Shown here in pieces: positions 1-51,512 of a stretch of 51,512 nt of DNA. The notes beneath the pieces are model-generated. The model did no database searches. It had not been told where the DNA came from and saw nothing but the letters and a program-made list of their open reading frames with translations. Position 1 is the stretch's first letter, and each line of letters opens with the position of its first letter. Source of the DNA: Kiritimatiellia bacterium (GTDB lineage: Bacteria; Verrucomicrobiota; Kiritimatiellia; RFP12; UBA1067); NCBI GenBank assembly GCA_016284515.1, contig JAEEOY010000275.1, positions 1-51,512 of the forward strand, read 5' to 3'. Position numbers and translations under genes: made by a program.

Positions 1-3000
1 CTCAACAGCGGCAAAGTGTCCGTCTCGGTGCTCAAGGATTCCGCGTCCTATCCGGGCGATCCCTCCAACGAGGAGCTCTGGCAGCCACTCTCGTGCCTCC
101 AGGGCGACAAGAAGCCGGCGCGCGTCGCGGCGGAGCGCGGATGCTCGTTCTGGTACGGGGCGAAGGAACTGACGACGCGGGCGATCAGGATCACGGCCAA
201 GGTAGCGGATACCGATGCGGTCGACGACGCGGGAAACCGCCGTGGCTCCCTGTCCTCCATCTATGTGCTCAAGGACCAGCTCTTCAACATCTCGCCGTAT
301 GCGGTGCCGGATGCTACTGACAACGGACGCGACGCGAAGAACCTCGTCGACGGCGATATGGAGTCGTGGAACCGCTGGGGCACGAAGACGGGAAGCGAGG
401 CTAGCTGCATCCTCTCGTGGCCGATACCGGTGACGACCAGGTTCGTCGGACTCGGCCAGCCGTTCTTCACCAAGGCGCAGATTCTTGCGTGCACGGCAAA
501 GGAGGGGGTGCATCCGCGCGACGCGAAGGAGATGGACTGGAAGGTCGTCGCAGTAGTGGACGGAATGCGCTCCGGGTATCCCATGGCGTCGCGCGTCGCG
601 TGGATCGACCTCGGCAAGAGCGTCACGACGCGCGGAATCAAGGTGCGCCCGATCGCCGGTCCCGCCGTGGGAGACGCCTTTGACCGCAAGGAACACGGAC
701 ATGTCGAGCACTACATCCAGATGGGCAAGCTGTCGGGGCTTTCCGAGCTTGTCGTGCTTGCCGACCTCGCGACTTGCAAGGCGGTCCGCAAGGAAAGCGT
801 TGTGGACGAGACGAAGATCGGAGTTCCGGTGGACTTCGAGATGCCGTTCGACGGACTCGCCACGCTCGTCGTCGAAGACGAGTGGGGCAACCGCGTGAGG
901 AACCTCGTCTCGGCAGGCACTTTCAAGAAGGGACCGAACCGCGTGTGGTGGGACTGCTCCGACGACCTGACGCGCGACATAGACGCGGCGAACCATGGCC
1001 TCTACCACATACCCGAACGCCCCGTCGCTCCAGGCAAGTACGTCGTCAAGGGGCTTGCGCACCGTCCCCTCTCCGGCACCTACGAAATGAGCGCGTACTG
1101 CCCGGGCAATCCGCCCTGGTGCACGCCCGACCACACGGGCGCCTGGCTCGCCAACCACGAGCCGCCGCGCGCGGCGTGCCTGCTGCCCGCCGGACGCATC
1201 GGAGACAAGGAGCTCGTCGCGCTCGGCGCGAACATCACCGAGGGGCCCGACGGACTCATCACCGTCGGTCTTGACGGGGTGAAGACGGGTGGACGCCGCT
1301 GGATCGGCGGAACGTGGACCGCCGCGGGATTCCTCGCCTGCGACCTCGGCGAGAAGCGCGTCGCTAAGCACGACTACTATGTCGGCGGACTCGGCAAGAA
1401 CGGCGACATCTACGAGCTCCGCGTCACGGCGATCGTCGGCGGCGGAGAGGACAGGATCGCCGCGATTCCGCTCGGACCCGACCAGGGACGTGCGCACGGC
1501 GGAATCGCGGTTCGCGACGGACTCGTCGTCGCGTCTCTCTCGTGCCGCAACGAGCTCTGGTGGAAGAACCTGCACACGGGCGAAGACGGACGCATGAAGA
1601 TCGACTCGCCGCGCGGCATCGCGTTTGCGGCGGACGGGAAGCTCTATGCGATAAGCGGACGTCGCCTCGTGCGCGTGAATCTTGCTGAACAGACTTCCGA
1701 GACGGTTACGGCCGGTCTCGTCGAGCCTGCATCCATCACCATCGCGGGAGCGAAGGCGATCTTCGTTTCGGAGCAGGGCGATTCAAACCAGATCAAGGTC
1801 ATCAACGCAGAGAACGGAAGCATCGTGAAGGCCCTCGGCGTGGCGGGTCCGTGCCGTTCCGGAATCTACGACCCTAACCACATGAACCATCCGGCGGAGA
1901 TGGCCTGCGACTCGAAGGGCAGGCTCTGGGTGGCGGAACACGACTATCTGCCGAAGCGCATTTCGGTCTGGAACGTTCGGAGCGGCAAGCTCGAGCGCGC
2001 GTTCTACGGTCCGCCGAAGTACGGCGCCGGTGGCCGTCCCGATCCGAAGGACCCTACGCGCTTCTACTACACCGAGGCGGGCGGTACGCTCGAGTTCAAG
2101 CTCGACTACGCAACGGGCTCCACCGAGGTGACGCGCGTGCTGTTCCGTCCGGACACCGACCAGGCTGCGCTAGAGGCGTGCGGCTTCCCGCTTGGCGGCG
2201 AGTTCGCGTGCATGCCCGGAGAGGTCATATACGGTTCCAAGGGCGAGCGCCTGTACTCGAATTCCTACAATACCGATCCGGTCTCCGGCACGAGCTGCAC
2301 CATCCTCTGCCGCGAGGAGAACAACCGCTTCGTGCCGGCGGCATACGCGTACTACGAGCACGACAGGAAGCGCTTCCACCTCTGGAGCGACGCGAACTCC
2401 AACGGAAAGCGCGACGATGGCGAGACGTACGACGCCGACGCGATAACGACCGGGTATGTCTTCCAGCAGGACCTCTCGCTCACAATCTGCTTCTACCTCG
2501 AGAAGGAGAAGGAGCACGAGAAGGGCGACCATGCGCGCGCGCTCAGGCTAAAGCCCGTCGGGTTTGGTCCTAAGGGAAACCCGATCTACGACTTCGGCAA
2601 GGCGATTACCGTCTTCAAGGGCGCGACGTGGGGTCCGTCGACGGGCGGAAACCAGATGCTCGTCGACCGCTCCGGCAACGCGTTCACCTCGAACGGCGTG
2701 AGACCCGGTCCGACGTACTCCATCGCCGGGCGCACCGCGGCAGGAGGGACGTGGTCAGTCCCGAACATGTGGCCCGGCCTCCACGCGGGGCATTCCGCCC
2801 CTCGCGACGCAGTGAAGGGAAGGCTCGTGGCGGTGACGCGTCTGCTCGGCGACTTCGTGTATCCGAAGGGGACAAAGGAGTCCGTCGTCGCGATCAACGG
2901 AAACCACGGCGACATATACTTCCTCACGTCTGACGGATACTTCATCGACAACTTCTTCGAGGACATCGCCGTTGGGCGCCGCTGGAACTTCCCGACCGCG

Positions 3001-3930
3001 AAGCGCGGCATGGAGCTTGCCGGCGTAGCTCCGGGCGATGAGCATTTCTGGCCGACGTTCACCCAGTATGCGGACGGATCGCTCCACATCGTCGCGAACG
3101 ACGACTCGTGCACGCTTGTGAACCTCCGCGGACTCGAGACGCTCACCAGGTTCTCGGCGGGGACCGTCAACGTCACGCCGAAGACGCTCGCCGAAGTGGC
3201 GAGGGCGCGCGAAAGGATCGAAGCCGCGCGCAGGGCGAAGGCCGGCACGGGGAGGCTTCCGCTTCGCCTCCTGACCTCCGCGCCGACGCTTGACGGAGAC
3301 ATCGGCGAGTGGCCGGAGGACACCTTTGCCGTAATCGACTCGCGTGGGACGGCGGCCTACTTCGACTCGAGCTCCAAGCCGTACGACATCCGCGGCGCAC
3401 TTGCCGCGACGAAGACCCACCTGTATGCCGCGTGGAAGGCGCAGGGCGCGGGGAATCTCGCCGAGAACGCAGGCGGGACGGACGAGCTTCTCTTCAAGAC
3501 CGGCGGCGGACTCGACATAATGCTCGACGTCCACGGCGGAATACGCCTGCTCACATCGCAGGTGAAGGGGAAGACCAAGTCAATGCTCTACGAGCGGACC
3601 GTCCCCGGCACGCCGGAGGAGAAGAAGGTCGCGTTTACGAGTCCGGTGGGGAACGTCAAGTTCGACCGCGTCACCGACGTGTCGGACAAGGTGAAGCTCG
3701 TCCGCGGCGCGAACGGCGACTACGAGCTCGAGGTTCCGCTTTCCGTGATTGGCTTCGCGCCTGCCGCGGGAACGACGGTGAAGGGCGACATCGGAGTGCT
3801 GCGCGGAAGCGGCGGCGAGACGATTGCGCGCCTATACTGGTCCAACAAGGCGACGGGAATCGTCTCCGACGTGCCGAGCGAGGCGGAACTCAAGCCCCAG
3901 AACTGGGGAATACTCGAAATCAAGCAATGA
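1..3930 (+). CDS. Large exported-type propeller protein with FlgD-like and CBM9-like domains (5' partial)
   Basis: The reading frame is open to the first base, so the true start and any signal peptide lie outside the window; the GTG at 16 is only the first possible start visible. The N-terminal third resembles a discoidin-like module. A FlgD-type Ig-like segment follows near residues 270-350 (visible piece WGNRVRNLVSAGTFKKG, then VAPGKYVVKG). The middle has repeated short segments like a beta-propeller. The last 220 residues begin TLDGDIGEWPED, typical of CBM9-like/DOMON carbohydrate-binding domains. The same architecture recurs at 20430-24425 and partly at 16672-20412. The next gene starts 23 bases downstream, so the two are probably co-transcribed. 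I infer a secreted glycan-binding role; no catalytic motif is seen. Confidence 0.8.
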   Translation, partial: LNSGKVSVSVLKDSASYPGDPSNEELWQPLSCLQGDKKPARVAAERGCSFWYGAKELTTRAIRITAKVADTDAVDDAGNRRGSLSSIYVLKDQLFNISPYAVPDATDNGRDAKNLVDGDMESWNRWGTKTGSEASCILSWPIPVTTRFVGLGQPFFTKAQILACTAKEGVHPRDAKEMDWKVVAVVDGMRSGYPMASRVAWIDLGKSVTTRGIKVRPIAGPAVGDAFDRKEHGHVEHYIQMGKLSGLSELVVLADLATCKAVRKESVVDETKIGVPVDFEMPFDGLATLVVEDEWGNRVRNLVSAGTFKKGPNRVWWDCSDDLTRDIDAANHGLYHIPERPVAPGKYVVKGLAHRPLSGTYEMSAYCPGNPPWCTPDHTGAWLANHEPPRAACLLPAGRIGDKELVALGANITEGPDGLITVGLDGVKTGGRRWIGGTWTAAGFLACDLGEKRVAKHDYYVGGLGKNGDIYELRVTAIVGGGEDRIAAIPLGPDQGRAHGGIAVRDGLVVASLSCRNELWWKNLHTGEDGRMKIDSPRGIAFAADGKLYAISGRRLVRVNLAEQTSETVTAGLVEPASITIAGAKAIFVSEQGDSNQIKVINAENGSIVKALGVAGPCRSGIYDPNHMNHPAEMACDSKGRLWVAEHDYLPKRISVWNVRSGKLERAFYGPPKYGAGGRPDPKDPTRFYYTEAGGTLEFKLDYATGSTEVTRVLFRPDTDQAALEACGFPLGGEFACMPGEVIYGSKGERLYSNSYNTDPVSGTSCTILCREENNRFVPAAYAYYEHDRKRFHLWSDANSNGKRDDGETYDADAITTGYVFQQDLSLTICFYLEKEKEHEKGDHARALRLKPVGFGPKGNPIYDFGKAITVFKGATWGPSTGGNQMLVDRSGNAFTSNGVRPGPTYSIAGRTAAGGTWSVPNMWPGLHAGHSAPRDAVKGRLVAVTRLLGDFVYPKGTKESVVAINGNHGDIYFLTSDGYFIDNFFEDIAVGRRWNFPTAKRGMELAGVAPGDEHFWPTFTQYADGSLHIVANDDSCTLVNLRGLETLTRFSAGTVNVTPKTLAEVARARERIEAARRAKAGTGRLPLRLLTSAPTLDGDIGEWPEDTFAVIDSRGTAAYFDSSSKPYDIRGALAATKTHLYAAWKAQGAGNLAENAGGTDELLFKTGGGLDIMLDVHGGIRLLTSQVKGKTKSMLYERTVPGTPEEKKVAFTSPVGNVKFDRVTDVSDKVKLVRGANGDYELEVPLSVIGFAPAAGTTVKGDIGVLRGSGGETIARLYWSNKATGIVSDVPSEAELKPQNWGILEIKQ

Positions 3931-3953
3931 TTTAATCAAAAGGGGAAAACAAA

Positions 3954-6900
3954 ATGAAAACAACATGCAAACTGCGTACGCTCCTCGCGGGCTGCGCGAT
4001 CTTCGCGACATCATTCGCCGGCGCGGCCGTCGTATACGATGCAGGGCAATGGGATCCTAATTCGCTCTCGCTGCTTTCTCAGGGCGACAACGCGCTCTAT
4101 GGAAGTTCCGTTGGATACACGGCAGGCGAGTTTGAGAACGGCAAGAACGGAGCGATCCTCAACGGCAATACATATTATGAAGGTCAGCAGGACGCGTCGT
4201 ACTTGACAGACGGCCAGGTCCCGGATATGCCTGGGTCCGATTACAATGTGCCAGGTCGTCGCCTCATCGAGAACTTCGCCGTCTACAACTTCACCATTGC
4301 AGATTCGACGGACATCAAGAGCTTCAAGTTCTACACGCAGTGGGACAACGGCGGGTTCCGCAATGACGTTTCGGTGGACAAGATCGAGACGTCCCCCGAC
4401 GGCGAACATTGGATAGTCGTCCCTGGGTCGAAGTTCGACTACAGCCAGACGCAGGACCGCAACACCGTCGGCGAATACGTCGGCAACTCCGCGAAGCGCC
4501 GCTACGTCAAGATGTACGACGATGGCGGCGCGGCGCTTGCGGTCGACGCGAAGTATGTGCGAATAACATTCGGAATACAGAACGTCGGCTATGGCGCCTA
4601 CTGGGAAATCGAGGCCGAGAAGGGTGGAACCGTCATCGAAGGCGTTTCCGCTGAAGCCGTCCCCGCCGTTGGCTCGGCGACGGTTTCCGGAATGATAACG
4701 TCGAGGGCTCAAGGAACGGCGGCGATCAGGTTCGGACGCAATCCGGCAAATTTGCACAGGACTGTTGACCTCGAGCTTGTTGGCACGGGCATTACGAAGA
4801 CTTTTTCCCGGGACCTTTCTGACCTCATGTCTGATGCCGAGTACACCTACGCCGTCGAGTATTCCGTCGGCGGCGAGGTCGCGCTTGCTGTGACCAATAC
4901 CTTCAAGACCTCATACGAGAAGGGCGTGGAGCTCCCCGGGCTCTGGCAGGCGAGGCTAGTCAACAACCTCAACACGACCGACGGGCTTTCTGCCTCCGAA
5001 ATCGGCGTCGCCCGTGCGTTTGGTCCGATCATGGGCTTTGAAAAGGTCACCAGCTATGATCAGCTCATCCACAACGATGTCGACGGAAAGTACTACGCGT
5101 GGGACAACTACAAGACCTACCTCTACCAGGGCTTCATCAGTATGGAGGCGGGTGTGACGTACACGTTCTGGACATGTCAGGACGATGACGGCAGGATCGC
5201 GATAGACGGGCTCGAGGTCGAACGTTCAAGCGGCTGTGGAAGCGCCTCGGGAGACTTTACTCCGACGACAACGGGCTGGCACGCAATCGACATCCGCGTC
5301 GGAAACGGCGGAGGCCATGCAGGAAACAACGACGGCTGGCTGGGCGTCGGCTATCATATTCCCGGCGGAGACTGGCGGCAGGTCCGTGACTCCGGCGATG
5401 GATCTTTCCTCTGCTGCACGCAGGACGGGAAAATACCCGGTACTTTCAAGGTTGTTTCCACGCTGAACGACAACGGTAGCGTCACCGTCATTCTCGACGG
5501 CCAGTTTGAGTCCGCAGCCTCCGTGCGCGCATGGTGCGGCGAGACGCGCGGCGGCATAGACCCTGCATCATGGGGTTCCGTCAGCACATCGGTCGGAACA
5601 TTTCCGGCTGGTGTCGACCGCAAGACCTTCACGTTCACGATTCCTCAGGGAACGAAGTATGTCCGCTTCGCCGCCTACGGCGAAGGGGACAAGCTGTTGA
5701 GCCTTGCCCAGTCCGTTCCCGTGGTGGACATCGCGGAGCCTTCTTCCGCGCCGAGCCTTGACTGCGTCTCCGTTTCTGACATCGACGAGTCCTCTGCAAA
5801 GTTCACCTTCGCGGTGATGGATGCAGGCGACAATGCGGAATGGACGGCAAAGGTATTCTACGGCTACTCGGCGTCCGACCTCGAATACGAAGAGTCCATC
5901 GCCTCTGGAAGCGGCGCCGCATTCTTCTCCGGCGGTCTCTCTGGGCTCCTTCCTGGCACGAAGTATTTCGCCAAGCTCGTCGTAGACAACGGGGCTGCCG
6001 CAACAGAGACGAAGGTGATGACATTCACGACCGAGACCTTCTCCGAGCCCGAGGCAGGCGCGCGCGCGATCTCGCTCGGAACGGCATCTGTTTCGGCCGC
6101 TGGCGTCTCCGGAGCGCTCGAACTGGCCGTCGCCGGAGCGGCCTCCGACATATACATGGTCTATGGCCCTGCGTTCGGAGGCGACGACGTCTCCGGCTGG
6201 GCGTCCAGCGTGAAGCTCGGCAGCGCTCCCGCCGCGGCGACCTCGTTCGATCTGTCGGCGGCGCTCCCGGCCGACTCGATCGGCGATACGGTCAAGTACG
6301 TGTGCTTCTGCGCAGTCACCGGCGAAGGAACCAGCTGGACGGCTCCGATAGCGCTTGGCAACGGAGACCTCCCCGTGTTCGCCGGCGTTACGGAAATCGG
6401 ATCGCTCTCGCTCGGGGACACGATATCGGTCAGCTCGTCCCTCGCATACGCGGACGGCTCCTGTTCCGTTTCCGTCGAGGTCAGCCGCACGGGCGACTTC
6501 ACCGATGCGGTCTCCTATCCCTGCGGGACGATTGCCGCTGGCGGAAAGGTCGAGAAGACCCTTCACGCCACAGACAAAACGTCGCCCGAGTACATCGTTC
6601 CGGGCGAGACGGTGTACATCCGCCTGCGCGCGGAGGACGCTGACGGCGATGTAGGCTATTCCGGCGTCGAGGAGGTGCGTCCCTACGGCGCGCCCGTCAT
6701 CGGGGCCATCACGCACTCCTGGAGCCTCTGGGACCTCTCGGTTGCATGTTCTCTCGCCGAGTACGGGGCGAACAGCGGCGACGGATGTACAGCCGAGCTC
6801 TGGATCGCGAAGAAGGGCGGCACGCTTGAGAAGGTAGCGGAGAAGGAGCTCGTCGAAGGCGATGATTTCACGTTTGCGTACGAAGTCCCGGAGTTCGGCG

Positions 6901-8030
6901 AGTACGTCTATCTGGTCCACGTCAAGAGCGAGTGCTCCACCGAGGCATTCGACACCGTGTCCGAGCAGTATGCAGTGAACGTCGTGGACAACAGCAGGTA
7001 CTACTGGAAGGCCGACGTCGCAGAAGGCAACTGGGGCGATCCAGACAATTGGGAGTGCGACAAGACAAGCTCCTCCGGGAAGAAGACGTTCCCCAATTCA
7101 CCGTACTGCGAGGCGAGGTTCGACAATCGCGGCACTGGGCCTACGACGGTTGTCCTCGATGGAAAGTACGAAATCTACCAGCTCAAGCTCGCGGGCGTAG
7201 AGAACGTCAAACTGACGCTTGCCGGCAAGGGGGTGCCCGGCACGGACCATGAACTCCATGTCACGGACGGAGACTACGGGCTTCGCTTCCCGGTTGGAGC
7301 GGACTTCACCATGTCGAATGCATATGTCAGGAGCGACGGCAAGCTGCTGCCCAACAAGAATTCCAAGACTCGCATCCTCTATGGCTCGACGCTGGACCTC
7401 AACACTGAATTCTGGTGGCGCGAGGCGGATGCGTCCTATGACGCCGACCTCGAGATACGCGGCAGGTCGACGCTCTACCTGCGCAACTACTCGCTGCGCT
7501 GCCAGGGTGGAAACGGCACCGTGGTCCTCGACGACTCCACGATCTACTGCGGTGACGGCACCAATCCCCACGGCGTGCAGATCGAGTACGTTAAGCAGGG
7601 CACCGACGGCATCCAGTTCATTGTCATGGGCGAGCAGCCCCAGTTCCTCGTGAACTATGTTCGTCTCGACCACACCAACTGCGGAGGCTTCACGTTCATC
7701 ATCCCGGAAGGCGGCTTCAAGGCGCCTGTCTTCTCGCAGTATCCGCGTACACAGGGATCGGCGTTCAATCCGTACATGGAGGACAACGCCTGCATCCCGT
7801 TTGCGGTAAGCCAGGATTCCCCGGGCCTGAAGGCCAAGATGAAATGCAAGCTCATCGACTGGCCTGGAAAGGTCTCGGCCAACATGCTCGACCTGTCGCT
7901 TCCGGAGAAGTACGAGACGCGCGCATCGTTCCGCTGGACCTACGGCGACAACGATGCTGCGACGGGCGAGGTCCCGACCGGACTCTGGCTCGACTGCAAG
8001 GGCGGCGGCACGGTAGTCAAGATCCGCTGA
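3954..8030 (+). CDS. Secreted multidomain protein: discoidin-like, PA14-like, Fn3-like, beta-helix-like
   Basis: A 1358-residue protein starting with a clear signal peptide (MKTTCKLRTLLAGCAIFA, cleavage after AGA near residue 23). Residues about 50-210 look discoidin-like. Residues about 320-480 look PA14-like, with the pieces YTFWTCQDDDGRIAIDG and TGWHAIDIRVGNGGG. Several Ig/Fn3-like units follow to about residue 1000. The last 340 residues start YYWKADVAEGNWGDPDNW and read like the beta-strand-rich parallel helix seen in large surface proteins of PVC bacteria. AAAGGGG lies just before the ATG, and the gene follows the preceding one by 23 bases. No enzyme motif was recognised. Surface or secreted carbohydrate-related function is inference from domains and neighbours. 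Confidence 0.8.
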   Translation: MKTTCKLRTLLAGCAIFATSFAGAAVVYDAGQWDPNSLSLLSQGDNALYGSSVGYTAGEFENGKNGAILNGNTYYEGQQDASYLTDGQVPDMPGSDYNVPGRRLIENFAVYNFTIADSTDIKSFKFYTQWDNGGFRNDVSVDKIETSPDGEHWIVVPGSKFDYSQTQDRNTVGEYVGNSAKRRYVKMYDDGGAALAVDAKYVRITFGIQNVGYGAYWEIEAEKGGTVIEGVSAEAVPAVGSATVSGMITSRAQGTAAIRFGRNPANLHRTVDLELVGTGITKTFSRDLSDLMSDAEYTYAVEYSVGGEVALAVTNTFKTSYEKGVELPGLWQARLVNNLNTTDGLSASEIGVARAFGPIMGFEKVTSYDQLIHNDVDGKYYAWDNYKTYLYQGFISMEAGVTYTFWTCQDDDGRIAIDGLEVERSSGCGSASGDFTPTTTGWHAIDIRVGNGGGHAGNNDGWLGVGYHIPGGDWRQVRDSGDGSFLCCTQDGKIPGTFKVVSTLNDNGSVTVILDGQFESAASVRAWCGETRGGIDPASWGSVSTSVGTFPAGVDRKTFTFTIPQGTKYVRFAAYGEGDKLLSLAQSVPVVDIAEPSSAPSLDCVSVSDIDESSAKFTFAVMDAGDNAEWTAKVFYGYSASDLEYEESIASGSGAAFFSGGLSGLLPGTKYFAKLVVDNGAAATETKVMTFTTETFSEPEAGARAISLGTASVSAAGVSGALELAVAGAASDIYMVYGPAFGGDDVSGWASSVKLGSAPAAATSFDLSAALPADSIGDTVKYVCFCAVTGEGTSWTAPIALGNGDLPVFAGVTEIGSLSLGDTISVSSSLAYADGSCSVSVEVSRTGDFTDAVSYPCGTIAAGGKVEKTLHATDKTSPEYIVPGETVYIRLRAEDADGDVGYSGVEEVRPYGAPVIGAITHSWSLWDLSVACSLAEYGANSGDGCTAELWIAKKGGTLEKVAEKELVEGDDFTFAYEVPEFGEYVYLVHVKSECSTEAFDTVSEQYAVNVVDNSRYYWKADVAEGNWGDPDNWECDKTSSSGKKTFPNSPYCEARFDNRGTGPTTVVLDGKYEIYQLKLAGVENVKLTLAGKGVPGTDHELHVTDGDYGLRFPVGADFTMSNAYVRSDGKLLPNKNSKTRILYGSTLDLNTEFWWREADASYDADLEIRGRSTLYLRNYSLRCQGGNGTVVLDDSTIYCGDGTNPHGVQIEYVKQGTDGIQFIVMGEQPQFLVNYVRLDHTNCGGFTFIIPEGGFKAPVFSQYPRTQGSAFNPYMEDNACIPFAVSQDSPGLKAKMKCKLIDWPGKVSANMLDLSLPEKYETRASFRWTYGDNDAATGEVPTGLWLDCKGGGTVVKIR

Positions 8031-8040
8031 CGCATCAGAC

Positions 8041-8126
8041 ACCTCGCGAGGTACATGCCGTGTACCTCCCGAGGTACCACATGCCCACCTCGCGAGGTAC
8101 CATATGCCCACCTCGCGAGGTGCCTT
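8041..8126. repeat. 23-bp palindromic tandem repeat, array 1 (4 units)
   Basis: Four units start at 8041, 8064, 8087 and 8110, exactly 23 bases apart. Each has a 12-base palindromic core (ACCTCGCGAGGT, one variant ACCTCCCGAGGT) followed by 11 bases close to ACCACATGCCC. The array begins 11 bases after a stop codon and ends upstream of the tRNA promoter. The same unit occurs in six copies at 33070-33207. Confidence 0.92.
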
Positions 8127-8179
8127 TGTTATTCCAGGCGGTTGAATTCACGAATTTTCAAAAATCTCACTTTACCCCC

Positions 8180-8208
8180 TTGCGCGCCGATTCAGGATAT
8201 GATATACT
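8180..8208 (+). promoter_or_regulatory. Promoter of tRNA-Ala
   Basis: A TTGCGC -35 box at 8180-8185 and a TATACT -10 box at 8203-8208 are separated by 17 bases. They sit 20 bases upstream of the tRNA. Spacing and orientation fit a sigma-70-type promoter. Confidence 0.65.
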
Positions 8209-8228
8209 ATCTTTCGTTTTCCACGGAT

Positions 8229-8304
8229 GGGGAAGTAGCTCAGTTGGTAGAGCATCACGTTCGCAACGTGGGGGTCGAGAGTTCGAATCTCTTCTTCTCC
8301 ACCA
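8229..8304 (+). tRNA. tRNA-Ala (anticodon CGC), CCA encoded
   Basis: A full cloverleaf can be drawn. The acceptor stem GGGGAAG/CTTCTCC contains the G3:U70 wobble pair, the alanine identity element. The D stem is GCTC/GAGC. The anticodon stem TCACG/CGTGG encloses the loop TTCGCAA, giving anticodon CGC for codon GCG. The T arm is GAGAG-TTCGAAT-CTCTT, and a discriminator A and CCA are genomically encoded. GCG is a common alanine codon in this GC-rich DNA. Confidence 0.95.
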
Positions 8305-8346
8305 TCCCTTTTGAAGTTAAGCCTCCGAAAGGAAAGTTGTCCCGCA

Positions 8347-9108
8347 ATGCTGATGTTTCGTAACAAATTTCACCTTTGTGAGCTTTTCGGGATTCCGATC
8401 TATGTCGACATCTCGTTTGCGTTTCTTCTTCTGATCTTCGTCACTTCCGCTGGGTCTTTCCAGGAGGGCATGACGCAGGCCATCATTCTTGCTTTGTCCG
8501 TGATTGCGCATGAATTCGGCCACTCCTTGACCGCGAGGGCGTTTGGATATCAGACGCGGGACATCACGATTTCGCTCCTTGGCGGCTGTGCCTCGCTCAT
8601 TGCGCTGCCGCGCAAGGCATGGCAGGAGCTGTTGACCGCGGTTGCGGGTCCGCTCGTCTCCTTTGTTCTTTCGGGGATTGGGTTTGCGGCGTGCATGTTT
8701 CTTCCGATAGAGAACAAGTGGCTGTTCTTCTCACTGCTGTATCTTGCGTGGCTGAACCTTATGCTTGGCGGTTTCAATCTGCTGCCCGGCTTTCCGCTCG
8801 ACGGCGGGAGGATATTCCGCAGTGTTCTCAGGGCGTTCATGTCACGCCCGAAGGCTACGCTCGTCGCCATGTGGGTCGGACGCGTCTTTGCGATTCTGCT
8901 GGGGCTTTCCGGGCTGCAGGCGATGTTCTCCGGCGGCGGATGGGGCTTCGTGCGCATCCTTATCGCCTACATGATCTGGACCGAGGGGTATCGCGAGTAT
9001 CAGCTGGCGCTTATGGAGTCTAGCTGGGACTACAGCGACTACCGCGCGCGCGTTTCGCCTCCTCCGTACGGTGGCGACGGTGATGACGTCGACGTCACGC
9101 GGGACTGA
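8347..9108 (+). CDS. M50 family site-2-type membrane metalloprotease
   Basis: A 253-residue polytopic membrane protein. The zinc motif HEFGH is at about residues 55-59 in a hydrophobic segment, and the second conserved motif LLPGFPLDGGR supplies the third zinc ligand Asp near residue 152. Together these define the site-2 protease/SpoIVFB-type M50 family, which cleaves substrates inside the membrane. The order of the two motifs and four to six hydrophobic segments fit the small SpoIVFB-like group without a PDZ domain. I chose ATG 8347 because GAAAGGAAAG lies about ten bases upstream; an in-frame TTG at 8311 is possible but would begin directly behind the tRNA. The substrate is unknown; regulated intramembrane proteolysis is the family role. 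Confidence 0.9.
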   Translation: MLMFRNKFHLCELFGIPIYVDISFAFLLLIFVTSAGSFQEGMTQAIILALSVIAHEFGHSLTARAFGYQTRDITISLLGGCASLIALPRKAWQELLTAVAGPLVSFVLSGIGFAACMFLPIENKWLFFSLLYLAWLNLMLGGFNLLPGFPLDGGRIFRSVLRAFMSRPKATLVAMWVGRVFAILLGLSGLQAMFSGGGWGFVRILIAYMIWTEGYREYQLALMESSWDYSDYRARVSPPPYGGDGDDVDVTRD

Positions 9109-9200
9109 TCGCGCCTCGTTACCACCAAGGAGATGCGGCGTCTCGCCGCGTCGGCGCGACATCACCCGAATGGGTTATACCACTGCGAAGAAAAATTTGG

Positions 9201-9362
9201 TACAATATTCAGCAGATAGGGGATAGAAGGCAGAAGAAAAGCGCCTGAAACCCCTGTGTCAGAAGGACAAGCCCGCGCGGCCAAGCAGCCAACGGCGTGC
9301 CGATCGAAGCGAGGCGAGGTTCTTCAACTAGTCAGCTCCCCTCCGGCTGACCGGCGTTTTTT
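9201..9362 (+). ncRNA. Candidate small structured RNA with own promoter and terminator
   Basis: TACAAT at 9201-9206 is an extended -10 (TGGTACAAT) and would start a transcript near 9213. The first 45 bases can fold as GGGG/CCCC plus GGC/GCC. Further inside, GAAG can pair with CTTC and TCAG with CTGA over a distance. The run CCGG-CTGA-CCGG followed by six T at 9357-9362 resembles a short intrinsic terminator. No convincing open reading frame or ribosome site is seen. I could not match it to SRP RNA, tmRNA, RNase P RNA or a known riboswitch by eye. Confidence 0.35.
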
Positions 9363-9388
9363 AAGCCGGCCGGCCGGTTTTATTTTCT

Positions 9389-9476
9389 GGTCCGTCGCGG
9401 AGCGACGGACCCCCTTTAGGCGAGAGTTGTGGACGAGAAAGTGGCCCATTAGGGGAGCCGTCGCTCCGCGACGGCT
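9389..9476. repeat. Pair of inverted REP-like hairpins
   Basis: GGTCCGTCGC-GGA-GCGACGGACC at 9389-9411 and AGCCGTCGC-TCC-GCGACGGCT at 9456-9476 are perfect hairpins with three-base loops. Their cores are reverse complements of each other, so the pair forms a larger inverted repeat around 44 bases. The element lies in the 507-base gap between the M50 gene and uxaB; the rest of that gap holds only the candidate RNA. Confidence 0.75.
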
Positions 9477-9615
9477 TGTGCACTGGACCATATGATTGAA
9501 TAGTGCTATTTATTGATTAGTCTTTGTTATATCCTATCAGGGGTGCGAGGTGGTAGAATATTCGCGTAACTTATATGCGGAAGACCGCTTGATTTCAACA
9601 CAAAGGAAAGAAACA

Positions 9616-10758
9616 ATGGAAACGAAGATACTGCAGTTCGGGGAGGGCAACTTCCTCAGGTGCTTCATCGACTGGATGGTCCAGAAGATGAACGACAAGG
9701 CCGGCTTCGACGGCAAGGTCCAGATAATCCAGCCCATCGGCGACGAGCTTTCCGTTCCGTCGAAGATACTGAACGACCGCGGCGGAAAGTACCACACGTG
9801 CCTCAGGGGCATCATCGGCGGGAAGACGGTCGAGGAGATCGAGGAGATCTCGTCCGTTGCCGGAGTCGACGTCGCCGCGAACGTCGAGAAGTACGCGGCG
9901 ATTCCGTCGCTGCGCTTCGTCGTCTCCAACACGACGGAGGCGGGAATCCAGTACGTGAAGGGGCAGGATACCTTCCCCGCCAAGGTTCTCAGGCTTCTCA
10001 AGGCGCGCTTTGCGGCGAAGCTGCCGGGACTCGTCTTCATTCCGTGCGAGCTCATCGAGCACAACGGCGACAACCTCAAGGCGTGCGTCCTCAAGCATCT
10101 TGCGGACGAGCCGGATCCCGCCCTCGCCGAGTACATCATGAACGAGTGCGTGTTCTGCTCGACGCTCGTCGACCGCATCGTCGCCGGAAGGCCCGATCCG
10201 GAGTCCGCCGCGCGCTACGCCGAGCAGCTCGGAGAGAAGGACGAGGTGCTCGTCTGCGGCGAGCCGTTCCACTTCTTCGTCGTCGAGACGCCCGCGGGCT
10301 TCGACCTCGAGAAGGAGCTTCCGCTCAAGGCCGCCGGCGTCAACGTCGTCTACACGCCCGACATGCAGCCCTACCGGACGCGCAAGGTGCGCTTCCTCAA
10401 CGCGACGCACACGACGATGGTGTACCGCGGACTCGAAAAGGGCTTCACGGAGGTCGCGCAGTGCATCGCCGACCCCGAGTTCAACAAGTTCGTCCGCCAG
10501 GTGATCTTTGAGGAGATATTCCCGACGGTGGACCTTCCGGACGCCGAGAAGAAGGAGTACGCCGAGAGCGTCCTCGAGCGCTTTGCGAATCCGTTCGCCC
10601 ACCACCAGCTCAAGTCGATCGCGCTCAACACGATCGCGAAGTGGAAGACCCGCTGCCTGCCGGTCGTATGCGACTACTACAGGCTCTACGGCAAGCTCCC
10701 GGCCGCGATGATCGAGGGCTACGAGGCGATCGCACGCCACTACGACGCGGCGAAGTAA
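9616..10758 (+). CDS. uxaB: Tagaturonate reductase (altronate oxidoreductase)
   Basis: UxaB reduces D-tagaturonate to D-altronate with NADH in galacturonate catabolism. The 380-residue product begins with the dinucleotide-binding segment ILQFGEGNFLRCFIDWMV and carries the family signatures VSNTTEAGI, FIPCELIEHNGDNL, STLVDRIVAG, RKVRFLNATHT and NPFAHHQLKSIALN, all close to my recollection of E. coli UxaB. It is about 100 residues shorter than that protein, mostly at the C terminus. ATG 9616 has AAAGGAAAG just upstream; the frame stays open to 9550 but that part lacks a ribosome site and similarity. It precedes uxuB by 128 bases across a hairpin. Confidence 0.93.
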   Translation: METKILQFGEGNFLRCFIDWMVQKMNDKAGFDGKVQIIQPIGDELSVPSKILNDRGGKYHTCLRGIIGGKTVEEIEEISSVAGVDVAANVEKYAAIPSLRFVVSNTTEAGIQYVKGQDTFPAKVLRLLKARFAAKLPGLVFIPCELIEHNGDNLKACVLKHLADEPDPALAEYIMNECVFCSTLVDRIVAGRPDPESAARYAEQLGEKDEVLVCGEPFHFFVVETPAGFDLEKELPLKAAGVNVVYTPDMQPYRTRKVRFLNATHTTMVYRGLEKGFTEVAQCIADPEFNKFVRQVIFEEIFPTVDLPDAEKKEYAESVLERFANPFAHHQLKSIALNTIAKWKTRCLPVVCDYYRLYGKLPAAMIEGYEAIARHYDAAK

Positions 10759-10763
10759 GCGCC

Positions 10764-10783
10764 GCGCGGCGCATCCGCCGCGC
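10764..10783 (+). terminator. GC-rich hairpin after uxaB
   Basis: GCGCGGCG-CATC-CGCCGCGC forms a perfect eight-base-pair hairpin six bases after the uxaB stop. No T run follows, so it may be a weak terminator or an mRNA 3' stabiliser rather than a classical intrinsic terminator. Confidence 0.5.
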
Positions 10784-10836
10784 CGCGGAAAGCGTGCGAT
10801 TTCGTTCTCGCGATGGAATCGCGCGCTTAGTTATGC

Positions 10837-10842
10837 TATAAT
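10837..10842 (+). promoter_or_regulatory. -10 element of the uxuB promoter
   Basis: TATAAT preceded by TGC gives an extended -10 (TGCTATAAT). No good -35 is seen. The start codon is 44 bases downstream, so uxuB and the following sensor/regulator genes may be transcribed from here independently of uxaB. Confidence 0.55.
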
Positions 10843-10886
10843 TTCAACCAGCGACGGCGAGAGCCGTCTGATACAGAAGCAAACAC

Positions 10887-12470
10887 ATGAAGCTCAACCT
10901 TGATTCAATCATCCGCGAGAAGGACGCCTGGACGGCGGCCGGAGTCGCGCTTCCGAAGTTCGACATCGCCGCCATGCGCGCCGAGACCGCGAAGGCCCCG
11001 GAGTGGGTCCACTTCGGCGCGGGCAACATATTCCGCGGCTTCATCGGCTCGCTCAGCCAGCGCCTCCTGAACGCGGGGCTCGCGAAGACCGGCATAATCG
11101 CGTGCGACACGTTCGACTACGAGGTCATAGAGAAGATCTACGACGCGCACGACAACCTCACGCTCAACGTGCTCCTGAACCCCGACGGGACGACGACGCG
11201 CGAGGTGCTCGCGGGCGTCGCGGAGGGAGTCAAGGCGAACTTCGCGGACGAGAAGTCCGCCGCGCACCTGAAGGAGATCTTCCGCGCGCCGTCGCTCAGG
11301 ATGCTGTCGTTCACGATCACCGAGAAGGGCTACCAGCTGCGCCGCACGGACGGCTCGCTCATGCCCATCGTGGAGGCGGACATGAAGGAGGGCCCCTCGA
11401 AGGCGCGCCACGCGATGTCGATCGTCGCCGCGCTCCTCCTCGAGCGCTTCGGCGCGGGGGCGCTGCCGATGGCCGTCGTCTCGATGGACAACTGCTCGCA
11501 CAACGGCGAGAAGCTGATGGCCGCCGTCCTCGAGGTTGCGTCCGCGTGGGTCGCCAACGGCTTTGCGCCCGCCGCGTTCCTCGACTACCTGAAGGACGAG
11601 TCGAAGATCGCCTTCCCGTGGTCGATGATCGACAAGATCACGCCGCGTCCGCATCCGATGGTCGAGAAGTCGCTCGCCGACGCGGGGATCGAGGGCATGG
11701 CCCCGATCGTCACCGAGAAGAAGACGTTCATCGCCGCGTTCGTCAACGCGGAGAAGCCGCAGTACCTCGTCGTGGAGGACAAGTTCCCGAACGGACGTCC
11801 CCCGCTGGAGAAGGCCGGCGTATACTTCTGCGACCGCGACACGGTTAACATGTGCGAGAAGATGAAGGTGACGACGTGCCTGAATCCGCTCCACACCGCG
11901 ATGTCGATGTACGGATGCCTCCTCGGCTACACGCTCATCTGCGAGGAGATGAAGGACGCGGACATCGTGAAGCTCGTGAAGCGCCTCGGCTACGTCGAGG
12001 GGCTCCCGGTCGTGGTCGATCCGAAGATTCTCTCCCCCAAGGCGTTCATCGACGAGGTCGTAAACGAGCGCCTGCCCAATCCGTTCATGCCGGACGACCC
12101 GCGCCGCATCGCGACCGACACGTCGCAGAAGGTCGGCATCCGCTTCGGCGAGACGATCAAGAGCTACATCCGCGAGGGACGCGACCTCGGCTCGCTCACG
12201 GCGATTCCGCTCGCGATCGCTGGGTGGCTGCGCTACCTCAACGGAACCTTCGACGACGGCAAGCCGATGGAGGTCTCGCCCGATCCGCTGAAGGACGAGC
12301 TTATGGCGAAGGTGAAGGACGGGAAGATCCGCGAGATACTCGCGAACGAGACGATCTTCGGACTCGACCTCACTAAGACTCCGCTTGCGGAGAAGATAGA
12401 GGGCTACTACGCGCGCCTTCTCGCCGGCCCCGGCTCGGCGCGGAAACTTCTGGAGGAAGAGCTGGCGTGA
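10887..12470 (+). CDS. uxuB: Fructuronate reductase / mannonate oxidoreductase (mannitol dehydrogenase family)
   Basis: This polyol-specific long-chain dehydrogenase would reduce D-fructuronate to D-mannonate in glucuronate catabolism. The 527-residue product has the N-terminal Rossmann segment WVHFGAGNIFRGFIGSL, the family pieces SFTITEKGYQL and VVSMDNCSHNGEKL, and an active-site helix with conserved Lys, Asn and His (CEKMKVTTCLNPLHTAMSM). Length is near that of E. coli UxuB (486) with a modest extension. Assignment to UxuB rather than mannitol dehydrogenase rests on these pieces and on the neighbouring uxaB. Its TGA overlaps the GTG of the downstream sensor kinase, so the three genes 10887-14154 form one translationally coupled unit. 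Confidence 0.85.
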   Translation: MKLNLDSIIREKDAWTAAGVALPKFDIAAMRAETAKAPEWVHFGAGNIFRGFIGSLSQRLLNAGLAKTGIIACDTFDYEVIEKIYDAHDNLTLNVLLNPDGTTTREVLAGVAEGVKANFADEKSAAHLKEIFRAPSLRMLSFTITEKGYQLRRTDGSLMPIVEADMKEGPSKARHAMSIVAALLLERFGAGALPMAVVSMDNCSHNGEKLMAAVLEVASAWVANGFAPAAFLDYLKDESKIAFPWSMIDKITPRPHPMVEKSLADAGIEGMAPIVTEKKTFIAAFVNAEKPQYLVVEDKFPNGRPPLEKAGVYFCDRDTVNMCEKMKVTTCLNPLHTAMSMYGCLLGYTLICEEMKDADIVKLVKRLGYVEGLPVVVDPKILSPKAFIDEVVNERLPNPFMPDDPRRIATDTSQKVGIRFGETIKSYIREGRDLGSLTAIPLAIAGWLRYLNGTFDDGKPMEVSPDPLKDELMAKVKDGKIREILANETIFGLDLTKTPLAEKIEGYYARLLAGPGSARKLLEEELA

Positions 12471-13549
12471 GGCATGTCGCGACACTCGTCCTTGCGGCGT
12501 TCGCCGCCTTTGCATGCGCGACGGCGCACGGCGAGGACGAGTTCGCTCCCACCCAGTCGGTGGAGGGTGTCGTCATCAGCGACGACTTCACACACCGCAT
12601 CGTCTATGTGCAGCGTCCGGACGGCGAGATACAGCGCCTCACCTACAGGAAGGGCGTGAAGGGTCCGAACGTCGGCGCGTACGTCCGCGCATCAGGCGAG
12701 CCGCGCGGAGACCAGCCGATCAAGATAATCGACTTCGCCGTGTTCGAGGAACTGACGCCTGCGCCTTTCTGGGACGACGACAGCAGGCTTGTCGCCTTCA
12801 TCTGCACGCTGGCCGCGCTCGTCCTGTTCATCGCCTATGCGGTCATACTCCGCATAATCCTCAGGCGCCGCACGGCGGCGCTCGTGCGGGAGACGTCCGC
12901 GAGGATGCGCGAGGCCGTCGAGGCGGACGCCGTGGCGCGCGAGCGCATGAGGCTCTCCTACGACCTCCACGACGACATGCAGCAGCTTCTCGCCGGCACG
13001 ATGTGCCGCCTCAAGGCCGGGATCAACTACATGGGCCGCCACGACGAGGCGAAGGCTCTCGCGCAGTTCGCCTTCGCGCGCCAGGCCGTCACGCAGACGC
13101 AGTCTTCGCTCAGACACATCCTCTGGGGGCTCCACAACGAGCACGAGGCGTCCGGCTCGCTCATGGGCCTCTTCACCTATGCCGCGAAGCGCTTCCCGCA
13201 GTGGAAGGACGTGGTGACGTTCGAGACCGAGGGCGAGGAGGACGGAGATTCCCGCTGGTGCAGCGGAGCTCTCCTGATGATACTCGAGGAGGCCGTGGGC
13301 AACGCGATACGCCACGGCGAGGCGAAGCACGTGCGCGTGAAGGTCGCGTTCGGGAAGGACGACGTGAGGCTCGAGATTGAGGACGATGGATGCGGCTTCG
13401 ACGCCGAGCATTCGGTTCCCGACGTCGGCAGGCTCGGCCTCGCTTCCATGCGCCTGAGGGCAGAGCAGCTCGGCGGCAGTCTAGACCTTACTTCTGAAAT
13501 CGGGAAAGGCACCCGCCTCGTGGTGAAGGTGCCGAAGGTGGGCACATGA
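12467..13549 (+). CDS. NarL/DegS-type sensor histidine kinase with periplasmic beta domain
   Basis: A 360-residue membrane kinase. A signal peptide (about residues 1-22) is followed by a small beta-rich domain (about 28-100) that resembles an OB-fold and would face outside. One membrane helix spans about 108-131. A HisKA_3 dimerisation helix carries the phospho-acceptor His near residue 168 in SYDLHDDMQQLLAG, and a HATPase_c domain has the N box EEAVGNAIRHGEA and G1 box IEDDGCGFD. The GTG start overlaps the uxuB stop as GTGA and is preceded by GGAGGAAG. Its stop overlaps the regulator start as ATGA. Coupling to uxuB suggests it senses a sugar acid or a related signal; that is inference. Confidence 0.9.
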   Translation: MRHVATLVLAAFAAFACATAHGEDEFAPTQSVEGVVISDDFTHRIVYVQRPDGEIQRLTYRKGVKGPNVGAYVRASGEPRGDQPIKIIDFAVFEELTPAPFWDDDSRLVAFICTLAALVLFIAYAVILRIILRRRTAALVRETSARMREAVEADAVARERMRLSYDLHDDMQQLLAGTMCRLKAGINYMGRHDEAKALAQFAFARQAVTQTQSSLRHILWGLHNEHEASGSLMGLFTYAAKRFPQWKDVVTFETEGEEDGDSRWCSGALLMILEEAVGNAIRHGEAKHVRVKVAFGKDDVRLEIEDDGCGFDAEHSVPDVGRLGLASMRLRAEQLGGSLDLTSEIGKGTRLVVKVPKVGT

Positions 13550-14154
13550 ATAAAGACATGATAACGTTCATACTTGTCGACGACCATCCGGTCGTCAGGG
13601 ACGGCATGGAGGCCATGCTGCTTTCTGAGGAGGATTTCGAAAGCTACGGAACCGCCGCGGACGCCGACGAGGCGCTGACGCTCGTCAGAGCGAAGCCGCC
13701 GGACGTCGTGCTTACGGACGTGCGCATGCCGAAGGGCGACGGCTTCCAGCTGCTGACCGCGCTTCACGCCGAGTTTCCGGGGGTCAAGGTCATCATGCTC
13801 GCAGGCTCCCCGCTTTCCGCTGAGCGCGACGAGGCGAAGGAGGCGGGCGCGAGGGGCTATGTATCGAAGAGCGTCCAGCTTGAGAAGCTCGTCGACATGG
13901 TGCGGCTCGTCATTTCGGATCCGGAGGCGTTCGTCGAAGACGTTTCGGACGAGGCGCCGACGATCCTCTCCGCGCGCGAGATACAGGTCCTCAAGGCCTT
14001 CGCCGCCGGAAAGACGCGCGAGGAGGTCGCAGCGGAGCTTGGCGTCGGAACGGAGACCGTGAAGACGCACACGCGCCTCATCATGAAGAAGCTCGACGTC
14101 CCCAATACGCTTTCCGCCGTCACCACCGCGCTCCGCCTCGGGCTCATAAGGTAA
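13546..14154 (+). CDS. NarL/FixJ-family response regulator
   Basis: A 202-residue regulator. The receiver domain has the acidic pair in LVDDHPVVRDGM, the phospho-acceptor Asp58 in LTDVRMPKGDGF and the conserved Lys in GYVSKS; the usual Thr/Ser position reads MLAGSP. The C-terminal LuxR-type helix-turn-helix runs from LSAREIQVLKAFAAGKT to about residue 200. It overlaps the kinase gene by four bases and is surely its partner. Likely targets, by proximity only, are uxaB/uxuB and the genes behind the duplicated promoter blocks at 14158 and 16598. Confidence 0.92.
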   Translation: MNKDMITFILVDDHPVVRDGMEAMLLSEEDFESYGTAADADEALTLVRAKPPDVVLTDVRMPKGDGFQLLTALHAEFPGVKVIMLAGSPLSAERDEAKEAGARGYVSKSVQLEKLVDMVRLVISDPEAFVEDVSDEAPTILSAREIQVLKAFAAGKTREEVAAELGVGTETVKTHTRLIMKKLDVPNTLSAVTTALRLGLIR

Positions 14155-14157
14155 GGC

Positions 14158-14207
14158 ATCCCCCCCTGTCGGTGGGGGTGGGACTTAGGAGGAATTTGTG
14201 GTAATAT
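14158..14207 (+). promoter_or_regulatory. Hairpin-plus-promoter block, copy 1
   Basis: A C-run/TGTCGGT/G-run inverted repeat at 14158-14178 is followed by GGAATTTGTGGTAATAT, whose TAATAT at 14202-14207 is an extended -10. The distance from position 14161 in the C run to the -10 is 41 bases, identical to copy 2 at 16601-16642. The inverted repeat covers the -35 area, as an operator would. The GH63-like gene starts 28 bases after the -10. Confidence 0.6.
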
Positions 14208-14235
14208 GTTCCCGTAACTTCGGAGACATATAGCC

Positions 14236-16596
14236 ATGCAATATCCATCATTCATCTCGCTTGCTTCCTCAGTGCTTGCCGCAGCCCTTGCCGGGGCGGC
14301 GACGGCGGATAGTTTCGACAGGACCGTTGTCGGGCAGCTTGACGCGAACGCCGTCTCGGGCGCGGCGATCGCGCGCGGGAAGGACGCCGTAGGCGTGCGG
14401 CTCGTTCCGCTTCTTCCAGAATGGGGACGCCAGGACCGCCGCATGCTCGAGCGCCATCTCTTCCGCAAGGGACCGTACGCCTCGGACGGATCCTACGGCC
14501 GCACCGAGTTCATTGTTCCGACCGATCCGAAGGCGATCCGCGACATGCTCGCGTGGGAGGCCTACGGCGAGAACGCGACGTTCGTCCCGGACTATCCCGA
14601 GGGACAGGCCGCGAAGGTCGCTGTAGAATGGGCGTCTCGAGACGGCGTCCTGCACGTGCGCTACTCCACGGACCGCGACATCGACGCGCTCGTGTTCGTC
14701 TACGGCGCGCTCGGCTCGCTCGACGCGGCACCCGTATTCAAGGACGGCGCGGTCTTCGCGAAGAAGGGCGCGCTCGAGGTCGCCGTCACGCTTCCGCAGG
14801 GAGCCGGCGCTTTTCTGTCCGGTCCGCACGATGACGCGGTTGAAAATGCCGCCCGCGGACTTTCCTCCGCAGGAAACGGCAGCGTCGGCGCGGCGAGGGT
14901 CGCCCTGAAGGCGGGAAAGCCCATCGACGTCGCGCTTACGCAGACGCCCGGAGACGTCGGCAAGGCGCGCGTAGACGAGCTTTTCGCCGCGGCGCGCAAG
15001 GCGGCGGAGGCTGAGATGATGACGAGCTCCGGCGCGGCTGAAGGGTGCGCGGACGCAGTGTCGCGCACGGTCGGGTTCTTCTCGGCGTACAACCACGAGA
15101 ACGGACGCCGCTACGTTGCGGTGAACCGCGACTGGTGCGGCGACGGCTCGAAGCCGCCGAACTTCATGTGGGACGACTTCTTCGACGCGTACCTCACGGC
15201 GTGCGTGAACCCCGAGCTCGCCAAGGAGTCGCTCCAGAACACGCTCGACATCATCCGCTCGCGCGGACTTGCAGGCGCGCCGCCGCAGCGCAACCTCATC
15301 ATCCCCGTTCTCTACTCCAAGCTCGTCAGGCTCTGCGGAGACGACGCGTACGCGGCGGAGACGTATCCGGTGATGATGGAATTCGTCCGCTTCTGGTTCG
15401 CCGACCGCGGCGACGGGCAGGCCCATCGCGACGGAAACGGCGACGGGCTCATCGAGAGCGGGACGTTCATGAAGGCCGGCGAGCGCGATTATTCCGCGCA
15501 CGTCGTCTCGAGCGCTCTCGACGAGACGGGCTACGACGACAGTCCGATGTACTGCGCGGGCTTCGCGCAGAACCGCGTGGCGATGCTCGCGGACGGCGTG
15601 AAGTTCGACTTCGCGAAGGGGACGCTCAACCTCGACCTCGTCGGACAGAACTCGCTCTATGTCGCGGCATGCCGCTCGATGGCGCTGGTCTCCGACAGGC
15701 TCGGAAAGGACGACGACGCGAAGTGGCTGCGCGGCGAGGCTGATCGCGTCGCCGGGCGCATCAGGGACCACCTCTACGACCCCGAGCAGGGCTTCTACAA
15801 CAACAGGTTCTGGGACGGCGCGTTCTCGAAGGTCCGCACGCCGACGATCTTCTATCCGCTTATGACTGGAATCGCGGACGCGAAGACGGCCGAGAGGCTG
15901 CGCGGTGTTCTGACCGATCCGAAGGAGTTCTGGGGCGGGAACCTCATCCCGACCGTGAGCTGGTCCGATCCGTCGTTCTCCGACTTCGCCAAGCAGAGCG
16001 ACTCCTACTGGCAGGGCAACTACTGGCGCGGCAACGTGTGGGGTCCGATGAACTACATCGTCTACCTCTCGCTTGTCGGCACGGAGTGGTCCGACGTCCG
16101 CAGCGAGTATGCGCGTCGCAACCGCGAGCAGTTCATGGCGGAGTGGACTCCGTGGCACCGCAGCTGCGAGAACTATCCGCCGAAGGGCGTGACGACGCGC
16201 TCGCACCGCTTCGCCGGGAACGGCGGACGCGACGACCACTACGCTTGGGGCGCGATGCTCGTGCAGATTCCGCTCGAGGAGCTCTTCTCCGTCGAGGAGT
16301 TCGACGACTCGCTCCGTTTTGGCGCCGTCTCGCCTGCGGACTTCGGATCGTGGAAGGGCTTTTGGTACCACGGCCGTCGCTGCTCGGTCGAATGCGACGC
16401 GTCGGGCGTGAGGCTCGACGTCCCCGGCGAGTTCTCGCTCAGGACGACGAAGCCAATGGAGTTCCGCCGCTTCCGCCGCGTGCGCGGCGCATTTGCCGCG
16501 GAGGTCTTTGCGCCGCAGGGCGGCACCGTCGAGATCGTCGCGGACGGAGAGAGGCGCGTCTATTCAGCTGCAGAATTGAGCGCCAAGTCAGAATGA
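14236..16596 (+). CDS. Secreted GH63-like (alpha/alpha)6-barrel glycosidase
   Basis: A 786-residue exported protein with a signal peptide (about residues 1-24, ending GAATADS). The N-terminal 260 residues are beta-rich. The barrel follows, with YVAVNRDWCG and PPNFMWDDFFDAYL, then DETGYDDSPMY, and the clan hallmark YWRGNVWGPMNYIVYLSL near residue 596. These fit GH63 and related clan GH-G enzymes (E. coli YgjK, processing alpha-glucosidase I, mannosylglycerate hydrolase), which cleave alpha-linked gluco- or manno-oligosaccharides with inversion. The acidic residues in DETGYDDSP are candidate catalytic ones. GGAG lies 11 bases before the ATG. It stands behind its own promoter block and ahead of two giant propeller proteins, suggesting a shared glycan substrate. 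Confidence 0.82.
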   Translation: MQYPSFISLASSVLAAALAGAATADSFDRTVVGQLDANAVSGAAIARGKDAVGVRLVPLLPEWGRQDRRMLERHLFRKGPYASDGSYGRTEFIVPTDPKAIRDMLAWEAYGENATFVPDYPEGQAAKVAVEWASRDGVLHVRYSTDRDIDALVFVYGALGSLDAAPVFKDGAVFAKKGALEVAVTLPQGAGAFLSGPHDDAVENAARGLSSAGNGSVGAARVALKAGKPIDVALTQTPGDVGKARVDELFAAARKAAEAEMMTSSGAAEGCADAVSRTVGFFSAYNHENGRRYVAVNRDWCGDGSKPPNFMWDDFFDAYLTACVNPELAKESLQNTLDIIRSRGLAGAPPQRNLIIPVLYSKLVRLCGDDAYAAETYPVMMEFVRFWFADRGDGQAHRDGNGDGLIESGTFMKAGERDYSAHVVSSALDETGYDDSPMYCAGFAQNRVAMLADGVKFDFAKGTLNLDLVGQNSLYVAACRSMALVSDRLGKDDDAKWLRGEADRVAGRIRDHLYDPEQGFYNNRFWDGAFSKVRTPTIFYPLMTGIADAKTAERLRGVLTDPKEFWGGNLIPTVSWSDPSFSDFAKQSDSYWQGNYWRGNVWGPMNYIVYLSLVGTEWSDVRSEYARRNREQFMAEWTPWHRSCENYPPKGVTTRSHRFAGNGGRDDHYAWGAMLVQIPLEELFSVEEFDDSLRFGAVSPADFGSWKGFWYHGRRCSVECDASGVRLDVPGEFSLRTTKPMEFRRFRRVRGAFAAEVFAPQGGTVEIVADGERRVYSAAELSAKSE

Positions 16597-16597
16597 A

Positions 16598-16647
16598 ATC
16601 CCCCCCTGTTGGTGGGGGTTCGCGTCTTGGGGAATTTATGGTATTAT
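16598..16647 (+). promoter_or_regulatory. Hairpin-plus-promoter block, copy 2
   Basis: The C-run/TGTTGGT/G-run inverted repeat recurs directly after the GH63-like stop. GGAATTTATGGTATTAT follows with TATTAT at 16642-16647, at the same 41-base distance as copy 1. Transcription would begin near 16654, at an ATG that is in frame with the downstream gene. Confidence 0.6.
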
Positions 16648-16671
16648 TGTGCCATGAAAGGAACGCAGAAG

Positions 16672-19600
16672 ATGAAGAAACAGTTGTTGTCGTCCATTCT
16701 GGCGTTTGCGGCGGGTGCCGCGCTCGCGGGAGTGCCGGTCGGGTTCGAGCTGCCGAAGGGCGGACTCTACCAGGTCTCGGTCGCCGTTGTCGAGAAGGCG
16801 CATCCCGAGCGGATCGTCTCGACCTTTGTGGCGGGTGAGGTGTTTGACACCACAGTCTCGAACAGGTTCGTCGTCTCGTGGGACGGCCTCGACGAGAACT
16901 TCATGCCGTGTCCTCCCGGCGAATACGCGGTGAAGGGCATCTACGCGCCGGCGCACGTCTGGCCAGTGGACGGCGAGGCGCATGCGATAACCGCGCGGTG
17001 GGTCGGCGGACCTGGCGCGTTCCTTCCGAAGATCGACGAACCCGAGGTGGAGAAGAAGCATCTTCCGTTCTTCGGCGATCCCGTGAACTCCCCGCTCCTC
17101 GACGTCGACACGACGCCGGACGGCAAGGCGGTCCTTGGCTTCCAGTATCTCGAGAACGGCAGGTCGTGTCCGCTCCTCGACCTCGCGAAGCCCAAGGGCC
17201 AGGCGCAGTTCATCGCCGCGTTCCCTTCCGGAGGCGCGGGCGGCGGTCCATGCGCGACGACGGACGGCACTGACGTCTGGGCGTGCAGCCACGACGGCGC
17301 GCCGTGGTTCATCTACCGTCCGGACATGAAGAACTTCGGACCCGACAACGCCCCATACCGGCGCGGCGGGTATCTTCCGAAGGGACGCGTCTGGGACATG
17401 GCGTCCGCGAAGTTCGGCGAGCAGAGCTTCGTCTATGTCGTTGAGCGCGGCACGCTCGAGAAGTACCGCGCGAGCTGGGGCGGAGACTGGTGGCGCGAGT
17501 CCGAGACGGAGCGCACGGACGTCATCACCGTCATGACCGGCGCGGACGGAAAGATTCTCGCGAAGGTCCCTGTTGCGCAGAAGCCCACAGCGATAAAGGT
17601 CGCGGGCGATACGCTCTACGTCCTCTACCGTCCGGACGGCGCTCGTCTCGCGATCGGCGCGCTGAAGATCACGGACGGCGTTCCGGGCGGGCTCCGCAAG
17701 GTGTTCGACGTGCCCGCCGAAATCGAGTGCGAGGACTTCGCGCGCGACACGAAGGGCAGGTTCTTCTTTCCGGATCCCGTGAAGAACAAGCTTTTCCGTA
17801 CAGACGCGAACGGCAGGGTCACTGGCACAGCGGGACGTCTCGCGAAGCAGGTTTCGGGTTCGTACGACGCCGAGTCCATGATGGCGCCGCGCCGTCTTTC
17901 TGCGTGGAAGGACGCACAAGGCGTAGACAGGATCCTCGTCGTCGAGCATGACGGCCCCAACCGCATCTCCGAGTGGAACGCCGAGACGATGGCGTACATG
18001 GGAGAGTATCCGAATTTCCAGCTCAAGGCGAACTGCGGCTACGCGGTCGATCCCGCTCATCCCGAGATGGTCTACATTCCCGGACACAACGACTGGCTCA
18101 GCCGCTTCAAGGTCGACTACGCGACCGGAGAGTGGAAGCTCGACGCGGTGTTCGAGGGAGTCCCGGACGACGCGAAGTCGGGTCTTGCGAAGATGAAGTG
18201 CTTCCGCGTGAAGGGCAGGCTCTACTTCGTCAGCGTCCTTTCCGGCGCGGTGTTCCGACTCACGGACGACGGAAAAAGCGTGGTGCGCGCAGGCAGCGCG
18301 AAGGACCTGCAGGGCGCTCCCGCCGGCGCGTTCACGTACCACGGACAGAACTTCCTTGAAGACCTCTCCTACCTCGCGATTGCAATGGGCACGAGGGAAG
18401 TCTGGCGCGCGGTCCCGTCCATCGCCGACAACGGAGACGTCACCTTCACGCGTTGGGAGAAGGTCCTCGCCGATCCCGTATTCGAGGCGATCGCCTCCGG
18501 AAAGGCCACTGCGCTCTGGGGCGGAAACGAACTCGCCGACAATTTCTCCAGCGACTGGATGCAGGCCGACGGAACGATCGGCGGAGACATGTATGTCCAC
18601 GCGAGCGGCGGCCCCAACTACTCCGCCAACTTCCGTCCGCAGCACAAGATCACGCGCTATCGCCGCAACGGAAAGGGCGGATACGACCTCGTTTGGCGCG
18701 TCGGGCGCACGCAGCTTCCGGGCGGCGCGAAGGTGCGCGGGCAGATCGCGGGCGGAATGCGCATGTTCAAGCCGATCAACGGAATCCTCGCTGTCATCGA
18801 CCAGTCCAGGAGCGGCGTGTTCCTCTACACCGAGGACGGCATCTACGTCGACACGCTCTTCGCGGGCGACGCAGGCGACGGCGTGTACGTCCAGCCTGGC
18901 GAGTTCTTCGTCGGCTCGGTGTTCGCGAACAAGGACAACAACAAGATCTACTACGGCTCCGGAAAGTACACGCCGTTCGTGTACGAGCTTGAGGGCTGGG
19001 ACATGAAGAAGAATCCCATCAAGTCCCTTTCAATCGCGAAGAAGACGCGCACTGTCGTGCTCACCGCGTCCGCCACGGCGGATCCGCCGCGCGAGGCGCT
19101 GAGGATACGCAAGGCGCTCGGCACGGACCTCGTCGCGGAATTCTCCCCGCGCGCGAACGGATGGGACGGAGCGAACCCCGTGGAGTTCTCCGACGGAGGC
19201 GACAAGGTCGAGGTGCGGTGCCTCTACACGCCCGAGGCTCTTGCCTTCCGCTGGCACGTTCGCAAGGACACGCCCGTCGTGCCGACGGTCCTGCAGCAGC
19301 CCGAGCGTCTCTTCAACCACGACCAGGCGGCGGACACGGTGAGCGTCTACTTCCAGGGCGATCCCGACGCTCCTGCGGGCGGCGCGGCGGAGGGACGTCC
19401 GGGCGACGTGCGCTTCACGTGCGGACTCTTCGACGACGGCAAGGGCGGCGTCAAGCCGGTGCTCGTCGGGTTCTATCCCGAGTGGAAGGGCGCTGACGCG
19501 AAGCCCCAGACCTACAGAACAGTCGCCGGCGGACGCGCGAGCTACGCGCATGTCGGTATTGTGAAGGGCGCGAAGATTACCGGCGCGCTCGACGATGACA

Positions 19601-20412
19601 AGAAGGGCTTTGTCATCGAGGCGGCGATTCCGCGCTCAGCCGTCCCGGTGGCGCGTCCGTTCTCCGGCGGCTTCCGCACGCGTGTCAACTTCGACGCCAA
19701 CCTCGGCGGACACCACCGCTTCTGGTGGTCGAACACCGACGGCAGCGCGAGCCGCGAGACGTACGACGAGCCGACGGAGTCGCGCTTCTTCCCAGGCTCG
19801 TGGAGCCTGTGCAAGTTCGCGGGGCTTGGCGACGGACTCGTCATGCGCGCATGGGCGACGATCGGTCCGTTCGGCGGACCCGGCTTCGAGCGCTTCACCT
19901 ACGATCCGTCCAACAAGGAGGAGGTGCGCCGCGCGTGCGAGGCGGGGAAGTACGGACCCGACGCTGATACGCCGCGCGCCGACGCGGAATACAAGGGCGA
20001 GACCATCAACGGCTGGTGGGACAAGAAGGAGTCGCTCAAGTGGGAGAGGCAGCCCATCTCCGTCGATGGAGTGCGCATTAAGATGGGCCTCGGCTCGCAG
20101 GTGTGGTTCGCGACGACGGCGGTGTGGTCTCCCGCGGACGCGAATGTCGACCTAGACCTCTATTCGCATTTCATGGCGTACGTTACGTGGAAGCTCAACG
20201 GAGAGAAGATCGACGTCCCAGTGCAGCTCAAGGAGGATAATCCGACCTACGCTCGCACCAAAGTCACGAAGTCGGTGCAGCTGAAGAAGGGATGGAACGT
20301 CATCGAGGCGCGCGGCTTCTGCCTCGGCTGCCCTCCGTTCCACATCGGCGCGTGCGTGCGCGCGGACGAAGCTCTTCTCTGGAAGCTCAAGACTTCAACA
20401 TTCGCAAAATAA
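16672..20412 (+). CDS. Large secreted propeller protein with CBM9-like domain
   Basis: A 1246-residue product from ATG 16672 (MKKQLLSSILAFAAGAALAG, a good signal peptide). AAAGGAA lies ten bases upstream. ATG 16654 in the same frame would be a leaderless start adding six residues, and the upstream GTG at 16609 lies within the promoter hairpin and is unlikely. The N terminus has a FlgD-like Ig fold (FVVSWDGLDENFMPCPPGEYAVKGI is split here as WDGLDENF and CPPGEYAVKGI). A propeller-like middle follows, then a CBM9-like region around residues 820-1030. The last 200 residues form a beta-rich module (WATIGPFGG, KKGWNVIEARGF). It is a distant paralogue of 1-3930 and 20430-24425. Glycan binding is inferred; no catalytic residues were identified. 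Confidence 0.78.
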   Translation: MKKQLLSSILAFAAGAALAGVPVGFELPKGGLYQVSVAVVEKAHPERIVSTFVAGEVFDTTVSNRFVVSWDGLDENFMPCPPGEYAVKGIYAPAHVWPVDGEAHAITARWVGGPGAFLPKIDEPEVEKKHLPFFGDPVNSPLLDVDTTPDGKAVLGFQYLENGRSCPLLDLAKPKGQAQFIAAFPSGGAGGGPCATTDGTDVWACSHDGAPWFIYRPDMKNFGPDNAPYRRGGYLPKGRVWDMASAKFGEQSFVYVVERGTLEKYRASWGGDWWRESETERTDVITVMTGADGKILAKVPVAQKPTAIKVAGDTLYVLYRPDGARLAIGALKITDGVPGGLRKVFDVPAEIECEDFARDTKGRFFFPDPVKNKLFRTDANGRVTGTAGRLAKQVSGSYDAESMMAPRRLSAWKDAQGVDRILVVEHDGPNRISEWNAETMAYMGEYPNFQLKANCGYAVDPAHPEMVYIPGHNDWLSRFKVDYATGEWKLDAVFEGVPDDAKSGLAKMKCFRVKGRLYFVSVLSGAVFRLTDDGKSVVRAGSAKDLQGAPAGAFTYHGQNFLEDLSYLAIAMGTREVWRAVPSIADNGDVTFTRWEKVLADPVFEAIASGKATALWGGNELADNFSSDWMQADGTIGGDMYVHASGGPNYSANFRPQHKITRYRRNGKGGYDLVWRVGRTQLPGGAKVRGQIAGGMRMFKPINGILAVIDQSRSGVFLYTEDGIYVDTLFAGDAGDGVYVQPGEFFVGSVFANKDNNKIYYGSGKYTPFVYELEGWDMKKNPIKSLSIAKKTRTVVLTASATADPPREALRIRKALGTDLVAEFSPRANGWDGANPVEFSDGGDKVEVRCLYTPEALAFRWHVRKDTPVVPTVLQQPERLFNHDQAADTVSVYFQGDPDAPAGGAAEGRPGDVRFTCGLFDDGKGGVKPVLVGFYPEWKGADAKPQTYRTVAGGRASYAHVGIVKGAKITGALDDDKKGFVIEAAIPRSAVPVARPFSGGFRTRVNFDANLGGHHRFWWSNTDGSASRETYDEPTESRFFPGSWSLCKFAGLGDGLVMRAWATIGPFGGPGFERFTYDPSNKEEVRRACEAGKYGPDADTPRADAEYKGETINGWWDKKESLKWERQPISVDGVRIKMGLGSQVWFATTAVWSPADANVDLDLYSHFMAYVTWKLNGEKIDVPVQLKEDNPTYARTKVTKSVQLKKGWNVIEARGFCLGCPPFHIGACVRADEALLWKLKTSTFAK

Positions 20413-20429
20413 CAGGATAGAGGTACAAT

Positions 20430-23400
20430 ATGAAACAGACAGCACTAATTGCCGCAGCCCTGGGGGCGCTTCCGCTCTTCGCCGCGGAGAATATGGTCGG
20501 GTTCCAGACCCAGAACGAAGGCTTCTTCGCTGTGCCCGCGAAAGGCGAGGTGAAGATCGACGGCGACGCGTCCGAATGGGACCGCTCCGGCGAGATCCAG
20601 AGCTACCGCGACACGTCGGTCAAGGACACGTATTCCGTCCGCACCAGCGCGATGTGGGACGAGACCAACCTCTACATGCTCTTCGTGTGGCGCGATCCGT
20701 CACCGCTCGGCAGCAAGATAAACCCCGCGTTCGACCCGGGCCGCGGATGGGTTGCGGACGCGGAGCAGCTGCGCATCCTCGCAGGCGAAAACGCGTTCTG
20801 GACGACGACGTGGCTCTACGACGGGAAGGTTCCGGCGCTGGGCTTCGACGCGATGGACGCGAAGGATCTCTGGAACCCCAAGCGCTTCGACGAGTTCGTG
20901 CTTTACAACAACGACGGCTCGCCCGAGCTCGGCAAGGGCTTCGCGTCGGCGTACAAGGTCTCGGATGACGGACGCGGCTTCGTGCACGAGCTGCGCATCC
21001 CGTGGTCCGCGCTGCGCACCAAGGGCGAACTCGGGAAGGTGATCCGCGTCGGCATGGAGTTCCTCTGGAGCGATCCCTCCGGCAAGACTTTCCCCGAGCA
21101 CCGCTGCGTCGACAACATGCAGCCCGGCAAGCTCTCGCGCGAGTTCTACTGGACCGCGAAGGACGCCTGGGGCGACCTCAAGCTCGTCGGCGAGAGCGTT
21201 AAGACTCCGCGCCGCTATGTCCCCGACGTTCCCGTCTCGAAGGGCGCGATCGCATTTTCGTTCGACGTCGAGGAGCCGGCCTCGCTTCTCACCGTCGCGA
21301 TCGACGACGCCGAGGGGCGCCGAGTGAGGAACCTCGTCGGCGGAGCGGACATAGAGCTCTACACCGAGTCGGCCGAGGGCGGCAAGCGCAGAATGGTCGT
21401 CCGCTGGGACGGACTCGACGACGACGGCGAGGCGGTGAAGCCTGGAGTCTACACGGCGCGTCCGCTCGTCCTCGGCAAGCCACTCCACGGTATCTACGAG
21501 CGCTGCTTCTACAACCCGGGCACGCCGCCTTGGGGCACGGTCGACGGATCGGGCGCGTGGGGTGCGGACCACTCCTTCATGCGCGTCGTCTCGAAGTCCG
21601 GCGACGGAATGGTCGTCTGGTGCGATTTCGCGGAAGGCGGCTCGGGTACGATTGGAATCGGAGCCGACGGACTAAAGAAGTGGGGCAACGTGCGCGGATC
21701 GTCCGTAGCGTCCGCCAACGCTCGCTGGGCCTATTCCGTCCCGAACGACTGGAACACGATGGGCGAGCTTCTTCTCCGCCTCGACGCGAAGACCGGCGCG
21801 TTCGCGCCTTTCGTGCAGGACGGCAAGGAGCTCCCGATGCCGCTCTCGCTAGAGGCGCTTCTCGGCGAGGGCGCGCTGAAGCGCGCGAAGGTCGTCGGGC
21901 TTTCCGCAGACGAGAACGCGTTCGCGCTCGTGCAGGCGGACGGAACGGTCGTCGTTTGCAACGCCGAAACCGCCTCCGTCAAGTTCCGCGGCGCATTGCC
22001 CGCGAAGCCCGAGTTCACGGGCGAATTCTCCTGCGTCCTCTCCGGCGACGTGCTCTGGTACTTCCATGCCAATGTCCTCTCCGCGCTGCCTCTCAAGGAA
22101 GGCGTGAAGGTCTCCGTGCCGAAGCTCGAGGGAATCGGCGTCGCCGGCGCGCTCGCCATCGACGCGGACGGCGCGTTCTACGTGCTGGACAACGGACCCG
22201 ACTCGCAGGTCAAGAAGTACACGGCCGACGGACGCCTCGCCGTCACGTTCGGCAAGAAGGGCGGGCGTCCCTCGAAGGGCCACTTCGAGAAGGACGGCAT
22301 CTACGCAGGCAGTTCCGTCGCGGTCGACGCGAAGGGCTTCGTGTGGGTGACGGAGAACTCCAACCGTCCGCGCCGTATGTCGGTGTGGAATCCCGACGGA
22401 TCGTTCGCGCGCGATTACGTGGGCACGACCGGATACTGCGCGTCCAACACGTTCCTCCACGACAGCGATCCGACTAGCGCCTACGCCGAGGGCAACGAGA
22501 TCCGCTTCGAGGGCAAGCGCGGCTGGCGCGTCGCCGAACTCATCCAGACGCCCGACGCGTCGAAGATAGGTTCTGCGGAGGGCGATCCCGCGCCGAGGCT
22601 CGACGGCAACGGACACATGTTCTTCTCGTCCGCCTCCGGAAAGCGCCACGAGTACCTCGTCTCCGGCGGAGACTACGGCTGCGCCTTCGTCGTGTGCATG
22701 CGAGACGAGAAGTCCGGCTCGTGGAAGACCGTCGCCGCAGTCGCCGACATAGCGAACGTCCAGCAGGGCTTCGGCGGAGAGTACAATGCGCAGATCGTGA
22801 AGCCTGCGAAGGGCCAGTTTGCGGACTGCGATCCGGCGGACGTCCTCGCGTGGACCGACCTCAACGGCGACGAACTCGTCCAGCGTTCCGAGTGCACGAT
22901 TTTCCCTGCGAGGGAAAAGACGCCGGTCGGCACGCGCTGCGAGTTCGGGAAGCCCGGCATCCCGTGCATGGACGGCAAGGGCTGGTACAGGCGAGCGAAT
23001 CCCACCGACTTCTCGATTTACGCGTCGGCGCTCCGCAATGAGCGCGGAACGTGGCGCATCCGCCCCGCGTCGTACACGAAGGACGGCGCGCCGGTCTACA
23101 CGAAGGACAGCTGGTCGCGCGTTCCCCTCGCGGACGAGTGGTCGCTCATGGAGTCGACGCCTGTTCCCGGCACGGACAAGGTAATCGCCTTCGCCTACAG
23201 GAACGTCGCCGGCAAGGAGAGTGTCTGGATTCTCGGCTTCGACGCGAAGACAGGGCGCGAGCTATGGAAGTATCCCTCCCGCTACCACAGCGTCCACGGC
23301 TCCCACGGCTCGCCGATGGCGCAGCCTGGGCTTCTCATCGGCTGCCTCAGAATTTGCGGATTCGTTCCCGGCGTGGACGGCGCACCGTCGACGTTCATGA

Positions 23401-24425
23401 TCCGCGGCAACCTCGGCGAGGACTACTGGCTCACGGAGGACGGACTCTACGTCAGCGCGTTCCTCAAGGACGGACGCATCCCCTCGCCGCGCCTCCCCGC
23501 CACCGAGGAGCAGCTCGCGCCCATGCCCATCGAGGGCTTCACGGGCGGCAGCGAGCACTTCTGCGGCTGGGCCGGACGTCAGGACGACGGCGTCGCGCGT
23601 ATGTCGTGCGGCATCGCAAGCCAGGCGGGCATGGTCGTGAGAATCGACGGACTCGAGTCCGTGCGCGAGCTCAAGACTGTCGCCATCAACGTCGATGACG
23701 CGCTGCTTGCGAAGGCGGCAGCAGAGCGCGCCGCACGCGAAGCGGCGGAGAAGGGCCCGAAGTCGCTTTCCGTCAAGCGCGTCAAGGATGCCGCGGAACT
23801 CGCCGCCGTCGCGCCGATCACGGTGTCGCGTCCGGGGCAGATCGAGGCGGCCGACGTCAGGCTCGGCTGGAACGACGAGTCGCTTCTCGTGATGTGGGAT
23901 GTCACCGATCCAGACTCCACGTGGAAGAACGCAACCTCCGACGCGACGCTCCTCTTCAAGGGCGGCGACGCGGTCGACATCCAGCTGCGTCCTTCCGCCG
24001 AAGCGGGCGATGTGCGCGACGGCGACGTGCGTGTGCTCGTCGGGCCGATTTCCGGTCAGACTCGCGCGCTCGTGATGCGCGAGAAGGCCAGCGGCGCGGC
24101 GGCGGACGCGAAGCGCACCTACTCCTCGCCCGTGTCGACGCGTGTGTTCGATTCAGTTGTCCTTGACGGACGCGTCAAGACGTCCGCCTCGATGACCGGC
24201 AACGGCGTGAGGGTCGTCGCGGAGATTCCGTGGGCGATCGTCGGCGCGAAGGGCGCGAGCGGCGTCGCTCTCAAGGGCGACGTCGGGTTCCTCTCGTCGG
24301 ACGCCGCAGGCGAGCACACTATGCTCCGCACGTACTTCTTCAGCAAGAACACCGGACTCGTGAGCGACATCCCGATGGAGGCGAAGCTCATGTGCGAGAG
24401 CTGGGGCGACATCGTCCTGGAGTAA
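20430..24425 (+). CDS. Large secreted propeller protein with two CBM9-like domains
   Basis: A 1331-residue product with a signal peptide (MKQTALIAAALGALPLFAAE). It starts 17 bases after the previous stop and is very likely co-transcribed. Residues about 25-230 form a CBM9-like domain (VKIDGDASEWDRSGEI, TNLYMLFVWRDPS). A FlgD-like Ig unit follows near 275-350 (EGRRVRNLVGG, VVRWDGLDDDGEAVKPG). A propeller-like core with NHL-type pieces spans about 370-1090, and a second CBM9-like domain covers about 1120-1331 (ADVRLGWNDESLLVMWDV). Order and sequence in the second half closely follow the protein ending at 3930. A bidirectional terminator follows at 24431. Confidence 0.8.
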   Translation: MKQTALIAAALGALPLFAAENMVGFQTQNEGFFAVPAKGEVKIDGDASEWDRSGEIQSYRDTSVKDTYSVRTSAMWDETNLYMLFVWRDPSPLGSKINPAFDPGRGWVADAEQLRILAGENAFWTTTWLYDGKVPALGFDAMDAKDLWNPKRFDEFVLYNNDGSPELGKGFASAYKVSDDGRGFVHELRIPWSALRTKGELGKVIRVGMEFLWSDPSGKTFPEHRCVDNMQPGKLSREFYWTAKDAWGDLKLVGESVKTPRRYVPDVPVSKGAIAFSFDVEEPASLLTVAIDDAEGRRVRNLVGGADIELYTESAEGGKRRMVVRWDGLDDDGEAVKPGVYTARPLVLGKPLHGIYERCFYNPGTPPWGTVDGSGAWGADHSFMRVVSKSGDGMVVWCDFAEGGSGTIGIGADGLKKWGNVRGSSVASANARWAYSVPNDWNTMGELLLRLDAKTGAFAPFVQDGKELPMPLSLEALLGEGALKRAKVVGLSADENAFALVQADGTVVVCNAETASVKFRGALPAKPEFTGEFSCVLSGDVLWYFHANVLSALPLKEGVKVSVPKLEGIGVAGALAIDADGAFYVLDNGPDSQVKKYTADGRLAVTFGKKGGRPSKGHFEKDGIYAGSSVAVDAKGFVWVTENSNRPRRMSVWNPDGSFARDYVGTTGYCASNTFLHDSDPTSAYAEGNEIRFEGKRGWRVAELIQTPDASKIGSAEGDPAPRLDGNGHMFFSSASGKRHEYLVSGGDYGCAFVVCMRDEKSGSWKTVAAVADIANVQQGFGGEYNAQIVKPAKGQFADCDPADVLAWTDLNGDELVQRSECTIFPAREKTPVGTRCEFGKPGIPCMDGKGWYRRANPTDFSIYASALRNERGTWRIRPASYTKDGAPVYTKDSWSRVPLADEWSLMESTPVPGTDKVIAFAYRNVAGKESVWILGFDAKTGRELWKYPSRYHSVHGSHGSPMAQPGLLIGCLRICGFVPGVDGAPSTFMIRGNLGEDYWLTEDGLYVSAFLKDGRIPSPRLPATEEQLAPMPIEGFTGGSEHFCGWAGRQDDGVARMSCGIASQAGMVVRIDGLESVRELKTVAINVDDALLAKAAAERAAREAAEKGPKSLSVKRVKDAAELAAVAPITVSRPGQIEAADVRLGWNDESLLVMWDVTDPDSTWKNATSDATLLFKGGDAVDIQLRPSAEAGDVRDGDVRVLVGPISGQTRALVMREKASGAAADAKRTYSSPVSTRVFDSVVLDGRVKTSASMTGNGVRVVAEIPWAIVGAKGASGVALKGDVGFLSSDAAGEHTMLRTYFFSKNTGLVSDIPMEAKLMCESWGDIVLE

Positions 24426-24430
24426 AAGGT

Positions 24431-24482
24431 CAAATGCGGCCGTTCAGTAACATTATGTTACGGAACGGCCGCGTTGCATTTG
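24431..24482. terminator. Bidirectional hairpin terminator between convergent genes
   Basis: A long near-perfect palindrome: CAAATGC pairs with GCATTTG, GCGGCCGTTC with GAACGGCCGC, and the inner GTAACAT with ATGTTAC. It begins five bases after the stop of the plus-strand gene and lies where the plus and minus operons converge. Confidence 0.8.
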
Positions 24483-24499
24483 ATAAAATAAATGCACTT

Positions 24500-24562
24500 G
24501 TGCCGCGTGCCTGTCGACTCGCCTATTCCCCCCTGGCGATTCACTTATACAGGCCGCGGCAC
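24500..24562. terminator. Second large hairpin at the convergence point
   Basis: GTGCCGCG at 24500-24507 pairs with CGCGGCAC at 24555-24562. Inside, CCTGT pairs with ACAGG and CGCC with GGCG. TTTTT follows on the plus strand. It ends 10 bases from the stop of the minus-strand nuclease gene, so it may terminate either strand or protect the nuclease operon mRNA end. Confidence 0.55.
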
Positions 24563-24572
24563 GGTTTTTGGT

Positions 24573-25610
24573 CTACTGGAACCTGAGCAGGAACAGGCTG
24601 AAGATGTCGGAGAGCCTGACGGGCCAGAGGCGCGTTGGGCGTTCCGCCTCGAGCGGACTCTGGATGAACTCAGGGAGGTCGGGCAGGAAGTCGAGCCCAG
24701 CCATCTCCTCTAGGTCGTCGATTGAGATGAGCGAACGCGCCGCCCATTCCCACCACGAGACATTCTGGTCGAAGACGACTGCGAAGGCTCTCACGTCGAG
24801 ACCTTCCTGTGCCACGACGACTTGGAATAGCTGTCCTGGGACTTCTACGTCGGAGCCGCTTATCGTCTCGCCGTTTTTGTTCGGGATGCATCCGACGATC
24901 ACCCAGATTTCTCCGTACTTGGCAGGCCAGAGGTCTGCGATGCGGTGTTCGAGGTTGCGCCACACGCCGCGGTTGAGTGCGGGACTCTGCGGCGTGATGT
25001 TTGACATCATGAAGGTCTTCCTCTGCTCGGCGGAGCCGTAGCGCGATTCGATCGCGTGGTTCGGCACCATGTGTCCCCGGTCGTAGCCTGACTTCTCGTA
25101 GGCTGCGGCAGACGGGGAGTTGACGGCTTCCTTGTCCTTGGTGAAGCTGGGGCGTTTGTCGGTCTGGTAGAGAACGTCGGGTACGACGTGGTAGGCGCAC
25201 CAGACGGGGCGTCTGAGAGAAGGGGACCAGCCGACGACGAACTCGCCGCGGTCGAGGACGGTTATGTCGGCGGGCTGGATGTTCCCGACGCGTTTCGGCG
25301 CGCCGGCGAAAAGGGGGCTTCCGTGCGGGGCTTCGGTGTCGTATTCGTACACCACGTCGTAGCCGGTGAGGCCCATGCCGTCCGTCAGGTCGGAAAGTCC
25401 GTTTCCGACCCAGTAAAGCGACGCGACGGCGAAGTCCGGCCACGACTGCTCGCGCTCGAGGCGCCATTCCTTCGGCTGGTGGACGAAGGATATGGCGGCC
25501 CATGCCACGAGCAGGTAGCCGAGAGTAAGCGCGAGGACCGTCCACAGGGCGATCCTGCGCGTTAGGGACATGCGTCCTTTTTTCTTTTTCCTTTTGCGTG
25601 CCGCGCTCAT
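24573..25610 (-). CDS. Membrane-anchored DNA/RNA non-specific endonuclease (NUC1 family)
   Basis: The 345-residue protein begins with a basic stretch (MSAARKRKKKKGR), then one membrane helix (about residues 20-40), then a NUC1 domain. The signature YDRGHMVPNHAI carries the catalytic His near residue 178. The magnesium-binding Asn lies in NITPQSPALNRGVW. Family members (Serratia nuclease, NucA, EndoG) cut DNA and RNA with little sequence preference. The anchor suggests the domain faces the periplasm or outside. The start overlaps the upstream zinc-ribbon stop as ATGA. It is the last gene of an eight-gene minus-strand operon. A nutritional or defensive role is not decided by the sequence. Confidence 0.9.
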   Translation of the reverse strand: MSAARKRKKKKGRMSLTRRIALWTVLALTLGYLLVAWAAISFVHQPKEWRLEREQSWPDFAVASLYWVGNGLSDLTDGMGLTGYDVVYEYDTEAPHGSPLFAGAPKRVGNIQPADITVLDRGEFVVGWSPSLRRPVWCAYHVVPDVLYQTDKRPSFTKDKEAVNSPSAAAYEKSGYDRGHMVPNHAIESRYGSAEQRKTFMMSNITPQSPALNRGVWRNLEHRIADLWPAKYGEIWVIVGCIPNKNGETISGSDVEVPGQLFQVVVAQEGLDVRAFAVVFDQNVSWWEWAARSLISIDDLEEMAGLDFLPDLPEFIQSPLEAERPTRLWPVRLSDIFSLFLLRFQ

Positions 25611-25840
25611 AGGTCGGGGAGCTCGATGCGGATCGTGCGGCTCTTCATGGCCTGGGTCCGCTTGAGGTCGACGTCGTTGGTCGCGTGGCGCTTGACGCCG
25701 TCGTTCTCGGCAGGAGCCGGAACGACGAGCTTTGCGCCGCACGCCGGGCACTCGGTCTCCTGTCCGATCATGTCGGGCGAGGCCTCGATCTCGGTGTGGC
25801 AGTGGTCGCAGAGGAATGATGTGAATCCGTCTTCGTTCAT
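25607..25840 (-). CDS. Small zinc-ribbon protein with TIRI-type tail
   Basis: A 77-residue protein. Two Cys pairs, CDHC and CPAC, about 20 residues apart near residues 11-34, form a zinc ribbon. A linker leads to a C-terminal SRTIRIELPDL. This tail resembles motifs repeated in the protein at 47225-48085 (SRTARISL, MKTIRIKRPDA, RKTLKISRPGA), which hints at a lineage-specific motif. It starts two bases after the nagB stop and overlaps the nuclease gene by four bases. Function unknown; zinc ribbons of this kind bind nucleic acid or protein. Confidence 0.75.
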   Translation of the reverse strand: MNEDGFTSFLCDHCHTEIEASPDMIGQETECPACGAKLVVPAPAENDGVKRHATNDVDLKRTQAMKSRTIRIELPDL

Positions 25841-25842
25841 GT

Positions 25843-26622
25843 TCAGAGTCCCAGTTTGGTTGCGCTGCGCCACGCGTAGTACTTCTTGAGCTTGAGCTTC
25901 TTGGCGGCGGCTTCGTCGCAGAAGATCCAGCAGTCGTTGTGCGCCTGGAGCGCGGAGGCGGTGCAGAACTGGCTCATGGGGCCTTCGACGCATCCCTTGA
26001 TCGCGTCCTGCTTGTTCTCGCCGAACGCGAGGAGGATGACTTTCTTCGCCTCGCAGATCGTTCCGACGCCCATCGAGAGCGCGCTCTTCGGGACGGCCTT
26101 CATGTCGCCCTTGAAGAAGAGACGAGCGTTGTCCTTCACGGTCGAGGGTGTGAGGTAGACGATCGACGTGCGGCTGTTAAGGGAAGTGCCGGGCTCGTTG
26201 AACGCGATGTGTCCGTCGGATCCGATTCCGAGCACCTGGATGTCGATTCCGCCGGCCTTCTTGATCTGCGCCTCGTACGCCTCGCACTCCTTGGCGGGGT
26301 CCTTGGCCATTCCGTTGAGGACGTGGGTGTTGGAGAGCTTGATGTCGATCTTCTCGAACAGGTTCTTGTTCATGAAGTACCGGTAGCTCTGGTCGTGCGT
26401 GCCGGGAAGCCCGACATACTCGTCGAGGTTCCAGCTCTTGACCTGCTTGTAGCTGACCTTCTTCGCCTTGACGGCCTTGGCCATCTCGGAGTACATCAGG
26501 ACGGGCGTGGAGCCGGTCGCGAGGCCGAGGATGGTCTTCGGATTCTTCTTGACCGCGGCGGTTATCATGTCCGCGGCAAGCTTTGACGCTTCTTCTTTCG
26601 TCTTGCAGATTACGACTTCCAT
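25843..26622 (-). CDS. nagB: Glucosamine-6-phosphate deaminase
   Basis: NagB converts glucosamine-6-phosphate to fructose-6-phosphate and ammonia. The 259-residue product carries the family motifs GLATGSTPV, WNLDEYVGL with the proton-transfer Asp, and GIGSDGHIAFNEPG with the Asp-His-Glu catalytic group, plus SMGVGTI near the phosphate site. Length is normal for NagB (about 260-266). ATG 26622 was chosen because GGAG lies about ten bases upstream and similarity starts at MEVVICKT. The gene sits four bases after a RodZ-like gene in the operon, an unusual place for it, and no nagA is in view. Confidence 0.93.
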   Translation of the reverse strand: MEVVICKTKEEASKLAADMITAAVKKNPKTILGLATGSTPVLMYSEMAKAVKAKKVSYKQVKSWNLDEYVGLPGTHDQSYRYFMNKNLFEKIDIKLSNTHVLNGMAKDPAKECEAYEAQIKKAGGIDIQVLGIGSDGHIAFNEPGTSLNSRTSIVYLTPSTVKDNARLFFKGDMKAVPKSALSMGVGTICEAKKVILLAFGENKQDAIKGCVEGPMSQFCTASALQAHNDCWIFCDEAAAKKLKLKKYYAWRSATKLGL

Positions 26623-26626
26623 TTTT

Positions 26627-27367
26627 TTATTTGCTCCTTTCGTTGTCTGTTGAGTGGTCTGAATCAATGTAGAAGGGCTTGAGCGGCAGTGGCTTGCGGC
26701 TGGGAACGGCCTGCGGTTTGCCGCTCGTGGTCTGTGGTTCGCCGCTGGTGGCAGGGGTCTCCGAGTTCGTGGGCTGCGTCTCGGCGCTCTCGGCGGGCGT
26801 TTCGGGAGTGCTCATCGTCGCATGGTACACAGCGCGGATGCCGAGCGCGAGGAGGAGCAGTACGACGAACGCGCCTGCCGCGAGGGCGACGATGCGCCAG
26901 TTCACCATCGCGAGAGGGGAGGGCTGCTGTTCGGAATCGGAGGGGAGCGTGCCTGCATACCGCGATAGCGGGGCCTTCGCCGTGTTCGTCGCACCGAAGT
27001 CGAGTTCCGAATGCTTCGGCGGCGGTTCCGCTGCGATGGGTTTTGACGGATTCTGGACAGGTTCGGGGGCGGGTGACTGTGCGGACGCAGTCACCGGCTT
27101 CGGCGGCTGGCTTTTCGCGCCAGCCGCGTGTTTGTCGGCGTATATCGACATGAAGGCTTCGATCATCGGCTTCGGATCGAGCCCCACGGCTTCGCAGTAG
27201 AGCTTCACGAAGCCGCGTCCGTATATGGGCGCGACGATTTTGCCGAAGTCCTCGTTTTCGAGTCCTTCGACCGTCTGGACCATCATGTGGGTCTGCTCGG
27301 CGACTTGGCCGACGCTCAGTCCCTTGGCCTCGCGCGCGGCGCGGAGGGTCTTTCCGAATTCGATCAT
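26627..27367 (-). CDS. RodZ-like membrane protein with HTH_25 domain
   Basis: A 246-residue protein. Residues 1-75 form the RodZ-type helix-turn-helix (FGKTLRAAREAKGLSVGQVA, APIYGRGFVKLYCEAVGLD). A Pro/Ala-rich cytoplasmic linker follows. One membrane helix spans about 155-180 (IVALAAGAFVVLLLLALGI), and a 65-residue Ser/Thr/Pro-rich outer tail closes the protein. The usual C-terminal RodZ domain (DUF4115) is absent, so a role in MreB-dependent shape control is possible but not certain. The start overlaps the ftsK stop as ATGA. Confidence 0.8.
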   Translation of the reverse strand: MIEFGKTLRAAREAKGLSVGQVAEQTHMMVQTVEGLENEDFGKIVAPIYGRGFVKLYCEAVGLDPKPMIEAFMSIYADKHAAGAKSQPPKPVTASAQSPAPEPVQNPSKPIAAEPPPKHSELDFGATNTAKAPLSRYAGTLPSDSEQQPSPLAMVNWRIVALAAGAFVVLLLLALGIRAVYHATMSTPETPAESAETQPTNSETPATSGEPQTTSGKPQAVPSRKPLPLKPFYIDSDHSTDNERSK

Positions 27368-29964
27368 TGCTGTTCCTCCCTGTTGAATAGATCTTCGTCT
27401 TCAGGCGCTTCGGACATGCCGTCCGCCGGCTGTTCCTCCGGCGCGGCGTCCTGCGGCGCCTGCTCTTCGGCGACCGTGCCGCCGTTGAATATCGCGAGAA
27501 GCTGCTGCTGGTCCATGATGATCGGACGCGGACCCGCGCCCTGCTGCGGACCGATGACGCCTGCGTCCTCGAGCTTGTCGCAGAGCTTCGCGGCGTGGTT
27601 GTATCCGATTCCGAGCCTGCGCTGGAAGTGCGAGACCGACGCGCGGTTCGTGTTGATGATGCACTCGAGGGCGCGCTTGAAGAGGTCCGCGTCTTCACTC
27701 GCCTTCACCTGCTCGCGCGCGGAGGGTCCGCTCTCCTCCTGCTTCTGGTTGTCGGGATCGTCCTCGTTGGACGCGAAGGGGTCTTCGATGGACGCCTCCT
27801 TGACGCGTCCGAGCTTCTTCGCGAAGGTCTCGTCGAACTGGAGGTTGGAGTGCTCCTGGATGAAGTTGGTGATATTGGCGATCTCGCCGTCCGAAATCCA
27901 CGCGCCCTGAGCGCGCACGAGGAGTCCGTCCTTGCCGCGGAAGAGCATGTCGCCCTTGCCGATGAGGTTTTCCGCGCCGGAGTCGTCGAGAATCGTGCGC
28001 GAGTCGACGGCGGAGGCGGTCTTGAACGCGACGCGTCCCGGGATGTTCGCCTTGATCGCGCCGGTGATGATCTTCGCGTCCGGACGCTGCGTGGCGAGGA
28101 TGAGGTGGATGCCGGCCGCGCGCGCCTTCTGGGTGATGCGCTGGATGTCGGGGTTCACCTCCTTGCCGCACTGGCCGATGAGGTCCGCTGCCTCGTCGAT
28201 GATGATGACGATGTACGGAACGGTCTTCGGCATGTCGTTCGTCGCTGTGTCGCCTCCGCCGAACATGTCGGGCTGCGAGAACGTCGTGCGGTGGTTGAAG
28301 TCGTAGATGTTCCTCACCCTCGCGCGGGCGAAGAGCTTGAGGCGCTTCTCCATCTCGGCGACAGCCCAGTGGAGCGAGAAGACGACCTTGCGGTTGTCGG
28401 TGATGACGGGCACGAGCAGGTGCGGGATCGCGGAGTAGGGCGTGAACTCGACGCACTTCGGGTCGACCATGATGAGCTTCAGCTGCTCCGGCGTGCGGGT
28501 CATGAGGAGTCCGCAGATGAGCGAGTTGAGGCACACCGACTTGCCTTGTCCGGTCGCGCCGGCGACGAGCATGTGCGGCATCGACGCGAGGTCCGCGACG
28601 AGCTCTTTGCCGTCCGCGCGCTTTCCGAAGAGGAGCGGAAGCTCCGCCTTCGAGTCGCGCCAGGCGTCCGACTCGAAGATTTCGCGGAAGGATATTCCCG
28701 CGGGCTTGCGGTTCGGGACCTCGATGCCGATCTTGTCCTCGCCCGGGATCGGCGCCTCGATTCGCAGGGACTTCGCCTTGAGCGCCATCATGAGCGTCGC
28801 CTGGAGGGAGGTGAACTTCTCTGGACGAGTCCCCGGCTCCGGCGTGAGGGCGTACTTGGTGACGACCGGACCTTGCACCGTGTATGCGAGCGACGCGTTG
28901 ACGTCGAAGAGCTTCAGTGTGTCCACGAGCTTCTGGGACATCTCGCCGACGTCGCTGTGGTCCGCCATCGTCGTCCTCAGCGGATTGAGCAGCGACAGCG
29001 ACGGGAGAATGTACGGACCCTTGTCCTCGACGGGCGCTTCCTCTTGCTCCCCGGGCTCCGCAGGGGCGGGCTTGGGTTTTGCCGCGGTCTGGACCGGCGG
29101 GACTTGCGCGGCGGGGGTGACGGGCGGACGCGTGGCGGCCTCGCGCTCGGCCTTTGCCGCTTCGCGTGCAGCGCGTGCGGCCTCCTTTGCGGCGGCTTTC
29201 TCGGCTTCCTTCTCGGCGCGGATGCGTTCCTTTTCGGCCTTCGCCTGTTCCTTCTCGAGCCTCGCCTGCTCCTTGGCGGCCTCTCGCGCCTTGACGGCGG
29301 CCTCGTATGCCTCGAGCTGGCGCTCGTACTCCTCCTTGGAGCCCGCGGTCTCGGGAGTCGGCGCTATGCGTCCGCTCATCGTCGCCCAGCGGTAGAGCGA
29401 GGCGAAGAATGCGGCTATGTTGCGTATGCCGATGGTTTCCACTCCCGCGACGAGGGCGAGTATGACCATGATGACGGATGCGCCGAAGTCGCTGAGAAGG
29501 GGTGACAGGAACCTGCCCATGACGAGATAGCCCACGACTCCGCCTGCGTTGGCGATGTTGTTGCGCTCGATTGCGGAGGATATCCCGGGTGCGTGGCGCT
29601 GCGCAACCTGCAGGAGGCACGCGCTGGCGGCAAGGAGCAGGATAAGCCAAGCGAAGCGGCGGAGTCCGCCGATGCGGCGTCCGGCTATGCGGAATACTCC
29701 GAGGACGATGCAGACAACCGGGACGATCCACACCGCGAGCCCGAAGAGCTGGTAGCCGTAGTACGCGAATGCGTCGCCGAGCGGACCTATCCAGTTCGTC
29801 GAGGCCTCGGCGGGGATTCTGAGCGAGGCGACGGCGCGCCAGTCGTAGGTTAGAAGGGCGACGAGCGGGAATAGCGAGATCGGGATCAGCCAGATGCAGA
29901 GAAGCCAGCCCAGGACGCTTCTCTCACTCCTGGGTGCTGCTAGGCTGGAAGATGTGTCGGTCAT
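27364..29964 (-). CDS. ftsK: DNA translocase FtsK/SpoIIIE
   Basis: An 866-residue septal DNA pump that clears chromosome ends during division. Four membrane helices occupy about residues 18-180. A highly charged Ala/Glu/Lys-rich coiled-coil linker spans about 205-275. The motor has Walker A GATGQGKS near residue 470 and Walker B YIVIIIDEAADLI. The C-terminal gamma winged helix (HFQRRLGIGYNHAAKLCDKL), which reads KOPS sequences, is followed by an acidic tail. ATG 29964 has AGGAAA just upstream and overlaps the previous small gene by 41 bases. The linker is short compared with E. coli FtsK. Confidence 0.96.
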   Translation of the reverse strand: MTDTSSSLAAPRSERSVLGWLLCIWLIPISLFPLVALLTYDWRAVASLRIPAEASTNWIGPLGDAFAYYGYQLFGLAVWIVPVVCIVLGVFRIAGRRIGGLRRFAWLILLLAASACLLQVAQRHAPGISSAIERNNIANAGGVVGYLVMGRFLSPLLSDFGASVIMVILALVAGVETIGIRNIAAFFASLYRWATMSGRIAPTPETAGSKEEYERQLEAYEAAVKAREAAKEQARLEKEQAKAEKERIRAEKEAEKAAAKEAARAAREAAKAEREAATRPPVTPAAQVPPVQTAAKPKPAPAEPGEQEEAPVEDKGPYILPSLSLLNPLRTTMADHSDVGEMSQKLVDTLKLFDVNASLAYTVQGPVVTKYALTPEPGTRPEKFTSLQATLMMALKAKSLRIEAPIPGEDKIGIEVPNRKPAGISFREIFESDAWRDSKAELPLLFGKRADGKELVADLASMPHMLVAGATGQGKSVCLNSLICGLLMTRTPEQLKLIMVDPKCVEFTPYSAIPHLLVPVITDNRKVVFSLHWAVAEMEKRLKLFARARVRNIYDFNHRTTFSQPDMFGGGDTATNDMPKTVPYIVIIIDEAADLIGQCGKEVNPDIQRITQKARAAGIHLILATQRPDAKIITGAIKANIPGRVAFKTASAVDSRTILDDSGAENLIGKGDMLFRGKDGLLVRAQGAWISDGEIANITNFIQEHSNLQFDETFAKKLGRVKEASIEDPFASNEDDPDNQKQEESGPSAREQVKASEDADLFKRALECIINTNRASVSHFQRRLGIGYNHAAKLCDKLEDAGVIGPQQGAGPRPIIMDQQQLLAIFNGGTVAEEQAPQDAAPEEQPADGMSEAPEDEDLFNREEQQ

Positions 29965-30112
29965 TTGTTTCCTGTGTGAAGCCGATGTCCGGCTTGAGTG
30001 AATGGTATACGATTATCGCGAGGACGAGCGCGAGGAGCTTGAGCCCCCAGTTGTGCGTGAGGATCGAGAACAGCCGGCGTAGCATTCCGCCGCGTTTTTT
30101 CTCCGCCTTCAT
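29924..30112 (-). CDS. Short YbbR-like (CdaR) membrane-anchor protein
   Basis: A 62-residue protein whose start overlaps the cdaA stop as ATGA. Residues about 16-40 (LTHNWGLKLLALVLAIIVY) match the N-terminal membrane segment that opens YbbR/CdaR proteins, which are normally encoded right after cdaA and regulate the cyclase. The extracellular YbbR repeats are missing. It is either a reduced CdaR or an unrelated anchor; its conserved place between cdaA and ftsK argues that it is expressed. Confidence 0.7.
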   Translation of the reverse strand: MKAEKKRGGMLRRLFSILTHNWGLKLLALVLAIIVYHSLKPDIGFTQETNDRHIFQPSSTQE

Positions 30113-30966
30113 GAACGACCTCCCTTCGCGAAGAAGCCAACGGTGTCGCGCAGCAGGCCGCGCAGCCTGCCGACGCGCTTCGAACCGCGACCCTCCGTCG
30201 GGAGGGCCTTCGAGACCCAGCGCATCACCGACTCCTCGCGCTGCGCGCCGCTGTAGCGGAAGAGCCTTCCGTTGCGCGCTACGGAGATGTCGCCCGTCTC
30301 CTCGGAAACCACCACGACGAGCGCGTCGGTGTCTTCGGAGAGCCCCACGGCCGCGCGGTGGCGCATGCCGCTTGATATGAGGTTGGGGTTGTTCGAAACC
30401 GGGAAGATGCAGTGCGCGGACGAGACGTGTCCGTCGCGCATAACCATTCCGCCGTCGTGGAGCGGCATTGGCGGAGTGAAGATGCACGTCACGAGCTCCT
30501 TGGAGAATATCGCGTCGAGGCGGATGCCCGTCTCCTCGTATCCGCGCAGGGAGATGCCGCGCTCGAAGGCGATGAGCGCGCCCATGCGGCGCTCGGAAAG
30601 CGCCATGAGCGTCTCCACGACGAGCTCCGGCGTCGCGGCGTTGCCGGGCCCGTACTTCGGGCGCTCGAGGTATCCGAACGCGCCGACTGCCGAGAGGATG
30701 CGGCGGATCTCCGGCTGGAAGATGACGACAGTGGAGACGGCGATGTAGACGAGGAGGAACTGGACTATTCTGGTGAGGACGTCGAAGTGAAACAGATAGG
30801 CGAAAGCCGTTAGGGCGGCGGCGAGGATGCCGAAGCCCATCAGGGCCTGACCGAAGCGCGAGCCCTTGGCGCCCTTGAGGATCGCGTAGATCACGATGTA
30901 GAGAATCGCGATCTGGATCACGTCAGAGGCGCTTACGGCCGGCAGTTCTATCGGGAAATCGCTCAC
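30109..30966 (-). CDS. cdaA: Membrane diadenylate cyclase CdaA (DAC domain)
   Basis: CdaA makes cyclic di-AMP from two ATP. The 285-residue product has three N-terminal membrane helices (about residues 15-90) and a DAC domain. The RHR motif is seen in SGMRHRAAVGLSEDTDAL near residue 202. The usual DGA motif reads DGG here (MPLHDGGMVM, near 171). The GTG start overlaps the ftsH stop as GTGA and has GGAGG six bases upstream, which excludes the much longer open frame that runs into ftsH. About 30 C-terminal residues are basic. Position next to a YbbR-like gene supports the call. Confidence 0.92.
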   Translation of the reverse strand: MSDFPIELPAVSASDVIQIAILYIVIYAILKGAKGSRFGQALMGFGILAAALTAFAYLFHFDVLTRIVQFLLVYIAVSTVVIFQPEIRRILSAVGAFGYLERPKYGPGNAATPELVVETLMALSERRMGALIAFERGISLRGYEETGIRLDAIFSKELVTCIFTPPMPLHDGGMVMRDGHVSSAHCIFPVSNNPNLISSGMRHRAAVGLSEDTDALVVVVSEETGDISVARNGRLFRYSGAQREESVMRWVSKALPTEGRGSKRVGRLRGLLRDTVGFFAKGGRS

Positions 30967-32957
30967 GCACCCTCCGTTTCGGTGACTTCCTTCGGGAAAA
31001 GCCCGGCCTTCGCCTCTTCGGCCGGCTTCGCCTCTTCCTTCTCCGGCTCCTTCATCTCGATGCCGACGAGCTTCGCGACGTCGCGTCCGTCCATCGTCTC
31101 GCGCTCGAGGAGGGTCTTCGCGAGGAGCTCGACCTTGTCCTTGTTCGCGGCAATCTCCTGTTCGGCGCGCGCGTAGGCGTCTGTGACGAGCTTGGAGACC
31201 TCCGCGTCGATCGCGCGCGACGTCTCCTCGCTGAAGGCTGGCGGCATCGATTCCGCAATCACGTACGGACTCTGCTCGTTGAACGCCTGGAAGCCGAATC
31301 GGTCGCTCATTCCGTACGTGCAGACCATCTTGCGCGCGATGTCCGTCGCCATCGCGATGTCCTGCGCGGCGCCGGTCGAGATCTCGCCGGTGAACATCTT
31401 CTCGGCGATCCTTCCGCCGCAGCAGATGACGAGCTCGTCGAGGAAGTGGCTCTTCGTGCGCCCGAGCACGTCGCGCTCGGGAAGTGACATCGTGACTCCG
31501 AGGGCGCGTCCGCGCGGGATGATCGTGACCTTGTGGAGAGGGTCCGCGTGCTTCGCGAGGAGCTGGAGGATCGCGTGGCCCGCCTCGTGCCAGGCGGTGA
31601 TCTCGCGGTCGCGCTTCGAGTATCCTGCGCTCTTGCGCTCGCGTCCCCAAAGGACCTTGTCGCGCGCCTCCTCGAGCGTCTCCATGTCGACGCCTTCGAG
31701 CTTCTTCCTCACGGCCATGAGCGCGGCCTCGTTGAGGAGGTTCGCGAGGTCCGCCCCCGAGAAGCCGGGCGTGCCGCGCGCGATGCGCGAGAGGTCCGCG
31801 TCCGGGCCGAACTTGATCTTCTTGCCGTGGAGGGCGAGGATCTCCTCGCGTCCCTTCAGGGTCGGGAGGTCGATCATCACCTGGCGGTCGAAGCGCCCTG
31901 GCCTGAGGAGCGCGGCGTCGAGCGTGTCGGGGCGGTTCGTCGCGGCGATGACGATCACGCCCTCGTTCGGCGAGAAGCCGTCCATCTCCACGAGCATCGT
32001 GTTGAGCGTCTGCTCGTTGTAGCGGCTCGCGCCGAGCGCGCCTGCGCCGGTGCGCTTCATTCCGATGGAGTCGATCTCGTCGATGAAGATGATGCACGGC
32101 GCCTTCTTCTTCGCCTCCGCGAACATGTCGCGCATGCGGCTCGCGCCTACGCCGACGAACATCTCCTCGAAGTCGCTGCCCGAGATAGCGAAGAAGGGCA
32201 CTTGCGCCTCGCCTGCGATGGCCTTCGCGAGGAGGGTCTTGCCGGTTCCGGGAGGACCGACGAGGAGGACGCCCTTGGGGATGCGGCCGCCGAGCTTGCG
32301 GAACGCGTCGGGCTCCTTGAGGAACGCGACGATCTCCTGCACCTCCTCCTTCGCCTCGTCGACGCCTGCGACATCAGCGAAAGTCACCTTCGCCTTGGAA
32401 GAGTTTCCGTCGAGGAGCTTGGCGCGCGACTTGCCGAAGCCGAACATGCCTCCCTCGCCGCCCATGCGGCGGTAGAAGAGCCAGTAGAAGAGGAACATCA
32501 TTGCGGCGAAGAAGATGATGTTCATGAGGAAGGGCGAAATTGGGCTGCGGCGCTCGCGCACGCGCACCTGTATCTGCCGATCGAAGAGGTCGTCCATGAG
32601 GGACTCGTTCTCGCCGGGGACGAGGGTCACGCGGTATCTTACGCGCACGGGGTCGCCCTTGCCGTCCGCGAGGGGCTTGCCGTCCTTGTCGACGTCATCG
32701 GTCTCCATTTCGCCAGTGAGGTAGGTCTCACCTTCGTCGCGGTCCAGGAAGCGGACGACGGGCTCGACGATTTTTCCTTCGTCGAGGGCCTTGTAGAACT
32801 CAAGCTGGGTGAGTTCGCGCGTCCCCGCGTCGGAAGGGTTGCTCTTGTAGAAAGAGAAGAAGAGCGCGGCGACAAGCGCAATCATTATCCAGGAGCGCAG
32901 CGCCCCTGGGTTCTTTCCTTCCTTTTTAGGGGCAGGATTCTGGGTCTTTGTTGGCAT
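30963..32957 (-). CDS. ftsH: ATP-dependent zinc metalloprotease FtsH
   Basis: A 664-residue membrane AAA+ protease that degrades membrane and regulatory proteins. Two membrane helices (about residues 22-38 and 145-165) flank an outer domain of about 100 residues. The AAA domain has Walker A GPPGTGKT near 232-239, Walker B IIFIDEID and the second region of homology [20 protein letters not shown]. The zinc motif HEAGH is near residue 457. The pore loop reads [18 protein letters not shown], close to the family norm. It heads the eight-gene operon, and its -10 lies six bases before the ATG. Confidence 0.97.
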
Positions 32958-32963
32958 AGGGAA

Positions 32964-32969
32964 ATTATA
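32964..32969 (-). promoter_or_regulatory. -10 element of the ftsH operon promoter
   Basis: On the minus strand TGCTATAAT is an extended -10. The TATAAT ends six bases before the ftsH ATG, so transcription should start at or next to the start codon. No strong -35 is seen. Confidence 0.65.
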
Positions 32970-33069
32970 GCAAATTTATGGACTCTTTTGGGGTGGAAAG
33001 TGACCTTTGAGGTTCCTCGGTTTTCAGTTTGTTTTCTCCCCCGCGCCTGCGCCGGGAAAGCTGAAAATT

Positions 33070-33207
33070 AGCTCGCGAGGTACCCCATGCCTACCTCGCG
33101 AGGTACCCGGTGCCCACCTCGGGAGGTACCCGGTGCCCACCTCGGGAGGTACCCCATGCCTACCTCGGGAGGTACCACATGCCTACCTCGGGAGCTGCCC
33201 GGCGCCT
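33070..33207. repeat. 23-bp palindromic tandem repeat, array 2 (6 units)
   Basis: Units begin at 33070, 33093, 33116, 33139, 33162 and 33185, exactly 23 bases apart. Cores are CTCGCGAG or CTCGGGAG types within the same ACCTCGNGAGGT frame, with spacers such as ACCCCATGCCT. It is the same family as 8041-8126, 25 kb away. It lies between the divergent ftsH promoter and the accessory island. A hairpin (TTTTCAG at 33021-33027 with CTGAAAA at 33061-33067) sits immediately before it. Confidence 0.92.
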
Positions 33208-33277
33208 TAGGCGACAGCGCATTTGCTTTCGCTGCGTGGAGTTTTGGAGTCCTGGAGTTATGCTCAGGGGGTAGTGA

Positions 33278-33349
33278 ACGGATCGCTTGCAGGGGGGCGT
33301 TGCTCCGCTCGGACCACGCTTCGGCGGCCATTGGAAGGTCGTGAAGTGA
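33278..33349 (+). pseudogene. Fossil 3' end of an AlbA_2/winged-helix gene
   Basis: After an in-frame TGA, 23 codons read TDRLQGGVAPLGPRFGGHWK then VVK and stop. The end GGHWKVVK matches the last residues of the intact gene at 33720-35276 (TGHWEVVK), and the DNA around it is similar. Nothing upstream continues the match, so this looks like the remnant of a related gene. Confidence 0.5.
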
Positions 33350-33483
33350 GGCGGGCGAATACACGGAAAACGATTTGAAAGGGATGGTGAAATTGCGAAG
33401 AAATAGATGATGGCATCTGCGCTAGCCGACGTTCCGTCAGCTTGCTTAGCTGTCTGGGGTAGTCGCGTTTCTACTGACTGGGA

Positions 33484-33506
33484 GCGCCGCCATCTTGGCG
33501 GCGCTT
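33484..33506. repeat. Perfect GC hairpin in island
   Basis: AGCGCCGCC-ATCTT-GGCGGCGCT is a perfect nine-base-pair hairpin. A weak T-rich stretch follows. It may terminate transcription entering from the left or be a REP-like element. Apart from this, the fossil gene end and the leader block, the 33208-33719 gap shows no gene. Confidence 0.6.
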
Positions 33507-33543
33507 CAATCTGCCGCGATTTCATCCGCGTCTTGACCGACCC

Positions 33544-33658
33544 GACAATTTCAAAATCCCGCCCTTGCTACTTGCTGTGGCCTTTTGCTATAATTCGGGT
33601 GTTCGGTTGAGGGGCAGTCACGTCTGCCGCGATGCCGGGCGATAGATTTCCCGCGCGG
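33544..33658 (+). promoter_or_regulatory. Duplicated promoter/leader block, copy 1 (before AlbA_2 gene)
   Basis: The block starts GACAATTTCAAAATCCCGCC. A TTGCTA -35 at 33565-33570 and TATAAT at 33589-33594 are 18 bases apart. The predicted transcript begins with GTGTTCGGTTGAGGGGC and folds into hairpin 1 (GGCAG/CTGCC) and hairpin 2 (CCGCG..CGGG/CCCG..CGCGG) with the loop CGATAGATTT. The block recurs at 35308-35422. Its end is about 60 bases before the ATG, so it is a 5' leader of the next gene. Confidence 0.6.
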
Positions 33659-33719
33659 GAAACTGGCGAAACGCGACGTCCTCCAGTGATGGCGAATTTG
33701 ATATTAAGCAACAGAAACG

Positions 33720-35276
33720 ATGAAACTGACAGCAAGACAAATCGAGAGGCTTATAAAGCAGGGCGAGGTGGTCCATACCGAATGCAAGGATGCATCCGGC
33801 GGGTTGCCCGACTCCCTGTGGGAGTCGTATAGCGCGTTCGCCAATACGGATGGCGGAGTGATCCTTCTCGGCGTGAAGGAGGTTGGCGGCAAGTTTTCGA
33901 TTACAGGCGTGCCCAATGCTACAGCGTTGATCAAGCGATTCTGGGATTGCGTCAACAATCGCGAGAAGGTCAGCGTCAACATCCTATTTGATCGGCACGT
34001 CTATTCGGTGAAGTGCCGCGGCCGCGATGTAGTCGTGATAGAAGTGCCGCGGGCGGATCGGCAGGATCGCCCTGTTTACATCGGGAAGGACATGTTCAGC
34101 GGCAGTTTTCGGCGCAATGGCGAGGGGGATTACCACTGCCCACGCGAGTCTGTGAAGGCCATGTTGCGGGATGCCTGCGTTGAGACGGCCGATGCATGTC
34201 TGCTTGACGAGTTGACGGTAGACGATTTGTGCTCCAAGACCATCCGTAGCTATCGCAACCGGTTCAAGTCTAAGAAACCTGGGCACATCTGGAACGATCT
34301 GTCCGACGAGGAATTCCTTGTGCGCATTCGCGCTGCAAGGCGCGGCGAGGACGGCAATGTTCATCCCAATCTTGCCGGACTTGTATGCTTTGCCGAGTTC
34401 GGACAGATCATGGATATCCTTCCAGATTTCTTTCTCGACTATCGCGAAAGACTTTCCACCGATACGCGCTGGACGGATCGCGTCGCCGCGCATGACGCGA
34501 CGTGGAGCGGCAACATCTACGACTTCTACCTGATGGTCTATGATCGCATCACCTCCCATGTAAAGGTGCCGTTTGAGATAGATTCCGAGGGCCTGCGCGT
34601 GGAGGAGAACGAGATACACAAATCTCTGCGTGAGTTGCTGGCGAACGCGCTTATCCATGCCGACTATCATGGTCGCCGCGGCATCGTCATCGAGAAACAG
34701 GCGCAGACGATCAGTTTCTCTAATCCTGGCGTTTTCCGCGTCAACAAGGCGGTTGCCGTTGAGGGCGGAACCAGCGACGCCCGCAATTCGCATATCTTCA
34801 ACATCTTCGCCCTTGTCGACATTGGCGAACGCTCCGGCATGGGGCTTGCCGATCTCTACGGGCACTGGAAGGAATACGGTCTTCCTGAACCTGTCATCTC
34901 GGAGGAATACGATCCCGACCGTGTCAAGATCACCGTTTACACGGATCCCGTCCAAGGCACGGCCAATCGGCCCAAGAGTGCCCCCAAAACGGCCCAAGGT
35001 GACCCAAGACCTGACCAAGACCCGACCAAGACCCGACCAAGACCCGACCAAGATCCGGCCAAGACCCGACCAATTGCATGGTCTGATTTGCCGTCATCAT
35101 GTCGTCAAGTTTATGAAGCTTTGAGGCAAGATGCGTTTCTTACCTATCGAGGGATGGTGGCCAAACTTGGCCTCAATAAAGATACCATCAACACGGCGAT
35201 TGGTACACTTGTGCAAAAGGGAGTTATTCGTCGCGAAGGCAACAAACAGACCGGCCATTGGGAGGTCGTGAAGTAA
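33720..35276 (+). CDS. AlbA_2-domain / RecG-like ATPase regulator with variable repeat linker
   Basis: A 518-residue protein. Residues about 10-135 form an AlbA_2 (Schlafen-type) DNA-binding domain (GEVVHTECKDASGG, SAFANTDGGVILLGVKEVGG). Residues about 285-400 match the HATPase_c_4 region found in RecG-like transcriptional regulators (SLRELLANALIHADYHGR, NPGVFRVNKA). A linker made of Arg-Pro-Asp-Gln-Asp-Pro/Lys-Thr repeats (about 428-450) leads to a C-terminal winged helix ending TGHWEVVK. Such proteins occur in accessory islands and are often linked to defence or regulation; the molecular role is not settled. GC is lower than in the core genes. An upstream fossil shares its 3' end. Confidence 0.85.
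   Translation: MKLTARQIERLIKQGEVVHTECKDASGGLPDSLWESYSAFANTDGGVILLGVKEVGGKFSITGVPNATALIKRFWDCVNNREKVSVNILFDRHVYSVKCRGRDVVVIEVPRADRQDRPVYIGKDMFSGSFRRNGEGDYHCPRESVKAMLRDACVETADACLLDELTVDDLCSKTIRSYRNRFKSKKPGHIWNDLSDEEFLVRIRAARRGEDGNVHPNLAGLVCFAEFGQIMDILPDFFLDYRERLSTDTRWTDRVAAHDATWSGNIYDFYLMVYDRITSHVKVPFEIDSEGLRVEENEIHKSLRELLANALIHADYHGRRGIVIEKQAQTISFSNPGVFRVNKAVAVEGGTSDARNSHIFNIFALVDIGERSGMGLADLYGHWKEYGLPEPVISEEYDPDRVKITVYTDPVQGTANRPKSAPKTAQGDPRPDQDPTKTRPRPDQDPAKTRPIAWSDLPSSCRQVYEALRQDAFLTYRGMVAKLGLNKDTINTAIGTLVQKGVIRREGNKQTGHWEVVK
35010..35075 (+). repeat. 11-bp tandem repeat inside the AlbA_2 gene
   Basis: Six units of CCCGACCAAGA or close variants start at 35010, 35021, 35032, 35043, 35054 and 35065. 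Eleven is not a multiple of three, so gain or loss of one unit would shift the frame and remove the C-terminal winged helix. Confidence 0.9.
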
Positions 35277-35307
35277 TTTTCGGAGCGGCGAGACGTCCCG
35301 TCTCGTC

Positions 35308-35422
35308 GACAATTTCAAAATCCCGCCCTTGCCGAATGCAAGGGCTTTGTGCTATAATTCAGGTGTTCGGTTGAGGGGCTGTCTCATCTGCCGCGATACC
35401 GGGCGATAGATTTCCCGCGCGG
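35308..35422 (+). promoter_or_regulatory. Duplicated promoter/leader block, copy 2 (before FRG gene)
   Basis: This copy has the same opening (GACAATTTCAAAATCCCGCC), TTGCCG at 35329-35334, an 18-base spacer and TATAAT at 35353-35358. GTGTTCGGTTGAGGGGC follows, then hairpin 2 with the same CGATAGATTT loop. Hairpin 1 keeps four of five pairs. A short hairpin, CGAGACG-TCC-CGTCTCG, lies just before it and may terminate the preceding gene. Confidence 0.6.
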
Positions 35423-35469
35423 AGGGGCGAAGAAAAGTAGCCCGCCCACCACCGCGGTCATGGGGCGCG

Positions 35470-35587
35470 TCGAGTGAAAGCCTAGGAAACTTAACTCGTG
35501 ATGACGCATGAAGAGGACACTGCCGGTCCGTGCAGTTTCGCCTCCTTCGGTGTATCATCACAGGTCCATCCTAGGCACCTCACTCGA
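35470..35587 (+). ncRNA. 118-nt rod-like inverted repeat in the FRG leader
   Basis: Nested stems pair TCGAGTG (35470) with CACTCGA (35581), CCTAGGA (35481) with TCCTAGG (35569), GTGATGA (35498) with TCATCAC (35555) and ACTGC (35519) with GCAGT (35532), with internal bulges. It lies between the duplicated leader and the FRG start codon, so it would be part of the FRG transcript or a separate RNA. Both strands fold equally well. No known RNA family was recognised. Confidence 0.45.
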
Positions 35588-35667
35588 TGCATCGGAGGAG
35601 GTGTTATTTTCCTCGCGCCAAATCCGATTGCAACGAGGAGGGGAAAATAAAAGGGCGAGGCGAACGG

Positions 35668-36612
35668 ATGCGGTGTAGGACAGTAGATGATATCGCACGA
35701 GAGGCGCTACGAATCATAGACGAAGAATCGTCTGTGCATCCAGAACCTCGCGCCGAGTTCTTCTTTCGTGGTGAAAGCAAGAACCACCAATCTGACTATG
35801 ACGACGAACCGCTTGGAACGGCGTTTCAATCGTTGTTGGATAGAAAGGGCCTTGTCGAATACGAACGTGATCTATATCAAGAAGCGATGCGCCTGAATGT
35901 TGCATCGTTTGAGGAAGACCGTACAATGGTGGAGCGCGTTGCACGCATGCAGCACTATGGATTGCCGACTCGCTTTTGCGATATGTCAACGAATGTTTTT
36001 CTTTCGGCGCATTTTGCGTGTGGAGGTGGGGGGGAATGTGCAGATAAGCGGGATAATGGGCGCGACGGTTTCATTCGAGTAATGAAGGTTCGAAGTGATA
36101 GGATTAAATCGTTTACGAGTGATATCATAATTGCCATATCGCATTTGCCCCTTGTTACATCAGAGAACGTGAAGCCATCACAAGAAAGAGGGTTGGGTTA
36201 TCTTACATACGAGGTAAAGAACAATCGCCCAGGGTTTCTAAGTGAGGATGACGACAAGGATATTGGCAAGCAACTTCGTGAAGAAATCCAGCATGTCTGG
36301 GCGTTCAAGCCGATGATGAATTCGCGGCGCATCCGCCGTCAGGACGGGCTGTTTCTTGCGTTTGGTTGCGGAGACAACAAGAAATCGCTTGAGCCGACAT
36401 TCTCGCCATCTGATTACGACAATCCATCTGCGCCATCAGATGGCATCAAGCAGGTTGGCTACATTCGCATCGCGGCAGAAGCGAAGAAGGATATCCGCAA
36501 GCAACTTCGCTACTTTTGCATCGAAGCGGAATCCGTCTACCCAGAGCTTTCGAATGTCTGCGAAGAACTCGACAACCGTTTTATGGAAATAAAAAATGAG
36601 GAGGAAAAATGA
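35668..36612 (+). CDS. FRG-domain protein
   Basis: A 314-residue protein. The name-giving motif FFRGE is near residues 31-35, and the second hallmark MQHYGLPTRFCDMSTNVFLSAHFA (MQHYGLPTR and NVFLSAHFA) is near 93-117. FRG (PF08867) domains are found in many accessory-region proteins, several thought to act in phage defence or as effectors; the biochemical activity is not known to me. ATG 35668 has GAGG eight bases upstream; the frame is open to 35587, which would run into the rod-like repeat. The stop overlaps the next start as ATGA, so the downstream orphan is coupled to it. Codon use is AT-richer than in the housekeeping genes. Confidence 0.85.
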   Translation: MRCRTVDDIAREALRIIDEESSVHPEPRAEFFFRGESKNHQSDYDDEPLGTAFQSLLDRKGLVEYERDLYQEAMRLNVASFEEDRTMVERVARMQHYGLPTRFCDMSTNVFLSAHFACGGGGECADKRDNGRDGFIRVMKVRSDRIKSFTSDIIIAISHLPLVTSENVKPSQERGLGYLTYEVKNNRPGFLSEDDDKDIGKQLREEIQHVWAFKPMMNSRRIRRQDGLFLAFGCGDNKKSLEPTFSPSDYDNPSAPSDGIKQVGYIRIAAEAKKDIRKQLRYFCIEAESVYPELSNVCEELDNRFMEIKNEEEK

Positions 36613-36932
36613 GTGAGTATCACACTGAGGGGTTCGTGAAAACAGTGTCCAAAGATGGACGAGGAGTGAAGTTCACTGTTGAGGCGGCTACGCCGTATCT
36701 CTTTGAATCTAAGGAGAAGGAAGATGGTTTGGTAAGGCGCAAAATCTTGCTTGTGAGAGAAGATGGGAGCTGTGTAAGAATTTGCGCAGAAAGTGTTACT
36801 TTCAAAATTGATGATTTTGAATTAACAGCGATTCTCATCGCTAAGGCAAACCATATGAAGGTGCGATTAAGAGCTGAGGAGTCTGCGATTGGCAAAAACA
36901 CATTAGTCGCAAACAAACTCGAGATTTTGTAA
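36609..36932 (+). CDS. Hypothetical protein, small beta-rich, coupled to FRG gene
   Basis: A 107-residue protein not recognised by me. It has no signal peptide or membrane helix. Alternating hydrophobic and charged residues suggest beta strands (GRGVKFTVEAATPYLF, SVTFKIDDFELTAILIAK). It overlaps the FRG gene by four bases and has AGGAGGAAAA ahead of the ATG. Close coupling suggests a partner or antidote of the FRG protein; that is inference from position only. Confidence 0.7.
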   Translation: MSEYHTEGFVKTVSKDGRGVKFTVEAATPYLFESKEKEDGLVRRKILLVREDGSCVRICAESVTFKIDDFELTAILIAKANHMKVRLRAEESAIGKNTLVANKLEIL

Positions 36933-36952
36933 CTGTAGGAAAGGAGTTGGAT

Positions 36953-37342
36953 ATGATAATCGACGAACAGGGAACGGAAGTGAATGGCACGAAGACTGTT
37001 CCGCAGGAAATCGTTTCTGAGGATGAACAGAGCCTAATACGGGCCTATTTGCAAGGTGCGGTATATGCATGGTGCAATTGCAAGAAGCAAGAGGAATTCA
37101 GATTTGCGACATTTGCCGGCGGCGACAACTACTACTGGGAAGGTACATATCTGGACCCTCTCTACGAGAATCAAGAAACAAGCGACAATAAGAAGGCCTT
37201 TGCAGAAGCTGCAAAGTATGGCGGGATGCTTCTTAAGCAAGTTTTAAAGAACGACAAGCGAGTGTTCACATCAAAGAAAGTCCAAGCAAATGGAGGAGCT
37301 TGGCAAGTCAATGTTTATTCTTGGACTGGTAAGGTGCGGTAA
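36953..37342 (+). CDS. Hypothetical protein in FRG cluster
   Basis: A 129-residue soluble protein of unknown family. It follows the previous gene by 20 bases with AAAGGAG before ATG 36953; an in-frame TTG two codons earlier is less likely. Visible features are an acidic N terminus, aromatic pieces (FAGGDNYYWEGTYLDPLY) and a C-terminal strand-rich end (WQVNVYSWTGKVR). GC is low. Confidence 0.65.
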   Translation: MIIDEQGTEVNGTKTVPQEIVSEDEQSLIRAYLQGAVYAWCNCKKQEEFRFATFAGGDNYYWEGTYLDPLYENQETSDNKKAFAEAAKYGGMLLKQVLKNDKRVFTSKKVQANGGAWQVNVYSWTGKVR

Positions 37343-37395
37343 AGGCCCGATTGGGCATTAGCACATCGTACAAGTTTGTGAAACAAGGAGGCAAT

Positions 37396-37692
37396 ATGGA
37401 AATTGAGATTGCACCCACTCGCGTAATCTACGATCCTATCCACGACCCAATTGACATTGGAGAAGAGAGGGCGGAATGCTGCAAGTACAGAGCAAGAGCG
37501 AATTTCGTGGCGTTCAATGGCCGCGGGGAATATGAATGCAAGGATTATCTCGTTTTCAATATCTTTGCGTTGTCAGAAGTTGATGCAAGGCAAAAGGTCG
37601 ACGATTTCTTTAAGACGCTCAATTCCGATGCAGAACGTCAGGGGATGGATATCGAGATAGGATTTGTTGAAGCAGTACTGAGAAAGGAGTAG
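37396..37692 (+). CDS. Hypothetical small protein in FRG cluster
   Basis: A 98-residue protein of unknown family. GGAGG stands seven bases before ATG 37396, which is preferred over the upstream in-frame start at 37351 that has no ribosome site. The sequence looks like a compact alpha/beta fold (DYLVFNIFALSEVDARQKVD). The next gene starts three bases after its stop with its own AAAGGAG, so the run 35668-39531 may be one transcript. Confidence 0.65.
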   Translation: MEIEIAPTRVIYDPIHDPIDIGEERAECCKYRARANFVAFNGRGEYECKDYLVFNIFALSEVDARQKVDDFFKTLNSDAERQGMDIEIGFVEAVLRKE

Positions 37693-37695
37693 ACA

Positions 37696-39531
37696 ATGTG
37701 TGATTCAGTTAATGTGATATACGCTAAGGAGCAACATAGCTTGAGTGTCATGAGACCGATATATTGCATTGTTGCGTTGTTGCTTGTGACAAGCGCGTTG
37801 GCAGACTATGTTGACGCGAGCAACGAAACGTACCAATCAATTGAGTGTATAGTGGCAACGGGCGGCCAATGGATAGTTACTGACATAAGGCCAACATGCA
37901 CAGATACGGTTAAGATGAAGTTTCGCCTTTCTTCTACCGCGAAGACTCAAGCCCTTTACTGTTCTCGTACAACGATGACGACAAACACATTTACCGCATT
38001 CTTCATTGAGAACGTGGTGCGGTGTGATCGCAATACGAATACATCTACAAAAGGGAACACTCGTCCAAGCATTAATGGCGATACTACTTTCGTGGCAGAC
38101 TATGCGACGCGTAGGTTTTCGGTCAACGGCATTGACCAAGATGTAATGATGGCAGAGGGCGACTATACGCCAGGCAGTGATTTAATGCTTTTCGCGAGCC
38201 ATAAAAAGGGGAACGATCTTTCGCCTGATATCGCGGCAGCGGATGTTGCCAATAGGGCGACATATAAGTTGTACTATTTTGAGCTTTATTCAGCTGGTTG
38301 TGAAGAACCTAAACATCGCCTGATGCCTGTGCGACGTAAATCTGACTCGGTTGTGGGGCTGTATGACAGTGTGGTTGGAAAGTTTTATGGGCCTGCCGAC
38401 AATTCTGACGCATTCTTTGCTGGCTCTGCGATCAGGAATGTGACCGCGAAGCAGCGATATCCATGGAACGGCAAGGTGGATATTGCGTATGAGGTTGTTG
38501 GTGATATGTCGGAAGGTTTGCCATGGTGGAAATGTACGATGCTTGAGGTGTCGATGGTCGACCGAGTGGATGGGACGCGCTATGTCGCTGCTACCAACGC
38601 ATTGACTGGTGACACTGGTTTTGATGAAGGAATGCATCATTTGGTTTGGGACTTGAAGGCACAAGGACTTGTCATTAAGTCTGATGATGTGGTGTTCACG
38701 GTGGCATATTCTGCAGAAATCAATCCGGCGTATATATATTGTATAATCGACCTTTCGAGTGGATCAAGCGCGACGTCTTACCCTGTCACTTATCTAGCAG
38801 AGCCGCCAAGTGGAGGATTCAATGTAAGTGCATACAAAACCACCAAGCTTGTCTTGAAGTGTATTGAGCCGGGGTATTTTAAAATGGGGGGCTCGTATGA
38901 TGTCGTGCTGACAAGGCCTTTTTACTGTGGCTTGTTTGAAGTGACGCAGCGGCAATGGGAACTTGTGACCGGAAGCAATCCTTGTTCGTCAACTTCATAC
39001 GGCAAGGGCAATGGTTATCCCGTACATTATGTTTCGTACAACATGATACGAGGCAGCTCGGTGGGGGCAGGCTGGCCCGCATCTTCTGCAGTGGATTCCT
39101 CATCGTTCTTGGGCAAACTTCGAGCACGGACTGGCCTTGACTTTGACTTGCCTACTGAAGCGCAGTGGGAATATGCTTGCCGTGCGGGAACGACTACGAC
39201 CTTTAGTTACGGAAACACTGCCAATGGGAGTTACATGTGGTATTCTAGTAACGCTAGCTCAAAGGCGCATGAGGTGGGCACAAAGTCGCCAAATCCGTGG
39301 GGGCTCTATGATATGCATGGTAATGTATGGGAATGGTGCTTGGATTTTCACGCAAGTTTGACAGGGGGACTTGATCCAATGGGGCCAACAGCTGGGTCAT
39401 ACCGGGTTGATCGCGGGGGGTGCTGGGGCAATGGTGAGGGCGGCTGTACCTCGTCATTTCGGGTAAATGAAAGCCCATCGAGTGTGCTTAGTAGCCGGGG
39501 CTTCCGCATTGTCAGAACTCTGTCTGAATAA
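37696..39531 (+). CDS. Exported SUMF1-fold (FGE-sulfatase domain) surface protein
   Basis: A 611-residue product from ATG 37696, which has a strong AAAGGAG; the signal peptide is at residues 19-37 (MRPIYCIVALLLVTSALA), so ATG 37750 is a possible alternative. Residues about 40-245 resemble a laminin-G/concanavalin-like unit. A short Ig-like unit (WNGKVDIAYEV) follows. The C-terminal 230 residues are a formylglycine-generating-enzyme fold (FEVTQRQWELVTGSNP, LPTEAQWEYACRAGTTT, PNPWGLYDMHGNVWEWC, SSRGFRIVR). The paired active-site cysteines of true FGE are not in the expected place (VDRGGCWGNGEGGC), so binding rather than sulfatase activation is likely. Confidence 0.85.
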   Translation: MCDSVNVIYAKEQHSLSVMRPIYCIVALLLVTSALADYVDASNETYQSIECIVATGGQWIVTDIRPTCTDTVKMKFRLSSTAKTQALYCSRTTMTTNTFTAFFIENVVRCDRNTNTSTKGNTRPSINGDTTFVADYATRRFSVNGIDQDVMMAEGDYTPGSDLMLFASHKKGNDLSPDIAAADVANRATYKLYYFELYSAGCEEPKHRLMPVRRKSDSVVGLYDSVVGKFYGPADNSDAFFAGSAIRNVTAKQRYPWNGKVDIAYEVVGDMSEGLPWWKCTMLEVSMVDRVDGTRYVAATNALTGDTGFDEGMHHLVWDLKAQGLVIKSDDVVFTVAYSAEINPAYIYCIIDLSSGSSATSYPVTYLAEPPSGGFNVSAYKTTKLVLKCIEPGYFKMGGSYDVVLTRPFYCGLFEVTQRQWELVTGSNPCSSTSYGKGNGYPVHYVSYNMIRGSSVGAGWPASSAVDSSSFLGKLRARTGLDFDLPTEAQWEYACRAGTTTTFSYGNTANGSYMWYSSNASSKAHEVGTKSPNPWGLYDMHGNVWEWCLDFHASLTGGLDPMGPTAGSYRVDRGGCWGNGEGGCTSSFRVNESPSSVLSSRGFRIVRTLSE

Positions 39532-39604
39532 AGAGCATTAGTACAAAGAGAGCGAAGAGTCAAAGTTTTGTCCACGCCGGAACTTTTTGAAGGAGGGTCT
39601 AAAA

Positions 39605-42600
39605 ATGAAGAAATCAATGCTCGTAGCTATGGTAATGATGGTGGCTGGAATGGCGGCTGGCGGCGTCATTTGCTCGGGAGATAGTACGCTCGTTGCGATT
39701 GATTTGCGTGATGAACCTGTTGTAGATATCATTAACATATCATGGAATGCTGCTTGGGTCGGTAATAATACAAATGCGACAATCGTTATTACGGACAATG
39801 GTGAAGAGGTGAAGCGCGCTATTGGTGAAGGCGAGTTCGCTCACGCACTTTCTGGCGGTGGACGACATGAGTTAACCTATACGACATACATCGACGGTAT
39901 TGCGCAGGATGAGGTATATGCGGTTACAGTATTCCAGGGCTGGAAGTGTGAAGTTGTGGATGGAGGCGTGGTGATGGTTGAGGCTTCACAGAAACATGGT
40001 GATGTTGTAATCCCAGAAGAAATTGATGGTCGTGTAGTGACAGGTATTGGAGTATGTGCATTCAGAAACTGCGTTGATTTGACGAGCGTGACGATACCGG
40101 ACAGTGTGACGAACATTGGGGATGGTGCGTTTTCCGGCTGCAACGGGGTGACGAGTGTGACGATTCCGCAGGCTGTGTGTTCTTCAGGGTTGTCAACGGT
40201 TTTCCCTTCGGCCTATCAATCAATAACTAATGTAACTATCTCTGGCAGTGTCACGAACATCGGTAGTTCTGCGTTCTCCGGCTGTAGCGGGCTGACGAGT
40301 GTGATGATACCGAATAGCGTGACGAGCATCGGGGATTCTGCGTTTTCCGGTTGTAGCGGTCTGACGAGTGTGACAATACCCAACAGCGTGACGAGCATCG
40401 GGTCATCTGCGTTCTCCGGTTGCAGCGGTCTTACGAGCGTGACGATACCAGACAGCGTGACGACCATTGGGGATCGTGCGTTCTCCGGCTGCCGCGCTCT
40501 TACGAGCATAACGATACCTGGCAGCGTGACGAGCATCGGGTCGTCTGTGTTCTCTGGTTGCAGTGGACTGGAAGAAATGACATTGCCTTTCATCGGCGCT
40601 AAACGCGGCAACACTGGGAGCTCCGACTCGCTGTTTGGCTACATCTTCGGCACTTCGTCTTATTCTGGGGGAACAGCGACTAAGCAATACTGTTCTGGTT
40701 CGTCATATTCGACATACTACATACCTTCTTTATTGAAGACGGTTGTGGTTACGGATGAAATGGCACTAGGATATGGTGCGTTCAATAATTGCAGCGGGTT
40801 AGCAAATGTGGAGATGCCGAACAGTATGACGAGCATCGGGGGAAGTGCGTTCTCCGGCTGCAGCGGGCTTACGAGTGTGGAGATACCGAACAGTGTGACG
40901 AGCATCGGGTCTTCTGCGTTCTCCGGCTGTAGTGGGCTTACGAATGTGACAATACCCAACAGCGTGACGAGCATAGGACAGTATGCGTTCGACGGCTGCA
41001 GCGGGCTTAAGGACATGGTGGTACCGCAATATGTTATTGACCGTCAAATCCGTAATGTGTTTTCATCATCCTATTCGTCAATTACAAATGTAGACTATTC
41101 TTCTGTCATAACCAACATCGGGCCTTCTGCATTCTACGGTTGCAGCGGACTTACGAACGTAACGATACCCGACAGCGTGACGAGCATTGCTTCTTCTGCG
41201 TTCTCCGGTTGCAGCGGGCTTACGAGCGTGACGATACCGAATAGTGTGACGAGCATCGGGTCATCTGCGTTCTCCGGCTGTAGTGGGCTTACGAGCGTGA
41301 CGATTCCGAACAGCGTGACGAGCGTCGGGGATTATGCGTTCTACAACTGTAGCGGGCTTAAGGACGTGGTGGTACCGCAATATGTTCTTGACCGTCAAAT
41401 CCGTAATGTGTTTTCATCATCCTATTCGTCAATTACGAATGTAGCGTATTCTTCGGTCATAACCAACATCGGGTCTTCTGCGTTCCACGGCTGTAGCGGG
41501 CTGACGAGTGTGATGATGCCGGACGGCGTGACAAGCATCGGGTCTTCTGCATTCTACGGTTGTAGCGGGCTTACGAGCGTGACGATACCGGACAGCGTGA
41601 CGAGCATCGGGTCTTATGCATTCTCCGACTGCAGCGGGCTTACGAGCGTGACGATTCTGGACAGCGTTACGAATATCGCGGACTATGCGTTTGCGGGGTG
41701 TACGAATTTGCAGACGGAAGTGTGTGGCGGGTATAGGGTGTTGGATGGATGGCTGATTGGCTACACGGACGATGCCGAGGAGACGATACCCGATGCGGAC
41801 AAGTTGAAGGGGATTTGCAGCGAGGCGCTGAAGGGATGTACAGCGTTGAGGCGGCTGGAGTTCGGCGACAGGGCGCGGCTTGTGTCCATTGGCGCGGAGG
41901 CGCTTAAGGGATGCACTGAGTTGAAGACGCTTGTGCTGCCGCCGAGCCTTACGCGAATCGGTGACGAGGCGTTTATGGGATGCTCGTATCTCGACAACGT
42001 AATCGTACCGGGAAGTGTTAAGTCCATCGGCAATCGCGCGTTCAAGAACTGCACGGGATTTACAGCTGCACAGATTGAGCATGGCGTGGAGTCGATAGGC
42101 GATGAGGCGTTCTACGCAGATTGGCAGATAGCGGAGGTCGACATTCCGTCTACCGTTACGAATATCGGCGTGAATGCGTTTGGCGGCGACAGCTCAATCA
42201 TCCGAGTTGGGCTGCGCGGCGACGTACGGCCGGTTTCGCAGATATTCTCGAACTACAAGTACATCCGAGAGGCGACGGTGAAGGAAGGGGACAAGGCTAT
42301 AGTCGACGGATTGTTCCGCGACTGCTCGCAGTTGTCGGCTGTGCATTTTCTCGGAAACTGTCCGTCGCTTGTCGAAAGCGGAGAGAACCTATATCGAGAC
42401 ACAAGAAATACGCTTACTACTTACGCAAGGACTGGCTCGACGGGCTGGGACGGTACGCCTGGGTCGCACGCACTGCCGCAGGCGTGGCCGCTGTATGGAA
42501 GTTATCGGCGTTCCATCGCATGGTGGGACGAGCCGACATATCTGGTACTGTTTGATTCAAATGGCGGTACGCTGGGCGTACAGGACACATACCAGCGGTC

Positions 42601-45600
42601 GGAGCAGCCGTTTCTCCTGCCGCCGGAACCTGTGCAGACTGGATATGGTTTTGCGGGCTGGTGGACGAAGCCGTCTGGAGGTCTGCGCGTTACGTCCGAC
42701 ACGGTGTTCATCGAGGGCGTTTACACGTACATATACGCGCACTGGATGAAGGCGTACCGAGTGTTCCTGAATCCCGACGGTGGAACTGTGACGAACGACT
42801 ACGTGACATATCTGGACCAGACTGTCTACGGCGTGCTGCCTGCTGCGGTGCGGACAGGTTATGCGTTCGGCGGTTGGCGCTACAATGGGCGGACGATTCT
42901 GCCAAACTCGCAGATTGTGATGTCTGACGACCATACACTTACCGCGCAATGGGAGGCGTATCAGTACAGCATTCGATTCGATCCCAATGGAGGCGCCGGT
43001 GAAATGGACCCGCAGCCGATCACATATGACGAGGATACATCGCTTTCGCCAAATCAGTTCTCGTTGCAGGGATATATGTTCCAAGGATGGGCAATGACAT
43101 CAGATGGCCCGGTGGAGTACAATGAGCTGGCAAGCGTCAAGAACCTTACGAGTGAAGAGAACGGGGTTGTAACACTTTACGCCGTGTGGCAGGAAAAGCC
43201 AGCATCTATGTTGGCGATGGAGTCGGCATTTGGAGACGCCGCGACGGTTGCGGTTGACGAGAATGATAATATAGTCGTGACGCTCACGAATGATGTGAGC
43301 GGGACGGTGGAGATTCCGGACAACGTGGGGCCAGTGACGATTGACTTGAATGGACACAACATGGTGGGGGATGACGGCGGTCTCGGGGAGACCGCCCTAC
43401 CGGATGGTCCGGCGATTAGGATCGTGAAGGGCGACGGCGAGAGTGGCGGCGGCGTGGCGGCGACGCGGCTGGCGATTGTCGATACGTCGGATGGCGAGAA
43501 GGGGCAGATTTCCGGCGGTGGCGAGAGCGCGGGAATCGAGGTTGCGGAAGACGCCGCGACGGGGGTGAAGCTTGACGTCGAAGAGGGCGTTGGTGTCTTC
43601 AACGGCGACGGAAGCGAGCAGGAGCTTAAGCCGAAGCTCGTGGGCACTGGCAAGGTGACGGTGCCGAAGACGTGGAAGACGGGCCAGAAGGTTACGTGGA
43701 AGGCGACGGCCGACAAGGGCAGCGTGTTCGCGCGCTGGGAAGGTCCGCTTGTCGACTCACTGAACCTCACGGTGAACGAGCGGCGCAATCCGTCTTTGGC
43801 GTTCGCCGTGCCGGAGGGTTTCGAGACGAATATGGTGACGGCGGCGTTCATCCCAATTGACGACGACGGACTCTACTCGCTCGGCATCACGCATACGGAA
43901 TTCGAGCTGAAGGAAGCAGTGTCCGACGTGCGGGTTACTGACGATTCGCAGTCGTATGTGACGGCCTCGGCGAGCGGATTGCCGACGGGACTCAAGTTCG
44001 ACGCGAAGAAGATGACGATTGCTGGGACCCCGACGAAGAGCGGCGTCTACTGGGTGCAGGTCAAGGCGAAGAACGCATCTGGTTACCAGTGGGCGGAGAA
44101 CGTGAGGGTAACGGTCTCCGGAGGCGGCACGGAGGCAAAGGAGCCGAAACTGACGCGCACGGCGTACTATCCGCTCACGGTAATCTGCGCCAACGATGGC
44201 GGCACAGTAAGCGGAACTGGAGTGTACGCAGAGGGCAAGAAGGTGTCGGTAAAGGCGACGCCCGCGAAGGGGTATGTGTTCGCCGGCTGGCATGAAACGG
44301 CGAACAGTGAAAAGGGAACGGTGAATGGCGTGGATGGTGCGGATTATCGTTCGGCATCTCTGAACGTGACCGTTCCGGAGACGCGGTATGTGTTCGCGCT
44401 GTTTGCCACGAAGGAAGATGACGCCGACAGTTTGAAGGTCGCGGTGGAGGATGTGACGACGGAGAAGGACGGGACGATGGCGCTCGACTTGGGCGCGTGC
44501 GTAGCGTCATTGTCGCTTCCGAAGCTCGCGGTGTCTGGGCTGCCGACAGGTCTCAAGTACGACGCGAAGACGCTCAAGGTTGTCGGCAAGGCGACGAAGC
44601 CGGGCGTCTACACGGTGACCGTGAAGGCTACGAACGCGGCAGTGACCAGGGCGACCGATGCAAGCACGGCGACATTTAGGATCACGGTGCCCAACTTCGA
44701 GTGCGCGGCGCTGCCAATGCTCAAGCCCGAAACAGATGCATACGGCGTTGTCCGGTCAGGCGTCAAATTTGACGACGGTCTTGTGGACTGCTCGCCCGCA
44801 GAGGGGTGGTCCGTCAAGGTCGCCGGGCTTCCCTCGGGCCTCAAGTGGGACGCGAAGATAGGCAAAATCGTCGGCGTTCCAACGGCGAAGGCAGGGTCTT
44901 ACACCGTGACGTTCACGGCGTCGAAGAAGGGCGAGCCGAACCAGATCGCAACGATCACGCTCAATGTAGAGGCGTTGCCGACGTGGGTTGTCGGGACATT
45001 CGATGGAAGTGTGATTGTCAGCGGCGCGTTCGGTGATCGCGCCCTACCGTGTGGGTTAGTCGCTATGACCGTCGCGGCGAACGGGAAGATAAGCGGCAAG
45101 GTGATTGACGCCGACGGAACATGGACGTTGAGCGCGGCGGCGTTCGATTCGGTCGAAGGTCCGGTGTCGAATGCCGAGGAACTAGTATTCCACGCGACCG
45201 TCATCGGCAAGAGCGGGAAGATGGCGATTACCAACGAGGTGGAGATAGCGGCGGAGGAGGTTGCGGCGCGGCCGGAGTCCGCGCCCTACCTTCGCGGGGT
45301 GGTTACGGCGCGTTCGGTGATCGCGCCCTACCAGAATTTGGAGCCGGGCGTTGAATGGTGCGCGTGGCAGAACCTGTGGAAGACTGAGCCGTGGAAGACG
45401 GATGCGAAGGCGTTTGCGAAGGCGAGGCCGGTTGAAATTCAGGTTGGCGGCGCGCTCGGTGATCGCGCCCTACCGTATGGCGTTGTGACTCTCAAGTTCG
45501 CGGCGACAGGGGCTGTAACGGCGAGCGGGAAGTTCGTTACGGGGCAGGATGCGAGTGGCAGGGACATCGTCTATTCGGCAACTTGCTCGTCGGTGCTGAT

Positions 45601-45754
45601 ACCGGACGGAGACGGCGTGCGCGGTGCGCCCGCCCTACCGGATGCGCTTGACTTCCGAGTATTCCTCTACTTCGCGCCGAAGGTGGGCAAATTCGACGGA
45701 TATTCCGACGAGGTTCCTCTCGTCTGGGATGGTGTCGATTTTTCGGTGAAGTAG
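39605..45754 (+). CDS. Giant BspA-like leucine-rich-repeat surface protein
   Basis: A 2049-residue exported protein. The signal peptide is MKKSMLVAMVMMVAGMAAG; AAGGAGG lies upstream of ATG 39605. Residues about 140-900 hold more than twenty BspA-type (LRR_5) repeats of about 23 residues (consensus TSIGSSAFSGCSGLTSVTIP). Three InlB B/Listeria-Bacteroides repeats follow at about 978-1195 (FDSNGGT, LNPDGGT, FDPNGGA, each ending in HW, QW or VW). Then come at least three Ig-like putative-binding units (LPTGLKFDAKKMTIAGTPTK) and two related C-terminal domains. BspA-like proteins act in adhesion and host binding. The DNA holds a 351-base internal duplication and six palindromic insertions. Confidence 0.9.
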   Translation: MKKSMLVAMVMMVAGMAAGGVICSGDSTLVAIDLRDEPVVDIINISWNAAWVGNNTNATIVITDNGEEVKRAIGEGEFAHALSGGGRHELTYTTYIDGIAQDEVYAVTVFQGWKCEVVDGGVVMVEASQKHGDVVIPEEIDGRVVTGIGVCAFRNCVDLTSVTIPDSVTNIGDGAFSGCNGVTSVTIPQAVCSSGLSTVFPSAYQSITNVTISGSVTNIGSSAFSGCSGLTSVMIPNSVTSIGDSAFSGCSGLTSVTIPNSVTSIGSSAFSGCSGLTSVTIPDSVTTIGDRAFSGCRALTSITIPGSVTSIGSSVFSGCSGLEEMTLPFIGAKRGNTGSSDSLFGYIFGTSSYSGGTATKQYCSGSSYSTYYIPSLLKTVVVTDEMALGYGAFNNCSGLANVEMPNSMTSIGGSAFSGCSGLTSVEIPNSVTSIGSSAFSGCSGLTNVTIPNSVTSIGQYAFDGCSGLKDMVVPQYVIDRQIRNVFSSSYSSITNVDYSSVITNIGPSAFYGCSGLTNVTIPDSVTSIASSAFSGCSGLTSVTIPNSVTSIGSSAFSGCSGLTSVTIPNSVTSVGDYAFYNCSGLKDVVVPQYVLDRQIRNVFSSSYSSITNVAYSSVITNIGSSAFHGCSGLTSVMMPDGVTSIGSSAFYGCSGLTSVTIPDSVTSIGSYAFSDCSGLTSVTILDSVTNIADYAFAGCTNLQTEVCGGYRVLDGWLIGYTDDAEETIPDADKLKGICSEALKGCTALRRLEFGDRARLVSIGAEALKGCTELKTLVLPPSLTRIGDEAFMGCSYLDNVIVPGSVKSIGNRAFKNCTGFTAAQIEHGVESIGDEAFYADWQIAEVDIPSTVTNIGVNAFGGDSSIIRVGLRGDVRPVSQIFSNYKYIREATVKEGDKAIVDGLFRDCSQLSAVHFLGNCPSLVESGENLYRDTRNTLTTYARTGSTGWDGTPGSHALPQAWPLYGSYRRSIAWWDEPTYLVLFDSNGGTLGVQDTYQRSEQPFLLPPEPVQTGYGFAGWWTKPSGGLRVTSDTVFIEGVYTYIYAHWMKAYRVFLNPDGGTVTNDYVTYLDQTVYGVLPAAVRTGYAFGGWRYNGRTILPNSQIVMSDDHTLTAQWEAYQYSIRFDPNGGAGEMDPQPITYDEDTSLSPNQFSLQGYMFQGWAMTSDGPVEYNELASVKNLTSEENGVVTLYAVWQEKPASMLAMESAFGDAATVAVDENDNIVVTLTNDVSGTVEIPDNVGPVTIDLNGHNMVGDDGGLGETALPDGPAIRIVKGDGESGGGVAATRLAIVDTSDGEKGQISGGGESAGIEVAEDAATGVKLDVEEGVGVFNGDGSEQELKPKLVGTGKVTVPKTWKTGQKVTWKATADKGSVFARWEGPLVDSLNLTVNERRNPSLAFAVPEGFETNMVTAAFIPIDDDGLYSLGITHTEFELKEAVSDVRVTDDSQSYVTASASGLPTGLKFDAKKMTIAGTPTKSGVYWVQVKAKNASGYQWAENVRVTVSGGGTEAKEPKLTRTAYYPLTVICANDGGTVSGTGVYAEGKKVSVKATPAKGYVFAGWHETANSEKGTVNGVDGADYRSASLNVTVPETRYVFALFATKEDDADSLKVAVEDVTTEKDGTMALDLGACVASLSLPKLAVSGLPTGLKYDAKTLKVVGKATKPGVYTVTVKATNAAVTRATDASTATFRITVPNFECAALPMLKPETDAYGVVRSGVKFDDGLVDCSPAEGWSVKVAGLPSGLKWDAKIGKIVGVPTAKAGSYTVTFTASKKGEPNQIATITLNVEALPTWVVGTFDGSVIVSGAFGDRALPCGLVAMTVAANGKISGKVIDADGTWTLSAAAFDSVEGPVSNAEELVFHATVIGKSGKMAITNEVEIAAEEVAARPESAPYLRGVVTARSVIAPYQNLEPGVEWCAWQNLWKTEPWKTDAKAFAKARPVEIQVGGALGDRALPYGVVTLKFAATGAVTASGKFVTGQDASGRDIVYSATCSSVLIPDGDGVRGAPALPDALDFRVFLYFAPKVGKFDGYSDEVPLVWDGVDFSVK
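43376..43401. repeat. Intragenic palindromic element, copy A
   Basis: GGCGGTCTC-GGG-GAGACCGCC followed by CTACC. It is read in phase 0 of the host gene as GGLGETALP. It has the same hairpin-plus-CTACC layout as the five copies at 45023-45639. Confidence 0.75.
45023..45639. repeat. Cluster of five intragenic palindromic elements, copies B-F
   Basis: Hairpins at 45023-45043, 45265-45285, 45307-45327, 45449-45469 and 45614-45634 are each followed by CTACC. Three share the core GGCGCG-(T/C)TCGGTGAT-CGCGCC. Copies at 45023, 45449 and 45614 are read in phase 0 (for example GAFGDRALP), while those at 45265 and 45307 are read in phase 2 (ARPESAPYL, ARSVIAPYQ). Confidence 0.8.
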
Positions 45755-45804
45755 CATCGGGAACAACCCCTTGAATTATTTCATAAAATCTTCCCCGGGC
45801 TGTA

Positions 45805-45833
45805 TTGTCGGCGCCGCGCATTTTTGCTATAAT
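45805..45833 (+). promoter_or_regulatory. Promoter of pyrH-frr
   Basis: TTGTCG at 45805-45810 and an extended -10 TGCTATAAT (TATAAT at 45828-45833) are separated by 17 bases. The start codon of pyrH lies seven bases after the -10, so the mRNA should be leaderless or nearly so. Confidence 0.75.
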
Positions 45834-45840
45834 TCCCAAT

Positions 45841-46569
45841 GTGAAAAAATCTGCATGCAAAGTCAAGTATCGCCGGATACTCCTAAAACTGTCCGGTGAA
45901 GTGCTTGGCAACAGGGAGACGGGCGAGTGCATCGACCCGAAAAACCTCGCTTTCATGGCGGAGAGGATCAAGAAGATTCACTCCATGGGCGTGGAGGTCG
46001 GCATCGTTCTTGGCGGCGGCAACATCTTCCGCGGCCTCACGGGCGCCGGCAAGGGCGTCAACCGCGTTACCGGCGACTCGATGGGAATGCTCGCGACGAT
46101 CATCAACGCGCTTGCGATGATGAACGCGCTCGAGTCCATCGGCGTCCCGACGCGCGTGATGACCTCGATCGAGATGCCCAAGCTCGCGGAGCCGTTCATC
46201 CAGCGCCGCGCGCTCAGGCACTTCGAGAAGGGCCGCGTCGTGATCTTCGGCGGAGGTACGGGCAACCCCTACTTCTCGACCGACTCCGCGGCGGCGCTCA
46301 AGGCGAGCGAGATCGGCGCGGACGCGCTACTGAAGGCGACGAAGGTCGACGGCATCTACACTGCGGACCCGAAGAAGGATCCGAACGCGAAGAAGTACGG
46401 CTCGCTCAAGTACGAGACGGCGCTGGAGAAGCGGCTCAAGGTCATGGACTCCGCGGCCTTCGCGCTTTGCATGGACAACAACATCCCAATCATCGTGTTC
46501 GACTTCTTCGATCCGAAGGCGCTCGAGGGCGTCGTGCGCGGCAAGACGGTCGGCACGGTGGTAAGTTGA
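45841..46569 (+). CDS. pyrH: UMP kinase
   Basis: PyrH phosphorylates UMP to UDP. The 242-residue product has the amino-acid-kinase motifs LLKLSGEVLG, VGIVLGGGNIFRG, GDSMGMLATIINALAM and IFGGGTGNPYFSTDSAAALKA (GGGTGNPYFSTDSAA). GTG 45841 gives the normal length; the frame stays open to 45805, but those bases carry the promoter. No ribosome site precedes the GTG, in line with a leaderless start. frr follows 39 bases later, the usual bacterial neighbour. Confidence 0.95.
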   Translation: MKKSACKVKYRRILLKLSGEVLGNRETGECIDPKNLAFMAERIKKIHSMGVEVGIVLGGGNIFRGLTGAGKGVNRVTGDSMGMLATIINALAMMNALESIGVPTRVMTSIEMPKLAEPFIQRRALRHFEKGRVVIFGGGTGNPYFSTDSAAALKASEIGADALLKATKVDGIYTADPKKDPNAKKYGSLKYETALEKRLKVMDSAAFALCMDNNIPIIVFDFFDPKALEGVVRGKTVGTVVS

Positions 46570-46595
46570 AAAGTTAAAAGTTGAAAATTTAGAAA
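46563..46595 (+). repeat. AT-rich AGTTGAAA-type direct repeats before frr
   Basis: Three to four units of AAGTTGAAA or AAGTTAAAA sit between pyrH and frr. A similar run occurs at 48973-49006 before the gene at 49007, and a looser one near 47177-47215. Units repeat about every eight bases. Confidence 0.6.
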
Positions 46596-46608
46596 GGCAG
46601 TAAAGAAT

Positions 46609-47172
46609 ATGGAGACAGTTCAGGAAGTCTTGAATGACGCGACGACGAAGATCGGCAAGAGCTTCGAGACGCTTAAATCGCAGTTTGCCGGCCTCAGGAC
46701 CGGCAAGGCCAGCCCGGCGATGGTCGACGGCATTCAGGCCGAGGCGTGGGGCTCGAAGCAGCCCCTCAAGAACATCGCGACGATATCGACGCCCGAGCCC
46801 CGCCAGATCAAGATCACGCCGTTCGATCCTTCGACGATCGACGGGATCATGAAGGCGATCCTCGCCGCCAACATCGGCGTGACGCCCCAGAGCGACGGCA
46901 AGGTCGTGCGCATCACCGTTCCCGAGCTCAACGAGGAGCGCCGCAAGGAAATCGTCAAGACGGCGAAGACGCAGGCCGAGGCCCAGAAGGTCGCGATGCG
47001 CAACGTCCGCCGCGACGCTAACGACGCCGCGAAGAAGCTCGAGAAGGACAAGAAGATTTCCGAGGATGACCTGAAGTCCGCGCTGGACAAGATCCAGAAG
47101 GCGACGGACGACGGGATCGCCAAGATCGATGCAGAGCTGAAGGCCAAGGAGGCCGAGGTGATGGCGGTCTAA
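46609..47172 (+). CDS. frr: Ribosome recycling factor
   Basis: A 187-residue protein that splits post-termination ribosomes with EF-G. Family pieces are LKSQFAGLRTGKASPAMVDGI near residue 25-45 (GLRTGKASP), TPFDPSTIDGIMKAI, VRITVPELNEERRKEIVK and the coiled-coil end RDANDAAKKLEKDKKISEDD. Length is normal (about 185). It follows pyrH as in most bacteria. Confidence 0.97.
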   Translation: METVQEVLNDATTKIGKSFETLKSQFAGLRTGKASPAMVDGIQAEAWGSKQPLKNIATISTPEPRQIKITPFDPSTIDGIMKAILAANIGVTPQSDGKVVRITVPELNEERRKEIVKTAKTQAEAQKVAMRNVRRDANDAAKKLEKDKKISEDDLKSALDKIQKATDDGIAKIDAELKAKEAEVMAV

Positions 47173-47224
47173 TCCGGTTTTAAAGTTCGAATTTTCAAGT
47201 TAACGCTTAAAATGGAGGTCTGAC

Positions 47225-48085
47225 ATGGCAGAAGAGAACATGACACCTGTTTCCGGCTCCGAGCCGCCACCCGCGAACCCGCTTTCGCGTCCGCGTGCGT
47301 CGACGCTCAAGCTCAAGCCCGTCATCCGCAAGCCCACCATCGGCGGAACAGGCGCCGCGCGTCCGTCGATCAAGCCGGGGATGAAGCTTCCCACCCAGAC
47401 GCCTTCGCCCGTCGCACCCGCAGAAGGCGGCGCGATGGAGCAGCTCAAGAGCGTCACGCAGAAGCTCAAGGGCGTCACGCAGGAGATCCCCCAGCAGGCG
47501 ATTCTCCACAAGACGGGCATCATCGCCGATCAGGACCTCACCGAGCAGCAGAAGCAGGCGGCGAAGTCCCGCACGGCCCGCATCTCGCTTTCTGACGCGA
47601 TGGGCGTCGCGCCCGTGCAGAACGAGGCCGCGCCGATGAAGACGATTCGCATCAAGCGTCCGGACGCGATCTCCAAGACGGCGTCGATTCCCGCTCCCGA
47701 GCCCGCTCCCGCCGCCCCCGTTGCGGAAGAGCCCGCGAAGCCCACGCTCACGCAGCGCAAGACGCTCAAGATCTCGCGCCCCGGTGCGGTGCGTCCCACC
47801 GGCAAGTTCGGCGTCAAGAAGCCGACGGCAACCGGTGCCGCAGAAGGGGAGGTCGCGGACATCCCGGAAGTCGCCGACATTCCTGACATGCCCGCCAACC
47901 AGCCTAAGTTCACGGCCCAGGAGATTCCCGCGGATGCGATTCCGGACGTCTCGAAGGGCACGAACATCGCCAGTCTCATCGTCCAGATCGCGGCCTGCGT
48001 GACGATTGGTCTCCTCGGCTGGTACTACTTCTGGCAGGATCTGCACCTTCCGCTCTACTGCGGCGGATGCGGATGGGGACAGTGA
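47225..48085 (+). CDS. Pro/Ala-rich protein with repeated TIRI-type motifs and C-terminal anchor
   Basis: A 286-residue protein not assigned to a family. The long N-terminal part is Pro/Ala/Lys-rich and probably disordered. It carries short related motifs: ASTLKLKPV, SRTARISLSDA, MKTIRIKRPDA, RKTLKISRPGA. One membrane helix near residues 252-275 (SLIVQIAACVTIGLLGWYYF) is close to the C terminus, so the repeats face the cytoplasm if it is tail-anchored. The last residues are Cys/Gly-rich (CGGCGWGQ). GGAGG precedes the ATG. The zinc-ribbon protein at 25607-25840 shares the motif. It overlaps the permease gene by four bases. Confidence 0.75.
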   Translation: MAEENMTPVSGSEPPPANPLSRPRASTLKLKPVIRKPTIGGTGAARPSIKPGMKLPTQTPSPVAPAEGGAMEQLKSVTQKLKGVTQEIPQQAILHKTGIIADQDLTEQQKQAAKSRTARISLSDAMGVAPVQNEAAPMKTIRIKRPDAISKTASIPAPEPAPAAPVAEEPAKPTLTQRKTLKISRPGAVRPTGKFGVKKPTATGAAEGEVADIPEVADIPDMPANQPKFTAQEIPADAIPDVSKGTNIASLIVQIAACVTIGLLGWYYFWQDLHLPLYCGGCGWGQ

Positions 48086-48960
48086 GGCGTTTTGTCTCGA
48101 TCGCGAAGGCGACGGCGCTCGAAATCATCAGCGAGCCGCTGTCGCTTTTGCTATTGTCCGCGGCGCTTGCGCTCGCGGTGTTCGCCCCCGCTTTCCACTA
48201 CCACCAGTTCGGCGAGGCGACGCGCATGGCGCGCGACGCGGGGCTTTCCGCGCTGCTGATCGGCGGAACGGTCTTCGTCGTCTCCGGCGCGGTGAGGTCC
48301 ATGCGCCGCGAGCTCGAGAGCGGAACTGCCGCCGTCGTGCTGTCGCATCCAGTCTCCCGCGCTCAGTTCTTCCTCGCGAAGGCGTGCGGCGCATTTGCCG
48401 CGTTCGCGCTCTTCGCGGTCGCGCTCGGAGCGGTAACGGCGACGATCGTGAACGGCGCAAGCATAGGCGCGGTCGTGGCAAGGCAGACTGGAGACATTCC
48501 GCGCCTGTGGGGTCCGTCCTACGCCCTCGGCGTTGCGGCTGTAGTCGCTCCGTACGTGATCGGAGCGATCCTCAACCGCGCGGCGAACTTCCGCTTCGCC
48601 CTGAGCGCGTTTCTCTCCACCGTTGCGATATCCGTCGCGTCCGTCGCGTACCGTCCGGACTTTGAGGGCATCGCGCGGCTTCTTCCGGCGATAGTGCTTC
48701 TCTGGATTCCCCCGGCGTTCTTCGCCGCCGCCGCGTCCGCAGCGGCCGTGCGACTCAGGACCAACGCGGCGACGGCAGTCTCCGCGCTCCTCGTGTGCGC
48801 GTTCATCCCGTTCGCGGGGAACTACTGCCTTTCCGAGGCGCTTTCGGGCAGCGGGACGATTCCCGCGTCCTATGTCGCCGTGGCGGCTCTAGCCGCTCTC
48901 CCCGCAGTGCTTGCCGCCGCCATCGCCGGACTCGCCCTCATGCGCTCCAGAGATGTGTGA
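48082..48960 (+). CDS. ABC-2-type transporter permease-like membrane protein
   Basis: A hydrophobic protein of about 292 residues with six or seven membrane helices. The piece MRRELESGTAAVVLSHPVSRAQFFLAK (ELESGTAAVVLSHPVSR) is the signature of ABC-2 permeases, in which a cytoplasmic loop reads E-x-G-T-x-x-x-LL-x-P-x-x-R. GTG 48082 overlaps the previous stop as GTGA, a pattern used elsewhere in this window; ATG 48067 or 48073 are alternatives. No ATP-binding partner is encoded nearby in view. Substrate unknown. Confidence 0.75.
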   Translation: MRRFVSIAKATALEIISEPLSLLLLSAALALAVFAPAFHYHQFGEATRMARDAGLSALLIGGTVFVVSGAVRSMRRELESGTAAVVLSHPVSRAQFFLAKACGAFAAFALFAVALGAVTATIVNGASIGAVVARQTGDIPRLWGPSYALGVAAVVAPYVIGAILNRAANFRFALSAFLSTVAISVASVAYRPDFEGIARLLPAIVLLWIPPAFFAAAASAAAVRLRTNAATAVSALLVCAFIPFAGNYCLSEALSGSGTIPASYVAVAALAALPAVLAAAIAGLALMRSRDV

Positions 48961-49006
48961 ATAGGGGAAGTGGAAGTTTAATAGTTGAAAAGTTGAAAGT
49001 TAGAAA

Positions 49007-51367
49007 ATGGGCATATTTGAATTCTTGATGTTGGTGTGTTTCGGCTTCTCGTGGCCGTTTTCAATTGCAAAATCGATACGCTCCAGGAGTGCGAAGGGGA
49101 AGAGCATAATGTTCATGCTGCTTGTCGAGCTGGGATACGTCTTCGGAATCATCCACAAGATTCTCAACAACTACAACTGGGTGATCTGGATGTACATCGC
49201 GCTTTTCTTCGTCGTTGCCGTCGACATTGCGCTATATTTCCGCAACCGGCGGTTCGATCTCGCCGCGTCGCGCGTCTCCGCGCCGGCGCTCGCGGCCGCG
49301 CTGCTCCTGCTCGTCCCGACTGTGGCGGATGCCGCGCCGGCAGCTGAGAACGGCAGGTCGTTCGTCGTGACAAACGTTTACGAGGAGACGGTCTCTGGAT
49401 GGACCACCAACTGCTGGCCGTTCGCGCCGACAGTCTGCTACGGCGGAAACCGCTTCCGCGTCGTGCCGATGAAGTATCCGCCGTACCTCCTCGAAAGCTC
49501 CCCCGACATGCCGGTGACGATGGCGGATCTCTATCGTCTTTCGACGGACGGCGCCCCGGCGAAGATCGAGTGGCTTGCGGGCGACTCGTCTGCTCCGCTC
49601 CTCGGCTGGTTCGATCCGCGCGCAAGAAGGGGCGTCGTCATCCTCGCCGATCCATTCACCGAAGCCGGCGAGACCGGGTTTGCCATTGAGGAGGATCCAG
49701 CATCCGGGAAGTGCACCTTTCGCGTTTCCGCGCCGGGCGTGCGTTCGCGCATGTACAGGATGACACGCTTCGTCCCGTCCGACGACCGTCCCGCCGACCC
49801 CACGCGCAGGGTTCCGCTCGGAATCCTCCGCCTCGAGTGCAGCGCCGCCGACGTGAACGAATACCTCGACTTCGTCTTCTCGCACCGCAAGGACGCCACG
49901 CCGCGCGGGGAGAGTCCGAGGATCGAGCCATTCGGAAAGCTCTGCGAGTACGTGCTTGGACACTACGACGCGGACAAGTGGTACTCGAAGGACGGCGTGG
50001 AGTACATCGCCGACAAGCCAGACTCCGACTGCATCTTCTGGCATCTCCAGATCGGATGGTGCGGCGCTCCCCACCATTCGCTGCCGTATGTCCTCGCGCC
50101 GAACGCGGAGCGCGTTCGCCGCGTCGCCCGCACCTTCGACGCGATGGAGTCGATGCAGGGCGCGAGCGGATTCTTCTACGCCATCCGCCGAGGGAAGGAA
50201 ATCTTCGGCGACGCGTATCCTGATCCGTTGAAGTACCGCGTCCACACTATGGTGCGCCGTCAGTCGGTCGCGATCTGCGCCGTCCTGCAGCAGATGCGGG
50301 CGATGGAGAACCTCGGCTATCCGGTCCGGAAGGAGTGGCGCGAAATGTGCCGCCGCGCCGCAGACGCGCTCGTGAAGGTCTGGAAGGAGAACGGACAGCT
50401 CGGGCACTTCCTCGATGCCGAGACCGGCCGCATCGTGACATGGAACTCGACCAACGGCGCGCTCGTTCCGGCGGCACTGCTGCTCTGCGAGCAGGAGTTC
50501 GGCGGCGGGAAGTACGCCGCGGCCGCGGCGGAGATCGGCGAGTTTTTCCTCAGGGAGCACCTTGCGAAGGGATATTCGGGCGGCGGACCGTGCGAGGCGT
50601 TGCAGTGTCCGGACAGCGAATCCATCGGAGAACTCGCTGTCAGCTTTGAGCGCCTGTGGGAACGGACGGGCGACGGGAAGTGGCTCAAGGCCGCGCGCGA
50701 TGCGGTTGCGCTGTATGCGACATGGGTCGACGCATGGGACTATCCGCTCCCGCCAGACTCGCGCGAAGGGCGCCTCGGCACGCATACGACCGGCGCCGTG
50801 TGGGCGAACCTTCAGAACCGCCACGGCGCGCCTGGTCCGTTCTTCTGGGGCCACGACGTATTCCTTCGCGTCTGGAGGGCGACGGACGACGAACGCGTCT
50901 TCGAGCTGTTGCGCGACAGCGCGCGCGGTTGCGGACAGTATGTGCACACTCCGCTGCACCCCGTCATCCCCGGCGGAACGAACGGCGCGGTGAGCGAGCG
51001 CGTCAACACCGGCGACTGGGAGGAGAGGTCCGGAATCGGCAACTCGATCGACGAGGGGGACTCGAATCTGAACTGGTGTTCGACCGTCGCGATGGAGATG
51101 ATGGAGAATCCGGGGGTGTATGTGCTTCTCGACGGAGACGGCGCCGATGTTCGCGCGATCGACCGCGTCGAGGCGCGCTGGATCGACGGATCGCTAGAGC
51201 TCGTCAACACGACGGCATGGGACACGACGGTGTCCGTCCTCGCCGAGACGAAGGAAGAAAGAAGGCGTCCGCTTTCCGGCGAGACGCCCTCCCTCGGGTG
51301 GATCAAGGTTTCAATTAAGTCTGGCGAACGATCTGTGCTGCCGCGCGCCAGGCTTCTTGCGCGCTAG
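49007..51367 (+). CDS. Fusion of small polytopic membrane protein with secreted barrel enzyme-like protein
   Basis: A 786-residue product with two unlike parts. Residues 1-85 look like a stand-alone three-helix membrane protein of the PQ-loop type (FSWPFSIAKSIRSRSAKGKS, LGYVFGIIHKILNNYNWVIW, LYFRNRRFD). Residues about 92-112 then read like a signal peptide (ALAAALLLLVPTVADAAPA). The remaining 670 residues have a beta-rich N part and an alpha-helical barrel-like C part (LKYRVHTMVRRQSVAI, IVTWNSTNGALVPAALLL, WERTGDGKWLKAARDAVALY, THTTGAVWANLQNRHG) similar in style to (alpha/alpha)6 glycosidases. I could not place it in a GH family. The frame is continuous and no internal ATG separates the parts. 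Confidence 0.7.
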   Translation: MGIFEFLMLVCFGFSWPFSIAKSIRSRSAKGKSIMFMLLVELGYVFGIIHKILNNYNWVIWMYIALFFVVAVDIALYFRNRRFDLAASRVSAPALAAALLLLVPTVADAAPAAENGRSFVVTNVYEETVSGWTTNCWPFAPTVCYGGNRFRVVPMKYPPYLLESSPDMPVTMADLYRLSTDGAPAKIEWLAGDSSAPLLGWFDPRARRGVVILADPFTEAGETGFAIEEDPASGKCTFRVSAPGVRSRMYRMTRFVPSDDRPADPTRRVPLGILRLECSAADVNEYLDFVFSHRKDATPRGESPRIEPFGKLCEYVLGHYDADKWYSKDGVEYIADKPDSDCIFWHLQIGWCGAPHHSLPYVLAPNAERVRRVARTFDAMESMQGASGFFYAIRRGKEIFGDAYPDPLKYRVHTMVRRQSVAICAVLQQMRAMENLGYPVRKEWREMCRRAADALVKVWKENGQLGHFLDAETGRIVTWNSTNGALVPAALLLCEQEFGGGKYAAAAAEIGEFFLREHLAKGYSGGGPCEALQCPDSESIGELAVSFERLWERTGDGKWLKAARDAVALYATWVDAWDYPLPPDSREGRLGTHTTGAVWANLQNRHGAPGPFFWGHDVFLRVWRATDDERVFELLRDSARGCGQYVHTPLHPVIPGGTNGAVSERVNTGDWEERSGIGNSIDEGDSNLNWCSTVAMEMMENPGVYVLLDGDGADVRAIDRVEARWIDGSLELVNTTAWDTTVSVLAETKEERRRPLSGETPSLGWIKVSIKSGERSVLPRARLLAR

Positions 51368-51512
51368 CGCCTGCGAACGGCCCTTGCGGCCGCGGCGTTT
51401 CTTGCCGCCGCAGCATTTCGCGCAGCCGCAGCATTGCGTGCCGCCGCTGCATTGTGCGCGGCCGCAGCGTTCCTTGCGGCCGCCGCGTTGCGCGCTGCAG
51501 CGGCCTGTGCCG
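51364..51512 (-). CDS. Alanine-rich hexapeptide-repeat protein (3' end only)
   Basis: Only the last 48 codons are in the window; the start lies beyond 51512. The frame encodes about six tandem copies of Ala4-Arg-Asn (one with His) and ends RAVRRR. The DNA repeat is 18 bases. Between units nearly every difference is synonymous in this frame (CGC/AGG/CGA/AGA, AAC/AAT, GCN), which supports the minus strand as the coding one. Basic, Ala-rich tails of this kind occur in histone H1-like DNA-binding proteins. The stop codon overlaps the stop of the plus-strand gene. Confidence 0.65.
   Translation of the reverse strand, partial: AQAAAARNAAAARNAAAAHNAAAARNAAAARNAAAARNAAAARAVRRR

What the first reader, a model, noticed from the sequence alone, without database searches (positions are those of the whole stretch)
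43376..45639. Palindromic elements inserted inside a coding sequence in two reading phases
Six hairpin-plus-CTACC elements lie within the BspA-like gene. Four are read in one phase (GDRALP-type peptides) and two in another (SVIAPY-type peptides), yet all keep the frame open. This is what mobile, protein-tolerated palindromes would look like, comparable in concept to Rickettsia palindromic elements, and copies share the loop TCGGTGAT.
Basis: seen in the sequence. Interest (0 to 1): 0.75.

Follow-up and report, generated by a model that had tools for sequence, protein, structure and literature searches.

The report
Mobile palindromes inserted inside protein genes
A 27-base hairpin-forming repeat has inserted six times into one surface-protein gene of a gut bacterium, and elsewhere in the same genome into genes for ordinary enzymes, each copy adding about nine amino acids without breaking the reading frame; repeats of this kind inside genes have been described before, but this is an unusually clear and gene-rich case.

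Summary
Six palindromes followed by CTACC lie in the BspA-like ORF 39587-45754, four in one codon phase and two in another. Read on the other strand each is a 27-nt GTAG-tagged REP: GGTAG, a hairpin, then G. The genome holds 32 copies at E<=0.01. Stems covary; flanks of the six copies are mostly unlike each other; the six sites show gaps of 7 aa or more in 36 of 90 homologue alignments, against 679 of 9160 control boxes. The same element sits in glutamate synthase, CarA (inverted pair), altronate dehydratase, an aminotransferase, threonine synthase, DprA and others: I place 18 of 32 copies inside genes. In glutamate synthase, seven aligned relatives lack 27 nt. The model matches 42 of 58 genus genomes and 50 of 194 phylum genomes. 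Intragenic GTAG REPs were published in 2013, including in the verrucomicrobium Opitutus terrae. The mobilising enzyme is not established: 1 of 62 Y1-transposase loci examined has a clear copy nearby.

The parts
39587..45754 (+). Host ORF, 2055 aa: BspA-type LRR_5 region, Flg_new repeats, He_PIG and Flg_new_2 domains, then a C-terminal region
43375..43401 (-). 27-nt GTAG REP, copy 1; read by the gene as GGLGETALP
   Evidence: 2 of 3 homologue alignments that span it have a 9-aa gap here
45022..45048 (-). 27-nt GTAG REP, copy 2; read as GAFGDRALP; identical to copy 4
   Evidence: 8 of 22 spanning alignments have a gap of 7 aa or more, exactly 9 in own-genome paralogues L071 and L072
45264..45290 (-). 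27-nt GTAG REP, copy 3; second phase, read as AARPESAPY
   Evidence: 8 of 17 spanning alignments gapped, 10 aa in L071, L072, L077, L080
45306..45332 (-). 27-nt GTAG REP, copy 4; second phase, read as TARSVIAPY
   Evidence: 9 of 17 spanning alignments gapped (7 to 23 aa), boundaries not clean
45448..45474 (-). 27-nt GTAG REP, copy 5; read as GALGDRALP; identical to five copies on other contigs
   Evidence: 3 of 17 spanning alignments gapped, all exactly 9 aa (L071, L072, L084)
45613..45639 (-). 27-nt GTAG REP, copy 6; read as GVRGAPALP
   Evidence: 6 of 14 spanning alignments gapped, 9 to 11 aa

Best explanation
The six elements are copies of a GTAG-tagged REP, a 27-nt non-autonomous palindromic element that inserts as a unit. 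Because 27 is a multiple of three and the window variants are free of stops in four or five of their six reading phases, an insertion into a loop or linker adds about nine residues and leaves the gene readable; insertions elsewhere in proteins are presumably purged. After insertion the palindrome is free to drift as ordinary protein sequence. Shown: element identity, dispersal, stem covariation, 27-nt presence/absence in one conserved enzyme, and diverged copies at shared sites (my reading of two alignments). Inferred: that copies spread by single-strand transposition catalysed in trans by a RAYT-type Y1 (HUH) transposase (I put this step at about 0.6), that there is no target duplication in general (read by eye at one site), and that the window gene collected six because its C-terminal region tolerates loop insertions and because some copies spread locally (copies 2 and 4 are identical and of a variant not seen among the other listed copies of this genome). 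The confidence given is for identity and insertion, not for the transposase step.
For: 32 copies at E<=0.01 on 20 contigs of a 3.86-Mb genome. Stem covariation: 6 of 9 pairs change on both sides, score reached in 0 of 500 shuffles and above all slid controls. 27th base G in 58 of 59 copies. GltB: 20 of 29 other genus loci are net 9 aa shorter at the site; DNA shows a 27-nt gap in all seven relatives aligned; solved GltB 7mfm also lacks 9 aa there. UxaA: filled in own genome and G010, apparently diverged copy in G026, 24-nt gap in four relatives. CarA: 63 nt where 46 of 80 related loci have 3-6 nt. Window sites: 36 of 90 alignments gapped against 679 of 9160 control boxes. Inverted pairs at C154 and C161. 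Six copies in one gene have a Poisson probability of about 2e-11 if copies land independently.
Against: No transposition was observed. Of 62 Y1_Tnp loci examined (of 123 matches), one has a clear copy in the fetched flank (L341, about 670 nt upstream); weaker or differently sized hairpins lie near L166, L345 and L158. One genome with 13 copies had no Y1_Tnp match (G079). At the window sites 54 of 90 alignments have no gap of 7 aa or more, and gap lengths for copies 4 and 6 vary. Homologues of the window region are at most 56% identical over their matched stretches, so the window gene itself has no DNA-level empty site. The altronate dehydratase gap is 24 nt, not 27, and other relatives there have other lengths.
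Confidence: 0.88

Rival explanations
1. The copies descend from one ancestral protein repeat of the BspA-like gene, and the palindrome is a by-product of codon choice.
For: Copies 2 and 5 lie before similar peptide stretches (GLVAMTVAANGKISGK, GVVTLKFAATGAVTASGK) and their 30 downstream bases are 63% identical; two weaker downstream pairs also exceed the 95% null.
Against: Two codon phases; mean flank identity close to the null; the same element in unrelated genes and between genes; the sites of copies 2 and 5 are both empty in paralogues L071 and L072.
Confidence: 0.03
2. The element spreads without a transposase, by template switching or gene conversion at hairpins during replication or repair.
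For: Little linkage to Y1 transposase genes; near-identical copies close together in the window gene.
Against: A fixed 27-nt unit with a near-constant end base and a flank preference (pyrimidine before it in 53 of 59, C after it in 41 of 59) looks like defined cleavage; flanking sequence is mostly not shared between copies.
Confidence: 0.2
3. The palindromes are kept for a function in the cell, such as a protein-binding site on DNA or an RNA hairpin that stabilises or pauses the message.
For: Conserved tag and pairing across copies; distribution over 35 of 106 sampled genera of the phylum.
Against: Copy number varies from 0 to 54 between genomes of one genus, many of them incomplete; at the two conserved sites compared across the genus most relatives lack the element.
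Confidence: 0.07

Closest known systems
GTAG-tagged REP elements, including intragenic ones (Di Nocera et al. 2013, PMC3733652; I read section 0 part 1 and section 15 and saw passages; figures and supplementary tables not seen)
   Same: GTAG tag at one end, 20-40 nt palindrome, sub-families with alternative complementary stems, inverted dimers, copies inside ORFs of known proteins, presence in a verrucomicrobium (O. [quoted passage not shown]
   Different: Here I place 18 of 32 copies of one genome in genes and six in a single gene; the paper says most REPs are intergenic, and describes ORFs with two insertions and clusters encoding 43 to 82 aa in Thauera and R. conorii. Association with a RAYT gene is weak here.
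Rickettsia palindromic elements (RPE)
   Same: Palindromes inserted in frame in unrelated protein genes, tolerated by the protein (as described in PMC3733652).
   Different: R. conorii RPEs are said there to end in CGTC; the elements here carry GTAG.
BIME / REPIN (paired REPs; names recalled, BIME also in PMC3733652)
   Same: Two REPs in inverted orientation side by side, seen at C154:7115-7169 and C161:1954-2011.
   Different: Most of the 32 copies here, and all six in the window, are not such pairs; the six window copies share one orientation.

Membership tests
GTAG REP superfamily | Terminal unpaired GTAG motif | tested here: met
   GGTAG at the 5' end of the REP strand in all six window copies and in 28 of 29 aligned copies (GGCAG in C210)
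GTAG REP superfamily | Short palindrome with a paired stem, stems varying by compensatory change | tested here: met
   9 pairs, 89.4% of cells paired, covariation score reached in 0 of 500 shuffles
GTAG REP superfamily | Many dispersed copies, singly and as inverted dimers | tested here: met
   32 copies at E<=0.01 on 20 contigs; two inverted pairs
GTAG REP superfamily | Predominantly extragenic (typical rather than strictly defining: intragenic GTAG REPs are in print) | tested here: not met
   18 of 32 own-genome copies placed inside ORFs with Pfam-supported products; gene calls are rough and only 8 of 30 scored copies pass a strict two-flank coding score
RAYT-mobilised REP (REPtron) | Copies of the element flank a RAYT (Y1_Tnp) gene | tested here: inconclusive
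   1 of 62 Y1 loci examined (of 123 matches) has a clear copy (L341); weaker or differently sized hairpins near L166, L345 and L158
Rickettsia palindromic element | In-frame insertion in protein genes | tested here: met
Rickettsia palindromic element | CGTC terminal motif of the R. conorii elements | tested here: not met
   consensus ends are GGTAG and CGCCG; the RPE motif is taken from PMC3733652

The most novel reading that the evidence does not exclude
A phylum-wide REP lineage in Verrucomicrobiota has a fixed length of 27 nt, nine codons, and so behaves as a coding-compatible mobile element: it continually seeds nine-residue (or, as pairs, about twenty-residue) insertions into loops and interdomain linkers of ordinary enzymes, which then decay into normal-looking linker sequence, making it a lasting source of protein length variation.
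Probability: 0.45. Interest if true: 0.6.

Novelty: new member of a known kind. Interest (0 to 1): 0.45.

Why it matters
It offers a clean system for asking how mobile DNA makes new protein segments: filled, apparently decayed and empty versions of the same site exist among relatives for conserved enzymes (GltB, UxaA; for CarA and these), and the frame-neutral length makes the neutral expectation easy to state. It also adds a large, mostly uncultured gut lineage to the bacteria known to carry intragenic REPs.

Tried and rejected
Rfam at its gathering thresholds gave only a tRNA in the window. The ancestral-protein-repeat reading was tested by flank identity and rejected for most pairs; copies 2 and 5 keep some downstream similarity. 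A strand bias (all six window copies antisense to the gene) was considered; in other genes of the genome both orientations occur, so nothing is built on it. A RAYT next to the elements was sought in 62 of 123 Y1_Tnp loci and found clearly once. A single-sequence structure model of the C-terminal region had mean pLDDT 34.7 and was not used. The codon-usage score was trained on window ORFs that I picked by length and is rough: with both flanks above 0.3 in one frame only 8 of 30 own-genome copies and 6 of 29 copies from relatives (one per genome) pass, so the figure of 18 of 32 rests on ORFs plus Pfam and homology, and in some hosts (C161, C67, first C207 copy) Pfam does not match on both sides. 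Fourteen of 32 copies are intergenic or unassigned; C183 was not examined. Literature searches listed one paper that I recognised as being about intragenic GTAG REPs (PMC3733652) and none pairing 'repetitive extragenic palindrom' with 'Kiritimatiell'; only this open library was searched, and apart from PMC3733652 I saw listings only.

Full report
What is there. The window gene 39587-45754 (+) encodes 2055 residues with BspA-type leucine-rich repeats, Listeria-Bacteroides repeats and Ig-like domains. Six palindromes followed by CTACC lie in its 3' part, five of them within 618 nt. Three of six share the loop TCGGTGAT; the other three have different stems and loops that still pair.

The element. 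A pattern search of the window's own genome (3.86 Mb, 292 contigs, 92% complete) found 13 places within three mismatches of one window copy (reversed-pattern control 0) and 26 distinct places with a looser pattern (27 rows, one place listed twice; control 9). Twenty-nine copies align in 28 columns. Six of nine stem pairs show changes on both sides; the covariation score is 0.316 against a shuffled mean of 0.075 (0 of 500 reach it) and 0.012-0.056 in slid controls. A covariance model built from these 29 finds 32 copies at E<=0.01 in the genome and 36 at E<=1. Since the model was built from copies of that genome, this is a count and not an independent proof. Over 59 copies (30 own, 29 from relatives, one per relative) the last base is G in 58, the base before the element is a pyrimidine in 53 and the base after it is C in 41.

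Insertion in the window gene. Twenty stretches holding homologues of the window region, six of them from its own genome, were compared by tblastn. Gaps of seven or more residues overlap the six sites in 36 of 90 spanning alignments, against 679 of 9160 nine-residue control boxes elsewhere in the same alignments. In own-genome paralogues L071 and L072 the gap is exactly 9 residues at copies 2 and 5 and 10 at copy 3. Not all fits: 54 of 90 have no such gap, and copies 4 and 6 have variable gap lengths. Thirty-base flanks of the six copies average 0.26 (upstream) and 0.34 (downstream) identity against 0.26 for random pairs; three of 15 downstream pairs exceed the 95% null level of 0.40, the highest being copies 2 and 5.

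Other genes. The same element lies inside glutamate synthase (C262), an ISP-type restriction enzyme (two copies, C207), altronate dehydratase (C258), CarA (an inverted pair, C154), a DegT-family aminotransferase (C247), a second BspA-like protein (C210), a 4Fe-4S protein (inverted pair, C161), threonine synthase (C67) and DprA (C197). With the six window copies that is 18 of 32. The remaining 14 are intergenic or unassigned. This placement rests on ORFs and Pfam matches; a strict coding score on both flanks passes only 8 of 30 own-genome copies and 6 of 29 from relatives. In altronate dehydratase and CarA the insertion falls between two Pfam domains, in DprA at the start of the second.

Empty sites. 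For glutamate synthase 29 other genus loci were compared: 20 are net nine residues shorter at the site, nine have other lengths, one of them (L259) apparently a diverged copy. The DNA alignment shows a 27-nt gap in all seven relatives included; the aligner's placement is shifted a few bases, and reading the codons by eye the two sides join without duplicated bases. The solved structure 7mfm lacks the nine residues too. In altronate dehydratase G010 shares the filled site, G026 appears to have a diverged copy, G034, G073, G068 and G029 have a 24-nt gap, and more distant loci have other lengths, so that site is not an exact 27. In CarA 46 of 80 related loci have 3-6 nt where this genome has 63; the other 34 have 9-117 nt, so this linker is a hotspot and not a clean test. 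The DegT comparison with 1o61 shows an 11-residue gap at the element.

Host and spread. The 80 named CarA relatives are labelled Kiritimatiellae, Lentisphaerae, Verrucomicrobia, Victivallales or uncultured bacterium, many from ruminant guts by their isolate names, which places the window there by inference. The model matches 42 of 58 genus genomes (own included) at E<=0.01, with 0 to 54 copies each, and 50 of 194 sampled genomes of the phylum (own included), in 35 of 106 genera, at E<=0.001. Many of the genus genomes are incomplete drafts.

Mechanism. The GTAG tag and the hairpin point to REPs, which have been hypothesised to be mobilised by RAYT transposases (PMC3733652, abstract). Y1_Tnp matches are present in 11 of 12 genus genomes and 15 of 15 other phylum genomes that I chose because they carry copies; genomes without copies were not compared, so this is no test of association, and G079, with 13 copies, has none. 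Of 62 such loci examined (of 123 matches) one has a clear copy about 670 nt upstream of the transposase (L341); L166 and L345 have matches at E of about 0.04, and L158 has a 28-nt GGTAG hairpin of another sequence about 280 nt upstream. The transposase step is therefore inferred.

Known or new. Intragenic GTAG REPs in genes for known proteins were reported in 2013, with the verrucomicrobium O. terrae richest; [quoted passage not shown] This finding is a new member of that kind. What stands out is the fixed nine-codon length, the share inside genes, six copies in one gene, and filled, apparently decayed and empty states of the same site among relatives.

Noticed in passing
L158:880-1713 and 1840-2110 (G065:C34): A Y1 transposase ORF contains several copies of another palindrome (GGGGACAGGCCCC), encoding GPVP peptides, with related copies in the upstream spacer: possibly a second intragenic palindrome family.
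   Followed up: no
L166:2016-2261 (G029:C22): Upstream of a Y1 transposase gene lies a tandem array of roughly 40-nt units ending in a 32-nt GGTAG hairpin related to the element.
   Followed up: partly
CarA linker, L172-L251: The linker between the two CarA domains varies from 1 to 39 codons by the measure in related genomes, including tandem GTGNGER-type repeats (L204, L184, L177).
   Followed up: partly
L082 and L042 (G007): Stretches with paralogues of the window gene in another genome carry GGTAG/GGCAG hairpins of a different stem type.
   Followed up: no
G063:C119:5557-5927: Four copies in alternating orientation within 371 nt.
   Followed up: no
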